This document shows positions 1 through 49,059 of a DNA stretch of 49,059 nucleotides, piece after piece; position 1 is the stretch's first letter; each line of letters begins with the position of its first letter. Under the pieces are notes generated by a model, which was not told the origin of the DNA, did not search any database, and saw nothing but the letters and a program-made list of their open reading frames with translations. Origin of the DNA: an uncultured Pelagibacteraceae bacterium (GTDB taxonomy: Bacteria; Pseudomonadota; Alphaproteobacteria; Pelagibacterales; Pelagibacteraceae); contig CACDLE010000005.1 of NCBI GenBank assembly GCA_902553555.1, forward strand, positions 1-49,059, given 5' to 3'. The position numbers and the translations under genes were made by a program.

Positions 1-1
1 C

Positions 2-646
2 TATTTTTCTGCCGAGACTGATAACCTAACAATAGATAAGATAAGAGAAATTCGAGCTCTATTACAAAAATCAAATATAAATAATCAAAAAAGGTTCATA
101 ATTTTTGACGATATAGAACTATTAAACATTAATTCAATTAATGCATTATTAAAAATTATAGAAGAACCTTCAGATACAAATAACTTTATTTTGATAAATA
201 ATAAATCAAAACCATTAATAGATACAATAAGATCAAGATGTATTGAATTAAAATTATTTATACAAAGTGATGAAAGAATAGAAATAATAGATAATCTTTT
301 ACGTCAAAGAAATATAACATCAGAAATACCATATAAGGAATATCCAGTTTCCCCAGGAAACGCATTAAATTACACCAAACTATGCAAAGAAAAAAAGATC
401 AACATTAATGATGAATTATCATTAAACGTAGAAAAACTGATTAACCTATATAAAAAAGAAAAAAATTATTTATTCATAAGATTATCAATTTTTTTGATAA
501 ACCAATTCTACGTTACAAAAATTATTAAAACTGATAACACAAATCTTTTTCATGAAAGAAATGAAACCATTAAAAAAGTTTTGAATATTAGTTCCTTTAA
601 TTTAAATAACAAAAATATATTGTATGATTTAAAATATATTGTATGA
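2..646 (+). CDS. holB: DNA polymerase III delta' subunit, 3' part (N-terminus outside window)
   Basis: Clamp-loader subunit that helps load the beta sliding clamp on DNA. The reading frame is open from the first bases of the window, so the P-loop/ATPase start is missing. Visible are the AAA+ features of the delta' / DnaX family: hydrophobic Walker-B-like IIFDDIELL, then NALLKIIEEPS (the usual NALLKTLEEPP) and, some 30 residues on, the sensor/SRC-type motif IRSRC. An internal ATG at 191 is not the real start because the conserved motifs lie upstream of it. The stop overlaps the metG start (ATGA). The order holB-metG-tatD-metallo-hydrolase is common in alphaproteobacteria. The C-terminal part is poorly conserved, as usual for HolB. 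Confidence 0.85.
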   Translation, partial: YFSAETDNLTIDKIREIRALLQKSNINNQKRFIIFDDIELLNINSINALLKIIEEPSDTNNFILINNKSKPLIDTIRSRCIELKLFIQSDERIEIIDNLLRQRNITSEIPYKEYPVSPGNALNYTKLCKEKKININDELSLNVEKLINLYKKEKNYLFIRLSIFLINQFYVTKIIKTDNTNLFHERNETIKKVLNISSFNLNNKNILYDLKYIV

Positions 647-2175
647 AAAAAAACTTTTATATAACAACCCCTATTTATTATCCGTCAGGAAAACCTCATA
701 TGGGTCATGCATACTCTAGTATAATAGCCGATGTAATAGCGAGATTTAAAAGAATCGAGGGATATAATGTTCATTTTTTGACGGGCACAGATGAACATGG
801 ATTAAAGATTCAAAGAGAAGCTGAAAAAAATAAAAAAAAAACTCAGATTTTTTGTGATGAACTTTCTCAAAAATTTCGTGATTTAACTAAAATACTAAAT
901 TTGTCAAATGATGATTTTATAAGAACTACAGAAAAAAGACATTTCAATTCTGTTGAAAATATTTGGCTAAAGTTAATTAAATCTGGTGATATTTATTTAG
1001 ATAAATATAAAGGTTGGTATTCTGTTTCTGATGAAGCTTATTACGATGACGATGAAATTGAAAATACCAATGGTGCAAAAACATCAAAAGTGTCTGGATC
1101 AAAAGTTGAATGGGTAGAAGAAGAGTCGTTTTTTTTTAAACTTTCATCATGGTCTCAAAAATTATTAGATTTTTACAAAGCAGAGCCTGAATTTATTCTT
1201 CCTTTTTCAAGAAAAAATGAAGTAGTAAAATTTGTTGAAAAAGGTTTAAAAGATTTATCTGTAAGTAGGACATCCTTCTCTTGGGGTATACCAGTTCCAA
1301 ATAACCAAAAGCATGTTATATATGTTTGGCTGGACGCTCTTACAAACTACCTTAGTGCATTAAAATATCCTGATACAAAGTCTGATATGTACAAAAATTT
1401 TTGGCCAGCCTATATACATATAATCGGAAAAGATATTTTAAGATTTCATGCGATCTATTGGCCTGCATTCTTAATGGCAGCTAAAATTCCTTTGCCTAAA
1501 AGAATTTTTGGTCATGGTTGGATATTGTCTGACGATAAAAAAATGTCAAAATCTATTGGAAATATTCTTGATCCCATTCAAGTTATTAAAGATTATGGAA
1601 TAGATCAATTAAGATATTATCTAATTAAAGAAGTTTCACTTGGCAATGACGGCAATGTTTCATTAGAAAATTTAAAAAATTGTATAAATAATGATTTAGC
1701 AAATAATTATGGTAATTTGTGTCAAAGAGTATTTGCTTTTGTAAAAAAAAATTGTTCAAATAAAATACCAAAAAAAGAAATTCTGAGCAAACAAGATAAA
1801 GCTTTAACTGATAAATTAAAAAAAGATAAAGAACATTTGATAAAATTAATAAATCAACAAGATCTAAATAACTATTTGAAAAAAGTGATAGAATATTCAT
1901 TTGATTCAAACAAGTATTTTAACGACTCCGAACCTTGGTCTTTAAAAAAAACTGACCCAAAAAAAATGAACTCGGTTGTTTATACTATAATAGAACAAAT
2001 AAAAAATATAAGTATTTTACTTTTACCAATAATACCTAATAGTGCAAATAAAATTCTTGATACGTTGAATGTTCCAAAAAATTTAAGACAATTATCAGAG
2101 ATTAAAGAAGACTCTAAATTAGAACATATTAAAGAATTGGGAAATATAAATATTTTGTTTAAAAAGGTTGAATAA
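643..2175 (+). CDS. metG: methionyl-tRNA synthetase
   Basis: Class I aminoacyl-tRNA synthetase that charges tRNA-Met in the cytoplasm. The 510-aa protein has the ATP-binding HIGH-type motif HMGH at residues 19-22 and KMSKS near residue 300, followed by the helical anticodon-binding domain. It ends soon after that domain, so it is the short form without the C-terminal EMAP/Trbp111-like dimerisation domain, the usual length in alphaproteobacteria. The start ATG overlaps the stop of holB by 4 bp, and its own TAA shares one base with the ATG of tatD, which points to one transcript with coupled translation. The family assignment is firm. Confidence 0.97.
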   Translation: MKKNFYITTPIYYPSGKPHMGHAYSSIIADVIARFKRIEGYNVHFLTGTDEHGLKIQREAEKNKKKTQIFCDELSQKFRDLTKILNLSNDDFIRTTEKRHFNSVENIWLKLIKSGDIYLDKYKGWYSVSDEAYYDDDEIENTNGAKTSKVSGSKVEWVEEESFFFKLSSWSQKLLDFYKAEPEFILPFSRKNEVVKFVEKGLKDLSVSRTSFSWGIPVPNNQKHVIYVWLDALTNYLSALKYPDTKSDMYKNFWPAYIHIIGKDILRFHAIYWPAFLMAAKIPLPKRIFGHGWILSDDKKMSKSIGNILDPIQVIKDYGIDQLRYYLIKEVSLGNDGNVSLENLKNCINNDLANNYGNLCQRVFAFVKKNCSNKIPKKEILSKQDKALTDKLKKDKEHLIKLINQQDLNNYLKKVIEYSFDSNKYFNDSEPWSLKKTDPKKMNSVVYTIIEQIKNISILLLPIIPNSANKILDTLNVPKNLRQLSEIKEDSKLEHIKELGNINILFKKVE

Positions 2176-2957
2176 TGATCATAGATTCACATTGTCATTT
2201 AGATTATGAACCGATGTATTCATCTCTTGATGATGTAATAAGTCGTGCAGACAAGTCTCAGATTAAATATATTCTAACTATATCTGTAAAAGATAACAAA
2301 TATAAAAATATTCTAGAAATCTTAAAAAAATATCCAAAAGTATACGGGACTTACGGGATTCATCCACATGAAGCAAAAAATCATAAAGAAATTAAAAAAA
2401 ATATAATCTTAGAAAAAATAAGTTATAGTAAAAAAATTATTGGAATAGGCGAAACCGGTTTGGATTTTTTTCATAATCATTCTGACGAGAAAGATCAAAT
2501 TAGATTATTCGAGGAGCACATAATGGCATCCATTGAAAGCAATTTACCATTAATTGTTCATTCAAGAAACGCCGAAGAAAAAACTTTCGAAATATTATCA
2601 ACTTATTCAAAAGACAAAGAATTGAAAATATTGATGCACTGTTTTACAGGTAGTAAAAAATTTGCAAATAAATTACTCGATATAAATGCTTATTTTTCAG
2701 CTAGTGGCATTGTTACATTTAAAAAAACTAATGATCTAAGAGAAACTTTTAAATTTTTACCTCTGGATAGATTGTTAATTGAAACAGACGCACCATATTT
2801 ATCACCTGAACCTTTAAGAGGAAAATCAAATGAACCGACACATCTAATTCACACAGCAAAATTTTTGGCAAACCTAAAATCGGTAGAATTTGATACCCTC
2901 TGTAATAAAACTACATATAATTTTGCTAAACTATTTGGGAGTCAATTTGAAAAATAA
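2175..2957 (+). CDS. tatD: TatD-family metal-dependent hydrolase (DNase)
   Basis: Amidohydrolase-fold, divalent-metal nuclease. The metal ligands are visible in order: HCHLD at residues 6-10, GETGLDFF with its glutamate near residue 93, IVHSRN, MHCFTG and the terminal aspartate in ETDAPYLSP. Length (260 aa) is typical. TatD and relatives degrade DNA 3' to 5' in repair-related contexts, and the exact substrate of this copy cannot be read from sequence. It starts on the last base of the metG stop and is followed by an overlapping metallo-hydrolase gene, the standard neighbourhood in this bacterial class. Confidence 0.93.
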   Translation: MIIDSHCHLDYEPMYSSLDDVISRADKSQIKYILTISVKDNKYKNILEILKKYPKVYGTYGIHPHEAKNHKEIKKNIILEKISYSKKIIGIGETGLDFFHNHSDEKDQIRLFEEHIMASIESNLPLIVHSRNAEEKTFEILSTYSKDKELKILMHCFTGSKKFANKLLDINAYFSASGIVTFKKTNDLRETFKFLPLDRLLIETDAPYLSPEPLRGKSNEPTHLIHTAKFLANLKSVEFDTLCNKTTYNFAKLFGSQFEK

Positions 2958-3714
2958 ATTTACAATTTTGGGGTGTGGAAGCTCATTAGGGGCACCCTGG
3001 ATAACAGGTTACAAAGGTAATTTAAAAAATAATTTAAAAAACATTAGAACTAGATGTTGCGCACATATAAAATATAAAAATTTGTCAATTTTAATAGACA
3101 CATCTCCTGATATTAAAAATCAAATTCAAAAAAATAAAATTAAAGATATTGATGCTGTAATGTATACTCATGAACACGCAGATCAGACTGTTGGTATCTT
3201 TGAGTTAAGACCTTTTTTCTGGAAAAATAAAAAGAAAATATCTATTTTTGGTAGCAAAAGAACAATTAGGTTGATTAGGCAAAAATATAATTTTTGTTTT
3301 AAGCAAAATTCTGGTTATAAGCCGATTATGACTTCTAATATTTTTAAAAAAAAATTTAGTATCAAGAAAAAAAACAATAAATTAAATATAATAGGTATAG
3401 AATTACAACATGGAATGATTAAAGCAAATGGCTTTGTTTTTGAAAAAGTTGCTTACTTGAGCGATTGCAATCATATTCCAAAAAAATCTTTAAAATACTT
3501 GTACAATTTAAAATATCTAATAATTGATTGTTTACGAAAAAAACCTCATCCATCACATTTTAATTTTAGTGAAGCAGTAGACTTAGCTAAAAAATTTAGA
3601 GCAAAAAAAACTATTCTTACAAATTTACACGTTGATTTAGATTATGAAACTTTAAGAAGAAAACTTCCTCAAAATATTATACCTGCTTATGATGGATTAA
3701 GTTTTAACTTTTAA
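2947..3714 (+). CDS. MBL-fold metallo-hydrolase, PhnP-like
   Basis: Metallo-beta-lactamase-fold phosphodiesterase-like protein of about 255 aa. It opens with a beta strand and glycine loop, FTILGCGSSLGAP, and carries the metal site THEHADQT, the HxHxDH motif with Gln in place of the last His. A later AYLSDC strand (Asp ligand) and a HPSH motif complete the fold. Family relatives include PhnP, which cleaves cyclic ribose phosphates, but the substrate here is unknown. I chose a TTG start because GGGAG lies 5 nt before it and the fold begins at once. The in-frame ATG at 2890 would sit deep inside tatD. The gene overlaps the end of tatD and, at its 3' end, the convergent peroxidase gene. Confidence 0.8.
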   Translation: MKNKFTILGCGSSLGAPWITGYKGNLKNNLKNIRTRCCAHIKYKNLSILIDTSPDIKNQIQKNKIKDIDAVMYTHEHADQTVGIFELRPFFWKNKKKISIFGSKRTIRLIRQKYNFCFKQNSGYKPIMTSNIFKKKFSIKKKNNKLNIIGIELQHGMIKANGFVFEKVAYLSDCNHIPKKSLKYLYNLKYLIIDCLRKKPHPSHFNFSEAVDLAKKFRAKKTILTNLHVDLDYETLRRKLPQNIIPAYDGLSFNF

Positions 3715-4246
3715 TTTCAGCATTAATTACAGTTAAAAATTTTTTTGAATTAGGTTTAGTGAAAGAGGCAAAAGTATCAGCAACTTTTCCATCTTTACCT
3801 ATTATTATCTTATGAAAATTCCATTTTGGTATCGCTCCAATTCCATAATTTTTCTTTGCCCACTTGAAGAAAGGATGTGCGTTAGATCCAATTACATCCA
3901 TTTTTTCAGTCATAGGAAAATTAACACCAAAGTTTGTCTCACAAAATTCTTTTATAGCTGCATTATTCTTTGGCTCTTGTTTAAAATTATTTGTTGGAAC
4001 ACCAATTACAACTAAATCCTTTTTGTGATTTGTCCATAGGGTTTGTAATCCTTCATATTGAGGAGTATAACCACAACGACTAGCCACATTTACAACAACT
4101 ATTACCTTATTCTTATAATTATTTAGTTTAATTTCACCACCTTCAATACTTTTAAAATTAAAATCATATGCTAGTTTGTGGTAATTTGCAGATAAATTGG
4201 AGAAAAAACTTAAAAACATAATAGTCAATATAATTTTTTTTATCAT
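3704..4246 (-). CDS. glutathione peroxidase family protein, exported
   Basis: Thioredoxin-fold, Cys-type peroxidase that reduces peroxides with a thiol donor. The first ~20 residues form a cleavable signal peptide (hydrophobic core, then LSAN), so the enzyme should act in the periplasm. The active-site motif is VASRCGYT with peroxidatic Cys58; the other members of the catalytic set are visible as Gln in FKQEP and Trp in PKWNFHK. There is no sign of selenocysteine. Bacterial GPx proteins often use thioredoxin rather than glutathione. The gene overlaps the convergent metallo-hydrolase by 11 bp and follows the Fe-S scaffold gene by 1 bp, suggesting one transcript with nhaA. Confidence 0.92.
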   Translation of the reverse strand: MIKKIILTIMFLSFFSNLSANYHKLAYDFNFKSIEGGEIKLNNYKNKVIVVVNVASRCGYTPQYEGLQTLWTNHKKDLVVIGVPTNNFKQEPKNNAAIKEFCETNFGVNFPMTEKMDVIGSNAHPFFKWAKKNYGIGAIPKWNFHKIIIGKDGKVADTFASFTKPNSKKFLTVINAEIKS

Positions 4247-4247
4247 A

Positions 4248-4634
4248 TTATTTAATTGCTTTATAAAAAGCTTTAAAAGGCAAAAGTATACAATCTTTTC
4301 TATTCATATATTTATCTTTTAACAAATAAGTTAAATTATTAAATTTTTTTGGTACCTTTTTACTAAAATTTAAATATTTTCTTAAATTTTTTTTTAAATC
4401 ACTAAAGTTTGTATTTTTAGCTATGCTTGCCAATGTACTTGCGGAAGCTTGACAAAAAATACATGCTTCGGTTTCATATCTTAATTCTTGAATAGTATTT
4501 TTTTTTAATGAAATTTCTATGGATATTTTGTCGCCACAAATTGAATTTTTGAGATTGGTCTTATAAGTATAATCATTCTTTAAGCCATAAAATTCAGTAT
4601 TAGATGCGATTTTCAATAATCTTTTATCGATCAT
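4248..4634 (-). CDS. SufU/IscU-type iron-sulfur scaffold protein
   Basis: A 128-aa NifU-N-like protein on which Fe-S clusters are assembled. The three expected cysteines are present: SICGDKI (Cys33), CQASAS (Cys61) and DCILLPF (Cys115), plus an extra Cys58 three residues before the second ligand. The Cys-x-x-Ser-Ala-Ser arrangement is typical of SufU/IscU. Alphaproteobacteria with only the SUF system often carry a separate copy like this, and its role as primary scaffold or zinc-bound sulfur acceptor is not certain. It overlaps the end of nhaA by 4 bp. Confidence 0.82.
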   Translation of the reverse strand: MIDKRLLKIASNTEFYGLKNDYTYKTNLKNSICGDKISIEISLKKNTIQELRYETEACIFCQASASTLASIAKNTNFSDLKKNLRKYLNFSKKVPKKFNNLTYLLKDKYMNRKDCILLPFKAFYKAIK

Positions 4635-5803
4635 TTTCTACTAGCGAATAATAACAAGAAGTAACCACATAAAGTAGACAATAATGAACCAGTGAGGACT
4701 CCAATTTTTACACCGTCACTAAATTCTAAGTTATTGGCAAAGGCGAGATTGCCTACGAATAAACTCATTGTAAAACCAATACCAGTTAATATTGAGACTG
4801 CGTATAGAGACATCCAGTTTGAGTTGTTTGGTTTGTCTGCAAATTTAAAGTAAATAGACAAATAAGAAAATAAAAATACTCCAATTTGTTTTCCAAAAAA
4901 TAATCCACAAACTATTCCCAAAGGAACAGGATTCAACAATGTTGCAAATGATAATCCTTCCAAAGACACTCCTGCGTTTGCAAAAGCAAATATTGGCATA
5001 ATTCCAAATGCTACGTAAGGAGAGATTGCATGTTCTAGTTTTAATAACAAAGAGTTTTTCTCTTTTTTAGTATCGTGAGGAATAGTTAAAGCTAATAAAA
5101 CCCCCGCAATCGTCGCATGAATTCCTGATTGATGTGTAAATTCCCATAAAAATATTCCAACTATTAAATAAGGAATGAATGATTTTACATTTAATCTATT
5201 TAAAATTATTAGCAATATCATCGCGACAGCCATTAAAATTAGGTAAGTTGTCTGAATATTGCCTGAATAAAAGAAGGCTATTATTATTATTGCCCCAAGA
5301 TCGTCAATAATTGCTAAAGCTGTTAGAAAAACTTTTAAAGATATAGGAACTCTTTTTCCAAGCAATGATAAAACTCCTAATGAAAAGGCGATATCAGTTG
5401 CTGAAGGTATAGCCCAACCGTTAAGCCTTGTGCTATCATCAATATTAATTATTATATAAATAGCAGCTGGAACTACCATTCCACCAACAGCGCCTATGAT
5501 TGGCAGCATTGCTTGTTTTGGATTTGAAAGTTCACCTTTAACAAATTCTCTTTTAATTTCTAATGATACTAAGAAAAAAAAGACAGCCATCAAAACATCG
5601 TTAATCCAATGTAGCACACTTAATTTAAGACCAAAATTTTCAGTTCCAAGTGTAAAGTAACTTTCTAATATTTTAAAATAATTTTCACCTAAATTACTAT
5701 TACTAATAAACAAGGCGATCACTGCTGCAAAAAGAAGAACCAAACCTGATGCAGACTCTAATTTAAAGAAATACTTAAAAGGTTTTGAAATATATTGGAT
5801 CAT
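4631..5803 (-). CDS. nhaA: Na+/H+ antiporter NhaA
   Basis: Inner-membrane electrogenic sodium/proton antiporter used for Na+ export and pH homeostasis, which suits a marine cell. The 390-aa protein has about 12 hydrophobic segments. The ion-binding aspartate pair is at Asp167-Asp168 in ALAIIDDLGAI, and the TMS IV motif SATDIAFSLG (Asp137) is also present. Length and motif order agree with E. coli NhaA. It is the first gene of a three-gene minus-strand unit and is divergent from the tRNA-Pro/DMSP array, with the roughly 75-bp gap holding both promoters. Confidence 0.96.
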   Translation of the reverse strand: MIQYISKPFKYFFKLESASGLVLLFAAVIALFISNSNLGENYFKILESYFTLGTENFGLKLSVLHWINDVLMAVFFFLVSLEIKREFVKGELSNPKQAMLPIIGAVGGMVVPAAIYIIINIDDSTRLNGWAIPSATDIAFSLGVLSLLGKRVPISLKVFLTALAIIDDLGAIIIIAFFYSGNIQTTYLILMAVAMILLIILNRLNVKSFIPYLIVGIFLWEFTHQSGIHATIAGVLLALTIPHDTKKEKNSLLLKLEHAISPYVAFGIMPIFAFANAGVSLEGLSFATLLNPVPLGIVCGLFFGKQIGVFLFSYLSIYFKFADKPNNSNWMSLYAVSILTGIGFTMSLFVGNLAFANNLEFSDGVKIGVLTGSLLSTLCGYFLLLFASRK

Positions 5804-5840
5804 TTAGTTATTTTTTACTAATATAATAATAATCTTTCAA

Positions 5841-5869
5841 TTGCCAAAAAGTCATATATAACCTATATA
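5841..5869 (+). promoter_or_regulatory. candidate sigma70 promoter for tRNA-Pro and the downstream array
   Basis: TTGCCA and TATATA are separated by 17 nt and end about 11 nt before the first base of tRNA-Pro. This is a reasonable -35/-10 pair, but AT-rich DNA produces such matches by chance. If real, it may also drive the gene array starting 7 nt after the tRNA. Confidence 0.35.
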
Positions 5870-5879
5870 AATAGACTTT

Positions 5880-5956
<77 letters not shown>

Positions 5957-5963
5957 TAATCAT

Positions 5964-8186
5964 ATGAATATTGAAAAAGTAGTTGTAATCGGATCTGGAA
6001 CAATGGGAAGTGGAATTGCAGCGCATTTGTGCAATGCAAATATCCCAGTTGTTTTATTAGATCTTAAAACAGAAATTGCAGAAAAAGCTAAAGAAAGAAT
6101 TTTAAAATCTAGACCACCATTATTATTTGAAAAAGATAAAATTAAAAATTTAAAGGTTGGTAACATTAATGATAACTTTAGTAATGTTTCTGATGCAGAC
6201 TGGATTGTAGAAGCAGTTGTTGAAAGAATTGATATTAAACACGATATTTACAACAAAATATTCAATCAAAGAAAAAAAGACTCTATTGTCTCGTCAAATA
6301 CATCAACTATTCCTTTAAAAGTATTATCAGAAAAATTAAAAGCAGAGGACAAAAAGGATTTTTGTATTACACACTTTTTTAATCCAGTTAGATATATGGG
6401 ATTACTTGAAATAGTTATCGACAAGTTAAACGATCAAAATAAAATTAATTATTTGAAAGATTTTAGTGAAGAAAAATTAGGTAAAGGCGTAATTGTTTGT
6501 GGTGACACCCCTGGTTTTTTAGGAAACAGAATAGGAGTATATGCTATGCAAGTAGCGATGACTGAAGCGGTTAAAATGGATCTTTCTATTGAAGAGGCTG
6601 ATGCTGTGTTTGGTAGACCTATGGGTATCCCTAAAACAGGAGTTTTTGCTTTATATGACTTAATTGGTATTGATCTAATGTCAGACGTTCTCAAAAGTTT
6701 CCAAAAAGAGTTAGCTAAAGAAGATGAATTTCAAAAAGTTGTTTCTGGTTTACCAATTATTAAAAAACTAATTGAAACTGGTTATACAGGTAGAAAAGGT
6801 AAGGGAGGGTTTTATAGGATGAATAAGTCTGAGAATAAAAAAATTCTAGAAGCTCTTAACTTAAATAAAAATAAATATTTTCCAGTTAAAAAGATTGATT
6901 TAAAAATCGATAAGATAAATCTATTAGAATTAATAAACAGAAATGATAAGTATGGCAAATATGCATGGTCAGTAATATCAAAAATAATTTTGTATTCATC
7001 ATCACTGGTACCAGCTATAACTGATAAATATAATGACATTGATGAAGCTTTGAGACTAGGTTTTAATTGGTCTATGGGTCCCTTTGAAATGTTAGAGTCT
7101 GTAGGATTAAAAAATTTTTTTTCTAAAATTGGAGATATTAATCACAATGAATTTTTAAAAGACTTAAAAGAAAAAAAAGTAGATAGTTTCTATGATGAAC
7201 GACAAAAATATACTAATTTAGAAACTTTAGGAAAAATTAAAAAAAAAGTCATTAAATTAGACAAAAATGATTCAGCAGAAATATTTAGATTTAAAGATTT
7301 TAATATTGTTGAGTTTAATACAAAAGCAAATGCTTTAGATAATGACTCAATGGATGCTTTGAAAAGGGCTACAGATAAACCTCTAATTATAATAAATGAG
7401 AGCATGCAATTTTCAGCAGGAGTGAATCTTAATTATGTAATGGAATTTATTAAGAATAACGATACAAAGTCCGTTGAAAAATTTATTAAGTATTTTCAAG
7501 AAACTTGCAAGCATCTCAAATACTGTAAATACCCGGTTATATCTGCTCCGTCTGGCTTAGCTCTAGGAGGTGGAGAAGAAGTTGTGCTACAAAGTAATTA
7601 TGTAGTTACACATACTAATATAGTAATGGGTTTAGTAGAAACTATTGTTGGTTTAGTTCCTGCCGGCGGCGGTTGCAAAGAACTACTCTGGAGATGGTGT
7701 CAAACCAATGAGTCTAAAACAGATCCAGATTATGCTCCTTTAAAAGTTTTTGATATTATTGGTTACGCTAAAACTGCTACTTCGCCTCAAGAAGCAAAAC
7801 CTCTATTGTTTCTAGATGCTAATCATAACGTTATTATTAATAGAAATGAATTATTGCCTGCAGCAAGAGAATTACTCAATAAAAACGCAGTAAAGTCTCC
7901 TTCTAATGAATGTAAATTTAAACTTTCAGGTAAAAATGCTAGAGAAAAAATGCACAAAATACTTGAAGCATTATATAATGATAAAAAGATTCTAGATCAC
8001 GGTATAGAAGTTGGTAAAGAATTAGCATATGTTTTGAGTGGAGGAGATACAAATTTAGATAAAGAGGTTACAGAAGATCAAATGTATAAATTAGAATTAA
8101 ATAGCTTTATGAAGTTAGTAGAAAATAAAAAAACACAAGATAGAATTGTCCATACATTACAAACAGGAAAACCATTAATAAATTAA
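5964..8186 (+). CDS. 3-hydroxyacyl-CoA dehydrogenase / enoyl-CoA hydratase fusion (FadN-like domain order)
   Basis: A 740-aa two-function beta-oxidation enzyme. The N-terminal half is a NAD-binding 3-hydroxyacyl-CoA dehydrogenase (GSGTMG at residues 10-15, SSNTSTIP, ITHFFNP, DTPGFLGNR), followed by a second HAD C-terminal helical domain with MGPFEMLE. The last ~280 residues are a crotonase domain with ALGGGEE and GLVET. Both acid residues expected for hydratase chemistry (Glu539 and Glu559, 20 apart as in rat crotonase) are kept. The order dehydrogenase-then-hydratase is that of Bacillus FadN rather than E. coli FadB/FadJ. The start must be here because tRNA-Pro lies directly upstream. It abuts the DmdC-like gene, so a role in acyl-CoA breakdown linked to DMSP carbon is inferred. 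Confidence 0.9.
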   Translation: MNIEKVVVIGSGTMGSGIAAHLCNANIPVVLLDLKTEIAEKAKERILKSRPPLLFEKDKIKNLKVGNINDNFSNVSDADWIVEAVVERIDIKHDIYNKIFNQRKKDSIVSSNTSTIPLKVLSEKLKAEDKKDFCITHFFNPVRYMGLLEIVIDKLNDQNKINYLKDFSEEKLGKGVIVCGDTPGFLGNRIGVYAMQVAMTEAVKMDLSIEEADAVFGRPMGIPKTGVFALYDLIGIDLMSDVLKSFQKELAKEDEFQKVVSGLPIIKKLIETGYTGRKGKGGFYRMNKSENKKILEALNLNKNKYFPVKKIDLKIDKINLLELINRNDKYGKYAWSVISKIILYSSSLVPAITDKYNDIDEALRLGFNWSMGPFEMLESVGLKNFFSKIGDINHNEFLKDLKEKKVDSFYDERQKYTNLETLGKIKKKVIKLDKNDSAEIFRFKDFNIVEFNTKANALDNDSMDALKRATDKPLIIINESMQFSAGVNLNYVMEFIKNNDTKSVEKFIKYFQETCKHLKYCKYPVISAPSGLALGGGEEVVLQSNYVVTHTNIVMGLVETIVGLVPAGGGCKELLWRWCQTNESKTDPDYAPLKVFDIIGYAKTATSPQEAKPLLFLDANHNVIINRNELLPAARELLNKNAVKSPSNECKFKLSGKNAREKMHKILEALYNDKKILDHGIEVGKELAYVLSGGDTNLDKEVTEDQMYKLELNSFMKLVENKKTQDRIVHTLQTGKPLIN

Positions 8187-9947
8187 ATGACCACTTATAA
8201 TGCTCCAGTCGAAGATATGATGTTTCTTTTTGATAATCTTAAAGATAATAAGAATTATAAAGAGATTGATAAATTTAAAGATATAAGTTCTGACTTGGTA
8301 AAAGATGTTTTAGATCAAGCTGCAAAAATAAATCAAGAAATTGTACATCCTTTAGCTAAAATTGGTGATGAAAATCCATGTGTATATGAAAATGGAATAG
8401 TAAGATCTCCACCAGGTTATAAAGAGGCTTATAAAAAATTCATTACTGATGGGTGGACGTCTTTATCCTGTGATCCAAAATATGGCGGTCAAGGAATGCC
8501 AAAAACCGTAAGTACTTTTTTTGAAGAAATGTTATCTTCAGCAAGTTTATCATTTAAGTTATATAGTGAATTAAGTATCGGAGCTTATAATTGTATCCTT
8601 CATCACGCAGATGATGATATCAAGGACAAGTTTCTTCCAAAAATAGTAGAGGGAAAATGGAGTGGGACTATGTGCTTAACCGAGTCTCAATGCGGAACTG
8701 ATTTGGGTTTAATAAAAACTAAAGCAATCAAAAATACAGATGGATCATTTTCTTTAACTGGACAGAAAATATTTATAACATCTGGGGATCACGACTTAAC
8801 AGAAAATATCGTTCATTTAGTTCTAGCTAAAATACCAGGAGGACCTACAGGAACAAAAGGGATTAGTCTTTTTTTAGTTCCAAAATTTAATGTAAATGAA
8901 AATGGTACAGTAGGTTCTAGGAATGGTGTTAGCACATTATCTATTGAATCTAAAATGGGAATAAAAGGTTCACCAACTTGTGTTCTTAATTTTGACAACG
9001 CCAAAGGTTTTTTAATCGGTAAAGAAAATAAAGGATTAAGTTCGATGTTTACAATGATGAATTTAGAGAGAATTATAGTTGGTATACAAGGATTAGGTAT
9101 TGCAGAAACAGCCTATCAAAATTCATTAGCTTACACTAGAGAAAGGAAACAGGGTAAGTCGAACGATAATAAAAATGGTGATACAGATTTAATAATTAAA
9201 CATGCAGATATCAGAAGAAGTTTAATGAACATGAAATCAATAATTGAAGGTCAAAGATCTCTAGCTTTCTGGTTATCACAACAAGTTGATGTAAGTTTAA
9301 ATCATTCAAATGAAAATGTAAGAAAAGAAGCAGACGAAATGGTCTCCTTAATGACTCCTGTAGTAAAATCTTTCTTTTCAGATATGGGCATGGAAATAAC
9401 AAATGAAGCAATACAAATATTTGGTGGTTATGGCTACACAAGAGATCAAGGTATAGAACAATTATACAGAGATAATAGAATTACACCAATTTATGAGGGA
9501 ACCAATTCTGTGCAAGCAATTGATTTAGTATTTAGAAAAGTACTTACTAATCGAACGTTGGAAAAATTTATATCCTTGCTTCAAAATGAAATTAAAAATT
9601 ATGATGATAATGATGAATTAAAAAGACTATCCAACATTCTTAAAGAAAAGATAAAACTTTTATTAGATTTTTCAAAATGGTTAGAGGATAAGTTTAAAAA
9701 TCAAAAAGATGATGTTAGCGCGGCATGCAATGACTTTTTAAAAGTTCTTGGTTATGTAGCTTTAGGTTTTTCTTGGCTTAAAATGACCAAAGTAAGCTTT
9801 GATAATTCAAGTAAAAATAAAAACTTTTATGAAGAAAAGATTAATACTGCAAAATACTTTTTTGATAAAATTCTTCCTAAAATAGACAGTCATTATCATT
9901 CAGCAATAGCTGGTAGTGAAAGCTTGATGAAAGCTAAATTTAATTGA
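8187..9947 (+). CDS. dmdC: acyl-CoA dehydrogenase, DmdC-like (methylmercaptopropionyl-CoA dehydrogenase)
   Basis: FAD-dependent acyl-CoA dehydrogenase of 586 aa, the long form with an extra C-terminal domain seen in DmdC. It has the FAD/substrate motifs MCLTESQCGTDLG and TGQKIFITSGDHDL, the Arg-Gln FAD contacts region TRERKQGKS, IFGGYGYTRDQGIEQLYRD, and the catalytic-base motif IYEGTN with Glu437. In DMSP demethylation DmdC oxidises methylmercaptopropionyl-CoA to the acrylyl thioether. The assignment to DmdC rests on length plus clustering with dmdB and dmdA. By sequence alone a general medium/long-chain dehydrogenase is possible. No gap separates it from the gene before, and its stop overlaps the region of the ligase start. 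Confidence 0.78.
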   Translation: MTTYNAPVEDMMFLFDNLKDNKNYKEIDKFKDISSDLVKDVLDQAAKINQEIVHPLAKIGDENPCVYENGIVRSPPGYKEAYKKFITDGWTSLSCDPKYGGQGMPKTVSTFFEEMLSSASLSFKLYSELSIGAYNCILHHADDDIKDKFLPKIVEGKWSGTMCLTESQCGTDLGLIKTKAIKNTDGSFSLTGQKIFITSGDHDLTENIVHLVLAKIPGGPTGTKGISLFLVPKFNVNENGTVGSRNGVSTLSIESKMGIKGSPTCVLNFDNAKGFLIGKENKGLSSMFTMMNLERIIVGIQGLGIAETAYQNSLAYTRERKQGKSNDNKNGDTDLIIKHADIRRSLMNMKSIIEGQRSLAFWLSQQVDVSLNHSNENVRKEADEMVSLMTPVVKSFFSDMGMEITNEAIQIFGGYGYTRDQGIEQLYRDNRITPIYEGTNSVQAIDLVFRKVLTNRTLEKFISLLQNEIKNYDDNDELKRLSNILKEKIKLLLDFSKWLEDKFKNQKDDVSAACNDFLKVLGYVALGFSWLKMTKVSFDNSSKNKNFYEEKINTAKYFFDKILPKIDSHYHSAIAGSESLMKAKFN

Positions 9948-9949
9948 AA

Positions 9950-11578
9950 ATGAGTGTATACGAAAAAAATTTAGAAAAAAATAAAGCTAATTTCGTTCCC
10001 TTAACACCACTTACTTTTTTAGTTAGAGCAAAAGAAATCTACCCAAATTATGAAGCAGTAATTTATGAGGATAGAAATTACACATGGTCAGAAGTTTATA
10101 AAAGATGTGTAAAATTTGCCAGTGCACTCTCAAAAATTGGCATTAAAAAAGGTGACACTGTCTCTTTTTTAGCCTTTAACACACCTGAAATTTTTGAAGC
10201 TCATTATTCTGTACCTATGACAGGAGCAGTACTTAATACCATTAATATACGGTTAGACGCAAAAACCATTTCTTATATTTTAGAACATGCTGAAGCAAAA
10301 GTATTAATTGTCGATCGCCAGCTTCATGTTGAAGTAAAGAAAGCTTTAAGCACCATAAAGAGAAAGATTACCATCATTGATATTAGCGATAAGTATGCAG
10401 ATCATTCAAAGTGTGAAAAGATTGGTGATAGAGAGTATGAAGAATTTTTAAAAACTGGTGATGAGAATTTTCAATGGAATATGCCCGATGATGAATGGCA
10501 AGCTCTTTCACTAAGTTATACCTCTGGTACGACAGGAAATCCTAAAGGGGTAGTATATCATCATAGAGGGTCTTACTTAATGTCTACTGGTAGTGCTACT
10601 GCATGGAATATGCCTAATAGATTAAATTTTTTAACTATAGTGCCCATGTTTCATTGTAATGGGTGGGGTTATCCATGGACTGTACCAATGTTAATAGGTC
10701 GAACTATTTGTTTGAGAAATATTGACGTTAAAAAAATTTTTGAGTTAATAGACAAATACAATGTTACACATTTTGGAGGTGCTCCTATAGTTTTGAATAT
10801 GATAACGGGTGCTCCTGAAAAAGACAGGAAAAAATTAAAACAAAAAGTTTATGTTTTAACTGCTGGTGCACCACCTCCAAGTATCATTTTTAAAAAAATG
10901 AAGAGTCTAGGTTTTGAAGTTATGCACGTTTATGGATTAACAGAAACATACGGTCACGTAACTCAATGTGCTTGGAACGAGTCTTGGGATGAGCTTAATG
11001 AAGAAAAACAAAACGAGATTAAAGCTAGACAAGGAGTTCGATATCCAAACACTGAAGGTGTAGCTATAATGGATCCTGAAACAATGAAAGAAGTACCGAA
11101 AGATGGTAAAACTATTGGTGAGATAATGATCAAAGGTAACGTGGTTATGAAAGGATATTTTAAGGATAAAGACGCAACTGATAAAGCTATGAAAGGCGGT
11201 TGGTTCCACACGGGAGATTTAGCGGTGATGCATCCTGATGGTTATGTAAAAATCCAAGATAGATCGAAAGACATAATTATTTCTGGAGGTGAAAATATTT
11301 CGTCTATAGAAATTGAAAATACTTTAGCAAAACATCCATCAGTATCTATTGCGGCTGTTGTTGCAAAACCTGATGAAAAATGGGGAGAGGTACCATGTGC
11401 ATTTATAGAAATGGTTAAAGATAAACCAGTCACAGAAAAAGAACTAATTTCTTTTTGTAAAGAAACTTTAGCAGGATTTAAAGTTCCAAAAAAAGTGGAA
11501 TTTTGCGATCTACCAAAAACATCTACAGGAAAAATACAAAAATTTGAGTTAAGAAAAAAAGCTAAAGAATTAAACTAA
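9950..11578 (+). CDS. dmdB: AMP-forming acyl-CoA ligase, DmdB-like (methylmercaptopropionate-CoA ligase)
   Basis: ANL-superfamily ligase that activates a carboxylate with ATP and CoA. Motifs in order are the phosphate loop YTSGTTGNPKG, FHCNGWGYPW, YGLTETYG, the hinge HTGDLAV followed by DRSKDIIISGGENISS, and the adenylation lysine in STGKIQK (Lys528). Together with DmdC and DmdA in the same array it most likely makes methylmercaptopropionyl-CoA. The family also contains medium-chain fatty-acyl ligases, so substrate is inferred. A TTG 6 nt upstream overlaps the dmdC stop; I prefer the ATG, which gives an N-terminus (MSVYEKNL) resembling known DmdB proteins. Confidence 0.8.
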   Translation: MSVYEKNLEKNKANFVPLTPLTFLVRAKEIYPNYEAVIYEDRNYTWSEVYKRCVKFASALSKIGIKKGDTVSFLAFNTPEIFEAHYSVPMTGAVLNTINIRLDAKTISYILEHAEAKVLIVDRQLHVEVKKALSTIKRKITIIDISDKYADHSKCEKIGDREYEEFLKTGDENFQWNMPDDEWQALSLSYTSGTTGNPKGVVYHHRGSYLMSTGSATAWNMPNRLNFLTIVPMFHCNGWGYPWTVPMLIGRTICLRNIDVKKIFELIDKYNVTHFGGAPIVLNMITGAPEKDRKKLKQKVYVLTAGAPPPSIIFKKMKSLGFEVMHVYGLTETYGHVTQCAWNESWDELNEEKQNEIKARQGVRYPNTEGVAIMDPETMKEVPKDGKTIGEIMIKGNVVMKGYFKDKDATDKAMKGGWFHTGDLAVMHPDGYVKIQDRSKDIIISGGENISSIEIENTLAKHPSVSIAAVVAKPDEKWGEVPCAFIEMVKDKPVTEKELISFCKETLAGFKVPKKVEFCDLPKTSTGKIQKFELRKKAKELN

Positions 11579-11591
11579 TTTAATTATAATA

Positions 11592-12041
11592 ATGGCAAAA
11601 ATTTCAATTAATCTTAAGTGGAATCTTGATGGTGGAGAATTATCACCTGGCAAATATTCAAATAAACATCAAATAGAATTTAACGATGAGATTGTTATAA
11701 ATGGTGACGCAGCTCCAGATTGGAACGGAAACAAACAAAATAGTAATCCCGAACAAGCACTTGCAGCAGCATTAAGCAGTTGTCATATGATGACTTTTTT
11801 AGCTCTTGCTGCCAAAATGAATTGGCCAGTATCAGGATATACAGACAACGCAATAGCAACTTTAGGAAAAAATTCCAAAGGCAAAATGTCAGTAACCAAT
11901 ATTGAATTAAATCCAAAGATAGCATTTTCAAATGAATTCTCTGTAGATGAAAACAAAATGAAAGAGGTGCAAGAGAGAGCTCATCGATATTGTTTTATAG
12001 CTAACTCTTTGTCAGATGAAGTGAAGGTAAAGATTAACTAA
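11592..12041 (+). CDS. OsmC/Ohr-family thiol peroxidase-like protein
   Basis: A 149-aa OsmC-fold protein with the two redox cysteines in ALSSCHM (about residue 63) and HRYCFIANS (about residue 133). Such proteins reduce organic hydroperoxides using lipoylated proteins or thiols. The placement between the DmdB-like ligase and a crotonase is notable: methanethiol and other reactive sulfur species are made by the demethylation route, so a protective or sulfur-handling role is a fair inference but not shown by sequence. It is separated from its neighbours by 13 and 3 bp, so it belongs to the same transcript. Confidence 0.88.
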   Translation: MAKISINLKWNLDGGELSPGKYSNKHQIEFNDEIVINGDAAPDWNGNKQNSNPEQALAAALSSCHMMTFLALAAKMNWPVSGYTDNAIATLGKNSKGKMSVTNIELNPKIAFSNEFSVDENKMKEVQERAHRYCFIANSLSDEVKVKIN

Positions 12042-12044
12042 CCC

Positions 12045-12854
12045 ATGAATTATAGAAAAAATAGCAAAGTTTTAGAAACCTCTTTATATGAAAATGGGGT
12101 AATGCGTTTTAACTTAAATAGTCCAGAGAATTTAAATGCTCTTTCTGAAAATATGATGGATTTAATGCAAAATGCTTTGGACAAGGCAAGTCATAATAAA
12201 AATGTAAGAGTAATAATAATTTCAGGAGAGGGATCAACATTTTCATCTGGACATGACTTAAAAGAGTTAAAGGCTGCAAGAAAAGGTGCAGATAAAGGAA
12301 AAAAATATTTTTTAAAAATAATGAAAAAATGTTCAAAGATGATGCAAACAATAATTAAATGTCCAAAACCAATAATTGCAGAAGTTGAAGGAACAGCTAC
12401 AGCCGCTGGGTGTCAATTAGTTGCAAGTTGTGATTTAGCATATGCTAGCAGCTCAGCTAAATTTGCAACTCCTGGGGTAAATATAGGTTTATTTTGTTCT
12501 ACACCCATGGTTGCAGTTTCGAGAAACTTATCCAATAAACATTCTATGGAAATGCTTTTAACTGGAGAATTAATTTCATCAGATAAAGCCGCTAAAATTG
12601 GTTTAATCAACGATGTTATTGAAATAAATAAACTTAAAGATTTTACATTGGATAAAGCTCAAAAAATTTCAAAAAAATCCTCAGTAACTTTAAAAATCGG
12701 TAAAGAAGCTTTTTACAAGCAATTAGATATGAAACTTTCCGATGCTTATGATTATGCTTCAAAGGTAATGGTTCAAAATATGCTTAAACTAGATGCAAAA
12801 GAGGGTATCGATGCTTTCATTGATAAACGAGAACCTAACTGGAAAGATAAATAA
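12045..12854 (+). CDS. ECHDC3-like crotonase-fold protein (enoyl-CoA hydratase/isomerase family)
   Basis: A 269-aa crotonase-superfamily protein. The oxyanion-hole segments FSSGHDLKEL and ATAAGCQLVASCD and the helix FATPGVNIGLFCSTP match the ECHDC3 subgroup. At the positions of the two hydratase glutamates it has Gln124 and Gly144, so ordinary enoyl-CoA hydration is unlikely and the reaction is unknown. It sits where a dmdD would be expected in a demethylation cluster, but DmdD relies on two glutamates and this is therefore not a plain DmdD. It could bind a CoA thioether or perform thioester chemistry. It starts 3 bp after osmC. Confidence 0.82.
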   Translation: MNYRKNSKVLETSLYENGVMRFNLNSPENLNALSENMMDLMQNALDKASHNKNVRVIIISGEGSTFSSGHDLKELKAARKGADKGKKYFLKIMKKCSKMMQTIIKCPKPIIAEVEGTATAAGCQLVASCDLAYASSSAKFATPGVNIGLFCSTPMVAVSRNLSNKHSMEMLLTGELISSDKAAKIGLINDVIEINKLKDFTLDKAQKISKKSSVTLKIGKEAFYKQLDMKLSDAYDYASKVMVQNMLKLDAKEGIDAFIDKREPNWKDK

Positions 12855-12874
12855 TTTTTAATAAAGGCTTTGAA

Positions 12875-13651
12875 TTGATTACAGAAATTAAAAAGAAAAA
12901 AATATTTTCAAATGATGTTGGTCATCCTTTTGATAAAAAAAAACCGACTATCGTTCTATTGCATGGCAGTGGCCAGTCTCATGTTGTTTGGTCTTTAACT
13001 GATCAATTTTTAGCTGATAAAGGTTTTAATGTATTTAATTTAGATCTTCCAGGACATGGCAATTCCGAAGGACCTTGTTTAAAATCAATAGAAGAAATAT
13101 CAAATTGGATAAATGATTTTGTTGATCATGTTGGTATTGAAAAATCTATATTGATTGCACACTCTCAAGGATGTTTAGAGGCCATAGAATTTACGAAAAA
13201 CTTTCCAAAAAAAGTTGAAAAAATAGTTTTCATTGCTGGGTCCTATTCTATTCCTGTTAACAAAAGTTTAATTGATCTAGCTTTATCTGGTGATATGGAA
13301 GCCCTAAATTTAATGATGAAATGGGGATATGGATCTTCAAAACAATTTATTGGAGGCAATCCATTACAAAAAATACTTAATTCTTCTAGAGAGGTAAGAG
13401 AGGTTCTAGCTGTTGACTTGATTGCTTGTAATAATTACAAAAATGGTGCTGATGCGGTAAATAGTATAACGTGTCCGACATTTTTTATTTTTGGTGAAAT
13501 TGATAAGATGATTAGATTAGAATCAGGAGAGAAATTTGCAAAAATGATTAACAAATCTAAAGTTCATATAATTAAAAATTGTGGTCATATGATAATTTTA
13601 GAAAATGCGTTTGAGATGAGAGAGAAGATTTTAGAATTTTTAAACAAATGA
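12875..13651 (+). CDS. alpha/beta hydrolase
   Basis: A 258-aa alpha/beta-hydrolase-fold enzyme with a complete triad: nucleophile Ser97 in AHSQGC, Asp210 in FGEID and His238 in CGHM, plus the oxyanion motif HGSG at residues 30-33. The substrate is not known. The TTG start is supported by a TAAAGG stretch about 8 nt upstream and the lack of an ATG before the first core strand. Its stop overlaps the ATG of dmdA by 4 bp (ATGA), so its translation is coupled to dmdA. Hydrolysis of a thioester or ester arising from DMSP breakdown is a reasonable guess. Confidence 0.85.
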   Translation: MITEIKKKKIFSNDVGHPFDKKKPTIVLLHGSGQSHVVWSLTDQFLADKGFNVFNLDLPGHGNSEGPCLKSIEEISNWINDFVDHVGIEKSILIAHSQGCLEAIEFTKNFPKKVEKIVFIAGSYSIPVNKSLIDLALSGDMEALNLMMKWGYGSSKQFIGGNPLQKILNSSREVREVLAVDLIACNNYKNGADAVNSITCPTFFIFGEIDKMIRLESGEKFAKMINKSKVHIIKNCGHMIILENAFEMREKILEFLNK

Positions 13652-14754
13652 AGAATTTTTACATAAGTAAATCACGAAGAGTAAGGTCTACACCTTTTAC
13701 AAAAAAAATAGAAGAGCAGGGTGTCAAAAGCTATACAGTTTATAATCATATGTTACTGCCAACCTCTTTTTCCAATGTTGATGAAGAATATTTGCATTTA
13801 AAAAAAGATGTTCAGCTTTGGGATGTTTCAGTGCAAAGAGAAATAGAAATTTCAGGTAAAGACGCACATCAACTAGTGCAATTAATGACATGTAGAGATC
13901 TTTCTAAATCAAAAGTAGGCAGTTGTTATTATGTACCATTAATTGACTCAAATGGTGGAATGGTAAATGATCCTTTAATTTACAAGTTAGAGGATAATAT
14001 TTGGAGAGTATGCATAGCTGACTCAGATGTTTTATTATATGCCAAAGGAATTGCAGCGGGAAAAAAACTAAATGTAAAAATATTTGAGGCGAATATTGAT
14101 ACTTTGGCTTTACAAGGTCCAAAGTCATTTAAATTAATGGAGGACGTGTTTGGGAAAGAAATTAGCGAGTTAAAATTTTTTAAATATAATTTTTTTAAAT
14201 TTAAAAATAATAAGTTTTTAATTTCTAGATCAGGGTTTTCTAAACAGGGAGGTTACGAAATTCATGTAGAAAATGTAAAAGCTGGTTTGGAGTTATATGA
14301 TTATTTCTTTGAGGTAGGAAAAAAATATAATATTAAACCAGGAGCACCTAATCATGCTGAAAGGATTGAAGGAGGCTTATTGTCATATGGAAACGATATG
14401 CTTATAAGCGATAATCCGTTTGAATGTGGTTTTGAAAAACTAGTTCATCTAAACGACAATGTAGAATTTATAGGGAAAGACAGTTTAAAAAAGATTTTGA
14501 AAAATGGTATTAAAAGAAAATTAATGGGTGTAAAGATTAATTCAGATACATTAAACTTATTGAGTGTAGATTTGTTAGATAAGAAAAAACAAATAATAGG
14601 TAATTTAAGATCTGCCGCTTTTTCTCCATCTTTCAAAAAGATAGTTGGGATAGCTATGATTAATAAAGAATATTGTAAAAATAAAGAGATTTTTAAAATC
14701 AATTTAAATGACGATTTACTAGATGGCGAAATTTGCGAATTACCAATAACTTAA
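13648..14754 (+). CDS. dmdA: dimethylsulfoniopropionate demethylase DmdA
   Basis: Tetrahydrofolate-dependent enzyme of the glycine cleavage T-protein (GcvT) fold that removes one methyl from DMSP to give methylmercaptopropionate and 5-methyl-THF. The 368-aa length, the N-terminus with ISKSRRVRSTPFT, the block QLMTCRDLSKSKVG, ALQGPKS, RSGFSKQGGYEIH and GLLSYGNDM match my memory of Pelagibacter DmdA rather than GcvT or dimethylglycine dehydrogenase. The flanking DmdB- and DmdC-like genes support it. It looks divergent from the best-known Pelagibacter copy in many surface positions, so clade assignment needs an alignment. It starts inside the alpha/beta hydrolase stop codon. Confidence 0.87.
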   Translation: MKNFYISKSRRVRSTPFTKKIEEQGVKSYTVYNHMLLPTSFSNVDEEYLHLKKDVQLWDVSVQREIEISGKDAHQLVQLMTCRDLSKSKVGSCYYVPLIDSNGGMVNDPLIYKLEDNIWRVCIADSDVLLYAKGIAAGKKLNVKIFEANIDTLALQGPKSFKLMEDVFGKEISELKFFKYNFFKFKNNKFLISRSGFSKQGGYEIHVENVKAGLELYDYFFEVGKKYNIKPGAPNHAERIEGGLLSYGNDMLISDNPFECGFEKLVHLNDNVEFIGKDSLKKILKNGIKRKLMGVKINSDTLNLLSVDLLDKKKQIIGNLRSAAFSPSFKKIVGIAMINKEYCKNKEIFKINLNDDLLDGEICELPIT

Positions 14755-14755
14755 T

Positions 14756-15040
14756 ATGAAAAAAGCGAAAATTTATATTCCATCTAAAACTGCAACTCAA
14801 TCAGGTCTGGGGAAAGAGGATAAGTGGATTTTGGAGTTTGAATCTAAAGACACTAGTATAAATCCTTTGATGGGGTGGGAGTCATCTATTGATACATTGG
14901 GCGAAGTTAGATTGGAATTTACAACTAAAGAAAAAGCGATTGAATATGCTAAAAAAAACAATATAAATTTTAAGGTAATAGAACCCAATAAAAAGAAGTT
15001 TGTTATTAAATCATATTCAGACAACTTTACTAATAATTAA
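14756..15040 (+). CDS. NDUFS4-like accessory subunit of NADH dehydrogenase (complex I)
   Basis: A 94-aa protein of the ETC complex I subunit family (mitochondrial 18-kDa NDUFS4), found in alphaproteobacteria. Family marks are KIYIPSKTATQSG near the start, WILEFE, NPLMGWESS, the helix KEKAIEYAKKNNI and the end motif KSYSDNF. It is thought to stabilise the NADH-oxidising arm. It starts 1 bp after dmdA and ends 2 bp before the SbmA-like gene, far from any other nuo gene in view. Whether the location has meaning for NADH produced in acyl-CoA oxidation or is only an operon accident is open. Confidence 0.88.
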   Translation: MKKAKIYIPSKTATQSGLGKEDKWILEFESKDTSINPLMGWESSIDTLGEVRLEFTTKEKAIEYAKKNNINFKVIEPNKKKFVIKSYSDNFTNN

Positions 15041-15042
15041 TT

Positions 15043-16047
15043 ATGTGGCGTAGTTTTTTTACAGAGAAAAAATGGTTATTATGGTCGTGGGGCGGTTTTG
15101 CATTCATAATTTTATCTTTACTAGCTCAGACGTATATAGATGTTAAAATAAATGAGTGGTACAAAGGTTTTTACGACCTTTTACAAAAAGCGCCAGAACG
15201 TGAATTGTCCGAGTTTTACGACGGTATTTACTTGTTTATGAAATTGGCAATTCCCTATGTTATAATTTACACAGTCACTAATTATTTCACTAGGCTTTGG
15301 GCTTTTAGATGGAGAGAAGCCATGACTTTCTCTTATATGCCATATTGGAGAGCAGTAGATGCAAAAGTAGAAGGCGCCTCTCAAAGAATTCAAGAAGATG
15401 CCATGAATTTTGCTAAAATTGTTGAGAGTTTAGGTTTACAAATAGTAAGAGCTATAATGCTTTTAATAGCCTTTATACCTATTTTATGGGGCTTATCTTC
15501 AAATGTTGTAATACCATTTTTTAAAGACATTACTGGCTCTCTTGTTTGGGTTTCACTGACGGCTAGTTTAGGAGGTTTAGTTATAAGCTGGTTAGTAGGT
15601 ATAAAACTTCCTGGTTTAGAATATAACAATCAAAAAGTGGAAGCGGCTTTTAGAAAAGAACTTGTTTATGGCGAGGATGATAGAAAAAACTATGTTCAAG
15701 CACCAACAATTTTTCAATTATTTACAGGGATAAAGTTTAATTATCACAGATTATTTTTGCATTATGGATATTTTGATTTATGGATAATAATGTACAACCA
15801 AACCATGATAATTGTTCCTTATCTTTTAATGGGACCAGGTTTATTCACAGGAGCTATGACTTTAGGCGTTTTAATTCAAACCTCTTCTGCTTTTAGAGAA
15901 GTTCAAAGTAGTTTTTCTTTATTTTTACAAAATTGGACCAGGATTACAGAATTAAGATCAATCTATAAACGTTTAAATGAATTTGAAGTTGCAATCAATT
16001 TTAAAAATAAGTTGAGAAAACCTAGAAAATCTGATGTAAGAGCTTAA
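15043..16047 (+). CDS. SbmA/BacA-like inner-membrane transporter
   Basis: A 334-aa membrane protein with about six hydrophobic segments. It resembles SbmA/BacA, the proton-driven importers of peptides and other bulky solutes whose membrane part looks like an ABC exporter but lacks the ATPase. The WRSFFTEKKWLLWSW start, the NEWYKGFYDLLQ block and the RIQEDAMNFA segment are the recognisable parts. It is shorter than E. coli SbmA (about 400 aa), as expected for the single-domain form. No ATPase partner is adjacent. Its last base overlaps the ATG of the next permease. Confidence 0.8.
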   Translation: MWRSFFTEKKWLLWSWGGFAFIILSLLAQTYIDVKINEWYKGFYDLLQKAPERELSEFYDGIYLFMKLAIPYVIIYTVTNYFTRLWAFRWREAMTFSYMPYWRAVDAKVEGASQRIQEDAMNFAKIVESLGLQIVRAIMLLIAFIPILWGLSSNVVIPFFKDITGSLVWVSLTASLGGLVISWLVGIKLPGLEYNNQKVEAAFRKELVYGEDDRKNYVQAPTIFQLFTGIKFNYHRLFLHYGYFDLWIIMYNQTMIIVPYLLMGPGLFTGAMTLGVLIQTSSAFREVQSSFSLFLQNWTRITELRSIYKRLNEFEVAINFKNKLRKPRKSDVRA

Positions 16048-16946
16048 TGGAGCTCTATTTAAAGTTAATCGACGTACTCTTTCCTGTCTTCTTCATAATT
16101 GGAGTAGGTTATTATCTTGGTAAAAAAGATCCAAATTTTGATACAACTTTCATAACAAACTTTGCCGGAAATATCGGTACACCAGCAATGATTTTTTATA
16201 CAATTACAACAACTGGGGTAACTCTTGATATCTTTATTGAATATTTTATTTATGCTGTAGTTATAATTGCAGGATTTGCAGTTGTGGGTTTCATATTTTT
16301 ATTCATTCTTAAAAAAGATACTATTACAGAATTACCACCATTAATTTTACCAAATACTGGCAACATGGGAATTCCTATATGTCTGTTTGCTTATGGTACA
16401 GAAGGTTTGGGAGTGGCATCCGCCATTGCATCTGTAATTATTTTGTTTCACTTTACTATCGGTGTTTTATTGGCCAAAAAAAGTTTTTCACTAGATATTT
16501 TAGTAAAAAATGTTCCTATCTATGGAATTATTATTGCAGTTCTTTTTCTCTACTTTGAATGGGATGTTCCAGGATATATTGAGAATACTACATTTTTATT
16601 AACTTACACTACAATATTTTTAGTTTTAATGTCTTTGGGCATTGCATTAACAAGACTCAAAGTTGTATCTTGGACACACGCATCAATACTTGGGGCGGTT
16701 AGGGTAGTTATTGGTCCAATTATAGGTTTTGCTCTTATTAAATTTTTAGGACTTACGGGTTTTGCTGCTGGAGTTCTGTTAATTCAATCATCTATGCCTA
16801 GTGCAGTTTTAACTTACTTAGTTGGGTCAATGTACTCAGAAAAGAAGGCAGTAGACAACGTAGCTAGTGTTATCGTTACTTCTACTTTAATGTCATTTAT
16901 CTCTGCTCCAGTTATTGTTTATATTAGTCTACTTTTTTTTCAATAA
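16047..16946 (+). CDS. AEC-family (auxin efflux carrier-type) permease
   Basis: A 299-aa, roughly ten-helix permease of the AEC/BART superfamily, with the usual two-repeat layout and mid-protein glycine/asparagine motif LPNTGNMGIPI. Characterised relatives carry malate, malonate or other carboxylates by secondary transport. It is the last gene of the DMSP array and overlaps the SbmA-like gene by one base. A role in movement of DMSP-derived acids is possible, but substrate cannot be read from sequence. It ends just before the gene-free spacer and accessory island. Confidence 0.85.
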   Translation: MELYLKLIDVLFPVFFIIGVGYYLGKKDPNFDTTFITNFAGNIGTPAMIFYTITTTGVTLDIFIEYFIYAVVIIAGFAVVGFIFLFILKKDTITELPPLILPNTGNMGIPICLFAYGTEGLGVASAIASVIILFHFTIGVLLAKKSFSLDILVKNVPIYGIIIAVLFLYFEWDVPGYIENTTFLLTYTTIFLVLMSLGIALTRLKVVSWTHASILGAVRVVIGPIIGFALIKFLGLTGFAAGVLLIQSSMPSAVLTYLVGSMYSEKKAVDNVASVIVTSTLMSFISAPVIVYISLLFFQ

Positions 16947-17326
16947 ATACAATGATTTACATAATGTTATTAATGTAAATTATTAGAATATAAGTAAATA
17001 CTGCTTACCTTAAAATAATAAATTATCTATAATCACTGGTATTATTAACAATAATAGATGATATTTTAGAGATAATAATTAAATAAAGTAAAATATATTA
17101 GTTTTTTGCTAAAAATGGTCATAAAAAAACGGTCATTTTTAGGCCTTCTAGAAGCGGCTACCAGCGCGAATTCTAGAGCAATGCATAAAAGGAATATAGC
17201 GTTTAAAAGGCCATAGATAGCTTTTTTTTTGCGATTTCATATTATATGGTACAACTAAGCCGCGAGTAAGTAAAAAAAGCAACCACAGATTTAGATATAT
17301 GCTAAAACGCCCGTCAAACAACAATT
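16947..17326. other. 380-bp gene-free spacer at the left edge of the accessory island
   Basis: I find no coding frame or tRNA here. An AT-only 8-bp inverted repeat (ATTTACAT/ATGTAAAT) lies at 16955-16980, a few bases after the permease stop, but has no T-tract after it. From about 17110 to 17330 the base mix becomes richer in G+C than the surrounding DNA, with AAAAATG/CATTTTT arms at 17111-17140, a 10-bp palindrome CTTCTAGAAG at 17145-17154 and a nine-T run near 17221. This could be an unannotated small RNA, a remnant of an attachment site, or plain spacer. Confidence 0.4.
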
Positions 17327-17602
17327 CTAGAGTGTTATACCCTCTTTTTTTAGTAGTTTTTCTTTAGTTTTTATGCCACCTTTACCTGAATATCCTCCTA
17401 GTGAGCCGTCTGACTTAATTACTCTATGACAGGGTATTTTGGGAGCATAGGGGTTTTTACCTACCGCATTGCCCACAGCACGAGCTGAATAGGGGCTTTT
17501 AATGGCTATAGCCACTTCTTTATAGGTTTTAACCTTACCTTTTGGTATTTTAAGCAAATACTTCCAAACTTTTATCTGAAAATCAGTGCCTTTTAGCTTC
17601 AT
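17327..17602 (-). CDS. MGMT-domain protein (O6-alkylguanine-DNA alkyltransferase-like)
   Basis: A 91-aa protein made only of the DNA-binding/active-site domain of O6-methylguanine-DNA methyltransferase. It shows FQIKVWKYLLKIPKGKVKTY, the arginine finger RAVGNAVGKNP and the acceptor motif PCHRV with Cys58, so unlike alkyltransferase-like (ATL) proteins it keeps the alkyl-accepting cysteine. It lacks the usual N-terminal domain. I start it at the internal ATG (MKLKG), which is where the domain begins. An upstream in-frame ATG at 17644 would lie well inside the previous gene. Even so it overlaps that gene by 20 bp, so the two are likely translated together. Confidence 0.85.
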   Translation of the reverse strand: MKLKGTDFQIKVWKYLLKIPKGKVKTYKEVAIAIKSPYSARAVGNAVGKNPYAPKIPCHRVIKSDGSLGGYSGKGGIKTKEKLLKKEGITL

Positions 17603-17984
17603 TTTGATATTTTGAACTAGTTTTACTAGAGTGGTGGGGCCCAACTAGCATAATAGTCCACGCAGGCTTATTATCTTTCAGTTTAAGACTGTGTTTATCG
17701 GTATTTTTTCTAAAACCGATGTATCCAGGACCTCTCCAAAAAGTACCTTTATCAGTAGTTTCCCAATAACCACCTTTTAAAATAATTGTTATATAAGACC
17801 AGTAATGGTCATGTAAATCTCCTCGATCTTCCTTGAGTATCTTATGTACTAAAATATTAAATGGAAACCATTTAGGCCTTTTTCTAAATAAAACATAATA
17901 CCTAATCATAAATGGTTCTGCTTTATCGTAATCTGGCCAACTTGGCCCTCTATCTAAAATAACTTTTTTCCTGCTCTTAAACAT
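17583..17984 (-). CDS. cupin-like conserved protein
   Basis: A 133-aa protein I recognise only as a cupin-like conserved hypothetical, of a type also met in phages. A metal site can be proposed from His58 and His60 in DLHDHYW, Glu75 in KGGYWE and His98 in TDKHSL, with strand-rich sequence between. WRGPGYIGFR and TIMLVGP are typical small-barrel turns. No enzymatic function is known to me. It sits between a 54-aa membrane protein (3 bp upstream) and the MGMT-domain protein (20 bp overlap), forming a three-gene minus-strand unit divergent from the integrase. Confidence 0.7.
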   Translation of the reverse strand: MFKSRKKVILDRGPSWPDYDKAEPFMIRYYVLFRKRPKWFPFNILVHKILKEDRGDLHDHYWSYITIILKGGYWETTDKGTFWRGPGYIGFRKNTDKHSLKLKDNKPAWTIMLVGPHHSSKTSSKYQNEAKRH

Positions 17985-17987
17985 GAT

Positions 17988-18152
17988 TTAATCTATTAAT
18001 AAAGCTATAATCAATAGAATTCCCACTACTAGAATAGCTATTCCTGTTGTTAAAGTTAAATTTCTACTTTTGTTTTTTAGACTTTCCCAACGATACATTA
18101 AAAAAAATGCTACGATCGGTACTGATAGTCCTAAAATAATATATTTAAGCAT
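17988..18152 (-). CDS. small two-helix membrane protein, 54 aa
   Basis: Short hypothetical protein found by translating the gap upstream of the cupin-like gene. It starts MLKYIILGLSVPIVAFFLMY (first membrane helix), then RWESLKNKSRN as a charged loop, then a second hydrophobic stretch TTGIAILVVGILLIIALLID to the stop. A YRWE turn and clean helix boundaries favour a real gene. It ends 3 bp before the cupin-like ATG, as expected of an operon. There is no Shine-Dalgarno of note and I know no homologue. Function unknown. Confidence 0.6.
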   Translation of the reverse strand: MLKYIILGLSVPIVAFFLMYRWESLKNKSRNLTLTTGIAILVVGILLIIALLID

Positions 18153-18174
18153 TAAATTATTTTAACTTATTTGC

Positions 18175-18201
18175 TTGACTTCTAAAATGAGTTATTATAT
18201 T
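18175..18201 (+). promoter_or_regulatory. candidate promoter of the integrase gene
   Basis: TTGACT is followed after 15 nt by TATATT. The spacing is short of the ideal 17, so this is a tentative -35/-10 pair. Its -10 element runs into the inverted repeat that precedes the integrase, so a protein bound to the repeat could block transcription. Confidence 0.3.
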
Positions 18202-18233
18202 ACTAATGATAATTAATTGTTATCGTTAGTAAT
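18199..18233. repeat. 14-bp inverted repeat with 7-bp spacer upstream of the integrase
   Basis: Arms ATTACTAATGATAA and TTATCGTTAGTAAT are reverse complements at 13 of 14 positions, separated by TTAATTG. The right arm ends 3 nt before the integrase ATG. Two inverted arms around a 6-8 bp centre is the layout of a tyrosine-recombinase core site, but also of a repressor operator. Confidence 0.7.
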
Positions 18234-18236
18234 GTT

Positions 18237-19190
18237 ATGAATAAACTGACAACTGATATAAAAGCCTTACATGAGGAAACTTTAAATAATCTAAAAACCT
18301 CTAAAGCAAATAATACTTTAAGGGCTTATAAGTCTGATTACAAAGACTTTGCTGGTTTCTGCGTTAAACATGGCTTTAAACCAATGCCCTCAGATCCAAA
18401 AATCATTTCTTTGTACTTAACTTACTTATCAAAAACATCAAAAATTAGCACTTTAAGACGTAGATTAGTATCAATTGGTGTTGTTCACAAATTAAAAGGG
18501 CATTATTTAGATACAAAACATCCTGTAATCATTGAAAATTTAATGAGTATAAAAAGGGTAAAAGGTAGCAAACAAGTAGGTAAAAAACCTATATTAATCA
18601 ATCATTTAAAAGAAATTATTAATGTTATAAATGAACAAAAAATTGAAGAAATTGTAAAGTTAAGAAATAAGACGTTAATATTAGTTGGTTTTGGAGGTGG
18701 TTTTAGACGAACTGAGTTAATATCTATCGATTATGAAGATCTTGAATTTGTTGATGAAGGCGTAAAAATAGTTCTTAGGAGGTCCAAAACAGATCAGTTT
18801 GGAGAAGGGATGATAAAGGGTCTACCCTACTTCAGCAAAGAAGCTTATTGTCCAGTGACGAATCTTAAAAAATGGTTAAAAATATCAAAAATTAAAACTG
18901 GACCAATTTTCAGAAGGTTCGCTAAAGGATCTGCATTAACACAATATAGATTAACAGATCAATCAGTGGTTCTTATAATAAAAAATTGTTTAAAGTTGGC
19001 TGGGATTGAAAATAACAATTTTTCAGGACATAGTTTAAGATCTGGATTTGCTACTGTAGCTGCAGAGTCAGGAGCAGATGAAAGAAGTATTATGGCAATG
19101 ACAGGACATAAGACTACACAAATGGTTAGAAGATATATTAGAGATGCTAATATATTCAAAAACAATGCTTTAAGTAAAATAAAACTATGA
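18237..19190 (+). CDS. tyrosine-type site-specific recombinase (integrase)
   Basis: A 317-aa phage-integrase-family recombinase. An N-terminal SAM-like core-binding domain (NTLRAYKSDYKDFAGFC, about residues 26-42) is followed by the catalytic domain with the full set Arg157 (GFRRTEL), His265 and Arg268 (SGHSLRSG), His291 (TGHKT) and nucleophile Tyr300 (RRYIRD). The lysine-bearing beta turn (RRSKTDQ) is also there, so the enzyme looks intact. It likely inserted or rearranges the island. A 14-bp inverted repeat lies directly upstream. The stop overlaps the ATG of an FkbM methyltransferase, an unusual coupling of a recombinase to cargo. Confidence 0.93.
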   Translation: MNKLTTDIKALHEETLNNLKTSKANNTLRAYKSDYKDFAGFCVKHGFKPMPSDPKIISLYLTYLSKTSKISTLRRRLVSIGVVHKLKGHYLDTKHPVIIENLMSIKRVKGSKQVGKKPILINHLKEIINVINEQKIEEIVKLRNKTLILVGFGGGFRRTELISIDYEDLEFVDEGVKIVLRRSKTDQFGEGMIKGLPYFSKEAYCPVTNLKKWLKISKIKTGPIFRRFAKGSALTQYRLTDQSVVLIIKNCLKLAGIENNNFSGHSLRSGFATVAAESGADERSIMAMTGHKTTQMVRRYIRDANIFKNNALSKIKL

Positions 19191-19888
19191 ATTTTATTAA
19201 AAAAATTTATTATCAAAAATATTCAAAAAAATCCTATTCCATAAGTAATGTGGATTTGATCATAGATAGATTATTTAGAAATAATAAGAAAGGTATATAT
19301 TTAGACATTGGATGTAATCATCCAATAAAACATAATAATACCTATTTATTATATGAAAGAGGATGGAATGGTATTAATATTGATTTAGATAAAACATCCA
19401 TAGATGAATTTAAAAAATTAAGACCCAAAGATATAAATATACAAATTGGTGTTTCAAATTACGCAGGCAATAAAAAAGTTTTTTATTATCATAAAAGATC
19501 TCCTTTAAATACACTTAGTAAAAAATTAAAAGAATATAGAATTAAAAAACCAACTAAAACATTTAATTTACAAGTTGATACATTAAATAATATAATTAAG
19601 AAATCTAAATTTAAAAATAAACAAATAAATCTTATGTCAATAGATATAGAAAATCATGAGTATGAAGCATTACAAAATTTCAATTTTAAAAAATATAAAA
19701 TTGACCTCATTGTTACAGAATTCACCAATCTAAGCGGAAAAAAGATTGAGACTTATAATTTGTCAATATCAGACATCTTCAAAAGTAAAATTTATAAATT
19801 ATTAATTAAAAATAATTATAGGTTAATAAATTGGGTCAATTCAGATCTTATATTTGCGAATAAAAATTCTAAAATATTAAATGATTAA
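19187..19888 (+). CDS. FkbM-family methyltransferase (first of two)
   Basis: A 233-aa SAM-dependent methyltransferase of the FkbM type, a family that usually O-methylates sugars or polyketides. The SAM-binding motif is IYLDIGCNHP (residues 37-46), followed by NIDLDK as the ribose-binding acid, IQIGVSNYAGNKKVFY, and the FkbM signature LMSIDIENHEYEAL. In an island with glycosyltransferases, sugar methylation of a surface glycan is the best guess. It overlaps the integrase by 4 bp and the second FkbM gene by 8 bp. Confidence 0.82.
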   Translation: MNFIKKIYYQKYSKKSYSISNVDLIIDRLFRNNKKGIYLDIGCNHPIKHNNTYLLYERGWNGINIDLDKTSIDEFKKLRPKDINIQIGVSNYAGNKKVFYYHKRSPLNTLSKKLKEYRIKKPTKTFNLQVDTLNNIIKKSKFKNKQINLMSIDIENHEYEALQNFNFKKYKIDLIVTEFTNLSGKKIETYNLSISDIFKSKIYKLLIKNNYRLINWVNSDLIFANKNSKILND

Positions 19889-20624
19889 AGATATTGAATT
19901 TATATTAAAAAAAATATTTTTATCCGAAAAATACCTACTTCAGAAAAGATTAAAAAGAGCGATACATAATAATTATGAAAAAGAGTTAAAAATAATAGAA
20001 AAATTTGCTGATAAAACAAATGATGCTTTAGATATTGGTGTATATAGAGGTGTTTATTCTTATAAATTGTCGCAATATTTTAAAATGGTCCATGCTTTTG
20101 AACCTAATCCCCTACTTTATCCTTACTTAGAAAAAAATTTACCTAAAATAATAAAAAATATAAAGCTTTATAATATGGCTTTATCTGATGAAAACGGAGA
20201 GGCAGTGTTAAAATTACCACTTAGAACACAATCTTTTTTCAGAGACAATATAGAAGAACTTTTCCAGTTAGGTGCCGCAACGATACATCCAGGTAATAAA
20301 ATAGAAAAATTTAAATCGGTAAAAGTAAATAAAAAGAAACTTGATGACATAATTGAAAACAAAGTTTCTTTTATTAAAATAGATGTCGAGGGACACGAAA
20401 AAAGTGTGATTTCTGGGGCTAAAAACCTCATTTTAAAATTTAAGCCTACTTTATTAGTTGAAATTGAGCAGAGACATAGCGGTGTAAATGTTAAAGATAC
20501 AATAAACTATATTAACAATTTTGGTTACAATTCATACTTTTTAAAAGACAACGATTTAATTGCTACTGATAAATCAATAAACTTTAAGATTTATAATAAT
20601 TATATTTTTGTTAAAAAAAATTAA
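19881..20624 (+). CDS. FkbM-family methyltransferase (second of two)
   Basis: A 247-aa SAM-dependent methyltransferase with DALDIGVYRG (residues 48-57) as SAM motif, HAFEPNPLLY, LYNMALSDENG and the signature FIKIDVEGHEKSVISGA, all standard for FkbM. It differs clearly from its neighbour, so this is not a recent tandem duplication. Its end overlaps by 14 bp the convergent GT9 fragment. Probably methylates a glycan made by the nearby glycosyltransferases. Confidence 0.86.
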   Translation: MIKDIEFILKKIFLSEKYLLQKRLKRAIHNNYEKELKIIEKFADKTNDALDIGVYRGVYSYKLSQYFKMVHAFEPNPLLYPYLEKNLPKIIKNIKLYNMALSDENGEAVLKLPLRTQSFFRDNIEELFQLGAATIHPGNKIEKFKSVKVNKKKLDDIIENKVSFIKIDVEGHEKSVISGAKNLILKFKPTLLVEIEQRHSGVNVKDTINYINNFGYNSYFLKDNDLIATDKSINFKIYNNYIFVKKN

Positions 20625-21243
20625 TAATTTTTTTTGAAAGAATTAAGAATTTTTCTCTAGGCAAATAATTATAATTATTTAAATGATTGGTATATGTGTT
20701 GTAAAAATTTTTTCTATCTAATTCAATAATATCTAATATTTTCACATTAAATGATGAAGCAACATGTGTAAATGATCCATGACAACCTATCCAATAGTAT
20801 GATTTTTTTATTAAACTGCAAGAATTAATATAATCTTGATTGTTAATAAAAAATATTTTTTTTCCTAATATTTCTTTTAAATAAATATTGTTATCTATTT
20901 TTCTAAATTCATCTTTTAATTCATCATGAATTGAAAGATTTATACTGCCACAAGTTATAATGATATTTTTATTGAGTTTATTAATAAGTTCTTTGATAAA
21001 AAAATCGAATTCATTTTTAGTTGGCCTGATATCTGTATATTCATTTATATATTCTTTTTTAAACCATTTTTCGTCAAAATGAATGATAGCAAAATCATCT
21101 TTGAATAATTTTTTGTTACCAATTAAATTTGGGTTGTTCAGTTCATTTTCAAATATATTTAAATCACTTTTTTCAAAATTTATTTTTAATATATTTAAAT
21201 TTTTTTTAATAACTTCAATTTTTAAGTCTTTTTTTTTCATCAT
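20611..21243 (-). pseudogene. GT9-type glycosyltransferase, C-terminal part after a frameshift
   Basis: This 210-aa frame continues the GT9 (heptosyltransferase-like) protein whose N-terminal part lies upstream in another frame. It holds the C-terminal Rossmann half, recognisable by FAIIHFDEKW, NIIITCGS and YWIGCHGSFTHVASSFNVKI, the GT9 donor-binding segment. The two frames meet at a run of nine A on the coding strand. Removing one A would join them into one product of about 335 aa, the usual family length. The apparent start MMKKKD is simply the sequence at the slip site. It may be a pseudogene, a sequencing error, or be rescued by polymerase slippage. Confidence 0.65.
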
Positions 21244-21616
21244 CCAGTAATATATTTATTTTAGGTAATAATTTTAAAAAAAAATAAAACTTTTTCGTAA
21301 TATTTAAAATTTTAATCTTTGCTTTTATAAACAGTGAAAATATAATTGATCTATCTTTTCTATCAGTTACTATAAGATAATCAAATTGATTTTCTTTATT
21401 AATATGTTTTAAAAAATTTTTTTTTTCTTTAAAGCTTTTTGGAAAAAGCAGAACTTTATCTACGTAACTCATCGTTTCAATAAAATCATAATTCTTTTCT
21501 GATGCTATTACAGTAATCTCTGAAAACGGCTCTTTTCTTTTAATGCCTTTTAATATAATAGATGTAAGTAAAAAATCACCAACTCTGTCGGTTCTAAAAA
21601 ATAAATATTTATTCAT
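21215..21616 (-). pseudogene. GT9-type glycosyltransferase, N-terminal part before a frameshift
   Basis: A 133-aa frame with the N-terminal GT9 signature YLFFRTDRVGDFLLTSIILK, followed by ITVIASEKN and YVDKVLLFPK, as in ADP-heptose:LPS heptosyltransferases. It stops shortly after the nine-A run. The acceptor-binding half is complete but the donor half is out of frame, so alone it should be inactive. Its ATG comes directly after the stop of the 708-aa glycosyltransferase, so both were once made from one transcript. It probably added a sugar to lipopolysaccharide or a related glycan. Confidence 0.65.
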
Positions 21617-23743
21617 TTATTTTTCCCAAGCAAATCTTTGTTTATTTTTAATATCAAATGTTTTCTTAACAATAAAATCTGCAACAAGTGTAGAATTAAA
21701 ATCTTTTAGGTATTTTTCTCTACCCTTTTTTCCTATTTTTCTTCTAAGTTTTTCATCTTGTGATATTTTTATAATTTTTTCAGCTAAATCATCAACATTA
21801 TTATAAAACACCATTTCACTGTCGTTAAAAAAGTCTCTATAACCTGTTTTTTCATCTATTAAAGTAACTAGTCCATTACCAATTATTTGAGTTATTCTAT
21901 CACTGCTATAATATTTTATAGGTTCTCCCCTGCTCAAGTTTAACCCCATTTTAGAGTTAGATATTGTTTTAAAATAGTGATCAGCCCATATTGGTTGAAC
22001 CTTATCAATACCATATATGTCAAATTTGACATTATTTGTTTTAGAAATGAGTTTTTTAACAAAGACAGCTCTGTCATCATATTTTCCTGTTTTTAGGATG
22101 CCTCTGTGAACTCCATGACTTAATGCAAAAAAAACATCCATATTACAATTTTTTTGATGATTTTTTAAAGTTTCGAAAGATTTATCTGAAGGATTGGGAA
22201 TAAAAAAATTATTTGATTGTCTTGGTAAAAAATTTAAAACATCAGGTGATGTTGTCATAAAATTTGTTTCCATAAAGTTAATTTTATCTAACACTCTATT
22301 TTTATTTCTTATAAAATCAGGTCCACGTTTATTTAATGGATCTAAAAACCATTGAGACATCTTTAAATTTGGATAGTCATCGCGCAATTCACCCAATGTG
22401 TCAGCTGAAATTAAATCGGCATGTCCAAAAATTATTAAATCAGGCTTAAAATTATAACAAGTTTTTTTTAATTTATTATTTAAATTAATTGAACCTGATA
22501 GATCTCTAAAATTTTTATAATATTTCTGTATATCCCTATCGCTAAAAGCCAAAATGCTATGTCCAAGTCTTATTAATCCATTATTTATTCTTCTTCCAGT
22601 ATTAAAAAATAAACGTCCATCATGTCTTTCGTTAAAATTTGTGACATGTAAAATTCTTAAACTCAAATTCTTTTTTGTAAAAAAGGAATTCAAAAATTTA
22701 AATTTTTCTGACCTATATTCATCAATAATTTTCGATACAAAACTGTGGGTTAAGTAAAAATTATTTATAGACTTTTTTTGTAAATCTATTCGTCTAGATG
22801 CATTTTTAATCAAATATTCAATATTTTTATAAAGTGTTTTAGAGTCAAGATTTTTTAAGATAATCCCATTCGTAATCGTTTCTGGCAAACCACCTCTATT
22901 ACTTATGATGACTGCACAACCGGCGGAAGAGGCCTCTAAACTAGTTCTTCCAAATGGTTCTTCCCATCTAGAACAAACAACGGCTATGCTTGTTTTTTTA
23001 TAAACATTGAGGACATTTTTATGTTGTTGAAAACCAAGTTTTGTTAAATTTTTATGTTTAAATTCTATTTTATCCCTTTGTTCGTCACCAATGACATTGG
23101 CTTTCCATTTCGGGTATTTATCTAAGATTTTGACTATAGCTTCACCAAAAATATCGTAACCTTTTGATCTATTAAGCTTACCAACAAAAGTAATTTCATT
23201 TTTTTTCTTTGTTAAATTTACTGAAAGTTTTTTAGCAGATTGAAAGACGACTAGTAGTTTTTCGCTATTTACAAATTTATCATGCATTCCTTGTAAAAAT
23301 CTTTTTTTTGACCAATTGCTATTAAAAATGATTTTATAACAATTTTTTAATAAATTTTTTCTTTCCTTTATAGATTTTGAACCTGTCATTGTTAAAGGAT
23401 CGTTATGAAAATATAAAACTAGATTTTTTTTACCTAGCGAATTAATTATATCTGCTAGATAATTGGGTCTATTGTGTATTTCTATTAGGTCTGATGGTTG
23501 TTTTTTTTCTATCTTTATAAATTCGTTAACATATAACTTGCTTTTACTTTGAAATTTAAAACTTGATAATGGAATATTATAATATTTTATCTTAAATTTT
23601 TTTTTATAATTAGTATTACCGTATACTATTATGTTTTTTTTAAACTTACTTATTTCAACTGTATCTTTAACAAATAACGAAACAGCTCCTGGATATATGG
23701 GAGAAAAATTTTCTTTATAAGGTAACAAAATTGAGATTTTCAT
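21617..23743 (-). CDS. two-domain glycosyltransferase (GT4 + CgeB-like)
   Basis: A 708-aa fusion of two GT-B glycosyltransferases. Residues 1 to about 345 are GT4-like: FVGKLNRSKGYDIFGEAI (about 187-202) and the donor-site E-x7-E in EEPFGRTSLE (Glu262/Glu270), then GGLPE. From about 362 (LRILHVTNF) a second module starts that resembles CgeB/Glyco_trans_1_2 proteins, with FGHADLIS, WFLDPLN, FFIPNPSD, GLNLSRGEP and a final helical DDLAEKI region. It likely adds two sugars in sequence to a surface glycan. It overlaps the GIY-YIG gene by 4 bp and abuts the GT9 fragment. Confidence 0.82.
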   Translation of the reverse strand: MKISILLPYKENFSPIYPGAVSLFVKDTVEISKFKKNIIVYGNTNYKKKFKIKYYNIPLSSFKFQSKSKLYVNEFIKIEKKQPSDLIEIHNRPNYLADIINSLGKKNLVLYFHNDPLTMTGSKSIKERKNLLKNCYKIIFNSNWSKKRFLQGMHDKFVNSEKLLVVFQSAKKLSVNLTKKKNEITFVGKLNRSKGYDIFGEAIVKILDKYPKWKANVIGDEQRDKIEFKHKNLTKLGFQQHKNVLNVYKKTSIAVVCSRWEEPFGRTSLEASSAGCAVIISNRGGLPETITNGIILKNLDSKTLYKNIEYLIKNASRRIDLQKKSINNFYLTHSFVSKIIDEYRSEKFKFLNSFFTKKNLSLRILHVTNFNERHDGRLFFNTGRRINNGLIRLGHSILAFSDRDIQKYYKNFRDLSGSINLNNKLKKTCYNFKPDLIIFGHADLISADTLGELRDDYPNLKMSQWFLDPLNKRGPDFIRNKNRVLDKINFMETNFMTTSPDVLNFLPRQSNNFFIPNPSDKSFETLKNHQKNCNMDVFFALSHGVHRGILKTGKYDDRAVFVKKLISKTNNVKFDIYGIDKVQPIWADHYFKTISNSKMGLNLSRGEPIKYYSSDRITQIIGNGLVTLIDEKTGYRDFFNDSEMVFYNNVDDLAEKIIKISQDEKLRRKIGKKGREKYLKDFNSTLVADFIVKKTFDIKNKQRFAWEK

Positions 23744-23988
23744 TGATACTTTTCTTTTATAATTTTTCTTAATTTCTTATTATTCTTTATATAATATTCT
23801 CTCGAAATTGCTTGATTTTTTGTGCTTATTTTTTCTTTATAAATAAGCTTCCATTTTCTACCTCTGGTAAATTTTGCGCCCTTTCCTGTGTTGTGTAGTT
23901 TGATTCTTTTTGTTAAATTTTTAGTGTAGCCCACATATGTTACTGATTTTTTTTGAAGAGATTTGAGCATATAAACAAAAAAGCTCAT
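23740..23988 (-). CDS. GIY-YIG domain protein (UPF0213/YhbQ-like)
   Basis: An 82-aa single-domain GIY-YIG protein: FVYMLKS, then TYVGYTKNLTKRIKLHN and TRGRKWKLIYKE, with the GIY and YIG motifs in the degenerate forms VYM and YVG. Small stand-alone members are thought to be structure-dependent nucleases, but their biology is unclear. It overlaps the start of the large glycosyltransferase and lies 5 bp beyond the aldehyde dehydrogenase stop, so it marks the right border of the island and could belong to either side. Confidence 0.85.
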   Translation of the reverse strand: MSFFVYMLKSLQKKSVTYVGYTKNLTKRIKLHNTGKGAKFTRGRKWKLIYKEKISTKNQAISREYYIKNNKKLRKIIKEKYQ

Positions 23989-23993
23989 TAAAG

Positions 23994-25433
23994 TTATTTT
24001 ATTCCTAAATGTGTATATTTTATGTTCAGATAATCTTTAATTGCCATTGATCCACCTTCTCTGCCATAACCGGTTTGTTTAATTCCTCCAAATGGTGCCT
24101 CGGGTAATGCTACTACGCCAGTATTAACAGCTACGGTTCCAGTTTCCATCATTTCAGAAGCCTTATGAGCTTTCTCTAAATTATTAGTATAAATGTAACT
24201 TGCTAGACCTAGTTTGTTATTATTTGCTCTTTTGATTACTTCGTCAAAACTTTTAAAAGATAAAATTGGTATAAGTGGTCCAAATGGTTCTTGGTGCATG
24301 ATTGTATAATTGTCTTGAACGTTATCAAAAATTGTAGGTTCATAAAAATAACCTTTATTAAATCCTTTGGGCCTCTTACCTCCATATAAAACTTTTGCGC
24401 CCTCTTTCTTTGTGGTTTCAACTAATTCTTCTATCTCGTTTAATCTCTTTTGTGTTGTAAGTGGACCAAGTTCAGTTTTATCATCTAATCCATTACCAAT
24501 TTTAAGTTTCATTGTTTTATTTATCATAATTTTTGTAAAATCATCTTTTTTTGTTTCATGAATATAAAATCTACTTGGTGAAATACAAACTTGACCATTA
24601 TTACGGAATTTAGCATGTATAGCCATATCCGAAACTTTATCCAAGTCGGCATCTTCAAATACTATAAATGGTGAATGACCACTTAGCTCCATAGTTACTC
24701 TTTGAACTTTTTCTGCTGCTTTTTTTAGAATAATCTTTCCTACTCGTGTTGATCCTGTAATAGAAACTTTTTTGATTACATCTGAAGATAATAGACTATC
24801 AGAAATAAAAGCTGGATCACCAGATAATAGATTAACAACTCCAGCGGGGACTCCAGCTTCCCTGCAAATATCTACAAGTTCCATGACAGAACCAGGAGTT
24901 ATAACGTCAGGCTTCACTATAACAGAACAACCTGCTGATAATGCAGTAGAAATTTTTCTAGATGCCAATGTCACAGGAAAATTCCATGGCACAAGAGCAG
25001 CCACAACACCAACAGGCTGATAATATACATGTATTTTTGTATCTGGAGATCTTCCTTGCAAAGTTTCTCCATAAATTCTTTTAGCTTCTTCCGAGCTCCA
25101 TTCAAAAATTTCTGAGGCACCGTTGACCTCGTTTAAGCTTTCTTTAATTGGTTTACCAACTTCTAAGGTTAACCATTTTGCAAGTGGTTCTCTGCGTTCT
25201 TTTATTAATTCTGATATTCTTCTAATTATTTTAGATCTTTCCCATGGAGAAGTATTTTTCCATTTTTCAAACCCTGCTCTTGCAGACTCAAGAGCTAACT
25301 CTATATCTTTAGTATTTGCTTTAGAAACTTGACCAATGGCTTCTTCTGTAGCTGGATTTGTTACGTTATAAGTTTCACCACTTGAAGATTTTTGCCATCT
25401 ACCATTTATAAATTGTCCAAATTTTTCGTACAT
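23994..25433 (-). CDS. NAD(P)-dependent aldehyde dehydrogenase (succinate-semialdehyde dehydrogenase-like)
   Basis: A 479-aa ALDH-superfamily enzyme that oxidises an aldehyde to an acid. The N-terminal FGQFINGRW, the cofactor region PWNFPVTLASRK and KPDVITPGS, the turn TGSTRVGK, the general base Glu in MELSGHSP and the catalytic Cys in GQVCISPSR are all intact. Overall it looks GabD-like, but substrates such as glycolaldehyde or other short aldehydes cannot be excluded. The start codon is only 7 nt after the CCA end of tRNA-Glu, so the mature message probably has almost no leader. Confidence 0.9.
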   Translation of the reverse strand: MYEKFGQFINGRWQKSSSGETYNVTNPATEEAIGQVSKANTKDIELALESARAGFEKWKNTSPWERSKIIRRISELIKERREPLAKWLTLEVGKPIKESLNEVNGASEIFEWSSEEAKRIYGETLQGRSPDTKIHVYYQPVGVVAALVPWNFPVTLASRKISTALSAGCSVIVKPDVITPGSVMELVDICREAGVPAGVVNLLSGDPAFISDSLLSSDVIKKVSITGSTRVGKIILKKAAEKVQRVTMELSGHSPFIVFEDADLDKVSDMAIHAKFRNNGQVCISPSRFYIHETKKDDFTKIMINKTMKLKIGNGLDDKTELGPLTTQKRLNEIEELVETTKKEGAKVLYGGKRPKGFNKGYFYEPTIFDNVQDNYTIMHQEPFGPLIPILSFKSFDEVIKRANNNKLGLASYIYTNNLEKAHKASEMMETGTVAVNTGVVALPEAPFGGIKQTGYGREGGSMAIKDYLNIKYTHLGIK

Positions 25434-25440
25434 AATTTAC

Positions 25441-25515
25441 TGGCGGTCCCAAGGGGAATCGAACCCCTCTTTCATGGATGAAAACCATGTGTCCTAACCG
25501 ATAGACGATGGGACC
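25441..25515 (-). tRNA. tRNA-Glu (anticodon TTC)
   Basis: Read on the minus strand: acceptor GGTCCCA/TGGGACC, anticodon stem CATGG/CCATG with loop TTTTCAT (anticodon TTC), T-arm GAGGGGTTCGATTCCCCT, discriminator G and encoded CCA, 75 nt. It lies 5 nt after the recJ stop and 7 nt before the aldehyde dehydrogenase ATG, all on the same strand, so it is probably cut out of a longer transcript. Confidence 0.97.
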
Positions 25516-25520
25516 TGATT

Positions 25521-27278
25521 TTAGTGATTGTTAATAACAGAAATATCATCAATAATAAACTCTACATTTTTTTCACCTTTCCACTCATTCAAGCTTAATT
25601 TTCCAATAGTGTTAAAATTTTTACCTTTTTTATTCAACAAAAATTGGCCCAAATCCGTTTCTATAGAGTTAAATGAAATAGATTTGATTATAGAGCCATC
25701 CTTGCTACCTATAACAGATTTTATATGTTTTTCGCCTACAATTTTTGAATTTAGAATCTTCACATCCTCTAACAAAAACTTTGGTTCAGGATTGCCTGAT
25801 CCAAACGGTGAAAGTTTATCAACTTGAGTAAAAAAATCCAAGTTAACAGCTGACGGTGAAATTTGACTATCATAGTAAATAAGATCTCTTTTTTTTTCTC
25901 CTTTAAACAAAGATTCATATTTTTTTATAATGAACTGTTTAAATATTTTAATTTTATTTACGTTTATTGAGAAGCCACCTGCCATTTTATGTCCACCTCC
26001 TTTTATTAGTATTTCATTTTGAACCGCTGATAAAATTGCTGAACCTATATCAAAACCAACTATAGATCTAGCAGAGGCTTTTCCAATATCGTTAGTTATA
26101 GAAATAATTATTGTGGGTTTATTAAATCTATCTTTAATTCTAGATGCTATAATACCTATTATACCTTCATGCCACTCATAACCTTCTAAAACAATTATAG
26201 GATCATCGAGACTTGTATCAATTTTATTTAACACAATGTTTAAAAGTTTCTTTTCAATTGTTTTCCGTTCTTGATTAAATTGATCTAGCTCAGAGGCAAT
26301 TCTAAAACTATCTTTAGGATCATTATTTAAAAGAAGATTTGCTCCATGAGAACACTTTCCAACTCTACCTCCAGCGTTTATTCTAGGTCCCAATACGTAG
26401 CCCAAATGATATGTTGAGGGTTTGTTCTCAATTTTGCAAATATCTATTAATGTTTTTAAACCTAAATTTTTTTTTTTGCTAATAACCTTTAACCCTTGTC
26501 TTACTAGAGCTCGATTTAAACCTATCAAAGGAACTACATCACAAATGGTGCCTAGTGAAACTAAATCTAAAAAATCTAAAAGTTTTGGTTCAACAATATT
26601 GTTTTTTTTAAACCAATTAGTTTTACGTAATTCTGTATTTAAGGAAACTAGCAACATAAAACAAACACCAGCGGCACAAAGATAGTTAAGATTGGATTCA
26701 TCGTCAAATCTATTTGGATTTACGATTGAGTGTGCCGCTGGTAATTTTAATTCTGATTGATGATGATCAACTACAATTACATCTATCTTTTTTTTTCTAG
26801 CAAAGTTAATTGCATCAAAAGACATTGTGCCACAATCTACGGTTATAATTATTTTAACTTTTAAATCTATTAGTTTTTTAAAACTTTCAATTGATGGGCC
26901 ATAACCCTCTTTTTTTCTATCAGGTATGTATATATGAAAGGGTTTTTTTATCTCTTTGAAATAATTTCCTAATAGTGCAGTAGAACTAGCACCATCTACA
27001 TCATAGTCTCCGAATATACCTATTTTTTCATTTTTCAAAATAGAACATATTATTCTGTTAATAGATTTACTCATATCCTTAATCACTAAAGGATTTGGTA
27101 TTAAGTTTTTAATTGAAGGTTTTAAGAAAGTTTCAACATTTTTTTTATCTATTTTTCTTATCGATAAAAGTCTAGCAGTAATTTCATCAAGAATATAATT
27201 TTCTTTCAAATATTTAACGTAATTAGAGTCAAATTTTTTATTAAGCCATTTTTTACCTGTAATAGAAACGCTACTCAT
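25521..27278 (-). CDS. recJ: single-stranded-DNA-specific exonuclease RecJ
   Basis: 5'-to-3' ssDNA exonuclease of recombinational and mismatch repair. The 585-aa protein has the DHH-family motifs FGDYDVDGASST (residues 89-100), TVDCG, VVDHHQSE, and the DHHA1 part GPRINAGGRVG with GGGHKMAGGFS, then a C-terminal OB-like domain. Mn/Mg ligands all look present. It follows glpX with a 4-bp ATGA-type overlap, within the hom-glpX-recJ order seen across alphaproteobacteria. Confidence 0.95.
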   Translation of the reverse strand: MSSVSITGKKWLNKKFDSNYVKYLKENYILDEITARLLSIRKIDKKNVETFLKPSIKNLIPNPLVIKDMSKSINRIICSILKNEKIGIFGDYDVDGASSTALLGNYFKEIKKPFHIYIPDRKKEGYGPSIESFKKLIDLKVKIIITVDCGTMSFDAINFARKKKIDVIVVDHHQSELKLPAAHSIVNPNRFDDESNLNYLCAAGVCFMLLVSLNTELRKTNWFKKNNIVEPKLLDFLDLVSLGTICDVVPLIGLNRALVRQGLKVISKKKNLGLKTLIDICKIENKPSTYHLGYVLGPRINAGGRVGKCSHGANLLLNNDPKDSFRIASELDQFNQERKTIEKKLLNIVLNKIDTSLDDPIIVLEGYEWHEGIIGIIASRIKDRFNKPTIIISITNDIGKASARSIVGFDIGSAILSAVQNEILIKGGGHKMAGGFSINVNKIKIFKQFIIKKYESLFKGEKKRDLIYYDSQISPSAVNLDFFTQVDKLSPFGSGNPEPKFLLEDVKILNSKIVGEKHIKSVIGSKDGSIIKSISFNSIETDLGQFLLNKKGKNFNTIGKLSLNEWKGEKNVEFIIDDISVINNH

Positions 27279-28216
27279 TTTAAATGAATATTTTTTATTT
27301 TTTTGACTACTTGTAAATCTTTATGTAAAGCAAAAGTTGATACTTCGTATTTATTTCCAAGATCTTTAACTCCATCGACAATATCACCATTTGTAATAGC
27401 TGTTGCACAAAAAATAACATCACCTTTTATAATTTCGTTAATATTATATTTTTTAGCAGGATCTTTCACACCTAGTTTTAAAACTCTCTCTTTTTCTTTT
27501 TCATCTAAAACTAATCTTGTTTGAATTTGTCCGCCTAAACATGATAAAGCTGCTGCTGCAAGAACTCCTTCTGGGCCGCCACCTATGCCTAAATAAATAT
27601 CTATATTAGCATTTTTTTCTGCCACTGAAATAGCCCCAGAAACATCACCATCTGAAATATATTTAATTTGCACGTTAAGATTTTCCAATTCTTTTATAAT
27701 TTTTTTATGTCTTGGGCGATTTAATATACACGCAGTTATTTTATCGATTTTTTTATTCTTTGCTTCAGAAAGTAATTGAATATTTTTTTTTACTGAATTA
27801 TCTAAATCTAATAAGTTTTTTGGTAAGTCAGCGCCAATAGCAATTTTTTCCATATACGTATCAGGCGCAGAAAATAAATTGCCTTTCTCAGTGACTGCCA
27901 GCATTGAAAAAGAATTTGGTAAATTTTTTGCTACAAAATTAGTGCCTTCAAGAGGATCTAATGCTATGTCAAGGGAAGGTCCTTTTTTAGTTCCTACCTT
28001 CTCTCCTATATATAACATTGGAGCTTCGTCCATTTCACCTTCGCCAATGACTACTTTACCATTCATTTCAATTTTATTAAGCTCACTCCGCATATAATCT
28101 ACGGAACCTTGATCCGCAGCTATTTTGTCAGCTTTACCTATAAACGGATATGCGCCAATAGCCGCTTTCTCAGTAGCTTTAATAAATTTATCGAGATAAG
28201 ATTTTTCTATAGCCAT
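27275..28216 (-). CDS. glpX: class II fructose-1,6-bisphosphatase (GlpX)
   Basis: Gluconeogenic phosphatase that makes fructose 6-phosphate. The 313-aa protein has the class II marks GEGEMDEAPML, DIALDPLEGTN and SDGDVSGAI, and GIGGGPEGVLAAAALSCLGG near the C-terminal third. No class I FBPase is in view. It sits between hom and recJ with one shared base and a 4-bp overlap. In cells that live on acids such as DMSP carbon, gluconeogenesis is needed for sugars and cell wall. Confidence 0.95.
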   Translation of the reverse strand: MAIEKSYLDKFIKATEKAAIGAYPFIGKADKIAADQGSVDYMRSELNKIEMNGKVVIGEGEMDEAPMLYIGEKVGTKKGPSLDIALDPLEGTNFVAKNLPNSFSMLAVTEKGNLFSAPDTYMEKIAIGADLPKNLLDLDNSVKKNIQLLSEAKNKKIDKITACILNRPRHKKIIKELENLNVQIKYISDGDVSGAISVAEKNANIDIYLGIGGGPEGVLAAAALSCLGGQIQTRLVLDEKEKERVLKLGVKDPAKKYNINEIIKGDVIFCATAITNGDIVDGVKDLGNKYEVSTFALHKDLQVVKKIKNIHLK

Positions 28217-29505
28217 TAGCCATTTTCAATTCTAATTATTTTAGGTTTTTGAATTATATAAGACTTTTTAGCTAAAGTTTTCAATGTTTTTTGAATATCT
28301 GCATCTTTACAACTGTGAGTAATTATAAGAATAGATGAATATTTCTTATATGGGTTTTGTAATACTCTTTTAATTGAAACTTTATTTGTTGAGAAAATTC
28401 TAGTTATATCAGATAAAACTCCATATTTATCTTTGACATTTATTCTTACATAAGACGAAAAATATAGATTATCAATTTTACCGCTTGTAATTTTTTTTCT
28501 TTTACTATGAGAAATTCCGAATGGTTTTTTTATATTACCTCTCAATATTGATGAGATATCTGCTACTAATGCAGATGTTGTTGCAGTTGCTCCAGCCCCT
28601 TCGCCTTGGATAATATTTTTGCCGATAGGACTTCCGTCTACAATTACAGCATTTAAAACACCATCAACACTTGCAATATAAGATGATTTTTTTACAAATG
28701 TTGGATGCACTCTTTGATATAACTTATTATTAATTATTTCTGAAAAGCCTAAAAGTTTGATCTTAAAACCAAGTTTACTTGCATTAATAATATCTTCATT
28801 GTCAATGGACCTTATCCCCTCTACATGAATATTTGAATTTACAAATGAGCCAAAGCATAAACTAGATAAAATTTTTACCTTTGACGAAACATCGTCACCA
28901 TCGATATCAGATTTTGGGTTAGACTCGGCATAACCAAGTTTTTTTGCAACGGATAAAGTATCATTAAAAGAAATCTTATTTTTTTCCATAGATGATAAAA
29001 TATAGTTAGAAGTGCCATTAAAAATACCAAATATTTTATTAACTTTGTTGCCAATTAAGCTTTCTTTAATCATTCTTATTATTGGCACCCCACCACAAAC
29101 AGCAGCTTCATATTCTAAATTTACTTTATTTTTTTCAGCAATTTTAGATAGTTTGTCACCATATTTTGAGATTAACGCTTTATTAGCTGTAATAACGTGC
29201 TTTTTATTTTTTAAAGCAGAGAAAACCAATTTTTTTGCAGGGCCGTCTGAACCACCTATTAACTCTATAATAATGTCAACATCTTTCATTTTAGTTAAAC
29301 TCATGTAATTATCTATCCATAGGTTTTTCCTAAAAGAGATTTTTCTTTTTTTTCTTTTATTTTTGGCAGAAATATATTTTATTTTGAAAGTGTTATTATT
29401 TTTATTATTTATAAGATTCTTATTTTTTTTAAGAAAATTATATAAATAAGTTCCGATGTTACCCAAACCTACTATTGCAATATTAAATATCTTTTTTTTA
29501 GTCAT
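28216..29505 (-). CDS. hom: homoserine dehydrogenase
   Basis: NAD(P)-dependent reduction of aspartate semialdehyde to homoserine for threonine and methionine. The 429-aa protein has the Rossmann motif VGLGNIGTYL, TANKALIS, the family signature ESNPKSDIDGDDVSSK, with the catalytic lysine region KVKILSSL, and a C-terminal ACT domain (VKDKYGVLSDITRIFS) for feedback control by threonine. It begins the hom-glpX-recJ group and follows the lipoprotein gene by 1 bp. Confidence 0.95.
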   Translation of the reverse strand: MTKKKIFNIAIVGLGNIGTYLYNFLKKNKNLINNKNNNTFKIKYISAKNKRKKRKISFRKNLWIDNYMSLTKMKDVDIIIELIGGSDGPAKKLVFSALKNKKHVITANKALISKYGDKLSKIAEKNKVNLEYEAAVCGGVPIIRMIKESLIGNKVNKIFGIFNGTSNYILSSMEKNKISFNDTLSVAKKLGYAESNPKSDIDGDDVSSKVKILSSLCFGSFVNSNIHVEGIRSIDNEDIINASKLGFKIKLLGFSEIINNKLYQRVHPTFVKKSSYIASVDGVLNAVIVDGSPIGKNIIQGEGAGATATTSALVADISSILRGNIKKPFGISHSKRKKITSGKIDNLYFSSYVRINVKDKYGVLSDITRIFSTNKVSIKRVLQNPYKKYSSILIITHSCKDADIQKTLKTLAKKSYIIQKPKIIRIENG

Positions 29506-29506
29506 T

Positions 29507-30040
29507 TTAATTCTTAACTGTTATATCCGGAAAATCTTTTTTTTTACTTATCTTTATCAAGTAATTTGTTATCGAATCAATATTACATTTATCAAGTTTT
29601 TGACAAATATCATATGACTTATCATAAAAAATTTTCTTCTTTGTAATATCTTTGTTTTCTCTCTTTTTTTCTGGTTTTGACAATTTTTTTTCAGAAGTCT
29701 TAATGTTTTTTTGAGGAGCGCTAGCTATTTTTATCTTTTCTTTTAATTCTTTTTTTTTAAATTTTATTTCTTCTTTATAGAGTTTTTTAATTTCATTGTC
29801 TTTTTTATTTTTAACAACAGCTATTTCTTTATTTTCATTATTCTTAAGATTCAAACTAACTAGGTCAAATCTATCTTCTCTATCTTTTGAAATAATTCTA
29901 ACTTCAATTGATAAATTATCATTAAAATATTGTTTTGCTTCAGCCTTATTTATGCACTTATGGTCACCACATATTAAAACACTTTTTGGTTTTGAGCATG
30001 AGACCAAAATTAGTAAAAATAAAATCAATAAATATTTCAT
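29507..30040 (-). CDS. hypothetical lipoprotein, Lys-rich
   Basis: A 177-aa protein with a signal peptide and lipobox LVSC (Cys15), so it should be lipid-anchored. After the anchor a small Cys pair appears, ICGDHKCIN, then a highly charged Lys/Glu region (about residues 80-140) likely forming a coiled or disordered linker, and a second Cys pair DICQKLDKC near the end. Two pairs suggest disulfides in the periplasm. I do not recognise a family beyond SAR11-like proteins of this layout. It overlaps the end of argC by 4 bp. Confidence 0.7.
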   Translation of the reverse strand: MKYLLILFLLILVSCSKPKSVLICGDHKCINKAEAKQYFNDNLSIEVRIISKDREDRFDLVSLNLKNNENKEIAVVKNKKDNEIKKLYKEEIKFKKKELKEKIKIASAPQKNIKTSEKKLSKPEKKRENKDITKKKIFYDKSYDICQKLDKCNIDSITNYLIKISKKKDFPDITVKN

Positions 30041-31068
30041 TTTAACCCCAAAGTTTCTTTTAATTTAAACATCAAATTCATATTTTGAACGGCTTGACCT
30101 GCAGCTCCTTTTACTAAATTATCGATTGCTGAAAATATAACTAATTTATTTTCATATCTCGTATTGCATACTGAAATTTCACAATTGTTAGTGTTAAGAA
30201 CGTTTCCTGTTCCTAAATGAGTATTTTGTTTTAAAATTTTTATAAATTTATCTCTAGAGTAAAATTTCTTGAGCGCATCTACAATCTTATAAATTGTTAT
30301 TCCTTTTTTTTTATGAATATAAATTGATGAAAGTATTCCTCTAAAAGTTGGTACCAAGTGTGGATTAAAAACAAATTTAATTTTTTTTGATATTTTCTTA
30401 AATTCTTGGTCCATTTCTGCTGTATGTCTATGGCTCATAGGAGAGTATGCGAAAGTAGCAGAACCAAAATTTTTATATTTAAACTTTTTTTTATAATTTT
30501 TGCCTGCACCAGAGTAACCTGACTTTGAGTCAATTATAATATCGTCAAATTTAATAAGTTTTTTTTTAATCAAAGGATATAACGCCAATTGTATAGAAGT
30601 TGGATAGCATCCAGGATTAGAAATAATCCTATAATTCGTAATTATTTTTTTTTTCAATTCTGCGATAGAGTATAAAGAGTTATTAATCAAATTTTTAGCG
30701 TTATGTTTTTTTTTGTAATATCTTTTATAAATTAAATGATTTTTTATTCTAAAATCAGCGGATAAATCAATAAATTTTAAGTGACTATATTTGTAATATA
30801 ATTTTTTGATAATATTGTGAGCTGCTCCATTCGGAAGTGATAAAAAAAGTAAATCAATTTCATTCCATTTTACTTGGTTTAATCTACTAATCTTTGGTAA
30901 GGTTTTTTTTAATCTTTTATCAAAAATATGGATTTGTTTACCTAAATTTTTTGTTGCACAAAGATTAACTAATTTAATCTTTGGATGTTTTGATAATAAA
31001 TTTACTAAATCTAATCCAACATACCCAGTGGCACCAGCTATAGCAATTTTTAACTTATAATTAGACAT
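30037..31068 (-). CDS. argC: N-acetyl-gamma-glutamyl-phosphate reductase
   Basis: NADPH-dependent third step of arginine synthesis. The 343-aa protein opens with the Rossmann turn IAGATGYVG, has LFLSLPNGAAH, the active-site motif SNPGCYPTS with its catalytic Cys, the SGYSGAG loop and NPHLVPTFRG. It is the long form (type 1) seen in alphaproteobacteria, where rplM-rpsI-argC order is frequent. The 44-bp gap to rpsI is one of the larger ones in this stretch. Confidence 0.95.
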   Translation of the reverse strand: MSNYKLKIAIAGATGYVGLDLVNLLSKHPKIKLVNLCATKNLGKQIHIFDKRLKKTLPKISRLNQVKWNEIDLLFLSLPNGAAHNIIKKLYYKYSHLKFIDLSADFRIKNHLIYKRYYKKKHNAKNLINNSLYSIAELKKKIITNYRIISNPGCYPTSIQLALYPLIKKKLIKFDDIIIDSKSGYSGAGKNYKKKFKYKNFGSATFAYSPMSHRHTAEMDQEFKKISKKIKFVFNPHLVPTFRGILSSIYIHKKKGITIYKIVDALKKFYSRDKFIKILKQNTHLGTGNVLNTNNCEISVCNTRYENKLVIFSAIDNLVKGAAGQAVQNMNLMFKLKETLGLK

Positions 31069-31112
31069 AAATCCTTTATATCACTAAAAAATTAAAATTA
31101 AATTTAAATGAT

Positions 31113-31553
31113 TTATCTTTTTGAGAATTGAAAGCTTCTTCTAGCTTTACGGTGACCGTATTTTTTTCTTTCAACAACTCTCGAGTCTCTGGTGGTAAGT
31201 TTGTCTTTTTTCAAATCTTTTTTTAAGTTTGCTTCATGAGAAATTAATGCTCTAGAGATTCCAAGAATAATTGCTCCTGCTTGACCCGATAAGCCACCAC
31301 CCTTAACAGAACATTTAACATCATAATTGTTTAAAACATTTGTAATCTCTAGTGGTCTTGTAACGATTAATTGATGGACGGGTCTTTTAAAATATTCAGT
31401 CATATTTTTACCATTTACGTAAATTTTTCCTGAACCTTTTTTTACCCAGACTTTTGCTATAGATTTTTTTCTTCTTCCTGTAGAGTATTTGCTATCTTTA
31501 AAATCTAATTTCAATTTTGGAATTTTATTTTTTATTGATTCAGTTTGTTCCAT
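31113..31553 (-). CDS. rpsI: 30S ribosomal protein S9 (uS9)
   Basis: Small-subunit protein whose C-terminal tail reaches the P-site tRNA. The body shows [31 protein letters not shown] and the tail [19 protein letters not shown], ending SFQFSKR (usual end QFSKR). The 146 aa include a short extra N-terminus common in alphaproteobacteria. The start shares one base with the stop of rplM. Confidence 0.97.
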
Positions 31554-32014
31554 TAGTTTCTTACTTCATTTCTTTTGTTGAGATTTTTAAAATCTATAAT
31601 TTTTGGATTTTGATTTTGGTGTGGATGAGTTTCACCTGAATAAATTTTTAATTTAGTTAATTGTTTTTTTGCTAGAGGTCCTCCAGGTAACATTCTTTTT
31701 ACAGCTAATTTTAAGATATCATGTGTCTTATTTTTTGTTTTAAGTGTTAATGGTGTAAAACTTTTAATACCTCCAGGGTGACCAGTATGTTTATAATATT
31801 TTTTATTTTCAAATTTTTTTCCACTAAATTTAATCTTATCGATATTTGTGACAACTACAAAATCTCCATTATCCATATGTGGATTAAAAGTAGCTTTGTT
31901 TTTTCCTCTTAAAACTTTTGATATAAAAGCTGCTAGTCTGCCTACAGCTGCGTTTTCAGCATTTATTAAATACCAATCTTGTTTAATCTCTTTTTTTTTT
32001 ATAAATGGCGTCAT
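31553..32014 (-). CDS. rplM: 50S ribosomal protein L13 (uL13)
   Basis: Early-assembly large-subunit protein, 153 aa. Family signatures are [28 protein letters not shown] and [21 protein letters not shown] start it at the internal ATG (MTPFIKKK) because the longer frame would add a hydrophobic MQLLLVVIAIIS that no L13 has. It heads the rplM-rpsI pair. About 48 bp separate it from ctaA on the same strand, enough for a promoter. Confidence 0.95.
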
Positions 32015-32062
32015 ACTAATTATGGCGATAACTACTAATAATAACTGCAAAAGTCAATTTAT

Positions 32063-33079
32063 TTAAGAAAATTTATAATTAAAATATAGAACTGATAATA
32101 CAAGAAAAATGCTTGTTAATTGATGCAATGAAGCCATGTAAATATTTAATCCTGTTATTAAAGTAAGAATTCCAAGAAATACTTGGATTGATAAGAGCAA
32201 GATAACTAATAAATAATTTTTAAAATGCATTTGCTTATTGAAAAAATAATATTTTAATCCAATTATAATTGAAAAAAATATTAAGATATAAGCCATACTT
32301 CTATGAATAAATTGCACAAATCCTTGTTGGTTAAAAACAGAAAAAAAGTCTGATTTATTAAAGACAAAATCGTCAGGAAAAAAACCTGTATTCATTTTCG
32401 GCCAAGTTTGATAAATTAACCCTGCGTCTAATCCTGAAACAAATGCGCCTATAACTATCTGTGATAAAATTAAAAAATAAAAAATATTTAAAAGTAAATT
32501 ATTTTTATTAAAAAAAGTTTTATTATTATCATATATTAAATTTAAATAATTCCAAAAAAGAATTGAAATAATTATGAAGGCCATAGTTAAGTGTAATGAT
32601 AATCTATAATGACTTACAGTAACATCATCAACTAAACCACTTTTTACCATATACCAACCAATTAATCCTTGAATTAAAATTAATATAAATACTAAGTATA
32701 GATTTTGTAACATCTCCTTTTTAAAAATTTTTAAAAAAGAAAAATAAATTAATGGCAAGAAAAAGAATAAACCAATAAATCTTCCGAGTAATCTGTGAAA
32801 ATATTCCCAATAAAATATTATTTTAAATTCATCCAAACTCATGTAAGGATTAACCAAGTAAAATTGAGGTATTTCTTTATATAAATTAAAGTATTTTATC
32901 CAATCTTCATTATTTAATGGTGGAAATATACCTTCGAACAGCTCCCACTTGGTTATTGATAATCCAGAGTCGGTAAGTCGAGTAAGTCCACCGACAATGA
33001 TTATTGAAAAAATTAAAAAAATTGTTAATTGAAACCAATAAATTGTTATTTTTTTATAATTATTTTTTTTTAAAAGCAT
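32063..33079 (-). CDS. ctaA: heme A synthase (CtaA/Cox15 type)
   Basis: Eight-helix inner-membrane enzyme that oxidises the C8 methyl of heme O to give heme A for cytochrome c oxidase. The 338-aa protein has GGLTRLTDSGLSITKWE near the first helix, EYFHRLLGR and VSHYRLSLHL with heme-ligand histidines, then QIVIGAFVSGLDAG, FIHRSMAY and SLHQLTSI in the second half, so all four conserved His are in place. It is the Cox15-type typical of alphaproteobacteria. The start region is divergent from the chorismate mutase, with a short shared gap. Confidence 0.93.
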   Translation of the reverse strand: MLLKKNNYKKITIYWFQLTIFLIFSIIIVGGLTRLTDSGLSITKWELFEGIFPPLNNEDWIKYFNLYKEIPQFYLVNPYMSLDEFKIIFYWEYFHRLLGRFIGLFFFLPLIYFSFLKIFKKEMLQNLYLVFILILIQGLIGWYMVKSGLVDDVTVSHYRLSLHLTMAFIIISILFWNYLNLIYDNNKTFFNKNNLLLNIFYFLILSQIVIGAFVSGLDAGLIYQTWPKMNTGFFPDDFVFNKSDFFSVFNQQGFVQFIHRSMAYILIFFSIIIGLKYYFFNKQMHFKNYLLVILLLSIQVFLGILTLITGLNIYMASLHQLTSIFLVLSVLYFNYKFS

Positions 33080-33130
33080 TTAAATAATATATAGCTTATG
33101 TATTCAAATACATATAATCTTAATGTCGCT

Positions 33131-33409
33131 ATGAAAAATAAAAAATTAATTATAATAAGAAAAAAGTTAGATAAACTAGATAATAAATTTTTAGCATTGA
33201 TAAAGAAACGAACACAATTAGTTAATCAAGTGCTAAAAACAAAAAAACATAAAAAAGAAATTATTGACAATAAAAGAATAGCTGTAATTTTAAAAAATAT
33301 AAATATCAAATCAAAGAAAAGAAAAATTGATCCAAAAATTACCAATTCAATTTGGAAGTCAATGATTAAAGCCTATATTAATTATGAATTTAGGAATTTT
33401 AAAAAGTAA
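33131..33409 (+). CDS. chorismate mutase (AroQ type)
   Basis: Small all-helical enzyme that turns chorismate into prephenate for Phe and Tyr. The conserved first-helix pattern IIIRKKLDKLDNKFLALIKKR and the basic residues of the middle helix (DNKRIAVIL) fit the AroQ fold; it ends EFRNFKK. I start at the second ATG (MKNKK), where the family begins, giving about 92 aa. An upstream ATG at 33098 would add 11 residues without similarity, and a TATAAT at 33113-33118 could serve as its -10 box. The gene is alone on + and its stop lies 1 bp from that of the L33 gene. Confidence 0.75.
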   Translation: MKNKKLIIIRKKLDKLDNKFLALIKKRTQLVNQVLKTKKHKKEIIDNKRIAVILKNINIKSKKRKIDPKITNSIWKSMIKAYINYEFRNFKK

Positions 33410-33410
33410 A

Positions 33411-33602
33411 TTATTTACTATGTGGAGGTAATTTTTTCTCTACAAAAAATTCATGTTTTCTTGTATTTGGATTATACTTTCTAATCTTAAGCTTGACCTT
33501 AGCTTTTTCACCTTTAGTTGGTTTTTTTGCGTAATAAACAAAAGCACTATCTGCTTTACTCTCAGGAACCATTCTAACTTTTAGATGTGTTTTCTTAGCC
33601 AT
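33411..33602 (-). CDS. rpmG: 50S ribosomal protein L33 (bL33)
   Basis: A 63-aa ribosomal protein: MAKKTHLKVRMVPES at the start, ADSAFVYYAKKPT and the RKYNPNTRKHEFFVE block are those of bL33. The zinc cysteines of some L33 forms are absent, so it is the Cys-less type. It is a few residues longer than usual at the C-terminus (LPPHSK). Its start overlaps the end of the MerR-type gene by 8 bp. Confidence 0.93.
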   Translation of the reverse strand: MAKKTHLKVRMVPESKADSAFVYYAKKPTKGEKAKVKLKIRKYNPNTRKHEFFVEKKLPPHSK

Positions 33603-33966
33603 TTTTTTTAATTGCTTTGATCTTATCTAGTATTAATTTTGTTTTGTTTTTAATATTTCTCTTTAAAAACTCATTTCTTACAGCATTAGCCTCTAAGTCG
33701 TCAACATTATTTTGTTTGAGTTTTAACAATTTTTTTGCTCCTTTTAATGTATATCCTTTATCTTTTAACAAAAATTTTATATATTTAATTTTTTCTATTT
33801 CTTTCTCATCATAATATCTTCTATTACCAGATAATAATGTTGGTCTTATTTGCTTAAATTCTTTTTCCCAAAAACGTATTACATGATTTTGAGGCTTTCC
33901 TGTATTTTTATCCCTTAAATCAAGTAAATTTGATAATTCAGAAATATTCAAAAGTTTTTTTGACAT
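33595..33966 (-). CDS. MerR-family transcriptional regulator
   Basis: A 123-aa DNA-binding protein with a winged-helix MerR domain: LLNISELSNLLDL (helix-turn-helix), HVIRFWEKEFKQIRP, RRYYDEKEIEKI and a helix KDKGYTLKGAKKLL. It stops soon after, with no Cys or effector-binding domain, so it is the short form that follows ihfA in many alphaproteobacteria. What it regulates is not known. It begins directly at the end of ihfA (no gap). Confidence 0.9.
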   Translation of the reverse strand: MSKKLLNISELSNLLDLRDKNTGKPQNHVIRFWEKEFKQIRPTLLSGNRRYYDEKEIEKIKYIKFLLKDKGYTLKGAKKLLKLKQNNVDDLEANAVRNEFLKRNIKNKTKLILDKIKAIKKNG

Positions 33967-34269
33967 TTAGTATTTGTTGATTTCCTTTTTAAAATTTTTT
34001 GAAGTTATTAATGAAACAGTATTTCTTGCAGATATTGAAAACATTTCTTTGGTTTTGGGATTTCTACCTACTCTTTCTTTTTTTAATATTATTCTAATTT
34101 GGGCAAAATTTTTTATACTTATAGAATTCTTGGATAATATGATATTTATCAGAGAGTCAATTATATCATCAAATATTTTTTCTATGTTCTTTGTTGAGGT
34201 TCCAAATTTAGATTTTAAATTGTTTACTAATTCTTTTTTATTAAAGTTATCTCTACTAATTTTTGTCAT
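33967..34269 (-). CDS. ihfA: integration host factor alpha-type DNA-bending protein
   Basis: A 100-aa HU/IHF-family protein: KISRDNFNKKELVNNL at the N-terminus, the DNA-contacting arm ERVGRNPKTKEMFSISARNTV and a final FKKEINK tail. The place between plsX and the MerR gene is that of ihfA in this class, and I call it IHF alpha on that basis. HU/IHF distinction by motif alone is weak. It overlaps the 3' end of plsX by 14 bp. The gene fabH, commonly present between the two, is missing. Confidence 0.82.
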   Translation of the reverse strand: MTKISRDNFNKKELVNNLKSKFGTSTKNIEKIFDDIIDSLINIILSKNSISIKNFAQIRIILKKERVGRNPKTKEMFSISARNTVSLITSKNFKKEINKY

Positions 34270-35293
34270 TTAAGTGACTTAAATTATTTTTTATTTGACT
34301 CATTAAATTACCTTTAACAATTTTATAACATAAATCTATTGAGTGATAAAAGCCTTTAGAGTCTGTTGATCCATGACTTTTTACAACAGGGCCATTTAAT
34401 CCTAAAAAAATTGCACCATTAAACTTTCTTGGATCAAGTTTTTCTTTAAATTTTTTTAAACTAAAATATGAAAATAAAATAGAAATCTTTGAGAAAATGT
34501 TTTCACTTAATGATCTCTTTAAATTATCTGTTATAAATTTAGCTGTGCCTTCTGCAGTTTTTAATGCTACATTTCCAGTAAATCCGTCTGTTACAATTAT
34601 GTTACTTAGTCCTTCGGTTATTTTATTTCCCTCTATGTAACCATTAAAAACAAAATCACCTTTTTGACTTATACTCTTAAGATCTGAGTAAGCTTTTTTA
34701 ATTGTTTCTGTACCTTTGATTTCTTCTGATCCTATATTCAATAACGCAACTTTTTGTTCTTCAGAGGGAAATAATGACTTATGTAAAGCCGCTCCCATTT
34801 CAGCGAATTCAATTAAATTATTTTCGTCACACTCAATATTAGCGCCAAGATCTAAAACAATATTCATTCCATTATTATTAGGCCACAATCCAGCTAAAGC
34901 TGGTTTGCTCACACCTTCAAAAGTTTTAAGTATCATCCTTGATATTACTAATAGTACACCAGTGTTTCCTGCAGATAAAGTTATATCGCTCACAGCGTTA
35001 ACCTGAGAAAAAACTGAATTCCACATGCTGCTATTTTTTGAATTTTTAATAGCGGTTATAGGCGTTTCATCATCAGCAACTGCTGATGTCGTATGATATA
35101 TTTTATAACAATTTTGAGAAATTTTATATTTATTTAGTTCTTGATCAATTTTTTTTTCATCTCCAAATATATTAAAAAAAAAATCATTCTTTAATTTATT
35201 TTTGGAATAAAATAGATTAATTCCCTCAATAGTTTTGAACGGTGCTTTTTCACCCCCCATTGCATCAATTGCAATAGTAATTTTTTTTTTCAT
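34256..35293 (-). CDS. plsX: phosphate acyltransferase PlsX
   Basis: Makes acyl-phosphate from acyl-ACP for phospholipid synthesis at the membrane face. The 345-aa protein has TIAIDAMGGEKAP at the start, SAGNTGVLL, LDLGANIECDEN, the VALLNIGSEEIKGTE stretch, DGFTGNVALKTAEG and GLNGPVVKSHGS. It is part of rpmF-plsX-(fabH)-ihfA-merR, here without fabH. The gap to rpmF is 6 bp. Confidence 0.95.
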   Translation of the reverse strand: MKKKITIAIDAMGGEKAPFKTIEGINLFYSKNKLKNDFFFNIFGDEKKIDQELNKYKISQNCYKIYHTTSAVADDETPITAIKNSKNSSMWNSVFSQVNAVSDITLSAGNTGVLLVISRMILKTFEGVSKPALAGLWPNNNGMNIVLDLGANIECDENNLIEFAEMGAALHKSLFPSEEQKVALLNIGSEEIKGTETIKKAYSDLKSISQKGDFVFNGYIEGNKITEGLSNIIVTDGFTGNVALKTAEGTAKFITDNLKRSLSENIFSKISILFSYFSLKKFKEKLDPRKFNGAIFLGLNGPVVKSHGSTDSKGFYHSIDLCYKIVKGNLMSQIKNNLSHLNDKN

Positions 35294-35299
35294 TTAAAA

Positions 35300-35473
35300 T
35301 TAAATATCTAAAATTTTTTTACCGTTATAAAAGCCCGACTTTAAATCAACATGATGGGATAAACGATATTCTCCAGATTTTTTGTCTTCTACGATATTTA
35401 GATTAGAAATCTTATGATGAGATCTTCTTTTATTTCTTTTTGAAACCGATGTTTTTCTTTTTGGAACTGCCAT
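35300..35473 (-). CDS. rpmF: 50S ribosomal protein L32 (bL32)
   Basis: A 57-aa protein translated from the gap between plsX and the bc1 chaperone gene. It starts [20 protein letters not shown], the strict bL32 N-terminus, and has [20 protein letters not shown] at the end (usual CGHYKGRKV). No zinc cysteines, as in other proteobacteria. It lies 1 bp after the chaperone stop and 6 bp before plsX. Confidence 0.96.
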
Positions 35474-35474
35474 T

Positions 35475-35975
35475 TTAAATCCTAAATTTAATAATGTCTT
35501 TTAACATACTTTTATCAATTATATCAAAACAAAAATCTCTATATTTGCTAAAATAAACTAACAATTTTTCAGTAATTTGATCACTCTTACCTGCTAAATT
35601 TAAATGTTTTACAACGATTTTGACATCAATATCTTCAGAATCTTTTTTACTGTTAAAGAGTTTTGTTAAAATATCGTGAAATATTTGATTAAATAATTTC
35701 ATTTTTTTATTCACTGTTACGTCTCCATGTCCCAATTCTCTTATATTATTTTCAATATTTAAAAAAATATTGTCATAAATTTCTTGGGAGGTTTTTTTAT
35801 ATTTTTCACTACCTTTTAAAGATCTTAAAATGATACATAGGTGTGTGAATATAATAATTACTCTATTTTCAAGCTTGTCGTTGATTTTAAGATCTTTGTA
35901 AAAGAAAATATTTCGTGATAATTCCACTAAATTATTATAAATATAATTATGTTTTTTATATCCAAAATCAAACAT
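35475..35975 (-). CDS. ubiquinol-cytochrome c reductase chaperone (CBP3/UQCC1-like)
   Basis: A 166-aa helical protein of the ubiquinol-cytochrome C chaperone family, which in mitochondria helps cytochrome b assembly. Recognisable are [32 protein letters not shown], the [17 protein letters not shown] stretch and [13 protein letters not shown]. In alphaproteobacteria it stands beside bamE and ahead of rpmF, as here. Its first 27 bp overlap the start of the divergent bamE frame. The often co-located DUF177/YceD gene is not seen between it and rpmF. Confidence 0.82.
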
Positions 35976-36425
35976 TTTAAAATATTCACTTTGTTATTAT
36001 CATTAATTATATTAAATAATTGTCAATTAAAAGACCCCATAAAAGGTCACGGTATAAATTTTTTAAAAAATAGAGCGGATAAAATAGTAATAAATAAATC
36101 AAATAAAAATGATATTATGAAAAATCTAGGTAATCCTCACACTAAATCAATTAGTGACGAAAATCTTTGGTTTTATTTCGATAGAAAAATTTCAACTGGG
36201 TCAATAATACATATGAAAAAGAATAAGCTTATAGAGAACAATGTTTTAGTAATAGAATTTAATAAATATGGAGTTGTCATTAACAAAAAATTATTAACTA
36301 AAAATGATATGAAAGAAATAGTTTATTCAACTAACAAAACTGAGAATCCAGTTACGGAACAAAGTTTCGTTACAAGATTTTTACAAAGTGTTAAGCAAAA
36401 AATGTATGGCAAAAGAAAATTTTAA
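35949..36425 (+). CDS. bamE: outer-membrane assembly lipoprotein BamE (SmpA/OmlA)
   Basis: Lipoprotein part of the BAM complex that inserts beta-barrel proteins in the outer membrane. The 158-aa protein has a signal peptide with lipobox LNNC (Cys25), then the SmpA/OmlA domain: [23 protein letters not shown] and NLWFYFDRK, with the strand [11 protein letters not shown]. The tail [10 protein letters not shown] is Lys-rich. The only ATG that gives a full signal peptide lies inside the 5' end of the opposite bc1-chaperone gene, so the two starts overlap head-to-head. Its stop overlaps that of hppA by 4 bp. Confidence 0.85.
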
Positions 36426-38524
36426 TGTGCTATTACAGACAATAAAAGTAAAGCTACAATATTTGTAATTTTAATCATTGGATTTACCGCTGGTCCAGCA
36501 GTATCTTTGTACGGATCTCCTACAGTATCACCGGTCACTGCTGCTTTATGAGCTTCTGATCCTTTACCGCCAAAATTTCCATCTTCAATATATTTTTTAG
36601 CGTTATCCCATGCGCCACCACCAGCAGTCATTGAGATAGCAACAAATAAGCCAGTAACAATTACACCTAAAAGCATAGCACCCAAAGAAGAGAGAGCAGC
36701 ATTTTGATCAGCAATTAAAAAAATTATTACGTATAACAGTATTGGCGATAAAACAGGCAACAAAGATGGTATTATCATCTCTTTAATCGCTGCTTTAGTT
36801 AGTAAGTCAACTAGTTTTCCATAGTCAGGTTTTCTTTTTCCTTTCATAATTCCAGGTATTTTTTTAAATTGTCTTCTCACTTCAATTACGACAGCTCCGC
36901 CAGCTCTACCTACAGCTTGCATTCCCATTGAACCAAATAGATAAGGCAATAAACCTCCAATCAATAAACCGATTACCACGTATGGATTTGATAAATCAAA
37001 ATTAACATCTAAGTTATACAAAGTGGAAGTCTTATCTAATGAATAATATTTTATATCTTCTGTATAAGCAGCAAATAAAACCAATGCGCCTAAGCCAGCT
37101 GATCCAATGGCATAACCTTTAGTTACAGCTTTTGTGGTGTTACCTACAGCGTCTAAAGCATCTGTCGTTTTTCTGACGTTTTTAGGAAGTTTAGACATTT
37201 CGGCTATTCCACCTGCGTTGTCAGTTACTGGGCCATATGCATCTAGTGCGACTACCATTCCAGTTAATGCTAGCATAGATGTAACTGCAATCGCAATTCC
37301 ATACAGTCCAGCTAAATTATAGGTGCAAATTATTCCAACAACTATTATTAACGCTGGTATAGCGGTAGCTTCCATAGATATTGCTAATCCTTGAATAACA
37401 TTTGTACCGTGGCCAGTTGTAGAAGACTGTGCCACACTTTTAACGGGCCTAAATTGAGTACCCGTATAATATTCTGTAATCCAAATTATTAATCCAGTTA
37501 TAACTAATCCTGCTATTGCACATAAATATAAATCAAATCCCGTAAATTTTATATCTGAATAAATGTAAATATTATTTAATCCTATAGATGATTTAGTTAT
37601 TGGGTATAATATTATTAATGATAATACAGCTGTTGCAACAAAACCTTTATACAAAGCTCCCATTATATTTTTACTTTTTCCAAGTTTCACAAACCACGTT
37701 CCAATTATAGATGTAATTATACAAGATCCACCAATAGCAAGTGGGTAAACCATCATATTCTGTGATTCAGGAAAAAAAATAGAAGCTAAAACCATAGTAG
37801 CTACTATTGTCACTGCGTAAGTTTCAAATAAATCTGCTGCCATACCAGCACAATCACCAACATTATCTCCAACATTGTCTGCGATTACTGCGGGGTTTCT
37901 TGGATCATCCTCTGGAATACCTGCCTCTACTTTTCCCACTAAATCTGCACCAACATCTGCTCCTTTAGTAAATATTCCCCCACCCAATCTTGCAAATATT
38001 GAAATTAAAGATGCTCCAAAACCTAACGCAACCAAAGCATTTATAATTTCTCTACTATCAGTGTTTAATTGTATAAGTACTAAATAATATATTGATATTG
38101 CTAATAACGCTAATCCAGCAACTAATAAACCGGTAATAGCTCCCGATTTAAAAGCAATACTCAATCCAGATTGTAAACTTTTTCTTGAAGCCTCAGCTGT
38201 TCTAACATTCGCTTTCACAGATATTAGCATTCCTATATAGCCTGCAGCTCCAGATAAAGCGGCTCCAATAAAATAACCAAATCCAACTAATAAATTAAAA
38301 AAATAACTTACAATTATTAAAACAATTAAACCGACAACAGCAATTGTTTTGTATTGTCGATTTAAATAAGCTTTTGCACCTATTTGTATAGCTTCTGCAA
38401 TTTCTTTCATCCGATTATTTCCTTCGCTAGCTGAAAGTATTTGATTAGATAGAAGATAACTGTATGCAACAGCTAAAGTTCCAGTGAAAATTATAAGATA
38501 CAGCAATTCCAAAGATGAATTCAT
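36422..38524 (-). CDS. hppA: membrane-bound proton-translocating pyrophosphatase (K+-independent type)
   Basis: Large membrane pump that uses pyrophosphate hydrolysis to move H+ across the inner membrane. The 700-aa protein has about 16 helices, the substrate motif [40 protein letters not shown] and the C-terminal [15 protein letters not shown]. In [10 protein letters not shown] a Lys occupies the place where K+-dependent forms have Ala, so this should be the K+-independent H+ pump. It saves energy in slow-growing marine bacteria. The minus-strand unit nusB-hppA is often joined with thiL, which is absent here. Confidence 0.96.
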
Positions 38525-38602
38525 AAATTAAATGATAAATGCCAAAATATGAATGAAAACGCAAGTTAAAGTTTTAATAATTTTAAGAATTTGTTAATTA
38601 AG

Positions 38603-38998
38603 CTAATCTTTTCTAATTATATGAGATAATTTGTCTAATATGGCATTTAAGTATTTAATTTGACTTTTCTCCAAGAAAAATTGAGATGTTTTAATATATT
38701 CGCTTATTATCACCTTTTTAGGATTGTTGTGCTTAAATAGAAGCTCAAAAACTGCTGCAAATATAATCATTTTTAACAAAAGATCTGTCCTTTTTAAATC
38801 AAAATCATCTTTTAAATTTTTAGTAACATAATTTTCTATATATTCTTTTCTTTCAATTGTTCCCTCAGTAACATCTTTTATAAATTTCCTATATTGACTT
38901 TTATTATAAGTGATTTTTTCATCAGGATTAATTGTTTTAGAGTATAATTTTTGAATAATTTTAATTCTTGGTGTTGAAGATTTAATATTTAACTTCAT
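38603..38998 (-). CDS. nusB: transcription antitermination factor NusB
   Basis: All-helical RNA-binding protein that with NusE (S10) helps RNA polymerase through rRNA operons. The 131-aa protein has STPRIKIIQKLYSK at the start, DLLLKMIIFAAVFELLF and the end block PKKVIISEYIKTSQFF with LNAILDKLSHIIRKD. It follows ribH with one base shared, which is the common riboflavin-nusB order. A 78-bp gap without recognisable signals separates it from hppA. Confidence 0.9.
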   Translation of the reverse strand: MKLNIKSSTPRIKIIQKLYSKTINPDEKITYNKSQYRKFIKDVTEGTIERKEYIENYVTKNLKDDFDLKRTDLLLKMIIFAAVFELLFKHNNPKKVIISEYIKTSQFFLEKSQIKYLNAILDKLSHIIRKD

Positions 38999-39393
38999 TA
39001 AACCACTTTAAAAATTTCTAACACTGCATTAGTAGCTTCTTTACCTTTTTTTGAAGCTCTTAATTTGGCTTGTTTCATATTTAAACAGGTTATAATTCCA
39101 TTGCCAACAGGTTTCTTTTTTTTTATTGAAAAATAAGACAATGTTGTAAAAGTTGAGTTGCAAATGAATTCAAAATGAGGAGTTTGACCTTTAATGACAC
39201 AGCCTAAAACAATAAATCCGTCAAATCTGCTCTGTAACTTTGATACAATGATTGGAATTTCAAAAATACCAGGCACATAAACAATTTTTGGTTTAATTTT
39301 CTTAAGTTTCAATATTTTCTTTGTGTCAGTAAGCAGTTTAGCGGATATTTGCTGATAATAATTTGCAACCACAACTAATATTTTTTTTTTCAT
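38998..39393 (-). CDS. ribH: 6,7-dimethyl-8-ribityllumazine synthase
   Basis: Makes the lumazine precursor of riboflavin by condensing the butanone phosphate from RibB with the ribityl pyrimidine. The 131-aa protein has VVANYYQQIS, the VPGIFEIP loop, GCVIKGQTPHFEFIC with the catalytic His, and NGIITC. It forms a hollow oligomer in relatives. The sequence overlaps the start of nusB by one base and the end of ribBA by 4 bp. Confidence 0.94.
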   Translation of the reverse strand: MKKKILVVVANYYQQISAKLLTDTKKILKLKKIKPKIVYVPGIFEIPIIVSKLQSRFDGFIVLGCVIKGQTPHFEFICNSTFTTLSYFSIKKKKPVGNGIITCLNMKQAKLRASKKGKEATNAVLEIFKVV

Positions 39394-40460
39394 TTTATTA
39401 TTTCTTGTTTAATTATTTTTATACCATATCCATCTAAACCTATAACTTTTTTTTTGGATCTTGATACTAAAATCATTTTTTTAATACCTAAGTCCTTTAT
39501 AATTTGGGCTCCAATACCGTAATATCTTAATATATTTTTATTACTAAACTTCTCAGAAATTTTTTGCTGTTTAGATTTTTGATCCTTAATAATGATTAAA
39601 GCAAAAGAATTATATTTAGATAAAAAATTTAACGTTTTTTTTATTTTAACATCATTTATTTTTTTTAAAGTATTATTAAATTCTTTTGAGATAACTCTTA
39701 CTTTTATAGGTTTATTTTTTCGAAATTGTCCATTTTTAATTACATAGTTTAAAGAGTTATCTATATTATTTTTATATTTTAAGAAAAAATATCTTTTTCC
39801 ATATAGTTTAATTACTTTTGTCTCAACCAGTTTAATAAGTTTTTCATTTTTAAGTCTAAAAGAGATCAGATCTTCAATGCTTGCAATTTTCAATTTATGT
39901 TTCTTTGAGAAACCAATTAAATCATTCATTCTTGCCATGCGTCCATCTTGATTCATTATCTCACAAATGACTGCACTAGGATTTAAATTTGCTAATTTAG
40001 AGATATCAACTGATGCCTCAGTATGTCCTGCTCTTTCTAGCACACCTCCAGATCTAGCTACTAAAGGAAAAACGTGACCTGGTGATACTATGTCTTTATT
40101 TTTTGATTTTTTTTTAATTGCAACCTTAATAGTTTTTGCTCTATCAAAAGCAGATATACCTGTTGTGATCCCTTTCTTAGCCTCTATGGAGACGGTAAAT
40201 GCTGTTTGCATTCGTGCTTTATTTAATGATGACATTAAAGGCAAATCTAATTGCTCTACTTGATTTTTTGTCAGGGCCAAACAAACTAATCCTTTGCCAT
40301 GAGTAGCCATAAAATTAATTTTTTTAGAATTACATTTAGAAGCAGGAATAACAAGATCTCCTTCATTTTCTCTATCTTTATCATCAACAAGAATAAACAT
40401 TTTTCCTTTCTTTGCGTCAGAAATTATTTCTTTGATTGGTGATAAATTGTTTTTCGTCAT
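39390..40460 (-). CDS. ribB: 3,4-dihydroxy-2-butanone 4-phosphate synthase with a degenerate GTP cyclohydrolase II-like tail
   Basis: The N-terminal half (about residues 1-205) is an intact RibB: DDKDRENEGDL at 26-36, the HGKGLVC stretch, TGISAFDRAKTI, PGHVFPLVARSGGVLERAGHTEASVD and ICEIMNQDGRMAR. The rest follows the GTP cyclohydrolase II (RibA) layout, ending GAQIIKDLGIKKM and GLDGYGIKII, but I do not find the zinc cysteine cluster or catalytic residues, so it should have no RibA activity. Such half-dead RibBA proteins occur in alphaproteobacteria; GTP cyclohydrolase II must be encoded elsewhere. It overlaps ribE and ribH by 4 bp each. Confidence 0.9.
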   Translation of the reverse strand: MTKNNLSPIKEIISDAKKGKMFILVDDKDRENEGDLVIPASKCNSKKINFMATHGKGLVCLALTKNQVEQLDLPLMSSLNKARMQTAFTVSIEAKKGITTGISAFDRAKTIKVAIKKKSKNKDIVSPGHVFPLVARSGGVLERAGHTEASVDISKLANLNPSAVICEIMNQDGRMARMNDLIGFSKKHKLKIASIEDLISFRLKNEKLIKLVETKVIKLYGKRYFFLKYKNNIDNSLNYVIKNGQFRKNKPIKVRVISKEFNNTLKKINDVKIKKTLNFLSKYNSFALIIIKDQKSKQQKISEKFSNKNILRYYGIGAQIIKDLGIKKMILVSRSKKKVIGLDGYGIKIIKQEIIK

Positions 40461-41041
40461 TTACTAATATCTAAAATATATTTACCAAAAATATCGAACT
40501 CTATATTTACAAAATCTCCAATTTTAAGATTTTGAAGATTTGTAAGTTTAAGAGTATGAGGTATCACACTTATTTCAAAACTGTTTTTTAATTTCTTCGA
40601 GATAGTTAGTGATACACCATTAATATGAATTGAGGCTTTTTCAACTATAAATCGTTCAAATTTATTATCTATATTTATTCTCAAGATCCAAGTTTTATCA
40701 GAAATAGAAATATTTTTAATTTTGCCTACAGTATCGATATGTCCTTGAACATAATGACCAGACAATTCATCACCATGCTTTAATGACTTTTCAATATTTA
40801 TTTTATCTCCAATTTTTTTCTTGGAAAAATTAGATCTTTTTATTGTTTCATTGGACAAGTAAAAAAACAATTTTTTTTTTTTAAACGAATAAAGAGTGAG
40901 GCATATGCCATCACAAGAAATTGATGAACCAATCATTTTTTTTGTAACTTTTAGATTAGTTGTTATTCCTATGATATAACTATTTTTATTTTTTTGTATG
41001 CTAGTTATTTTCCCTAAATTTTTTATTATACCATTAAACAT
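40457..41041 (-). CDS. ribE: riboflavin synthase, alpha subunit
   Basis: Last step of riboflavin synthesis, dismutation of two lumazine molecules. The 194-aa protein starts [12 protein letters not shown] and has two lumazine-binding repeats: GSSISCDGICLTL with DELSGHYVQGHIDTVGKI in the first, and SIHINGVSLTI with SVIPHTLKLTNL in the second. This internal duplication is typical. It starts on the shared base with ribD's stop and overlaps ribBA. Confidence 0.93.
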   Translation of the reverse strand: MFNGIIKNLGKITSIQKNKNSYIIGITTNLKVTKKMIGSSISCDGICLTLYSFKKKKLFFYLSNETIKRSNFSKKKIGDKINIEKSLKHGDELSGHYVQGHIDTVGKIKNISISDKTWILRINIDNKFERFIVEKASIHINGVSLTISKKLKNSFEISVIPHTLKLTNLQNLKIGDFVNIEFDIFGKYILDISK

Positions 41042-42138
41042 TATATTATTTTCTCTTTATATAAATTATTTCCACCTAAATTAATATTGACTTTATTTCT
41101 AAATTTCATTTTTTTTAAAAACTTATTTGAAACATTATTATAGCCAACTTTTTTCAGTTTTACATGAGATGAAAAGACGTATAAATTATTAATAAATTTA
41201 TTTATTACCAAATAATTGACAAAAGTTAATCCCGCTTCAATTAAAATTCTATTATATCCTTTTACAAAAAGTTTTTGAAATATTTGGTTAAAATCAGATT
41301 TGGATAACATAGACTTTAAATAAATTAACTTGATATTTTTATTTTTAAACCATTTTTGTTTTTTACTATCCACTTTTGAAGTAATAATAATAATTTTTCT
41401 GTTTGTTTTATTTGAAAAAATCCTCAAATTTTTTTTTAAAATTAATTTTCTATCTATAATTACTAAATCTGGTGATCTATCCTCTAACCCTGGTATCCTG
41501 CAATTTAATAGCGAATTATCTTTATTAATCGATTTAGCTGTTGAAACTATGCAGTTATAATTTGATCTTAAAAAATTACCTATTTTTCTCGAATGTTCGT
41601 TAGTTATCCATTTATTTTTTGTGCTTATAGTAAAATAATCTTTAGAGATAGCTATTTTTCCATCTATAAGTGGTAAATTTTGATTGTGTTGTCGTGTATA
41701 ACTTTCATAGAAATTTTTACCAAATTTCTTCATTAAATTATTTTTAGTGATAATTTTCTTTTGTTTTAAAACCTTATTTGCTTTTTCTTTAGATCTAGGA
41801 TCTACATCAGTTAAAGAGTAAAAAACTCGTCTTATTCCTTTTCTTTTAATAATATTTGTACATGGAGGTGTTTTTCCATAATGCGAACATGGTTCTAAAG
41901 TGACAAACATGTTAGCTCCTTTAAAATTTAGATTTTTATTTAAAGCATTATATTCGGCATGCGGTCTGCCATGCAAAGATGTTATTCCGCTAGATATAAT
42001 AGATCCATTTTTTTCTATTACACATCCTACCGATGGATTTTTTCTGGTAGAACCTAAATTTATTTTAGCTTGCTCAAATGCTAAATTAAGATAAAAGTTA
42101 TTAAGTTTCCTGCTATTATTTCTTTTTAATTTTGCCAT
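41041..42138 (-). CDS. ribD: bifunctional riboflavin deaminase/reductase RibD
   Basis: The N-terminal cytidine-deaminase-like part has NPSVGCVI, the zinc motif HAEYNAL and [12 protein letters not shown], and removes an amino group from the pyrimidine. The C-terminal part is a NADPH reductase ([21 protein letters not shown]). I start it at an ATG within the last bases of nrdR (MAKLKRNN, 365 aa), since the longer frame would read through much of the nrdR tail with no family support. The overlap with nrdR is 23 bp. The order glyA-nrdR-ribD-ribE-ribB-ribH-nusB is the classical one. Confidence 0.92.
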
Positions 42139-42583
42139 GAAGCTCATCAATATAATTACCAAATTCACCAATTTCTTTAAAATTTGTATATACTGAGGCA
42201 AACCTTATATATGCTATCTTATCAAGCTCTTTGAGTTCATCCATTACTTTTTTTCCTATTATATTGGATTGTATCTCTGACTGTCCCATTTCTTCAAGCT
42301 CTCTTGATATTTTAGAAACTACCCTTTCAGTCGTATCAGCATCTATTGGCCTTTTTTTTAAAGCTGTGAAAAGTGACTTTGCAAGTTTTTCTCTATCAAA
42401 CGGCGTTCTTCTTCCATTTTTTTTTATTACTGTGAGTTCTCTAAATTGAACTCTTTCAAATGTAGTAAATCTTTGACCACCACCACAAGTACAAACTCTT
42501 CTTCTTCTTATTGCGGTTCCATCCTCTGTTGGTCTAGAGTCGACAACAGAAGTATCTTTTTCTCTACAAAAAGGGCAAATCAT
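42116..42583 (-). CDS. nrdR: NrdR, transcriptional repressor of ribonucleotide reductase genes
   Basis: Zinc-ribbon/ATP-cone protein that binds NrdR boxes in front of nrd genes. The 155-aa protein starts [20 protein letters not shown] (Cys3, Cys6). The second zinc half, after RRRR, reads [14 protein letters not shown]: Cys31 and Cys33 are spaced CxC with an extra residue before RF, where the norm is CxxC. The ATP-cone [22 protein letters not shown] follows normally. The rest of the family length is kept. It lies between glyA (11 bp) and ribD. Confidence 0.93.
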
Positions 42584-42594
42584 TTTAGTTGATA

Positions 42595-43896
42595 TTAATT
42601 ACCATAAATAGGGAACGAAGAACAAAGATTAATAACTTCTTTTTTTACGCTTTCTTCAACTTTAGAATTATCTTTTGGATTTTCTGCTAAACCTTTAATC
42701 ACTTTAGTAATCAATTGACCCACTAATTTAAATTCATCCTCACCAAAACCTCTTGTTGTTGCTGCTGGAGTGCCAAGTCTTATACCAGAAGTAATCATAG
42801 GGCTCTGAGTATCAAAAGGGATACCATTTTTATTGCAAGTAATATTTGCTTTTCCTAAACTTGCTTCAGCGTCTTTGCCTGTTACATTATATGGCCTTAA
42901 ATCTACAAGCATTAAATGTGTATCTGTACCGCCTGAAAAAATCTTAAAATTATTTTCAATTAAAGTTTTACTTAAAGTTTTCGCATTTAGAATTACTTTT
43001 TTTGTATATTTTTTAAACTCATCGTCTAAGGCCTCTTTAAAACAAACAGCTTTAGCTGAAATAACATGCATTAATGGACCTCCTTGCAAACCAGGAAAAA
43101 CAGCGCTATTAAATTTTTTATATAGTTCCTCATTGTTAGTAAGAATGATACCTCCTCTTGGTCCTCTTAAAACTTTATGCGTTGTAGAAGTTACTGCATC
43201 AGCATACTTAACTGGGTTAGGATATTCACCACCCGCAACTAATCCTGAGAAATGAGCCATATCCACAAGTAAGTAGGCATTAACCTTGTCGCAAATATTT
43301 CTAAATTTTTTAAAGTCAATTATTCTTGAGTAGGCACTCCCACCAGCTATAATAATTTTTGGTTTGTATTCAAGAGCCATTTGTTCTACATTTTCATAAT
43401 CAATCAACCCTGAGTTTTTATCTACATCGTAATGCACTGCTTTAAACCATTTGCCAGATTGCGCAGGTTTAGCGCCATGAGTTAAGTGTCCTCCTGAGTT
43501 TAAACTCATTCCTAAAATTGTATCACCTGGTTTAATTAAAGCTAAATAAACAGCTCCATTAGCTTGAGCACCTGAATGAGGTTGCACGTTAGCAAATTTA
43601 CAATCAAATAATTTCTTAGCCCTTTCTATCGCAAGATTTTCAGCAATGTCTACAAATTCACATCCGCCATAATATCTTTTGCCCGAATAACCTTCAGCAT
43701 ATTTATTAGTTAGAACTGAACCTTGGGCTTCTAAAACAGCTTTTGAAACAATATTTTCTGAAGCTATAAGCTCTATATGATTTTGTTGTCGAACAAACTC
43801 TTTTGAAATTGAGTTAAACACTTCTTTGTCTGAGTGTTCTAAGCCTTGATCAAAAAAACTATTTGTTACTCTACTAATTTTTGTTGCAGTTGACAT
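42595..43896 (-). CDS. glyA: serine hydroxymethyltransferase
   Basis: PLP enzyme that interconverts serine and glycine with tetrahydrofolate, the main one-carbon source. The 433-aa protein has [40 protein letters not shown], the [10 protein letters not shown] loop and the PLP lysine in [14 protein letters not shown]. In this cell it would share the folate pool with DmdA, which makes 5-methyl-THF. It follows rpiB with no gap and precedes nrdR. Confidence 0.97.
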
Positions 43897-44343
43897 TTAT
43901 ATTTTTTTTACTCTCCTTTGGTGTCTTCCACCCTCAAATTTTGTGTCTAAAAATATTGACACTATTTTTTTAATATCTTTTTTTTTTGTTAATCTTGACC
44001 CTAAACATAATATATTAGCATTATTATGTTGGCGAGACAATTGTGTTGATTTAACATTATATCCTACTACAGCTCTTATTCCTCTAGTTTTATTGGCTGA
44101 TATAGCCATTCCAGTGCCAGATCCACATACTAAAATACCAATGTCGCTTTTTTTTTTAGATACCCTGTTTGAAACTTTTTTAGCGAAATCTGGGTAATCG
44201 ACTGACTTATCGGTGAAAGGCCCCAAATCTATTATAGAAATTTTTGAATTAATTATAAAATCTTTAATGTATTCTTTAAGATAATATCCAGCATGATCAG
44301 ACGAAATACATAACCTTTTAAATTTTGACTTCAATTTAGGCAA
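43897..44343 (-). CDS. rpiB: ribose-5-phosphate isomerase B
   Basis: Interconverts ribose 5-phosphate and ribulose 5-phosphate. The 148-aa protein has ISSDHAGYYLKEYI (Asp-His), DKSVDYPDFA, the active Cys in ILVCGSGTGMAISANK, RGIRAVVGYN and NANILCLGSR. RpiB upstream of glyA is common in alphaproteobacteria. It overlaps the hydroxylase gene before it by 8 bp and abuts glyA. Confidence 0.93.
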   Translation of the reverse strand: MPKLKSKFKRLCISSDHAGYYLKEYIKDFIINSKISIIDLGPFTDKSVDYPDFAKKVSNRVSKKKSDIGILVCGSGTGMAISANKTRGIRAVVGYNVKSTQLSRQHNNANILCLGSRLTKKKDIKKIVSIFLDTKFEGGRHQRRVKKI

Positions 44344-44932
44344 ATCTATTTTCTAACATGCAAGCTACAATATGAATTCTGTTTTGTTCGCCGCCGTTAA
44401 AAAAGTTATGATATCTTGTGTTATTTGTTATCCAAACTTTACCATCAGCTGGCATATGCTTGGCAACATCTTCTATGACCATTCTACATCCTGGGTTTGT
44501 AATAATTGGTATATGCAACCTAGGTTCTGGGTCTTTGTGCCAGCTTAAAGTTGATCTTGGTTCTTTTAATAATATTCTAACTCTACCTAATTTAAACTTT
44601 AATCTTAATGATTCATAAACTTTTTCAAAATACGTATTTTTAAAATCACTTATTAATTCCGTATATTTTGACTCATCTATCGGTTTATCCCTTGAAACTT
44701 CTTTGCCAGACTCATCGGGTTTAGTCCAGTAAATACCTCTTACGTTGTGACCTTTTGCTGATTCATCATCTCCAGGGATTTTATTCATCGGAATAGCAGC
44801 AAAATTTGTAATTCCTAAAGTTTGGTACTTTGATTTTTTTAGAATTTTGTCCAATTCCTCTCTTAATTTATTAATATCAAAATTAAGATCAGGTACTTGG
44901 TAAAAATCTTCAAAATTAATAGAATTAGACAT
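44336..44932 (-). CDS. aspartyl/asparaginyl beta-hydroxylase-like 2-oxoglutarate dioxygenase
   Basis: A 198-aa double-stranded-helix (cupin) protein that resembles the Fe(II)/2-oxoglutarate aspartyl/asparaginyl hydroxylases. The centre has RSTLSWHKDPEPRLHIPI with HxD, then CRMVIE, and a late NNTRYHNFFNGG with the distal His and RIHIV. These fit an iron site of two His and one Asp and an Arg for 2-oxoglutarate. The substrate is unknown. I start it at the internal ATG (MSNSINFED) because the 24 extra residues of the longer frame are unrelated. It precedes rpiB and is divergent from hemB, with about 75 bp shared. Confidence 0.75.
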   Translation of the reverse strand: MSNSINFEDFYQVPDLNFDINKLREELDKILKKSKYQTLGITNFAAIPMNKIPGDDESAKGHNVRGIYWTKPDESGKEVSRDKPIDESKYTELISDFKNTYFEKVYESLRLKFKLGRVRILLKEPRSTLSWHKDPEPRLHIPIITNPGCRMVIEDVAKHMPADGKVWITNNTRYHNFFNGGEQNRIHIVACMLENRFA

Positions 44933-45007
44933 ATTTATTAAATAAATTACTTTGCTTATAAGGTATAATATTATATTTGTCGCATTAAAAAAAGTTAAAA
45001 ACATAAA

Positions 45008-46009
45008 ATGAAGGTAAAAGGCAATTTTCCATCAACAAGATTGAGAAGAGTTCGCAGTTCGAACTGGGTAAGAAGGCTTGTAACGGAGCACAGTTTATCT
45101 GCAAATGATTTGATTTTACCAATTTTTTTGACAGAGGGAAAAAATAAAAGAGAAAAAATTAAAAATATGCCTGATATTTTTAGATACTCTATTGATAATC
45201 TAAATCAAATATTAGACCAAGCATCAAAGTATCGTATACCAATGATTGCATTATTTCCTAACACGCCAAATTCAAAAAAAGATAAATTTGGAAGCGAGGC
45301 TCTTAATGATAAGAATATTGTTTGCAAGGCTTTAAAAAAAATAAAAAAAAATTATAAAAATTTCGGCCTTATGTGTGATGTAGCGCTGGATCCTTACACA
45401 GATCACGGCCATGATGGATTGTTAATTGATGGAATAATCGATAATGACAAGACTTTAGAAATTCTGATTAATCAAGCAGTCTTGCAAGCTGAAATGGGAT
45501 GTGATGTAATCGCACCGTCTGACATGATGGATGGTAGAATAGGAAGAATTCGAAAAGAGTTAGATAAAAATAACTTTAAAGACACCAAAATTTTATCTTA
45601 CGCCGTTAAATACGCGTCAAATTTCTACGGTCCTTTCAGAAATGCTATAGGTTCAAATAAATTTCTTAAAGGAGATAAAAAAACTTATCAAATGAATTTT
45701 CATAATTCAGAAGAAGCAATTAGAGAAGTTGCATTTGATGTAAAAGAAGGCGCAGATTTTGTTATGGTCAAACCTGGTTTGCCTTACTTAGATATCATTT
45801 CATTAATAAAAAATAATTTTAAAATTCCTGTATTTTCGTACCAGGTTTCAGGAGAATATAGTTTGATCAAAAACGCGATAAAGAATAAAATTATTGATAA
45901 AAGTGCTATTTTTGAAACTCTAATATCTTTAAAAAGAGCTGGATCTAGCGCCATAGTTACCTATTTTGCATTACAAATATGCAAAGAACTAAAAAATCAA
46001 TTAAAATAA
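45008..46009 (+). CDS. hemB: porphobilinogen synthase (delta-aminolevulinate dehydratase)
   Basis: Second common step of heme synthesis. The 333-aa protein has the metal region CDVALDPYTDHGHDG (about residues 123-137), where Asp/Ala/Pro replace the three Cys of the zinc type, so it should be the Mg-dependent form as in other alphaproteobacteria. The Schiff-base lysines are Lys201 (AVKYASNFYGPF) and Lys255 (MVKPGLPYLD). It is the only + gene in the last 12 kb and its 3' end overlaps recO by 13 bp. Confidence 0.96.
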   Translation: MKVKGNFPSTRLRRVRSSNWVRRLVTEHSLSANDLILPIFLTEGKNKREKIKNMPDIFRYSIDNLNQILDQASKYRIPMIALFPNTPNSKKDKFGSEALNDKNIVCKALKKIKKNYKNFGLMCDVALDPYTDHGHDGLLIDGIIDNDKTLEILINQAVLQAEMGCDVIAPSDMMDGRIGRIRKELDKNNFKDTKILSYAVKYASNFYGPFRNAIGSNKFLKGDKKTYQMNFHNSEEAIREVAFDVKEGADFVMVKPGLPYLDIISLIKNNFKIPVFSYQVSGEYSLIKNAIKNKIIDKSAIFETLISLKRAGSSAIVTYFALQICKELKNQLK

Positions 46010-46665
46010 TTTTCAAAAATAACCCTAGATCTTGGAAATATTAAATCATTTGGAAGAAAAAATTTATTTAACAACAAATTACGAGTAAAAACTAAAGAAT
46101 CTGCAATTAATTTACTGGAGTAATTGCTAGGTGTAATTTCGTTAATTATAAATTTTGGTACTTCATAACTAACGTTATCTATTTCAGTTGTAATTAAATC
46201 ACTTTCACTGTTTGTTTTATTTAATTCTAGACCAAAACCTAATTCTTTGATTAAATTTAATTCCCAAAATATATACATAAGTGGCCAATTGTTGTGATCT
46301 AAATTTTTAATCATATTATTTAGAGAGGTGTAAAGCTTTTTGTGAGATTGGGATTCGGGCAAAAGAGAGTTTAACAAATCAGTAATTGATAAAATACAAT
46401 ATGATCTTAATTTATCATCAAAATATTTTGGTGAAATAGCATTTATAATTTCAGTTTTAAGATAACCTGGTTTATTAGCATTTTTAGATTTAAAAATTAA
46501 AAAAATTTTATTTCCTATTTGTAAGTAATTTTTTACTTTTCTAGAATTGCCTCCGTACACAATGCCGCTTACTTTACCGTGGGTTTCAGTGAATACGTTT
46601 ATGATGTTAGCATTTTCCCTAAATTTAGTTTTTTTTAAAAGATAACCCTCATCTTCCCAATTCAT
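45997..46665 (-). CDS. recO: DNA repair protein RecO
   Basis: Recombination mediator that loads RecA with RecF/RecR. The 222-aa protein has the N-terminal OB-fold start WEDEGYLLKKTKFRENANIIN and KVSGIVYGGNSRKVKN, then a helical region with GFGLELNKT. The zinc Cys cluster found in some RecO is not there. It overlaps rnc by 4 bp and hemB convergently. In related genomes era normally stands between rnc and recO. Confidence 0.88.
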   Translation of the reverse strand: MNWEDEGYLLKKTKFRENANIINVFTETHGKVSGIVYGGNSRKVKNYLQIGNKIFLIFKSKNANKPGYLKTEIINAISPKYFDDKLRSYCILSITDLLNSLLPESQSHKKLYTSLNNMIKNLDHNNWPLMYIFWELNLIKELGFGLELNKTNSESDLITTEIDNVSYEVPKFIINEITPSNYSSKLIADSLVFTRNLLLNKFFLPNDLIFPRSRVIFENYFN

Positions 46666-47330
46666 ATCTTTAATTCTTTTATTAGTATTTGAGCTGCATT
46701 TTGTTGAGCTTCTTTTTTAGATGTTCCAGATGATGCAATTTTTTTGGAATTCGGTATTTGCACATAAACTTTAAATAGTGGCTTATGATCTGGACCAGAC
46801 TTCTTTTCTAAAGTGTACAATGGTAACTTTTTATATTTTTTTAAACAAAATTCTTGAAGTTTAGTTTTTGAGTCAACTATCGTTTCAATAGACTGTTGAA
46901 TTGAACTCTCCCAATATCTTAAAATAAATTTTTCAGCTGCTTTGATACCTTTATCAACAAATATTGCTCCAATTAATGCCTCCAAACAATCGCCAGATAT
47001 TTTTTCATATGTTTGGTCTTTTTTTTTATAATTTTCCCCTAAATACATAAATTTTTTTAAATTTATTTTTTCTGCAATATAAGCACATTTTTTTTTATTC
47101 ACTAAATTAGCGAATTTCTTATCTAGAATACCCTCGTTGTCTTTTGGATATTTTAATATTAGATTTTTTGCTATTATAAGTCCTAAAACTCTATCTCCTA
47201 AAAATTCTAGTTTTTCATTATTAATATCTGGGTCAAAGCTTTTATGCGTTAAACTTTTTTTTAAAAAACTTTTTGTTTCAAATTTATAATTAATTATATT
47301 TTCAAGTTTCGATAAATTAATTTTTTTCAT
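46662..47330 (-). CDS. rnc: ribonuclease III
   Basis: Double-strand RNA endonuclease for rRNA and mRNA processing. The 222-aa protein has the metal motif NEKLEFLGDRVLGLI (residues 38-52 or so), CLEALIGAIFVDKG with the second acid, and a C-terminal dsRNA-binding domain from KTKLQEFC to AQQNAAQILIKEL. The start overlaps lepB by 4 bp, as in lepB-rnc operons. Confidence 0.95.
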   Translation of the reverse strand: MKKINLSKLENIINYKFETKSFLKKSLTHKSFDPDINNEKLEFLGDRVLGLIIAKNLILKYPKDNEGILDKKFANLVNKKKCAYIAEKINLKKFMYLGENYKKKDQTYEKISGDCLEALIGAIFVDKGIKAAEKFILRYWESSIQQSIETIVDSKTKLQEFCLKKYKKLPLYTLEKKSGPDHKPLFKVYVQIPNSKKIASSGTSKKEAQQNAAQILIKELKI

Positions 47331-48052
47331 AACTTTAATAGAAATCTATCCATTCTTAAAGAATCCCTCCAATTCCAAAACTTTAAAAAACTACTTGTAA
47401 GAGTGTCGTTAGAGAAAAAAATTATTTTCGCTTTACCCACCAAATTTTCATTTTTGACATAACCAACTGATGAGAGAAATCTACTATCTTTAGAGCAATC
47501 TCTATTATCACCTAAAAAAAAATAGTGATTTTTAGGAACATTATAACGATCAGAATTTTGCAGAGTGCCAAGTGAATTATAAACAGCCACATATTTTTTT
47601 CCATTAGGTAAAGTTTCATAAAAAGCATTTACTTTTAAATTTAAGCCACCACATCTAACAAAAAATTCTTTTTTTATCTCCTCTCTTAAAACCTCTTCGT
47701 CATTAATGAATAAAGAACCATTTATAAATTGAATAGTGTCACCAGGCATGCCAATTATTCTTTTAATATAGTCTGTTCTATTATCTGCAGGAGTTTTAAA
47801 TACTACTAGATCCCCTCTAATGGGTTCATCATTAAAAATTCTATTTTTAAATAAAGCTGGACTAAAGGGAAAAGAATGTTTGCTATAGCCATATGTATAT
47901 TTTGATACAAATAATCTATCGCCAACTAACAGAGTTGGCTCCATTGAAGACGAAGGAATATAAAAAGGTTGAAAAAGTAAAGATCTTATAAGGACAGCGA
48001 TAATAAGAGCATAAATTAAAGTTTTAAGATTATCTATTATAACTTTTTTCAT
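47327..48052 (-). CDS. lepB: signal peptidase I
   Basis: Inner-membrane Ser/Lys protease that removes signal peptides from exported proteins. The 241-aa protein has one N-terminal membrane segment, the catalytic Ser in PSSSMEPTLLVGD, the catalytic Lys in DYIKRIIGMPGD, and LGDNRDCSKDSRF. Typical length for the class. It overlaps acpS by 4 bp and rnc by 4 bp. Confidence 0.96.
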   Translation of the reverse strand: MKKVIIDNLKTLIYALIIAVLIRSLLFQPFYIPSSSMEPTLLVGDRLFVSKYTYGYSKHSFPFSPALFKNRIFNDEPIRGDLVVFKTPADNRTDYIKRIIGMPGDTIQFINGSLFINDEEVLREEIKKEFFVRCGGLNLKVNAFYETLPNGKKYVAVYNSLGTLQNSDRYNVPKNHYFFLGDNRDCSKDSRFLSSVGYVKNENLVGKAKIIFFSNDTLTSSFLKFWNWRDSLRMDRFLLKL

Positions 48053-48432
48053 ATTGAAATTGTAACAAATGCAACCGCATAGTCTTTTTCATCAGCAATT
48101 GACAGTGAGATTTTATAATTCTTTTTTTTTATTTTTCTCTCAACAATCTTTTTTGTTTTATTAATTAACTTTATATATGGTTTGCCTGATTTTTCATTTA
48201 AAATCACGATTTCATTGAAATTAATACCTTTAGATATTCCTGTACCTAAAGCTTTTGAGAATGCTTCCTTGGCAGCAAATCTTTTTGCAAAACAATTTGA
48301 ATTGTTTTTAGTTCTTTTACATTTTATAATTTCCTCATCACTGAATATTCTTGATAAAAAAGGTTTTTTTTTAAGAGATTTTTTTAATCTATTTATACCT
48401 ATTATGTCAGTACCAACACCGAATAGCTTCAT
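48049..48432 (-). CDS. acpS: holo-[acyl-carrier-protein] synthase
   Basis: Transfers phosphopantetheine from CoA to acyl carrier protein. The 127-aa protein has GVGTDIIGINRLKK at the start and the second motif RFAAKEAFSKALGTGI, with the Asp and Glu that bind Mg. The order pdxJ-acpS-lepB-rnc is usual in alphaproteobacteria. It overlaps pdxJ and lepB by 4 bp each. Confidence 0.94.
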   Translation of the reverse strand: MKLFGVGTDIIGINRLKKSLKKKPFLSRIFSDEEIIKCKRTKNNSNCFAKRFAAKEAFSKALGTGISKGINFNEIVILNEKSGKPYIKLINKTKKIVERKIKKKNYKISLSIADEKDYAVAFVTISI

Positions 48433-49058
48433 TTATGCAAAATCCTTTTAAATTTTTTAACAGTTTTACCCAAACCTTCAAAAATTGACTCTCCAATTAA
48501 AAAATGTCCAATATTAAATTCTTTAATTCCTTTAACTTTTTTTAATATTTTAGCAGATTTAAATGTAAGACCATGGCCTGCATGTACCTCTAAACCTAAT
48601 TTGTTGCCAAAAGTTACAGCTTTTTTAATCTTTTCAAGTTCGTAATTGAAATTTTTATTGTCATTAACTAGATTGCAAAATCTTCCAGTATGTATTTCTA
48701 CACAATCAGCATTTAATTCTTGTGACTTTTTAATATCTTGGATGCTAGGCTCAATAAATAAACTTACTCTGAAACTATTTTTTTTAAGTTTTTTAATCAG
48801 TTTATTCAAAAACCTTTTTCTATGGTTTAAATTTAAGCCGCCCTCTGTGGTTAATTCTTGCCTTTTTTCTGGAACAATACAAATAAAATCTGGTTTGCTT
48901 TTTAAAGCGATGTTTAACATTTCTTTGGTAGCAGCTATTTCAAGATTAAGTGGAATTTTTAATTTCGATTTTATTTCCTTAAGATCAAATTCTCTTATAT
49001 GGCGTCTATCTTCCCTTAAATGAATTGTAACAGATTCAGCGCCATTTTTTTGAGCTAA
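48429..49058 (-). CDS. pdxJ: pyridoxine 5'-phosphate synthase, 3' part (N-terminus outside window)
   Basis: Condenses 1-deoxy-xylulose 5-phosphate with aminoacetone 3-phosphate to pyridoxine 5'-phosphate. The frame is open to the window edge; the part seen has GAESVTIHLREDRRHI, EIAATKEM, CIVPEKRQELTTEGGLN (with the Pro-Glu loop), VEIHTGRF, EVHAGHGLTF and NIGHFLIGESIFEGL, all PdxJ. An ATG at 48920 is internal, not the start. The family begins about 30 residues further upstream. Confidence 0.94.
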   Translation of the reverse strand, partial: LAQKNGAESVTIHLREDRRHIREFDLKEIKSKLKIPLNLEIAATKEMLNIALKSKPDFICIVPEKRQELTTEGGLNLNHRKRFLNKLIKKLKKNSFRVSLFIEPSIQDIKKSQELNADCVEIHTGRFCNLVNDNKNFNYELEKIKKAVTFGNKLGLEVHAGHGLTFKSAKILKKVKGIKEFNIGHFLIGESIFEGLGKTVKKFKRILHK

Positions 49059-49059
49059 T

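Follow-up and report, generated by a model that had tools for sequence, protein, structure and literature searches.

Which enzyme frees methanethiol during DMSP breakdown in SAR11 bacteria, and whether an unusual crotonase could do so, are the questions raised by this locus. SAR11 bacteria rank among the main consumers of DMSP and producers of methanethiol; Pelagibacter makes methanethiol without DmdD orthologs, MetY consumes it, and the gene for the releasing step has been stated to be unidentified (PMC5069961). The absence of DmdD from Pelagibacter is already published. The stretch of DNA analyzed here, 49,059 nucleotides from an uncultured Pelagibacteraceae bacterium (the window), carries a tight plus-strand operon of seven genes. 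It opens with a 3-hydroxyacyl-CoA dehydrogenase/enoyl-CoA hydratase (HAD-ECH) fusion (5961..8186, 741 aa, domains 3HCDH_N, 3HCDH and ECH_1), followed by a DmdC-like acyl-CoA dehydrogenase (8187..9947, 586 aa, Acyl-CoA_dh_N/M/1 and Acyl-CoA_dh_C) and a DmdB-like PRK08162 acyl-CoA synthetase (9944..11578, 862 bits against a cut-off of 677), the substrates of these last two being suggested by their context. An OsmC-family protein (11592..12041, PF02566, 64 bits against 27.5) precedes the crotonase in question (12045..12854, 269 aa), and an alpha/beta hydrolase (12875..13651, PF00561), a candidate for hydrolysis of a CoA thioester or of the aldehyde product, leads to the DMSP demethylase DmdA (13648..14754, NF009133, 494.5 bits against 410). 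The synthetase scores 350 bits with NF005426, the 3-(methylthio)propionyl-CoA ligase profile, where the cut-off is 822, and operon context suggests that it acts like DmdB.

The start of the operon needed one correction. The TTG at 5913 that had been called as the start of the fusion falls inside a tRNA gene (5880-5953), so we place the start at the ATG at 5961. The tRNA gene ends 8 bases before this ATG (window positions 5880-5961), and the operon promoter must therefore lie in or before the tRNA. Scans for operon promoters and terminators in the window did no better than on shuffled sequence, and no SAM riboswitch of the kind reported before osmC in P. ubique was found within the window. Downstream of dmdA (15043-16946) come an SbmA/BacA-like transporter and an AEC-family permease, in an order that recurs in nearly all genomes of two of the SAR11 genera compared below (g1 and g2); they may serve the DMSP operon in uptake or export.

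The identity of the crotonase is clear at the level of family. It scores 379.4 bits with the curated PRK08139 profile (NF006008), above the cut-off of 313, and its translation has Q124 within GCQLVASCD and G144 within ATPGVNIG. In an alignment of this protein with human ECHDC3, the solved canonical hydratase 2pbp, and the fusion, Q124 occupies the Glu column of GGGFEL and G144 the Glu column of PEVNLG, and human ECHDC3 has Q and G in the same two columns. The human protein also shares the full signature of H70, Q124, G144, and C151, and it and its PRK08139 relatives have identical TAAGCQLVASCD and FATPGVN motifs; what sets the window protein apart from them is its place in a DMSP operon. An AF2 model (pLDDT 93) agrees, since the closest solved structures are human ECHDC3 (2vx2; Z 35.9, rmsd 1.2, 44% identity) and M. 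smegmatis 3myb, as compared with Z 31.4-31.8 and 24-25% identity for DmdD structures, a comparison in which the common crotonase fold is no proof of function. The original prediction of Gln124 and Gly144 at the catalytic positions of an ECHDC3-like protein is thus borne out, and the open-access literature that we found names no reaction for ECHDC3 or its PRK08139 relatives.

A crotonase without its catalytic acids could be a decayed DmdD, and this identity can be ruled out because the Q/G state is invariant across the ECHDC3 family, human ECHDC3 included. Among 175 distinct family relatives, H70, Q124, G144, and C151 are invariant in 174/174 filled columns; the set is biased by 80 loci that were recruited with a peptide pattern containing Q124 and H70, and the signature holds equally in the unbiased SAR11 (38/38) and phylum-wide HMM (60/60) subsets. 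The Q/G state is therefore a trait of the whole family and not peculiar to this gene. No replacement acid near the pocket is invariant among the 175 relatives, the only acids above 97% being E253 and D130, and the latter belongs to the CD motif, where canonical hydratases have it too.

The significance of the two missing glutamates can be judged from two better-known enzymes. AcuH is an acryloyl-CoA hydratase able to replace DmdD, and we take PDB 5xzd to be its structure. The window protein is homologous to AcuH (E 1.7e-35) and shares its fold, but it does not have the Glu pair of the GGGxEL and PExxxG motifs found in AcuH and canonical hydratases, Glu112 and Glu132, which AcuH needs, E112A and E132A both being dead (PMC5651017). 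Ruegeria pomeroyi DmdD (4izc, 4izd) likewise shares the crotonase fold and also the pathway slot between DmdC and methanethiol, but it belongs to another subfamily, and its two catalytic glutamates, E121 and E141, are replaced here by Gln and Gly; in DmdD, E121A releases zero MeSH and E141A has a kcat/Km about 88,000-fold lower (PMC3660561). Alanine is neither Gln nor Gly, which makes these mutants an argument, rather than proof, against an ordinary hydratase, and on this comparison the ECHDC3-family protein should not be a DmdD-type hydratase by function. A hidden DmdD or AcuH was sought with PF00378 in the genome that the window comes from (716 kb assembled, 63% complete) and in its relatives, and none was found, so the original prediction that no plain DmdD is present holds across that search. 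A MaoC hydratase was ruled out as a substitute, as such enzymes are missing from 13/15 genomes examined.

These results direct attention to the fusion, which had been proposed as the only hydratase with both acids. That proposal stands, and it extends across complete SAR11 genomes; its numbering does not, because the acids are E540 and E560 rather than Glu539 and Glu559. Both are invariant in 23/23 fusion sequences, and position 539 is variable, with F or K in other fusion sequences. The HAD motifs HFFNP and LLEI are intact, and the ECH_1 match of the hydratase domain is weak at about 40 bits. The fusion resembles FadB-type HAD/ECH fusions (NF052272, beta-oxidation alpha subunits) in having HAD followed by a C-terminal ECH over the full NF052272 length; it differs in scoring about half the curated cut-off (Staph_FadB, 512.7 against 999 bits), in sharing an operon with DmdC, DmdB, and DmdA, and in having no adjoining thiolase in the window. 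Its relatives are enzymes of fatty-acid beta-oxidation, and a thiolase is carried by 14/15 dmdA-positive SAR11 genomes tested (the exception being the incomplete genome of the window), so the fusion may serve general beta-oxidation.

Co-occurrence was surveyed in 148 genomes of the family, each at least 88% complete except the window's own, with totals of 116 for dmdA, 106 for the ECHDC3-like gene, and 113 for the fusion. The ECHDC3-like gene is found in 102/116 dmdA-positive versus 4/32 dmdA-negative genomes and the fusion in 108/116 versus 5/32 (Fisher p <1e-14 for co-occurrence with dmdA, a statistic that ignores relatedness). Both genes are present in 94 of the 116 dmdA-positive genomes and neither in 0; 14 keep the fusion without ECHDC3 and 8 have ECHDC3 without the fusion. 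Neither gene is strictly universal, and draft gaps may explain both sets of absences. In the window's genus, dmdA, the ECHDC3-like gene, and the fusion coincide exactly, in 8/22 genomes; its dmdA-negative members (L009, L010, L011, L018) have a two-Glu hydratase, a MenB/BadI-like crotonase, or both, which are missing from the dmdA-positive members. Five dmdA-positive genomes at 99-100% completeness (G051, G060, G061, G063, G064) have exactly two crotonases, the ECHDC3-like protein and the fusion, which shrinks the candidates to two expressible, testable proteins. In dmdA-positive G070 (97% complete) and G106 (94%), no crotonase was matched other than the fusion, which in G066, G084, and G142 is joined by one sub-threshold crotonase match. 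The third crotonase of some genomes of the main SAR11 genus (g4) is PRK06127/PRK06144-like.

The explanation that we prefer, at about even odds (roughly 0.5), is that the fusion hydrates methylthioacryloyl-CoA (MTA-CoA) and the ECHDC3-like protein performs a companion step on a sulfur-linked acyl-CoA. We infer the division of labor and all substrates other than that of DmdA. DmdA would convert DMSP to MMPA, the PRK08162 ligase would convert MMPA to MMPA-CoA, and the DmdC-like dehydrogenase would oxidize this to MTA-CoA. The E540/E560 pair of the fusion would then add water to give a hemithioacetal, whose breakdown would yield malonate-semialdehyde-CoA and free methanethiol. The ECHDC3-like protein, with its intact oxyanion hole and invariant H70, Q124, and C151, may act on a related sulfur-bearing acyl-CoA. 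We favor the fusion as the MTA-CoA hydratase because of its co-occurrence with dmdA, the genomes with only two or one crotonase, and the retention of both acids. The original prediction had offered a choice between hydration by the fusion and methanethiol release by a new enzyme. This was a fair alternative, and the evidence leans to the fusion, because DmdD and AcuH are inactivated when either Glu is mutated and the fusion is the only crotonase of several dmdA-positive genomes, a new enzyme being the less likely choice.

Gene order was also compared across four SAR11 genera (g1 to g4). Wherever a contig covers the region, g1 and g2 genomes retain all seven genes in the order of the window, with the exception of one g2 genome (G038) that has dmdA without this arrangement, and NhaA lies upstream of these operons with SbmA and the AEC permease nearby. 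In one genome, G004, the operon crotonase is split by a frameshift (L005:3564-4371), which is either a pseudogene or an assembly error. The g3 operon retains the fusion, adjoining DmdC, DmdB, and DmdA, and ECHDC3 and OsmC lie outside it. In g4, a genus with complete genomes of 1.2-1.5 Mb, the operon is DmdC-DmdB-hydrolase-DmdA, and the fusion is located elsewhere, as is an ECHDC3 with 51-57% identity. This separation in g4 counts against the fusion as the hydratase, as do the 8 dmdA-positive genomes that have no fusion, its beta-oxidation relatives, and its weak ECH_1 match.

The same separation lends some weight to a less probable but tenable alternative in which the operon carries the ECHDC3-like protein along with no connection to DMSP chemistry, its role being that of a general acyl-CoA binding or housekeeping enzyme. 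The ECHDC3 family is ancient and widespread, being present in 83/299 genomes of the phylum and in human mitochondria, and in many Alphaproteobacteria it sits beside rplM-rpsI in a conserved neighborhood. A bystander, however, would not be expected to occur in the window's genus exactly where dmdA does (8/8), and its linkage to DmdA-family, OsmC, and ligase genes appears again in Rhodobacteraceae in another gene order. The window clade is also separate from the g4 clade: a quick tree places the window ECHDC3 clade (8 rows, SH-aLRT 100) apart from the free SAR11/g4 clade (9 rows, 100). The placement of both against the Rhodobacteraceae cluster group has weak support of 82-89 by the same method, and acquisition of the dmd-linked copy by transfer is at most a possibility.

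An external base such as bicarbonate has been proposed for Gly-type MenB, and a comparable device figures in the unlikely case that the ECHDC3-like protein itself frees methanethiol without glutamates, whether by hydration or by beta-elimination of the methylthio acyl-CoA, through H70/Q124/C151 or such a base. Its gene directly follows OsmC in the g1 and g2 operons, its four signature residues point to a conserved active site, its family recurs by MetY, PRK08162 ligase, OsmC, and DmdA-like genes in varied orders and lineages, and it is present in the 8 dmdA-positive genomes that miss the fusion. Set against this, DmdD and AcuH lose all or nearly all activity when the corresponding glutamates are removed, the 14 dmdA-positive genomes without ECHDC3 keep the fusion, and G070 and G106 match no crotonase other than the fusion. 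It is very unlikely that neither crotonase acts on MTA-CoA and that methanethiol is freed instead by the alpha/beta hydrolase or by some unrelated enzyme, for although the hydrolase is linked to dmdA in every contig-covered dmdA operon inspected in the four genera except L035 (none detected), and adjoins it more closely than either crotonase does, a two-acid hydratase domain lies in the same operon in g1-g3, and we know of no alpha/beta hydrolase that hydrates enoyl-CoA.

The companion step assigned to ECHDC3 in our preferred explanation draws on a pattern that is new here, namely that ECHDC3-like genes recur by methylthio and sulfur genes in several lineages and orders. The Rhodobacteraceae examples (Marivita, Sulfitobacter, Yoonia, Nioella, and MAGs) have ECHDC3 beside OsmC and a DmdA-like gene, often accompanied by a PRK08162 ligase. 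Clusters of this kind (L102, L105, L108, L118, L197) place the four genes side by side as in the window, with a crotonase 54-57% identical to the one described here, but they differ in gene order, in having no adjoining DmdC or fusion, and in a DmdA-like protein that is 34-37% identical to that of the window; two such proteins tested score 368-378 bits, below the DmdA cut-off of 410. In Hyphomicrobiales and others, the genes after ECHDC3 encode a CoA-binding protein and then MetY, both named from their sequences by inspection rather than by profile. Of 92 ECHDC3 loci, 56 have the CoA-binding gene nearby (a SAR11 query adds 9) and 40 have MetY; the figures for 60 phylum-wide loci are 18 and 11. 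The Hyphomicrobiales ECHDC3-MetY cases have the rplM-rpsI neighborhood in common and are not independent. Other orders are CoA-binding, MetY, x, ligase, ECHDC3 in L215 (another class of the phylum), CoA-binding, ECHDC3, ligase, DmdA-like in L202, and OsmC, ECHDC3, ligase in L220. This recurrent linkage points to a reaction on a sulfur-linked acyl-CoA and is a first testable lead on what ECHDC3 does.

A broader proposal, which we regard as quite improbable, would make the ECHDC3 family as a whole, its SAR11 and human mitochondrial members alike, a group of glutamate-independent enzymes that act on methylthio acyl-CoA thioesters to liberate methanethiol or some other thiol and feed MetY in bacteria. 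If true, methanethiol release in SAR11 would be the work of ECHDC3, and so, possibly, would the corresponding step when mammals break down 3-methylthiopropionate, a mammalian link that we infer here and that no paper we found makes. Some further features of these neighborhoods can be recorded. The loci L111, L115, L132, L174, L184, and others have rplM-rpsI divergent from ECHDC3, the CoA-binding protein, and MetY, often with CtaA. Of the Rhodobacteraceae clusters (L102:6247-10432, L108, L118, L123, L197, L200), some include an Lrp/AsnC-type regulator, the PRK08162 ligase being usual, and in L197 a GbdR-like regulator lies downstream of the cluster. In SAR11 of the main genus (L036:4277-5639), ECHDC3 is followed by the CoA-binding protein, with MTHFR-like and GcvT-like genes nearby.
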